From Treponema sp. (lineage in GTDB: Bacteria > Spirochaetota > Spirochaetia > Treponematales > Breznakiellaceae), in assembly GCA_031275035.1 (NCBI GenBank), contig JAISPH010000196.1:1-12226 (forward strand): a stretch of DNA of 12,226 bases, written 5' to 3'. Position numbers and translations under genes: made by a program. Every line of letters begins with the position of its first letter. Within the stretch, counting starts at the first letter, position 1. Shown one piece after another: positions 1 through 12,226 of this stretch. The notes under the pieces were generated by a model, which was not told the DNA's origin, searched no databases, and saw nothing but the letters and a program-made list of their open reading frames with translations.

Positions 1-2
1 TC

Positions 3-644
3 TGGTCCGCCGGCAGCTCCGTCAGTATGGACGCCGCCAAACCCGGGGACGTAATTGTCTTTAACACCGTGGGAGAGAGGCCGAGCCATGTAGCCATCCT
101 CACGGAAGACGGCGCCCTGATTCATGCCGTATCCGCAGGACCCAGAACGGGGGTAATTATCTCGCCCATAAACGACCGGTACTTTGGCCCCCGGATTATC
201 GGGGCCCGGACTTTTATCGCCGCCGTTCCCGCAGTATCTGCCGGCGCTGTTTCTCCCGGCATTCCCGCGGAAAGCGGCGGCGGTTCCGGCCCGGCGGTCC
301 CCCCCGGCCCCCGGGGCCCGGCAATTGAACTGGTGGGACTTTCCATTACCCGGCGGCAGTCCCTTTACGCCGATAAAATTCCCGCCGCCCTGGGAAGCGG
401 TCTCCAGTTTGCTCTTACCAACGAGACCGGCAGTGATGGAATCTTTGTTCTGCTCTTCTACAAAATGGACAGAGATCCCGCCAAGGTACAAACCCTGCGC
501 CAGGACCGGATAGAACTTAAAACCGGGGAAACCCTTACCGTCGATCCGGTTGTCTTTACCGAACCGGGACAGTACAAACTTATCCTTAAAACTTCATCTA
601 ATCTAAAACGGGTAGAGCGGATCTGGCAGGTAATATCCCTGTAG
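3..644 (+). CDS. NlpC/P60-family cysteine peptidase, 3' part only
   Basis: The gene enters from the left edge in frame, so its N-terminus, signal peptide and catalytic Cys lie outside the window; 213 residues are visible. Visible residues 13-65 match the second half of an NlpC/P60 fold: KPGDVIVF, then SHVAIL with the expected catalytic His (visible residue 29), then ALIHA with the third triad residue (His 41). The 12-residue His-His spacing is usual for the family. A Pro/Gly/Ala-rich linker (about 73-106) leads to a C-terminal region of about 100 residues rich in beta-type segments, which I do not recognise. NlpC/P60 enzymes normally cut peptide stems in peptidoglycan in the cell envelope. 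The ATG at 27 is internal to the domain and is not the true start. The gene is convergent with the next one. Confidence 0.8.
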   Translation, partial: WSAGSSVSMDAAKPGDVIVFNTVGERPSHVAILTEDGALIHAVSAGPRTGVIISPINDRYFGPRIIGARTFIAAVPAVSAGAVSPGIPAESGGGSGPAVPPGPRGPAIELVGLSITRRQSLYADKIPAALGSGLQFALTNETGSDGIFVLLFYKMDRDPAKVQTLRQDRIELKTGETLTVDPVVFTEPGQYKLILKTSSNLKRVERIWQVISL

Positions 645-658
645 TTTGCCGCTAAGAG

Positions 659-695
659 GACGCTGGAAAACCCGGCCGGGGGTTTTCAGCGTGTC
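659..695. terminator. Hairpin between convergent genes, probable bidirectional terminator
   Basis: The arms CGCTG+AAAACCC (661-673, one bulged G) and GGGTTTT+CAGCG (680-691) give 12 pairs around a GGCCGG loop. It starts 15 bases after one stop codon and ends 2 bases before the stop of the opposing gene. Neither strand has a long T-run after the stem, so termination is inferred from position and stem strength. The CCCGGCCGGG centre and the trailing GTGTCCC recur in the hairpin at 10411-10444. Confidence 0.45.
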
Positions 696-696
696 C

Positions 697-1506
697 CTAA
701 AGGCGGATTCTGCCGAATGCCTTGTCGGCCTGACCGGTAAACCAGTTAAGAACCGCTTCGGCGCGGGTGGAAAAGGAACGGCCCACTCTTTCACTCATGC
801 CGGGCAGAGACGCCGCCCTGGCCATGGAAACGGCGTAAAGCAAAAGACAATCCCCGGCGTCAATAGCCGCTACCATGGAACGGAGCTTGTTCCTGCCCAC
901 CGCCGGAATGATGCCGTAATTCATAGCGGTAAGATTCTCCTGCACAAAGACAAAAGAATCCCGCCGGGCATAGTAGTCGTAACGATATACATTGTCCCCA
1001 AAGGAAAGATCCTTCTGCCGGGCATAAACGGTAAGCTCCGCAGGGGGGCTGGCAAAAACAGGGTCCGCCGTTTTCCGCCTGCCATCGGGGCCGTCTACCA
1101 CGCTGGAAGTTTCGTAGAAGGTACGCATTTCCCCGCGGCTTGCCGAATAGTACTGGAGCCCCGCCAAACTGCTCAGGGCCAGAACCTCGTTATACAGGGC
1201 GGTCCGCTCCGCATCACTCCAGGCGGGGGCGGAACCGGGGGGCTTGCGGTAAAGATACAGGGTCTCCACGAAAAAGCTTGGCGACAGACTCTGTATCATG
1301 CCGTCCACCATGTTCCACAGGCTGCTGTCTCCGGGAATGAGCCGGGGACTGATGTTTTCCCGCTGAATTTCGGCCAGGGTTTCCCTGCGGCGGAGCTGGT
1401 CAGCCCGCTCCGATCCGACGAGGTCTTCCAAGGAAGCGGCAAAGACGGAGGCCCCGGCAAAGATCAGGAGACAGAACAGAAGGGCGCCAAAATGCCGCTT
1501 GTTCAT
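697..1506 (-). CDS. Exported protein of unknown function
   Basis: 269 residues. Residues 1-23 form a Sec signal peptide: MNKRH, then a hydrophobic core and VFA-A as a likely signal peptidase I site; there is no lipobox Cys. The mature part is mixed alpha/beta, with Tyr- and Arg-rich stretches around residues 115-190 and no further membrane segment, so it is probably periplasmic. I cannot assign a function; it resembles conserved treponemal exported proteins of unknown function (recognition only). Its ATG overlaps the khpB stop by one base (TAATG, 1504-1508), and no strong ribosome-binding site is seen, which suggests translational coupling. It is the last gene of the minus-strand core block and ends at the convergent hairpin. 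Confidence 0.75.
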   Translation of the reverse strand: MNKRHFGALLFCLLIFAGASVFAASLEDLVGSERADQLRRRETLAEIQRENISPRLIPGDSSLWNMVDGMIQSLSPSFFVETLYLYRKPPGSAPAWSDAERTALYNEVLALSSLAGLQYYSASRGEMRTFYETSSVVDGPDGRRKTADPVFASPPAELTVYARQKDLSFGDNVYRYDYYARRDSFVFVQENLTAMNYGIIPAVGRNKLRSMVAAIDAGDCLLLYAVSMARAASLPGMSERVGRSFSTRAEAVLNWFTGQADKAFGRIRL

Positions 1507-2216
1507 TAACGCGTACCCCGGTAGTAAACCCGGACCTGCTTGTAGAGCCCTTCGCCTTCACTCTTTGTTTCCACATCGGCAATATCGTTCAGCGTAGTAT
1601 GGATCAGCCGGCGGTCAAAGGGGTTCATGGGTTCAAGGAGGATGGAGCCCCGGTTTTCCCGGACCCGGTCCGCTACCGTATAGGCCAGCCGTACCAGGGA
1701 TTCCTCCCGGCGGATACGGTAATTCTCGCTGTCCAGAATAACCCGGATATCCTCCCGGCCCTGACGGCCCGCATAGATATTAGCCAGAAGCTGAAGCGCA
1801 TCCAAATTTTTGCCCTTTTTTCCAATCAGGATAGAAGAATAATCCGATTCGATTTTAAGGCCTATCTTGCGGTCCTCCCGGAAGAGCACCGAAGCCCTGC
1901 CGCCGTACCCCATGCGGTCAATCAGGCCTTCAATAAAATCGACAAGCTTCTGCTCAAAATCATTTTTTGCCTCCGGTTCCCCGTAGACAGCCTGGCTGCG
2001 CTGTACGCTTCCGGCGGTCCCGGTTTCAGTCTCCCTGGGTTTTACCTGGACAGGCTGATCCGTGTGGACCTGGATTCTGACATATCCTTTTTTAAACAAC
2101 CCGGAACGGTGGGTTTCCAGGATCTCCACATCGAAGCCGTCTTTATCGAGATTGAGTTCCTCCGCCGCCTTGTCGATGGCTTCTTTTTCAGTGCGGCCTT
2201 CAAATTCATATACCAT
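1506..2216 (-). CDS. khpB: KhpB/Jag RNA-binding protein (Jag-N, KH, R3H domains)
   Basis: 236 residues, full length for the family. Residues 1-50 are the Jag-N domain (MVYEFEGRTEKEAI... with LFKKGYVRIQV). A charged linker follows to about 80. A KH domain spans about 85-160, with IGKKGKNLDALQ carrying the GxxG loop (GKKG, 132-135). An R3H domain spans about 165-235, with Arg202 and His206 in FDRRLIH. In other bacteria this protein binds RNA with KhpA and affects cell elongation and division; it is classically encoded next to yidC, as here. The start is supported by AGGAG five bases before the ATG. The 229-base gap to yidC is long for this gene pair and full of stems. The stop overlaps the next ATG by one base. 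Confidence 0.93.
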   Translation of the reverse strand: MVYEFEGRTEKEAIDKAAEELNLDKDGFDVEILETHRSGLFKKGYVRIQVHTDQPVQVKPRETETGTAGSVQRSQAVYGEPEAKNDFEQKLVDFIEGLIDRMGYGGRASVLFREDRKIGLKIESDYSSILIGKKGKNLDALQLLANIYAGRQGREDIRVILDSENYRIRREESLVRLAYTVADRVRENRGSILLEPMNPFDRRLIHTTLNDIADVETKSEGEGLYKQVRVYYRGTR

Positions 2217-2248
2217 AATCGCTCCTAGCGAATGAAGTTACCCCAATG

Positions 2249-2278
2249 AACCTCCAAAAACTGAAGTTTTTAGAGGTT
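2249..2278 (-). repeat. C(TTCA)G hairpin upstream of khpB
   Basis: A nearly perfect inverted repeat has arms at 2249-2262 and 2265-2278. Read on the minus strand the stem pairs throughout, with one U-G wobble, and is closed by a UUCA loop. On the plus strand the same position is a C-A mismatch, so the structure is better formed in the sense transcript. It lies about 30 bases upstream of the khpB start. The core AAACTTCAGTTT recurs at 8669-8680. Confidence 0.6.
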
Positions 2279-2285
2279 TTCTTAC

Positions 2286-2346
2286 CCCCTGGAGAAAATC
2301 ACCGTGCCGTAATTCCTTAACAAAGAATTAACGATTTTCTCCGGGG
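2286..2346 (-). other. Long inverted repeat in the yidC-khpB gap
   Basis: GGAGAAAATC (2291-2300) pairs perfectly with GATTTTCTCC (2333-2342). It can be extended by CCCC (2286-2289) with GGGG (2343-2346), and inside by TAATTC (2310-2315) with GAATTA (2325-2330). There is no T-run after it on the minus strand, so it is more likely an mRNA-processing or stability structure than a terminator. Confidence 0.5.
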
Positions 2347-2385
2347 AACCTCTGAAAGCCCAACCGGGGTTTCCAGGGGTTCCCC
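2343..2385 (-). repeat. Stem containing an 18-bp dispersed repeat
   Basis: GGGGAACC (2343-2350) pairs with GGTTCCCC (2378-2385), and CTGAAA-type arms inside extend the stem imperfectly. It shares GGGG 2343-2346 with the preceding inverted repeat, so the two cannot form fully together. Bases 2361-2378, read on the minus strand, are identical over 18 bases to 8640-8657 on the plus strand (CCCTGGAAACCCCGGTTG). Confidence 0.5.
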
Positions 2386-2445
2386 TCATAACAAAACAGC
2401 GGCATCCTGACCCGGCCTCTAAAAACCAAAGGGGCCCCAGCGTCC

Positions 2446-4263
2446 CTACCGTCTCTTTTTCTTCCTGGGGGCAATCACCGGCGCCGGTTCGCTCTCCAGC
2501 GCCGCGGCGGCCCGTTTTCCCGCCATGACCTTGTTGATGATCAGCTGCTGTCCCATGGTTAATATATTGGACATGATCCAGTAAAGGAGCAGGCCCGAAG
2601 GTACATCGTAGAGGATAAAGAAAAAGATAATGGGCATGGCATAGAGCATCATCTTCATCTGGGCATTGCCCTTCTGATCCGGGGTCTGGGTTACCTTTCC
2701 ATAGAGTAGCTGGGACCCCACATAGATAAAGGGAAGGAGCCGTATATCGCTCCAGCCCAAAAGGGGCAGCCGGAAGGGAGCGAAGCTGAACACCGATTCG
2801 GGGAGGGACAGATCCGGAATCCACCGGGGAATAAACATGGCTCCCCGGAGATCAAAGTGATTGTTAAAGAGGTTATACATAGCGAAGAAGATGGGAATCT
2901 GCAGGACAATGGGCAGACATCCCGACATGGGATTGTACCCCTCCCGCTTGTAGAGCTCCGCCATTTCTGAGTTCATCTTGGCAGGATTATCCTTGTACTT
3001 TGCCTGTATCTCCTGGATTTTCGGGGAAAGGGTCTGCATCCGCAGCGTAGACTCGGAACTCTTCTTAGTCAGGGGGAACATCAAAAGCTTTACCAGCAGG
3101 GTCAAAAGGATGATCGCCACTCCGTAGTTGGGAACGATTCGGAAGAAGATCATCAAAAGCTGTTTCAAAAGCCATTCCAGGGGAGCCAGGATGCCGCTGG
3201 TATTGGCCACGCTGGCAAGCTGCATACCCTGAAGCTTAAAGCTGTTGTCGCCGTTGTCATAAACCGCCAGGGCGTTCTGGCTCTTGGGACCCAGGTAGAA
3301 ACGGTAAACATCGGTGGTTCTGGAACTGTTCAGCGGCGGACGTATCATATAGAACCGGGAAGCGCTGGGAATTCCGGGCGCCGCTTTGGTGGAAAAGGCC
3401 AGTTCGTACTGGGTGTTGTCGGGGATGGCAATAAAAGTAAAGTACTTACCCGCTATCGCCGCCCAGGAAACCCGGGAGCTTATCACCGTGGGGTTGTTAT
3501 CATTTACCTTTTCCTGCTTCCGCTTGTTGTTTATATTCGTGTAGTAGTGGCGGTACTCGTAGCGCTGATCCAGCTTTTCAAACTGGGGCCCGAACTGGGG
3601 TCCGTATTCCAGGGTATAGGCGGCGCCGCCGAAATTAAAGGCCTGTACCGAATAGCCCCCGTCCAGGGATACCGCCAGTTCAAACATATACTCGTTAGGT
3701 TTAAATTCGTAACGCTTTGTCAGCCTGAAGCTGCCCCCCGCGGGAACCGTAAAGTCCCGGTAAAATTCAACCACATAATCGGAGATCCGTTTTACCGTGA
3801 AAAAATCGGCCGCCGGCCTGGCGTCCATATTGCCGAAGGCCACGGTAAAGGCATGGGATTCGGAGGCGCCGGGCAGTATCATCTCGACAGAATCTTTCCG
3901 GTCCTGGTGCTGCCGTAACTTATAGGAGACCATATCCCCGCCGCTGTTGGTCAGCACCGCCGTTACCAGCTCTCTGCCGTCTTTGTCGGGAACCGTAATG
4001 GTTACCCGCTCTTCAACGCCGGGACCCGTATCCGGAGCCGTCTCCGTACCGGTTTCCGCGGCGGCGGAAGGCGCCGCTCCGGGGTCAGGGGCAGGAGCCG
4101 GAATGGAAGCGGGAGCCGGAGCCGGGGTTGAGACAGGCTGGGAAGCGGGCTGTTCCGCCGTTTCAGCCTGCCGCTGCTGGGGAAAGAATACCCCCTGGAT
4201 TATGTAAAATACGGTAATAACTATGATCGAAAGCACGACCGCCAGTAAGGTTCGCTTTTCCAT
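2446..4263 (-). CDS. yidC: Membrane protein insertase YidC
   Basis: 605 residues. YidC inserts and folds inner-membrane proteins, alone or with SecYEG. A first membrane segment (about 6-27) is followed by a Pro/Ala-rich linker (about 35-85) and a large periplasmic P1-type domain (about 90-345). The conserved insertase region then carries membrane segments near 360-380, 381-400, 445-465, 505-522 and 540-575, with NPMSGCLPIVLQIPIF at 444-459. The tail ends in the basic RKKKRR, typical for ribosome contact. At the position of the conserved groove Arg (E. coli Arg366, in VRGIMYPL) this protein has Lys392 (VKLLMFPL), a conservative change seen in other phyla. Start support: AAGGAG four bases before the ATG. 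A CGCAGG/CCTGCG inverted repeat (4277-4305) sits just upstream. It lies 78 bases after yidD. Confidence 0.97.
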   Translation of the reverse strand: MEKRTLLAVVLSIIVITVFYIIQGVFFPQQRQAETAEQPASQPVSTPAPAPASIPAPAPDPGAAPSAAAETGTETAPDTGPGVEERVTITVPDKDGRELVTAVLTNSGGDMVSYKLRQHQDRKDSVEMILPGASESHAFTVAFGNMDARPAADFFTVKRISDYVVEFYRDFTVPAGGSFRLTKRYEFKPNEYMFELAVSLDGGYSVQAFNFGGAAYTLEYGPQFGPQFEKLDQRYEYRHYYTNINNKRKQEKVNDNNPTVISSRVSWAAIAGKYFTFIAIPDNTQYELAFSTKAAPGIPSASRFYMIRPPLNSSRTTDVYRFYLGPKSQNALAVYDNGDNSFKLQGMQLASVANTSGILAPLEWLLKQLLMIFFRIVPNYGVAIILLTLLVKLLMFPLTKKSSESTLRMQTLSPKIQEIQAKYKDNPAKMNSEMAELYKREGYNPMSGCLPIVLQIPIFFAMYNLFNNHFDLRGAMFIPRWIPDLSLPESVFSFAPFRLPLLGWSDIRLLPFIYVGSQLLYGKVTQTPDQKGNAQMKMMLYAMPIIFFFILYDVPSGLLLYWIMSNILTMGQQLIINKVMAGKRAAAALESEPAPVIAPRKKKRR

Positions 4264-4341
4264 GGAACTCCTTGTACGCAGGCTTTAATTTGGACAAAAC
4301 CTGCGGATGGGGGAAATTATCTGGTAATCCCCTCCGGACAG

Positions 4342-4560
4342 CTAGGGTACCGGGTCATAACCGCCCGGATGAAAGGGATGGCAGCGCAGAATCCGTTTAA
4401 GCCCCAGAAAAAGGCCCCGGCATAAACCGTAGCGTTCCACCGCCTCATAAGTATAGGCGGAACAGCTTGGATAGTATCTACAGCCGCCGGGCAGATGGGG
4501 GGAAACAGCTCTCTGATAGAACCGGATCAACAGAAGAACCAGGCTCCGCAGAAAAACCAC
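4342..4560 (-). CDS. yidD: Membrane protein insertion efficiency factor YidD (GTG start)
   Basis: 72 residues, normal for the family. YidD is a small inner-face membrane-associated protein that assists YidC-dependent insertion. The family pattern is clear: [26 protein letters not shown], shown here in parts as FYQRAVSP (14-21), [10 protein letters not shown] (27-36) and [15 protein letters not shown] (58-72), with Cys27, Cys33 and Cys60 conserved. The N-terminus is hydrophobic and may form an amphipathic helix. Translation starts at a GTG that overlaps the rnpA stop by one base (TAGTG, 4558-4562), so it probably depends on coupling to rnpA. Confidence 0.95.
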
Positions 4561-4919
4561 TACACGCCATCCCCCGGCAGGCGTAAACCCGCCCTGGAAA
4601 ACAGGAGCTTTAACTGTTCCATCCGTTTTACAAAAGAATCGTTTCCAGGATAAACCAGTAAAACCAGATCATAACCGGGTTTCAGGCTGTGCCGCAGATA
4701 CCGGTACGCTTCCCGGCTGACCCGCCGGGAGCGGTTCCGTTCCGCCGCATTTCCGAATTTTCGTCCCAGGGTAAAGGCAATCCGGTTATAGGACAACCCG
4801 TTTTCTAAAACAAACAATTTAGCGCCCGGACAGGTAACACCCCTTCTCCGGCTAAATACCGCCTGTATTTCGCCCCTTTTCTTTAACCGCTCCGGTTTAC
4901 GAAACCGAAAAATCCGCAT
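4560..4919 (-). CDS. rnpA: Ribonuclease P protein component
   Basis: 119 residues, normal length. It is the protein subunit that helps the RNase P RNA bind and cut the 5' leader of pre-tRNA. The signature RNR segment is at residues 53-73 ([21 protein letters not shown], key residues Arg53, Asn57, Arg61, Asn62, Arg63). The basic start [17 protein letters not shown] is also typical. It follows rpmH by 29 bases, the near-universal order. The ATG has GAGG directly next to it, too close for an ideal ribosome-binding site, so initiation may rely on ribosomes arriving from rpmH. The stop overlaps the yidD GTG. Confidence 0.96.
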
Positions 4920-4948
4920 CCTCGGACAACCGGGAAGCTGCGCCCCGC

Positions 4949-5104
4949 CTAATAGGGCTTTTTCTCGTCGGCAACGCTCAGTTTATACCGGCCCTTAGCC
5001 CGGCGGCGCTTTAATATCAGCCGCCCTCCCCGGGTTTTCATCCGGGCCCGGAAGCCGAATTTCCGGTTACGCTTAACCTTGCTGGGTTGATAGGTCCGCT
5101 TCAT
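4949..5104 (-). CDS. rpmH: 50S ribosomal protein L34
   Basis: 51 residues, very basic. It opens with the L34 signature [18 protein letters not shown] and continues through RARMKTRGG and [13 protein letters not shown]. The length is slightly above the usual 44-47 because of the short tail VADEKKPY. L34 is a small protein of the large ribosomal subunit. An AGGAG lies eight bases before the ATG. It is the first gene of the rpmH-rnpA-yidD-yidC-khpB block, and the best promoter is about 260 bases upstream. Confidence 0.97.
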
Positions 5105-5190
5105 GGGAACATCTCCTTGCCGTTTAACGGCTCTATTTTAAAGGTTCATAAAATCGAATGTAAACCCAAAGGCCAAAACCAATCAGTTCC

Positions 5191-5225
5191 GCCGCAGACC
5201 CCCGGTCCTTCCCCCGGGAAGCGGC
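5191..5225 (-). other. Stem in the rpmH mRNA leader
   Basis: GCCGC (5191-5195) pairs with GCGGC (5221-5225), and inside it CTTCCC (5208-5213) can pair with GGGAAG (5216-5221). It lies about 90 bases upstream of rpmH on the transcribed strand. It may be a leader structure controlling the ribosomal-protein mRNA, but no known L34 leader motif is recognised. Confidence 0.3.
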
Positions 5226-5366
5226 AAACGAACGCCTGGGCACGACTGTTCTCATAAGGTATTGTATTCGGGTTTGATACCTTTGTAACCACGGCAGAGC
5301 CCGAACCTAAGGTCCGGCGGGGCATTAAACCCTCAACACGAATAAACCCCTGAAAAGGCGAAACTC

Positions 5367-5395
5367 AGTATAAAAGAACGATCAAAATTGGTCAA
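5367..5395 (-). promoter_or_regulatory. Sigma-70-type promoter for the rpmH block
   Basis: On the minus strand TTGACC (5390-5395) and TATACT (5367-5372) are separated by exactly 17 bases. Each hexamer matches the consensus at 5 of 6 positions. Transcription would start near 5360 and give a leader of about 255 bases before the rpmH ATG. Confidence 0.7.
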
Positions 5396-5409
5396 GGAGC
5401 CCGCCCCCG

Positions 5410-5439
5410 CCCCGCATATAGACGCAGTTCGTATATATC
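5410..5439. repeat. Direct repeat, copy 1
   Basis: 30 bases beginning CCCCGCATATAGACG and ending CGTATATATC. Copy 2 starts at 5503, 93 bases further on, and matches with three substitutions and one missing base. Both copies lie upstream of the rpmH promoter. Function is unknown. Confidence 0.55.
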
Positions 5440-5502
5440 GCCCCAGGCCCTTCACTCCCGCCCTTTCCCGGAAGTAAAGCGAATGCGTGTTACATCTGCC
5501 TC

Positions 5503-5531
5503 CCCCGCAATAGACGTATTGCGTATATATC
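5503..5531. repeat. Direct repeat, copy 2, with internal palindrome
   Basis: 29 bases beginning CCCCGCAATAGACG and ending CGTATATATC. Unlike copy 1, this copy contains a perfect 7-bp inverted repeat, CGCAATA (5506-5512) and TATTGCG (5517-5523), around GACG. Confidence 0.55.
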
Positions 5532-5542
5532 CCGCCTCAAGT

Positions 5543-5570
5543 CCCGCCTTTCAAGGCGGGGAGCGTCATT
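5543..5570 (+). repeat. GC-rich hairpin with GGCGGGGA..GTCATT tail
   Basis: CCCGCCTT (5543-5550) pairs perfectly with AAGGCGGG (5553-5560). The 3' arm and what follows, GGCGGGGAGCGTCATT (5555-5570), match 15 of 16 bases of 8714-8729. This makes it a third relative of the inverted 25-bp repeat in the sugar-gene control region. Confidence 0.5.
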
Positions 5571-5589
5571 CCGGCCTTGGCCCGGGCCA

Positions 5590-5628
5590 TTTGGGACTGT
5601 TCCCGAATCATCCGGGACAAGTCCAAAA
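5590..5628. other. Imperfect long inverted repeat beside the 21-bp array
   Basis: Bases 5590-5605 and 5613-5628 are complementary at 13 of 16 positions (TTTGGGACT..TCCCG against CGGGA..AGTCCAAAA) with a 7-base loop. It ends 3 bases before the palindrome that opens the tandem array. There is no T-run, so it is not an obvious terminator. Confidence 0.4.
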
Positions 5629-5635
5629 CGGTTTC

Positions 5636-5761
5636 ATACAAGTATGAAACGATTCTATACAAGTATGAAACGATTCTATACATGTATAAAATGGTTCTAT
5701 ACAAGTATAAAACGATTCTATACAAGTATAAAATGATTCTATACAAGTATAAAATGGCTAC
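5636..5761. repeat. Six tandem 21-bp units, each with a TATAC-NN-GTATA dyad
   Basis: Six contiguous 21-base units start at 5636, 5657, 5678, 5699, 5720 and 5741. Each begins ATACAAGTAT (unit 3: ATACATGTAT) and continues RAAAYGRTTCT, with the last unit diverging at its end. The preceding base makes TATAC-AA-GTATA dyads in units 2 and 4-6, except that unit 2 has G in place of the final A. Unit 1 with its left flank is a perfect 20-bp palindrome, GTTTCATACAAGTATGAAAC (5631-5650), and unit 3 gives TATACATGTATA. Units 1 and 2 are identical; the rest differ by scattered substitutions. A 21-bp period equals two turns of B-DNA, so all dyads face the same side. The array is AT-rich inside GC-rich flanks. 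It resembles an array of operator, iteron or centromere-like sites; the ligand is unknown. Confidence 0.9.
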
Positions 5762-5869
5762 GGACAGGTCCGACACGGCGCGTTGGGCGCCGGGGGACAA
5801 GGGGAGGTCCCGCGGCGGCGGGGTTAAGGCTGCCGGAAACAAACAGAGCGTGTCATCCGGCGTTGTTTC

Positions 5870-7060
5870 TTATGCTGAAAGCTCCGCAAGCTGTTTCCGG
5901 TAGGCCTCAATGTAGGGGGCCAGTTTTTCCCGCTTTTCCCCCCGCCGGGCCTCGTAGTAGGTGCCCCCCACGGTAAAGCAGGCGAAGCCTCCGGCGGCGG
6001 TCCCCAGGATAACGCATTCCCGCAGATCCGCCTTTCCCCGGGGAAGCGTCTCAAGCTGTTCCGCCAGGCCCGCGATGATGCCGCCGGCGAAGTTGTCCCC
6101 GCAGCCGGTGGTATCCCCCCGGCGCTGGGGGTGAGCGGCCAGCTCCCGGTTGACCTCTTCGCATACCGGCATGGATTGCAGCTCCAGGGGGGCAAAGACC
6201 CCCTTCCCCGCGGCCAGCCTGACCGCCCGGGACCCCTCGGTGATAACCGCCGCCCCCGTCCCCCGGTCAAGGAACCAGCGGATGGCCTCTTCCGCCGAAG
6301 CGGCCCCGGAGGTTTTCAGGGCTTCATCCCGGTCGGCGACGAGGATGTCGATATAGGGATACGCGTCGTCCCCGGCGCCGAGTTTCCACTTTTTGCCGGG
6401 GGCGGTGATCTCGCTGCGGAAATCGTAGACCAGATTCACCAGGGTAACCGCGCCCCCCTTACGGGCCCGCCTGAGCAGGCCCGTAAGGCCGTCGTGCAGG
6501 GGGGGGACAAGGCCGGTTCCCCCAAAGGCGGCGATGCCCGCGTCAAAGAAGCGGTCCTCCAGATCTTCAGGGTGAAAAGAACCCGCCGCCCCGACAAGAT
6601 TGATGAAGGTCCGTTCCCCGTGGCCGTTGTCGTAGCTGGGGTCCGAGATTACATCGGTTCTGGGGGAGGGCTCTTCTTTTTTCAGAAGACGGTACTCTTT
6701 GAAGGGAAGCCGGTTCAGGGCGGATTCCACAAAGTCGCCCAGCGCGTCGGCGCCCCGGATGCCGAAGAACCGTACCTCGGCCTTGTCCCCCAGCATTTGG
6801 GCCGCATGGGCCAGGGATACCACCGAGGGCCCCCCCAGGTTGCGGGAACTGGGCTCCGCGCCGCCGGTTATCAGGGAAAGGGCGCTTTCGTAGGGCCGGC
6901 CCATGAAACGTTCAAAATCTTCGGCAAAAACCAGCCGCCCCGGCGTAAGGCCCCCGTCTCCTTCCTTCCGCGAAAGGGCCCCCTGAAAGGCGGCGGTGGA
7001 AAAATCGCCCCGGGCGTATAAAATGTCCATCAGGCAGCAGCCCGTTCCATGAATCACCAT
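5870..7060 (-). CDS. PfkB-family carbohydrate kinase
   Basis: 396 residues, a little long for the family (about 300-350). PfkB kinases move the ATP gamma-phosphate to a sugar or nucleoside hydroxyl in the cytoplasm. The N-terminal substrate region is VIHGTGCCLMDILYARGDF; LGGPSVVSLAHAAQMLG (75-91) is the glycine-rich first signature; GDTTGCGDNFAGG (315-327) is the second signature, with Asp322 as the expected catalytic base and Cys320 where most members have Ala. The C-terminal tail LAPYIEAYRKQLAEL is helical. The substrate cannot be read from sequence. Start: GGAGG five bases before the ATG, nine bases after the ROK stop, so both genes are clearly co-transcribed. With the divergent ABC genes it probably phosphorylates the imported sugar or its breakdown product. 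Confidence 0.9.
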   Translation of the reverse strand: MVIHGTGCCLMDILYARGDFSTAAFQGALSRKEGDGGLTPGRLVFAEDFERFMGRPYESALSLITGGAEPSSRNLGGPSVVSLAHAAQMLGDKAEVRFFGIRGADALGDFVESALNRLPFKEYRLLKKEEPSPRTDVISDPSYDNGHGERTFINLVGAAGSFHPEDLEDRFFDAGIAAFGGTGLVPPLHDGLTGLLRRARKGGAVTLVNLVYDFRSEITAPGKKWKLGAGDDAYPYIDILVADRDEALKTSGAASAEEAIRWFLDRGTGAAVITEGSRAVRLAAGKGVFAPLELQSMPVCEEVNRELAAHPQRRGDTTGCGDNFAGGIIAGLAEQLETLPRGKADLRECVILGTAAGGFACFTVGGTYYEARRGEKREKLAPYIEAYRKQLAELSA

Positions 7061-7069
7061 GGTTTCCTC

Positions 7070-8188
7070 CTATAGTTGTTTGATGAAAGGCCGTACATAC
7101 AGGAGCGCCGCCCCGACCGCCGACGCCTCTCTCTTGTAGGTACATGCGGTGATATAATCCTCATTACCCAAAAAAGTAGTAACCCCGGCGACGGATCGCC
7201 GGATTTCATCAAGGTATGACTCAAGATATTCCCCCAGATAGCCTCCCAGAATCACCTTGCAGTCAAAGGGGACTACCAGATTATTGACAGCGGTGGTGAG
7301 GTAGGACAGATACTGTTCCCACACGGTTTGTAAACTTTTGTCTCCCGCCTTGAGTCTTTCAAAAAACGCCCCCAGATTCCCTCCGGTATGCCTGGACAAA
7401 ACCTGGGCGGAGCAGTAGGCGTCTACGCAGCCTTTACGCCCGCAGTAGCAGGGCAGGCCGTCCCGGACCAGGGTAACATGGCCAAACTCGCCTCCCCGCT
7501 GATTTTCTCCCAGATAGAGCTGGTTATTGAGGAAGATGGCTCCCCCCACATAGTCGCTCAGGGACAGATATACCGCATTTTCCTGGGATTTGCGCTGCCA
7601 GGTTTCGGCAATGCCTGCGGCGTTGGCGTCATTGCTTAATTCCGCGGGATAGGGAAGCCCCCGGCTGATCGTGGAACACTGGAGGGCTGAGACCTGGAGC
7701 ACGTGGGAATAGATAAGCATCTGGCCGTCCCTGGTGAGGATGCCGGGGATGGAAAAACCTGCTCCCAGGATGGCGTTTTCCCGTACCCCGGAAACGGCAA
7801 TGAGCTGTTTTATCAGTTGAACCATTTCCAGATAGTAAGCGGGGGTATTTTCATAGGGTTTTTCAATTCTGATGCTTTCTATTATTTCTCCGGCAAGATT
7901 AACAAGAACAATGCTGATGTGGTTCCGTTCAATGTCGGTTCCGACGGCGAATTTTACATTCTTCATAAAGGTAACCGCAGTAGCTTTACGGCCGCCGGTG
8001 GATTCAAGTACCACTCCCTCCTGAAGCAGGCCCTCCTGCTGCAGGGCTTTTACATTCTGTATGGCCGTTGGCAGGCTTATTCCCAGCCGGGCGGCGATTT
8101 CCGGCTTGGAGATGCTTCCCTGCTGGTATACCAGTTGATAGACACGGTTGCGGTTGGTTTGTTTTTCTACAGGGATGACCTTTTTCAT
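7070..8188 (-). CDS. ROK-family transcriptional repressor
   Basis: 372 residues from the chosen start. An N-terminal winged helix-turn-helix (about 12-58: NRNRVYQLVYQQGSISKPEI..LGISLPTAIQNVKALQ) is followed by a ROK sugar-binding domain. The latter has FAVGTDI (80-86), GAGFSIPG (142-149), NDANAAG (186-192), ExGH (Glu234, His237) and the zinc motif CYCGRKGCVDAYC (247-259). ROK repressors such as NagC, Mlc and XylR release DNA when a sugar or sugar phosphate binds. The frame is open further upstream to an ATG at 8380, but ATG 8188 is preferred: it has AAGGAAG just upstream, the protein then begins MKKVIPVEKQTNRNRVYQLV as in other ROK repressors, and the extra 64 codons read through leader hairpins. 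It is the first gene of the ROK-kinase unit and likely controls itself and the divergent transporter. Confidence 0.93.
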   Translation of the reverse strand: MKKVIPVEKQTNRNRVYQLVYQQGSISKPEIAARLGISLPTAIQNVKALQQEGLLQEGVVLESTGGRKATAVTFMKNVKFAVGTDIERNHISIVLVNLAGEIIESIRIEKPYENTPAYYLEMVQLIKQLIAVSGVRENAILGAGFSIPGILTRDGQMLIYSHVLQVSALQCSTISRGLPYPAELSNDANAAGIAETWQRKSQENAVYLSLSDYVGGAIFLNNQLYLGENQRGGEFGHVTLVRDGLPCYCGRKGCVDAYCSAQVLSRHTGGNLGAFFERLKAGDKSLQTVWEQYLSYLTTAVNNLVVPFDCKVILGGYLGEYLESYLDEIRRSVAGVTTFLGNEDYITACTYKREASAVGAALLYVRPFIKQL

Positions 8189-8205
8189 ATCTTCCTTAAT
8201 GGACT

Positions 8206-8220
8206 CGGACCGCAGGTCCG
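8206..8220 (-). other. Hairpin close to the ROK ribosome-binding site
   Basis: CGGACC (8206-8211) and GGTCCG (8215-8220) are perfectly complementary around a 3-base loop, 17 bases before the ROK ATG on the transcript. It could influence ribosome access. Confidence 0.4.
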
Positions 8221-8230
8221 CGGCTGCCTT

Positions 8231-8255
8231 AAAAATGACTTTCCCCGCCGCAGAG
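8231..8255 (-). repeat. Inverted 25-bp repeat, left copy
   Basis: Read on the minus strand, this matches 8708-8732 on the plus strand at 24 of 25 positions (CTCTGCGGCGGGGA, then R, then AGTCATTTTT). The two copies face each other across 452 bases and so look like terminal inverted repeats or a duplicated control element. No target-site duplication is obvious in the flanks. Confidence 0.75.
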
Positions 8256-8274
8256 ATCGCAGCTTGCGGCGGGG
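8243..8274 (-). terminator. Terminator-like hairpin in the ROK leader (possible attenuator)
   Basis: CCCCGCCGCA (8243-8252) and TGCGGCGGGG (8265-8274) form a perfect 10-bp GC-rich stem with a 12-base loop. On the minus strand the stem is followed by AAAGTCATTTTT, a T-run seven bases later. It stands 55 bases before the ROK start and downstream of the ROK promoter, the place expected for an attenuator. The gap between stem and T-run is longer than in a canonical intrinsic terminator. Confidence 0.45.
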
Positions 8275-8301
8275 TATCATCGATCCGCAAGGTACAATTC
8301 C

Positions 8302-8321
8302 GTGCCGCTGAATAGCGGCAC
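8302..8321 (-). other. 8-bp hairpin in the ROK leader
   Basis: GTGCCGCT (8302-8309) and AGCGGCAC (8314-8321) are perfectly complementary around a 4-base loop. It lies upstream of the terminator-like stem in the same leader. Confidence 0.45.
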
Positions 8322-8374
8322 ATAAATCCTACTACTAATTGCCAGCCCTGAAAGGGTTGATGGATATTATGCGT

Positions 8375-8464
8375 GTCCATACCCCCAACAAATAAATCGT
8401 TGCCAGGTCCAAATCGCCCCAGCAGCTCCCCCGCGAGCCGGCGAGCGGGTTCTTGGGTATGGAC
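8375..8464. repeat. Distant 10-bp inverted repeat in the ROK leader
   Basis: GTCCATACCC (8375-8384) is the exact complement of GGGTATGGAC (8455-8464), separated by 70 bases. It may be a long-range stem of the leader or two sites for one DNA-binding protein. Confidence 0.4.
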
Positions 8465-8498
8465 CCGCAGACGGAATCAAGCCGGAATGTTAAGAATA

Positions 8499-8527
8499 TA
8501 TATAAACTACTTTATTAAGTATTGCAA
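8499..8527 (-). promoter_or_regulatory. Promoter for the ROK-kinase unit, with overlapping dyad
   Basis: On the minus strand TTGCAA (8522-8527) and TATATA (8499-8504) are 17 bases apart. The dyad ATAAA-CTAC-TTTAT (8502-8515) overlaps the -10 box and spacer and is a candidate repressor site. The leader to the ROK ATG would be about 300 bases. Confidence 0.55.
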
Positions 8528-8639
8528 TTAAAATCGGGGGTCCCGGTAAAAATAATGAGGATACCCCGCCCGGAAGCTCCCCGCAGAGGCCGGTTCTTAC
8601 ATACCGGACTGGCTGCGAATACAATTCGCCCCAGGGAAG

Positions 8640-8657
8640 CCCTGGAAACCCCGGTTG
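8640..8657 (+). repeat. 18-bp dispersed repeat, second copy
   Basis: CCCTGGAAACCCCGGTTG is identical to the complement of 2361-2378 in the yidC-khpB gap, more than 6 kb away. In both places a TCAGA follows at a similar distance. Confidence 0.7.
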
Positions 8658-8707
8658 AGTTGTTCAGAAACTTCAGTTTCTGTCGAACCAAGGTTCGCCA
8701 ACAAGCG

Positions 8708-8732
8708 CTCTGCGGCGGGGAGAGTCATTTTT
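8708..8732 (+). repeat. Inverted 25-bp repeat, right copy
   Basis: 24 of 25 bases match the complement of 8231-8255. It ends 20 bases before the -35 box of the transporter promoter and forms the 3' arm of the closing stem of the five-hairpin element. Confidence 0.75.
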
Positions 8733-8752
8733 TCAAAAAAGTAAAATTTTTC

Positions 8753-8805
8753 TTGACAATACTATGGAATACAAGGTACAGTCTTTATGAAGTTGTTTAT
8801 ATAAT
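8753..8805 (+). promoter_or_regulatory. Promoter region for the ABC transporter genes
   Basis: A perfect TTGACA (8753-8758) stands 18 bases before TACAGT (8777-8782; 4 of 6 consensus bases). A perfect TATAAT is found at 8800-8805 but has no good -35 box. The first pair is the more likely promoter, giving a leader of about 50 bases. The surrounding AT-rich tract contrasts with the GC-rich flanks. Confidence 0.6.
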
Positions 8806-8806
8806 G

Positions 8807-8820
8807 TTCTTTGTAAAGAA
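8807..8820 (+). promoter_or_regulatory. Perfect dyad at the transporter transcription start region, candidate operator
   Basis: TTCTTT-GT-AAAGAA is a perfect 14-bp palindrome between the promoter boxes and the ribosome-binding site of the binding-protein gene. This is a typical place for a repressor to block transcription. Binding by the neighbouring ROK protein is an inference. Confidence 0.4.
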
Positions 8821-8841
8821 TATTTTTTTATGGAGGAAAAA

Positions 8842-10371
8842 ATGAAAAGAGGAACTATGGCATTAGCGGCGGCGCTTGTTTTTGCCCTGCTGATATCCTG
8901 CGGCGGCAAAAAGAGTGAAACCGGCGGCGCATCATCAGGGGGGGCCAGCGGTCCCCTGGTAGAGGCGCCTTTCTCCGGCTGGGTAGAGGGTCTGCCCAAG
9001 ATTGAAGCCCCCAGCGGTTTTGACTGGAAGCAGTTTGCCGGGACGACGCTTAACTTTATTTCGGAAAACACCACTCCTTCTACGGCGCTGGCGGCGGCGA
9101 TCAGCACCTTTGAGGACGCTACCGGCATAACCGTTAATATAGAACAGGCGGATCTTGCCGTGGTGGCGGAAAAAGTGGCGCTGGATATCAATGCCAGGTC
9201 CGCAAAGTATCAGCTGATCTATGCGGATCCCCACCAGATCCTTGCAAAGAATTACCGGAACCTGGTGGATCTGAATAAATTTATCAACGATACCTCTTTG
9301 CCCCGGGTTCCCGGCGGCCTGGAGGATTTCTTCGTGAGTCAGTTGGAGGTGGACGGTTACTTCGGCAATAAAAATGCCCTCTATGCTCTTCCCTATGACT
9401 GTCCTACGGTTATTTTGGCTTACCGGACCGATATTTTTGAAAATGAAGCTTACAAAAAGGCTTTCCAGGACGCCAAGGGTTATGACTGGACCCCCGGGCC
9501 GAACCTGACCTGGGAACAGTTCTACGAAGTGGCCGATTGGATTAACCAGCAGGTCAAGGCCGGCAAGATTCAGGGCGTACAGTACGGTTCCGGTCATATG
9601 GCCAAACAGCACGATTCCCTGCAGTGCGATTTCAGTAACGTGCTGGCGTCCTATGGCGGCGATTATTTTGTTAACCGGGATTTAGGCATCCTGGGTTCAG
9701 CCGCTCCGGGTCAGGGCGATCTGGATTCTCCCGAGGCTATTGCGGCGGCTACGATGTACCAGAAGCTGCTTTCCATCGCCCATCCCGGCAGCACCTCCTG
9801 GGACTGGGCCGGCGTGGCGGAAGCTTTTGCGGCGGGCCAGATAGCGATGATTCCTGAATTCTCCGAATTTTCCGCTACCTTTGAAAGCCCCACCTCCTCT
9901 AAGGTTGTCGGCAAGGTAAAATGGGCGCCCCTGCCCAAGGGACCCAAAGGAACCGGCAACATCTACGGCGGTACGGGTATTGGTATCAGTTCCTTTGCCA
10001 CCGAGCAGGAACAGAAGGCCGCATGGCTCTTCCTGGTTTGGGCCACTTCTCCCCAGGCTCAGTATGAATGTTTGACTTCTCCGGTGGGCGGCTCTACTCC
10101 TACCAGGCATTCGGTCTATGCTCTGCCTGATGTTAAAGCGGGTATGACTCCGGGGACCCCGGAATCCCAGAAGATGCCCAACCTTATTTCCGCAGGACCG
10201 GTTCAGCTGGCCTGGGTTCCCGGCAGCATCTATAACCGGCCCAAGATTCCCCAGTGGCCCGAGATCGATACGGCTATCTACACCGAACTTTCCAGAATGA
10301 TTCTTAATCAGTCCACGCCGGAACGGGCCATGAGGGCGATCAACAATCAAATAAAAGACATTGTTGAGTAA
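8842..10371 (+). CDS. ABC sugar transporter substrate-binding lipoprotein
   Basis: 509 residues from the ATG at 8842, which has GGAGG five bases upstream; the ATG at 8830 overlaps that ribosome-binding site and is rejected. A lipoprotein signal ends in LLIS-Cys20 followed by GGKKSETGG and a Gly/Ser/Ala linker. The mature protein is a family-1-type extracellular solute-binding protein: TTLNFISENTTPSTALAAAI leads into a first lobe, FEDATGITVNIEQADL is typical, and a Trp-, Tyr- and Pro-rich second half has LPYDCPTVILAYRTDIFE and AEAFAAGQIAMIPE. It is anchored outside the cytoplasmic membrane and delivers the ligand to the two permeases downstream. It is long for the family (commonly 400-450). 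The ligand is probably a sugar or oligosaccharide, judging by the permease type and the kinase and ROK neighbours. Confidence 0.92.
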   Translation: MKRGTMALAAALVFALLISCGGKKSETGGASSGGASGPLVEAPFSGWVEGLPKIEAPSGFDWKQFAGTTLNFISENTTPSTALAAAISTFEDATGITVNIEQADLAVVAEKVALDINARSAKYQLIYADPHQILAKNYRNLVDLNKFINDTSLPRVPGGLEDFFVSQLEVDGYFGNKNALYALPYDCPTVILAYRTDIFENEAYKKAFQDAKGYDWTPGPNLTWEQFYEVADWINQQVKAGKIQGVQYGSGHMAKQHDSLQCDFSNVLASYGGDYFVNRDLGILGSAAPGQGDLDSPEAIAAATMYQKLLSIAHPGSTSWDWAGVAEAFAAGQIAMIPEFSEFSATFESPTSSKVVGKVKWAPLPKGPKGTGNIYGGTGIGISSFATEQEQKAAWLFLVWATSPQAQYECLTSPVGGSTPTRHSVYALPDVKAGMTPGTPESQKMPNLISAGPVQLAWVPGSIYNRPKIPQWPEIDTAIYTELSRMILNQSTPERAMRAINNQIKDIVE

Positions 10372-10410
10372 CTTGACCAGAGGGCCCCGTGGGATTTAAC
10401 ATTATAATGG

Positions 10411-10444
10411 CGCTTCCAGAATCCCGGCCGGGATTCTGGAAGTG
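10411..10444 (+). other. Perfect 15-bp-arm palindrome after the binding-protein gene
   Basis: CTTCCAGAATCCCGG (10413-10427) and CCGGGATTCTGGAAG (10428-10442) form a perfect 30-base palindrome, extended by two more pairs on the outside. It is followed by GTGTCCCAAAA and lacks a T-run. The CCCGGCCGGG centre and GTGTCCC tail are shared with 659-695. It is likely a 3'-end stabilising stem for the abundant binding-protein mRNA. Confidence 0.7.
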
Positions 10445-10459
10445 TCCCAAAACGGTGTG

Positions 10460-10477
10460 CCGCTTGCCGTAAAGCGG
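10460..10477 (+). other. Small hairpin in the binding protein-permease gap
   Basis: CCGCTT (10460-10465) and AAGCGG (10472-10477) form a perfect 6-bp stem with a 6-base loop, between the two large stems of this gap. Confidence 0.45.
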
Positions 10478-10479
10478 AG

Positions 10480-10530
10480 CCGCAGTAAAGCTGAATACTT
10501 CCCCGGGAGTATTCAGCTTTGTTATTGCGG
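10480..10530 (+). other. Long stem just before the first permease gene
   Basis: AAAGCTGAATACT (10487-10499) and AGTATTCAGCTTT (10508-10520) are perfectly complementary. CCGCA (10480-10484) with TGCGG (10526-10530) extends the stem outward. It ends four bases before the GGGAG ribosome-binding site of the permease, so it could both protect the upstream message and reduce expression of the permeases relative to the binding protein. Confidence 0.65.
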
Positions 10531-10544
10531 TCCAGGGAGTCCCC

Positions 10545-11450
10545 ATGATCCGACAAATGCAAAAGCCAGTACAGCAGCAAGGCCGCCTGATACGAAAGGA
10601 TCGTACCGAATTTTATATGCTGATCCCCGCTCTGGTTGCCCTGGCGATCATCAGTTTTTTCCCGTTAATCTATACGGTCTATCTTACCTTTTTTAATTTT
10701 ACCATCGCTATCGATGAGCCGAAGTTTGTAGGTTTTTCAAACTGGGTTAAGATATTCAGAAATCCTACCTTCTGGTTTTCCTGGGGAAGGACGGCTGTCT
10801 TTGCCGGTTCCGCCCTGCTGCTGGAACTTTTGTTTGGGGTAACAAACGCGCTTATTGTATACCATCTGCCCAAAGGCAGTCATTTAATTCTTACCCTGCT
10901 CATGCTGCCCATCTTTGTAGCTCCCATTGTCGCGGGCCTTTTGGGGCGTTTTATACTCAACTCCACCTATGGAATGTATGCCTGGGCGCTTAGTCATTTG
11001 GGATACGCCAACGAGATATTCGGCAGACCCGTGGCTTCTATGGTTGCATTGATCCTTATTGATGTATGGGAGTGGACCCCTCTTATTTTTCTGATTGTCT
11101 TTGCAGGACTTCAGTCCCTGGACATGGAAACTCTGGAAGCGGCGGCCGTGGACGGCGCCAATGTTTTCCAGAAACTGACGCATATCATCCTGCCCCTGGT
11201 GTCCCGGACCATCCTGGTGGCCCTGCTGGTAAGGGCCATGGATATTCTGCGCTATGTTGATACCATCAACATTATTACCCAGGGCGGTCCCGCCGACGCT
11301 ACCAAAACTGCCGGATATCATCTGATGGAGGTAGCTTTCCGTTTCCAGGATTTTGGCAAGGCCGCTGTTCTGGGATTGGTTATGATTGTGGTTATTACCC
11401 GGCTGGGCCGTATCTTCGTCAAGCGAATGCGGATGGAAGAGGAGGTCTAG
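10545..11450 (+). CDS. ABC sugar transporter permease, MalF/UgpA type
   Basis: 301 residues with six predicted membrane segments (about 25-48, 82-104, 115-136, 160-185, 215-235, 270-290). The cytoplasmic EAA loop that docks on the ATPase is at 198-217: EAAAVDGANVFQKLTHIILP. TQGGPADATKTAGYHL (245-260) is typical of the MalF-like branch of sugar importers. The start is supported by GGGAG five bases before the ATG. It lies 173 bases after the binding-protein gene across three hairpins and two bases before the next permease. The ATPase subunit is not in the window; a shared MsmK/UgpC-type ATPase elsewhere would be normal. Confidence 0.95.
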   Translation: MIRQMQKPVQQQGRLIRKDRTEFYMLIPALVALAIISFFPLIYTVYLTFFNFTIAIDEPKFVGFSNWVKIFRNPTFWFSWGRTAVFAGSALLLELLFGVTNALIVYHLPKGSHLILTLLMLPIFVAPIVAGLLGRFILNSTYGMYAWALSHLGYANEIFGRPVASMVALILIDVWEWTPLIFLIVFAGLQSLDMETLEAAAVDGANVFQKLTHIILPLVSRTILVALLVRAMDILRYVDTINIITQGGPADATKTAGYHLMEVAFRFQDFGKAAVLGLVMIVVITRLGRIFVKRMRMEEEV

Positions 11451-11452
11451 GC

Positions 11453-12226
11453 ATGAAAAAGAAATCCGTTACCTGTCTGGTATTGTATCTGCTGACCGCC
11501 GTCATTCTGCTCTGGACCCTGGTTCCGATTCTTTGGATGGGGATGGCTTCGGTCAAAACAGAGGTGGAAAGCTTCTCCATGCCGCCAAAGTTTATCTTTA
11601 AGCCGACCTTCGATACTTATCAGTTTATGTTTTCAAAACGGGGGAACTTTACTCGCTTCCTGGCAAACAGCCTGATAGCCTCGGTGCTTTCCACCATTGT
11701 TTCCCTGATATTGGGCAGCCTTGGCGGGTACGCCCTTGCCCGGGGGAAATTCAAAAAAACCCAGGCGATTTCCTTCTGGATCATCAGTACCCGGATGGCC
11801 CCCATCCCGGCGGTGGTCCTGCCCCTTTATATGATTTTTGCCAAGCTGGGTATGGTGGGAACCATGCCGGGGCTGGTCTTTGCCTATACTACTTTTAACC
11901 TTCCCTTTGCCCTTTGGATGATGCTGATCTTCTTTAAGGAAGTGCCCATTGCCATTGAAGAGGCGGCCCGGGTGGACGGCTACAGTAAATTTCAAACCTT
12001 TCTCTATATAACTATTCCCACGGCTCTGCCGGGTATTATGGCTACGGCAGTGCTCTGCCTGATGTTCTCGTGGAATGATTATGTCTTTGCATCGGTCCTC
12101 TCGGGACACAGAACCCAGACGGTTCCGGTGGCGGCTTCGCTTTTGATTACCCAAACCGGCATTGCCTGGGGGCAGGCCATGGCGACCGGGACCATCATCG
12201 TATTGCCCATGCTGATCTGCGGTCTT
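11453..12226 (+). CDS. ABC sugar transporter permease, MalG type, 3' end missing
   Basis: 258 residues are visible before the window ends; the family is usually about 275-290, so little is missing. The first membrane segment (about 8-30) is followed by an N-terminal outer loop with PPKFIFKPTFDTYQFMF. Further segments lie near 70-95, 108-130, 138-160 and 190-212. The EAA loop is at 169-189: EEAARVDGYSKFQTFLYITIP. FSWNDYVFA (205-213) is characteristic of MalG-like permeases. The ATG is two bases after the previous stop, with GGAGG inside the end of the upstream gene, so both permeases are co-translated and probably form a heterodimer. Confidence 0.95.
   Translation, partial: MKKKSVTCLVLYLLTAVILLWTLVPILWMGMASVKTEVESFSMPPKFIFKPTFDTYQFMFSKRGNFTRFLANSLIASVLSTIVSLILGSLGGYALARGKFKKTQAISFWIISTRMAPIPAVVLPLYMIFAKLGMVGTMPGLVFAYTTFNLPFALWMMLIFFKEVPIAIEEAARVDGYSKFQTFLYITIPTALPGIMATAVLCLMFSWNDYVFASVLSGHRTQTVPVAASLLITQTGIAWGQAMATGTIIVLPMLICGL

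Follow-up and report, generated by a model that had tools for sequence, protein, structure and literature searches.

A tandem array of 21-bp dyad units between pfkB and rpmH belongs to a dispersed satellite class in treponeme-like spirochaetes

The pfkB-rpmH locus

The window, by which we mean the whole stretch of 12,226 nucleotides of Treponema sp. DNA that was analysed, contains an array of short, symmetric tandem units flanked by two genes (Table 1). We take the upstream gene to be a sugar kinase gene of the pfkB type, from the family as we know it, and the downstream gene to be rpmH, for ribosomal protein L34, from its familiar signature.

Table 1. Features of the pfkB-rpmH region, in window coordinates.
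Feature	Position	Strand	Basis and remarks
rpmH (ribosomal protein L34), presumed	4949..5104	-	signature, the same in 25 of 26 relatives; downstream neighbour of the array
Entire array of ten 21-bp units in phase (centres 5577.5 to 5766.5)	5567..5777	.	phase scan
In-phase unit, dyad GGCC-TT-GGCC	5573..5582	.	arm score 4
In-phase unit, imperfect dyad GGGAC-TG-TTCCC	5593..5604	.	arm score 5
In-phase unit, dyad GGAC-AA-GTCC	5615..5624	.	arm score 4
Core, six like units with AAYGRTTC and TATACAAGTATRA (unit 1 CATAC..GTATG)	5631..5761	.	sequence, TRF, dyad positions
In-phase unit, dyad CGGAC-AG-GTCCG	5761..5772	.	arm score 5
Sugar kinase gene of pfkB type, presumed	5870..7060	-	ORF; 92% identical match in the genome of the closest relative; upstream neighbour of the array in the direction of transcription

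Among the relatives found, the Treponema MAG isolate Im510_bin16 (locus L001 of genome G001; YidC, 92%) is the closest. Among the 43 yidC-region loci, 42 are titled Treponema, Spirochaetaceae or Spirochaetia and one is a Paenibacillaceae MAG; many of these isolates presumably come from termite guts, to judge by their names. Up to position 5159 the rpmH-yidC block of the window and L001 share 90% identity; beyond that point the match breaks except for one 58-bp stretch. The pfkB block matches a different contig of the same genome at 89% identity, as far as the end of pfkB, and no array was found near pfkB in the compared stretch of this relative. The array therefore lies where two blocks meet that the closest relative has on different contigs. 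This junction of the pfkB-ROK and rpmH-yidC blocks spans 5160-5870.

For a survey upstream of yidC we used 39 of the 43 locus starts (L027, L034, L035 and L042, cut off inside yidC, were omitted), of which 26 include at least 1.5 kb of upstream sequence. In none of these 26 relatives, one of which (L043) is the distant Paenibacillaceae MAG, is a 20-25-bp array present upstream of yidC up to a distance of 2.5 kb. Because no relative has such an array there, the array is, on this comparison of sequences, not an rpmH element. Three promoter-like matches lie between the array and rpmH (5395-5367, 5289-5261 and 5164-5135). The initial annotation put the array 240-370 bp upstream of the rpmH promoter, which agrees with the first two matches and disagrees with the one nearest rpmH, at about 470 bp. 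The tandem TATAC pattern, allowing up to one mismatch, was found in none of 97 related genomes, the exact tandem pattern in none of the viral contigs, and the window gave no Rfam match at gathering score.

In L001, rpmH is preceded at a distance of about 4 kb by a 21-bp array with other letters. A 21-bp dyad array at L175 13151-13346, again with other letters (contig C160 of G003), lies about 1.35 kb past the 3' end of a pfkB homologue, on the same side as in the window.

Structure of the array

The core contains six dyads, centred at 5640.5, 5661.5, 5682.5, 5703.5, 5724.5 and 5745.5, so that six dyads two helical turns apart, as first described, are confirmed with a step of exactly 21 bp. TRF reports 5617-5754 with period 21, 6.6 copies, 88% matches, 0% indels and a score of 199. 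The form TATAC-NN-GTATA, ascribed earlier to all six units, is present in four; unit 1 reads CATAC-AA-GTATG and unit 2 TATAC-AA-GTATG. Unit 1 had also been called a perfect 20-bp palindrome, and is instead a 20-bp dyad in which nine perfect pairs flank a two-base centre, AA. Unit 3 does keep its symmetry through changes, as had been noted, with a centre that reads AT and not TG. At doubly variable pairs of the TRF core (six distinct units), 20 cells are complementary, compared with 14.3 in column shuffles (p 0.003).

Folded as RNA and compared with shuffles, the array of the window gives z -8.0 on the plus strand and z -10.6 on the minus strand, the latter being the strand of pfkB and rpmH. 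It folds strongly on both strands, as any chain of dyads would. A CRISPR array was considered and rejected; the units of the window are contiguous and have no spacers.

The span first given for the array, which coincides with the core, proved too narrow, and in-phase dyads with other letters lie on both sides of it. A phase scan located these at centres 5577.5, 5598.5, 5619.5 and 5766.5, with arm scores of 4, 5, 4 and 5. A score of 4 is reached at 1.3% of positions in the whole window (1.5% locally) and a score of 5 at 0.5% (0.9% locally). In total the array has ten units in 21-bp phase without an indel in the window. Between outer and inner units the letters change on both arms, and paired changes keep the symmetry.

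Farther out, no dyad was found at phases -4, -5, -7 and -8, nor at +7 to +11. Phase -6 (centre 5514.5) does carry a dyad in the 21-bp phase of the array, CAATA-GACG-TATTG, which may be due to chance because the phases between it and the array have none. This dyad is the 5504-5533 member of two related stretches between the array and rpmH, about 92 bp apart (the other at 5410-5442), that read ATAGACG and so on, followed by CGTATATATC.

A dispersed class of 21-bp arrays

In a census of 163 stretches of related DNA (1.91 Mb), arrays of at least three copies were strongly concentrated at period 21, with 44 arrays, compared with five at 18, none at 20, three at 22, six at 23 and one each at 24 and 25 bp. 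The sample is not random and is partly enriched for arrays: L124 and L126-L131 were chosen for octamer matches, and G009, G056 and G003 were sampled further once arrays had appeared there. L125 and L150 were removed before the census as repeats of L001 and L175. A further 40 stretches (505 kb, 35 of them first contigs of genomes) contained four arrays of period 21, one of 22, two of 23 and nine of other sizes; one of the four, L175, was already known through L150, and another, L193, lies inside a frame of 1440 codons.

The 55 arrays of 20-25 bp fall into 44 sequence families, and the letters differ from array to array. The sampled parts of G056 contain 15 families and those of G009 eight, and one family occurs at three loci of G001. 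G056 is dense in arrays, with 17 of 20-25 bp in 175 kb (11 stretches). No 5- or 6-mer is common to the arrays of one genome beyond what shuffles give in G001 (three families), G009 (eight) or G056 (15). By crude gene calls, 21 of the 55 arrays lie between co-directional genes, six in divergent and three in convergent gaps, 15 are bordered on one side by the end of a contig, and ten are inside long frames. At least two of these ten frames (L117 and L130) read as chance frames, and the ten arrays were retained in the other counts. Two of the 44 period-21 arrays, at L137 1450 and 1610, have sequence in common where their ends meet.

The array of the window is thus one copy of a dispersed non-coding 21-bp satellite class in treponeme-like spirochaetes. 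The initial annotation proposed that absence in relatives, combined with random unit lengths elsewhere, would point to repeat expansion without function. The array is indeed absent at this place in relatives, and unit lengths elsewhere are not random.

Several members of the collection deserve separate mention. L137, a 9.6-kb contig of G009, has six period-21 TRF rows from several families. Mixed 21- and 22-bp units with lasting phase shifts are found at L217 10067-10581 and L222 12102-12554. Dyads such as GGTGTCAGACACC are also present in arrays with units of 23 or 25 bp, a misfit to two helical turns, at L028 11465-11818, L130 1024-1228, L197 4382-4622 and L216 14620-15275.

The octamer AAYGRTTC is common to the arrays of the window and L001 and was tried as a mark of the class. 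It was rejected because it recurs weakly, in two of 30 period-21 arrays (set-aside contigs excluded) compared with 0.28 expected and none for the reversed octamer. A triple-octamer pattern matched in six of 97 genomes (34 matches), and its reverse in none. Three AAYGRTTC octamers at 21-bp spacing are also present in 14 IMG/VR contigs (L234-L247), perhaps as coding heptads.

Symmetry, strand and reading frame

Dyads are enriched across the class and are not universal. Best dyad scores exceed those of shuffles with z 7.8 over the 44 families, compared with z 2.0 for 18 control arrays of other periods. Taken singly, eight of the 44 families have a dyad at p <= 0.05 and 14 at p <= 0.10. An earlier test with a stiffer penalty gave eight of 29 period-21 arrays at p <= 0.05 and two at 0.01, in a set that included both L001 and L125, which are the same place.

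The earlier claim that symmetry survives substitution is borne out by paired changes. In the 18 clearly dyadic arrays, doubly variable pairs have 78 complementary cells compared with 59.8 in shuffles (sd 4.1; maximum of 1000 shuffles 72), a count to which the window alone contributes 20 and which the relatedness of units inflates. Flanking units in phase with an array reach a score of at least 4 in nine of 92 cases, with 2.7 expected; three of the nine are in the window, and outside it in-phase flanking dyads are weakly above chance.

Mismatches within the dyads of these 18 arrays have no overall strand bias, with 22 G.T and 17 A.C. Both kinds occur in eight arrays, one kind in eight and neither in two, and all five arrays with at least three such mismatches are mixed. 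This balance is what a strand-neutral constraint gives, with the numbers small and an RNA also compatible.

Selection on a peptide had been judged unsupported, and the larger sample agrees. The 44 period-21 arrays have on average 3.11 open frames, compared with 3.02 in column shuffles (sd 0.15), and 42 of them have an open frame where 42.0 are expected.

Constancy of unit length

Lasting phase shifts occur in one of the 44 period-21 arrays (8,021 bp), as four copies of one 22-bp unit type in L222. The ratio of net shifts to mismatches is therefore 4:792, all four from one unit type in one array, or 1:337 by distinct variants, with the 337 distinct substitutions spread over 43 arrays and the sole indel type in the 44th. 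Between the window and its closest relative, net shifts to substitutions are 6:70 in non-coding DNA, a small control of 482 aligned bases, and 10:787 in coding DNA. The arrays differ from the local non-coding DNA (Fisher p 6e-5; by distinct variants p 2e-4) and do not differ from coding DNA in net shifts (p 0.18 and 0.19). A gapped alignment places 46 gap bases in eight of the 44 arrays, and all but the four in L222 cancel within their cluster. Without the arrays inside long frames, one of 34 is shifted.

Simulated arrays passed through the same detector do show lasting shifts, which means that detection bias alone does not account for their rarity. At indel ratios of 0.10, 0.05 and 0.018, shifts appeared in 16-20 of 36-41, 14-20 of 40-42 and 8-10 of 37-40 arrays, respectively, in a simulation that assumes independent substitutions between units, which real ones are not. 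With zero indels, one of three runs gave two arrays with eight false shifts. Per substitution, length changes persist less often in the arrays than in local non-coding DNA and about as often as in coding DNA.

Possible roles of the array

Because unit length is kept while letters are free, symmetry is favoured and arrays occur in all gene orientations, the constraint may act on the geometry of double-stranded DNA. We tentatively favour, with clearly less than even confidence, the view that the array is a DNA-architecture scaffold for a putative symmetric, sequence-lax protein. Such a protein, of nucleoid type and with two-fold symmetry, would have little preference for sequence; it would bind every two helical turns along one face of the DNA and spread over the array. 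Copy number would vary through slippage or unequal crossing-over, and units of the wrong length would be lost. The array would then serve as a local DNA-architecture element and not as a regulator of rpmH. The dominance of period 21, the few net shifts, the dyad enrichment, the paired changes, and the lack of strand bias and of a coding signal, in gaps of all orientations, are consistent with a scaffold. Against it are the six 23-bp arrays, partly dyadic and a misfit to exactly two turns, the roughly two thirds of families without a dyad at p <= 0.10, the weak flanking dyads, and the lack of a common short word in the arrays of G009 and G056. Also against it is an indel constraint that is coding-like, with gap bases in some arrays.

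A mutational or selfish process is a close rival of the scaffold reading, and likewise possible without being probable. Copying at a fixed step of about 21 bp would make and spread arrays, and template switching at hairpins would make and mend dyads, with no function for the cell. Such a process would suit the differing letters, the absence of arrays at corresponding places in relatives and the one family at three loci of G001, and hairpin-templated correction would yield the paired changes observed. It would not lead one to expect, without selection on length, old-looking arrays with more than 15% mismatches and no phase shift (L137 275-501, with 52 mismatches in 227 bp), but this variation might date from the birth of an array by error-prone copying. 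We regard it as quite improbable that the array acts as RNA, transcribed into a chain of hairpins that serves as a small RNA, a protein sponge or a 3' stabiliser. The array does fold far better than shuffles, more so on the pfkB/rpmH strand, and transcription of 52-nt satellites has been reported for B. coagulans (PMC8161180, PMC8625621). The near balance of G.T and A.C mismatches (small numbers), with mixed kinds within arrays, the arrays in divergent and convergent gaps and the lack of an Rfam match at gathering score in the window speak against an RNA element.

The initial annotation read the array as binding sites (iteron, centromere-like or multi-operator), and a site array for one sequence-specific protein tied to rpmH is not supported. 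The same geometry with other letters occurs at many unrelated loci, the relatives surveyed upstream of yidC have no such array, none lies in the compared stretch around pfkB of the closest relative, and similarity to that relative upstream of rpmH ends at 5159 apart from the one short stretch. More broadly, we consider sequence-specific sites (operators of rpmH or pfkB, plasmid-type iterons or a centromere-like site) very unlikely. Phasing and dyads resemble such arrays and promoter-like matches lie between the array and rpmH, but the outer units differ in letters, the tandem TATAC pattern is absent from the related genomes, and no replication or partition gene was recognised by eye among the window ORFs. 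Least probable of all is a coding heptapeptide repeat, in which 21 bp would be seven codons. In its favour, 21 is divisible by three, the TRF stretch of the window is open in three frames, a few arrays lie in long frames (as in L193) and the indel constraint is coding-like. Open frames are no more frequent than in shuffles, 18- and 24-bp arrays are few, and 22-, 23- and 25-bp arrays exist, all of which argue against it.

If the scaffold reading is extended to the class, the arrays may amount to a DNA code almost free of letters. Selection would act on the two-turn length of the unit and on its two-fold symmetry and not on the letters, and the reader of the code would be a symmetric polymerising architectural protein that accepts almost any sequence. 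We regard this extension as unlikely. For bacterial satellites that keep their size while their letters vary, our data indicate which features may be constrained: length, with many substitutions and few net shifts, and, in part of the arrays, symmetry, through paired changes.

Comparison with known systems

REP/BIME elements are dispersed intergenic palindromes whose arms vary with lineage, with a conserved end tetranucleotide and a REP-associated transposase. The arrays described here are also dispersed intergenic palindromes, but head-to-tail, spacerless and at a fixed 21-bp step. Plasmid iterons and parS or centromere arrays have repeats at whole-helical-turn spacing, as here, and consist of like sites beside a replication or partition gene, whereas the present arrays occur at many loci and the letters of their sites are not conserved. 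Type III toxin-antitoxin RNA repeats are likewise short tandem repeats that fold, but are about 34-36 nt long and lie beside a toxin gene; the units here are of 21 bp and the array of the window lies between pfkB and rpmH.

The initial annotation knew of no described system with this layout. One has been described: Subirana and Messeguer report tandem repeats in Bacillus whose unit size is constant (20-21 or 52 nt) while the sequence varies, mostly non-coding and species-specific, with several repeat families per genome (PMC8161180). The authors equate 20-21 nt with two helix turns and put forward either a nucleoid protein that polymerises or small RNAs. Their 52-nt repeats, found in Bacillus and a few other Firmicutes, share constant length and variable letters with our arrays and differ in unit length (PMC8161180). 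The arrays of one species frequently have a short word in common there, which is not a condition, and one is reported for B. weihaiensis; the arrays of one genome here have no common short word beyond chance. The text of PMC8161180 contains none of the strings palindrom-, hairpin, dyad and spirochaet-, and treponema does not occur in PMC6749651 (a 2019 overview) or PMC8625621 (on transcription), by the same authors. A literature search of titles returned none on such repeats in treponemes.

The array of the window, with six like units and ten in phase, resembles the 20-21-nt satellites of PMC8161180 in its run of tandem units of near-constant length, and our arrays as a class resemble them in being non-coding, with free letters and several families per genome. 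They differ in occurring in treponeme-like spirochaetes, where those satellites were studied in Bacillus, and in having dyads with paired changes. Set beside PMC8161180, the class itself is known, and what is new here is the host group, the dyads with paired changes and the indel test.
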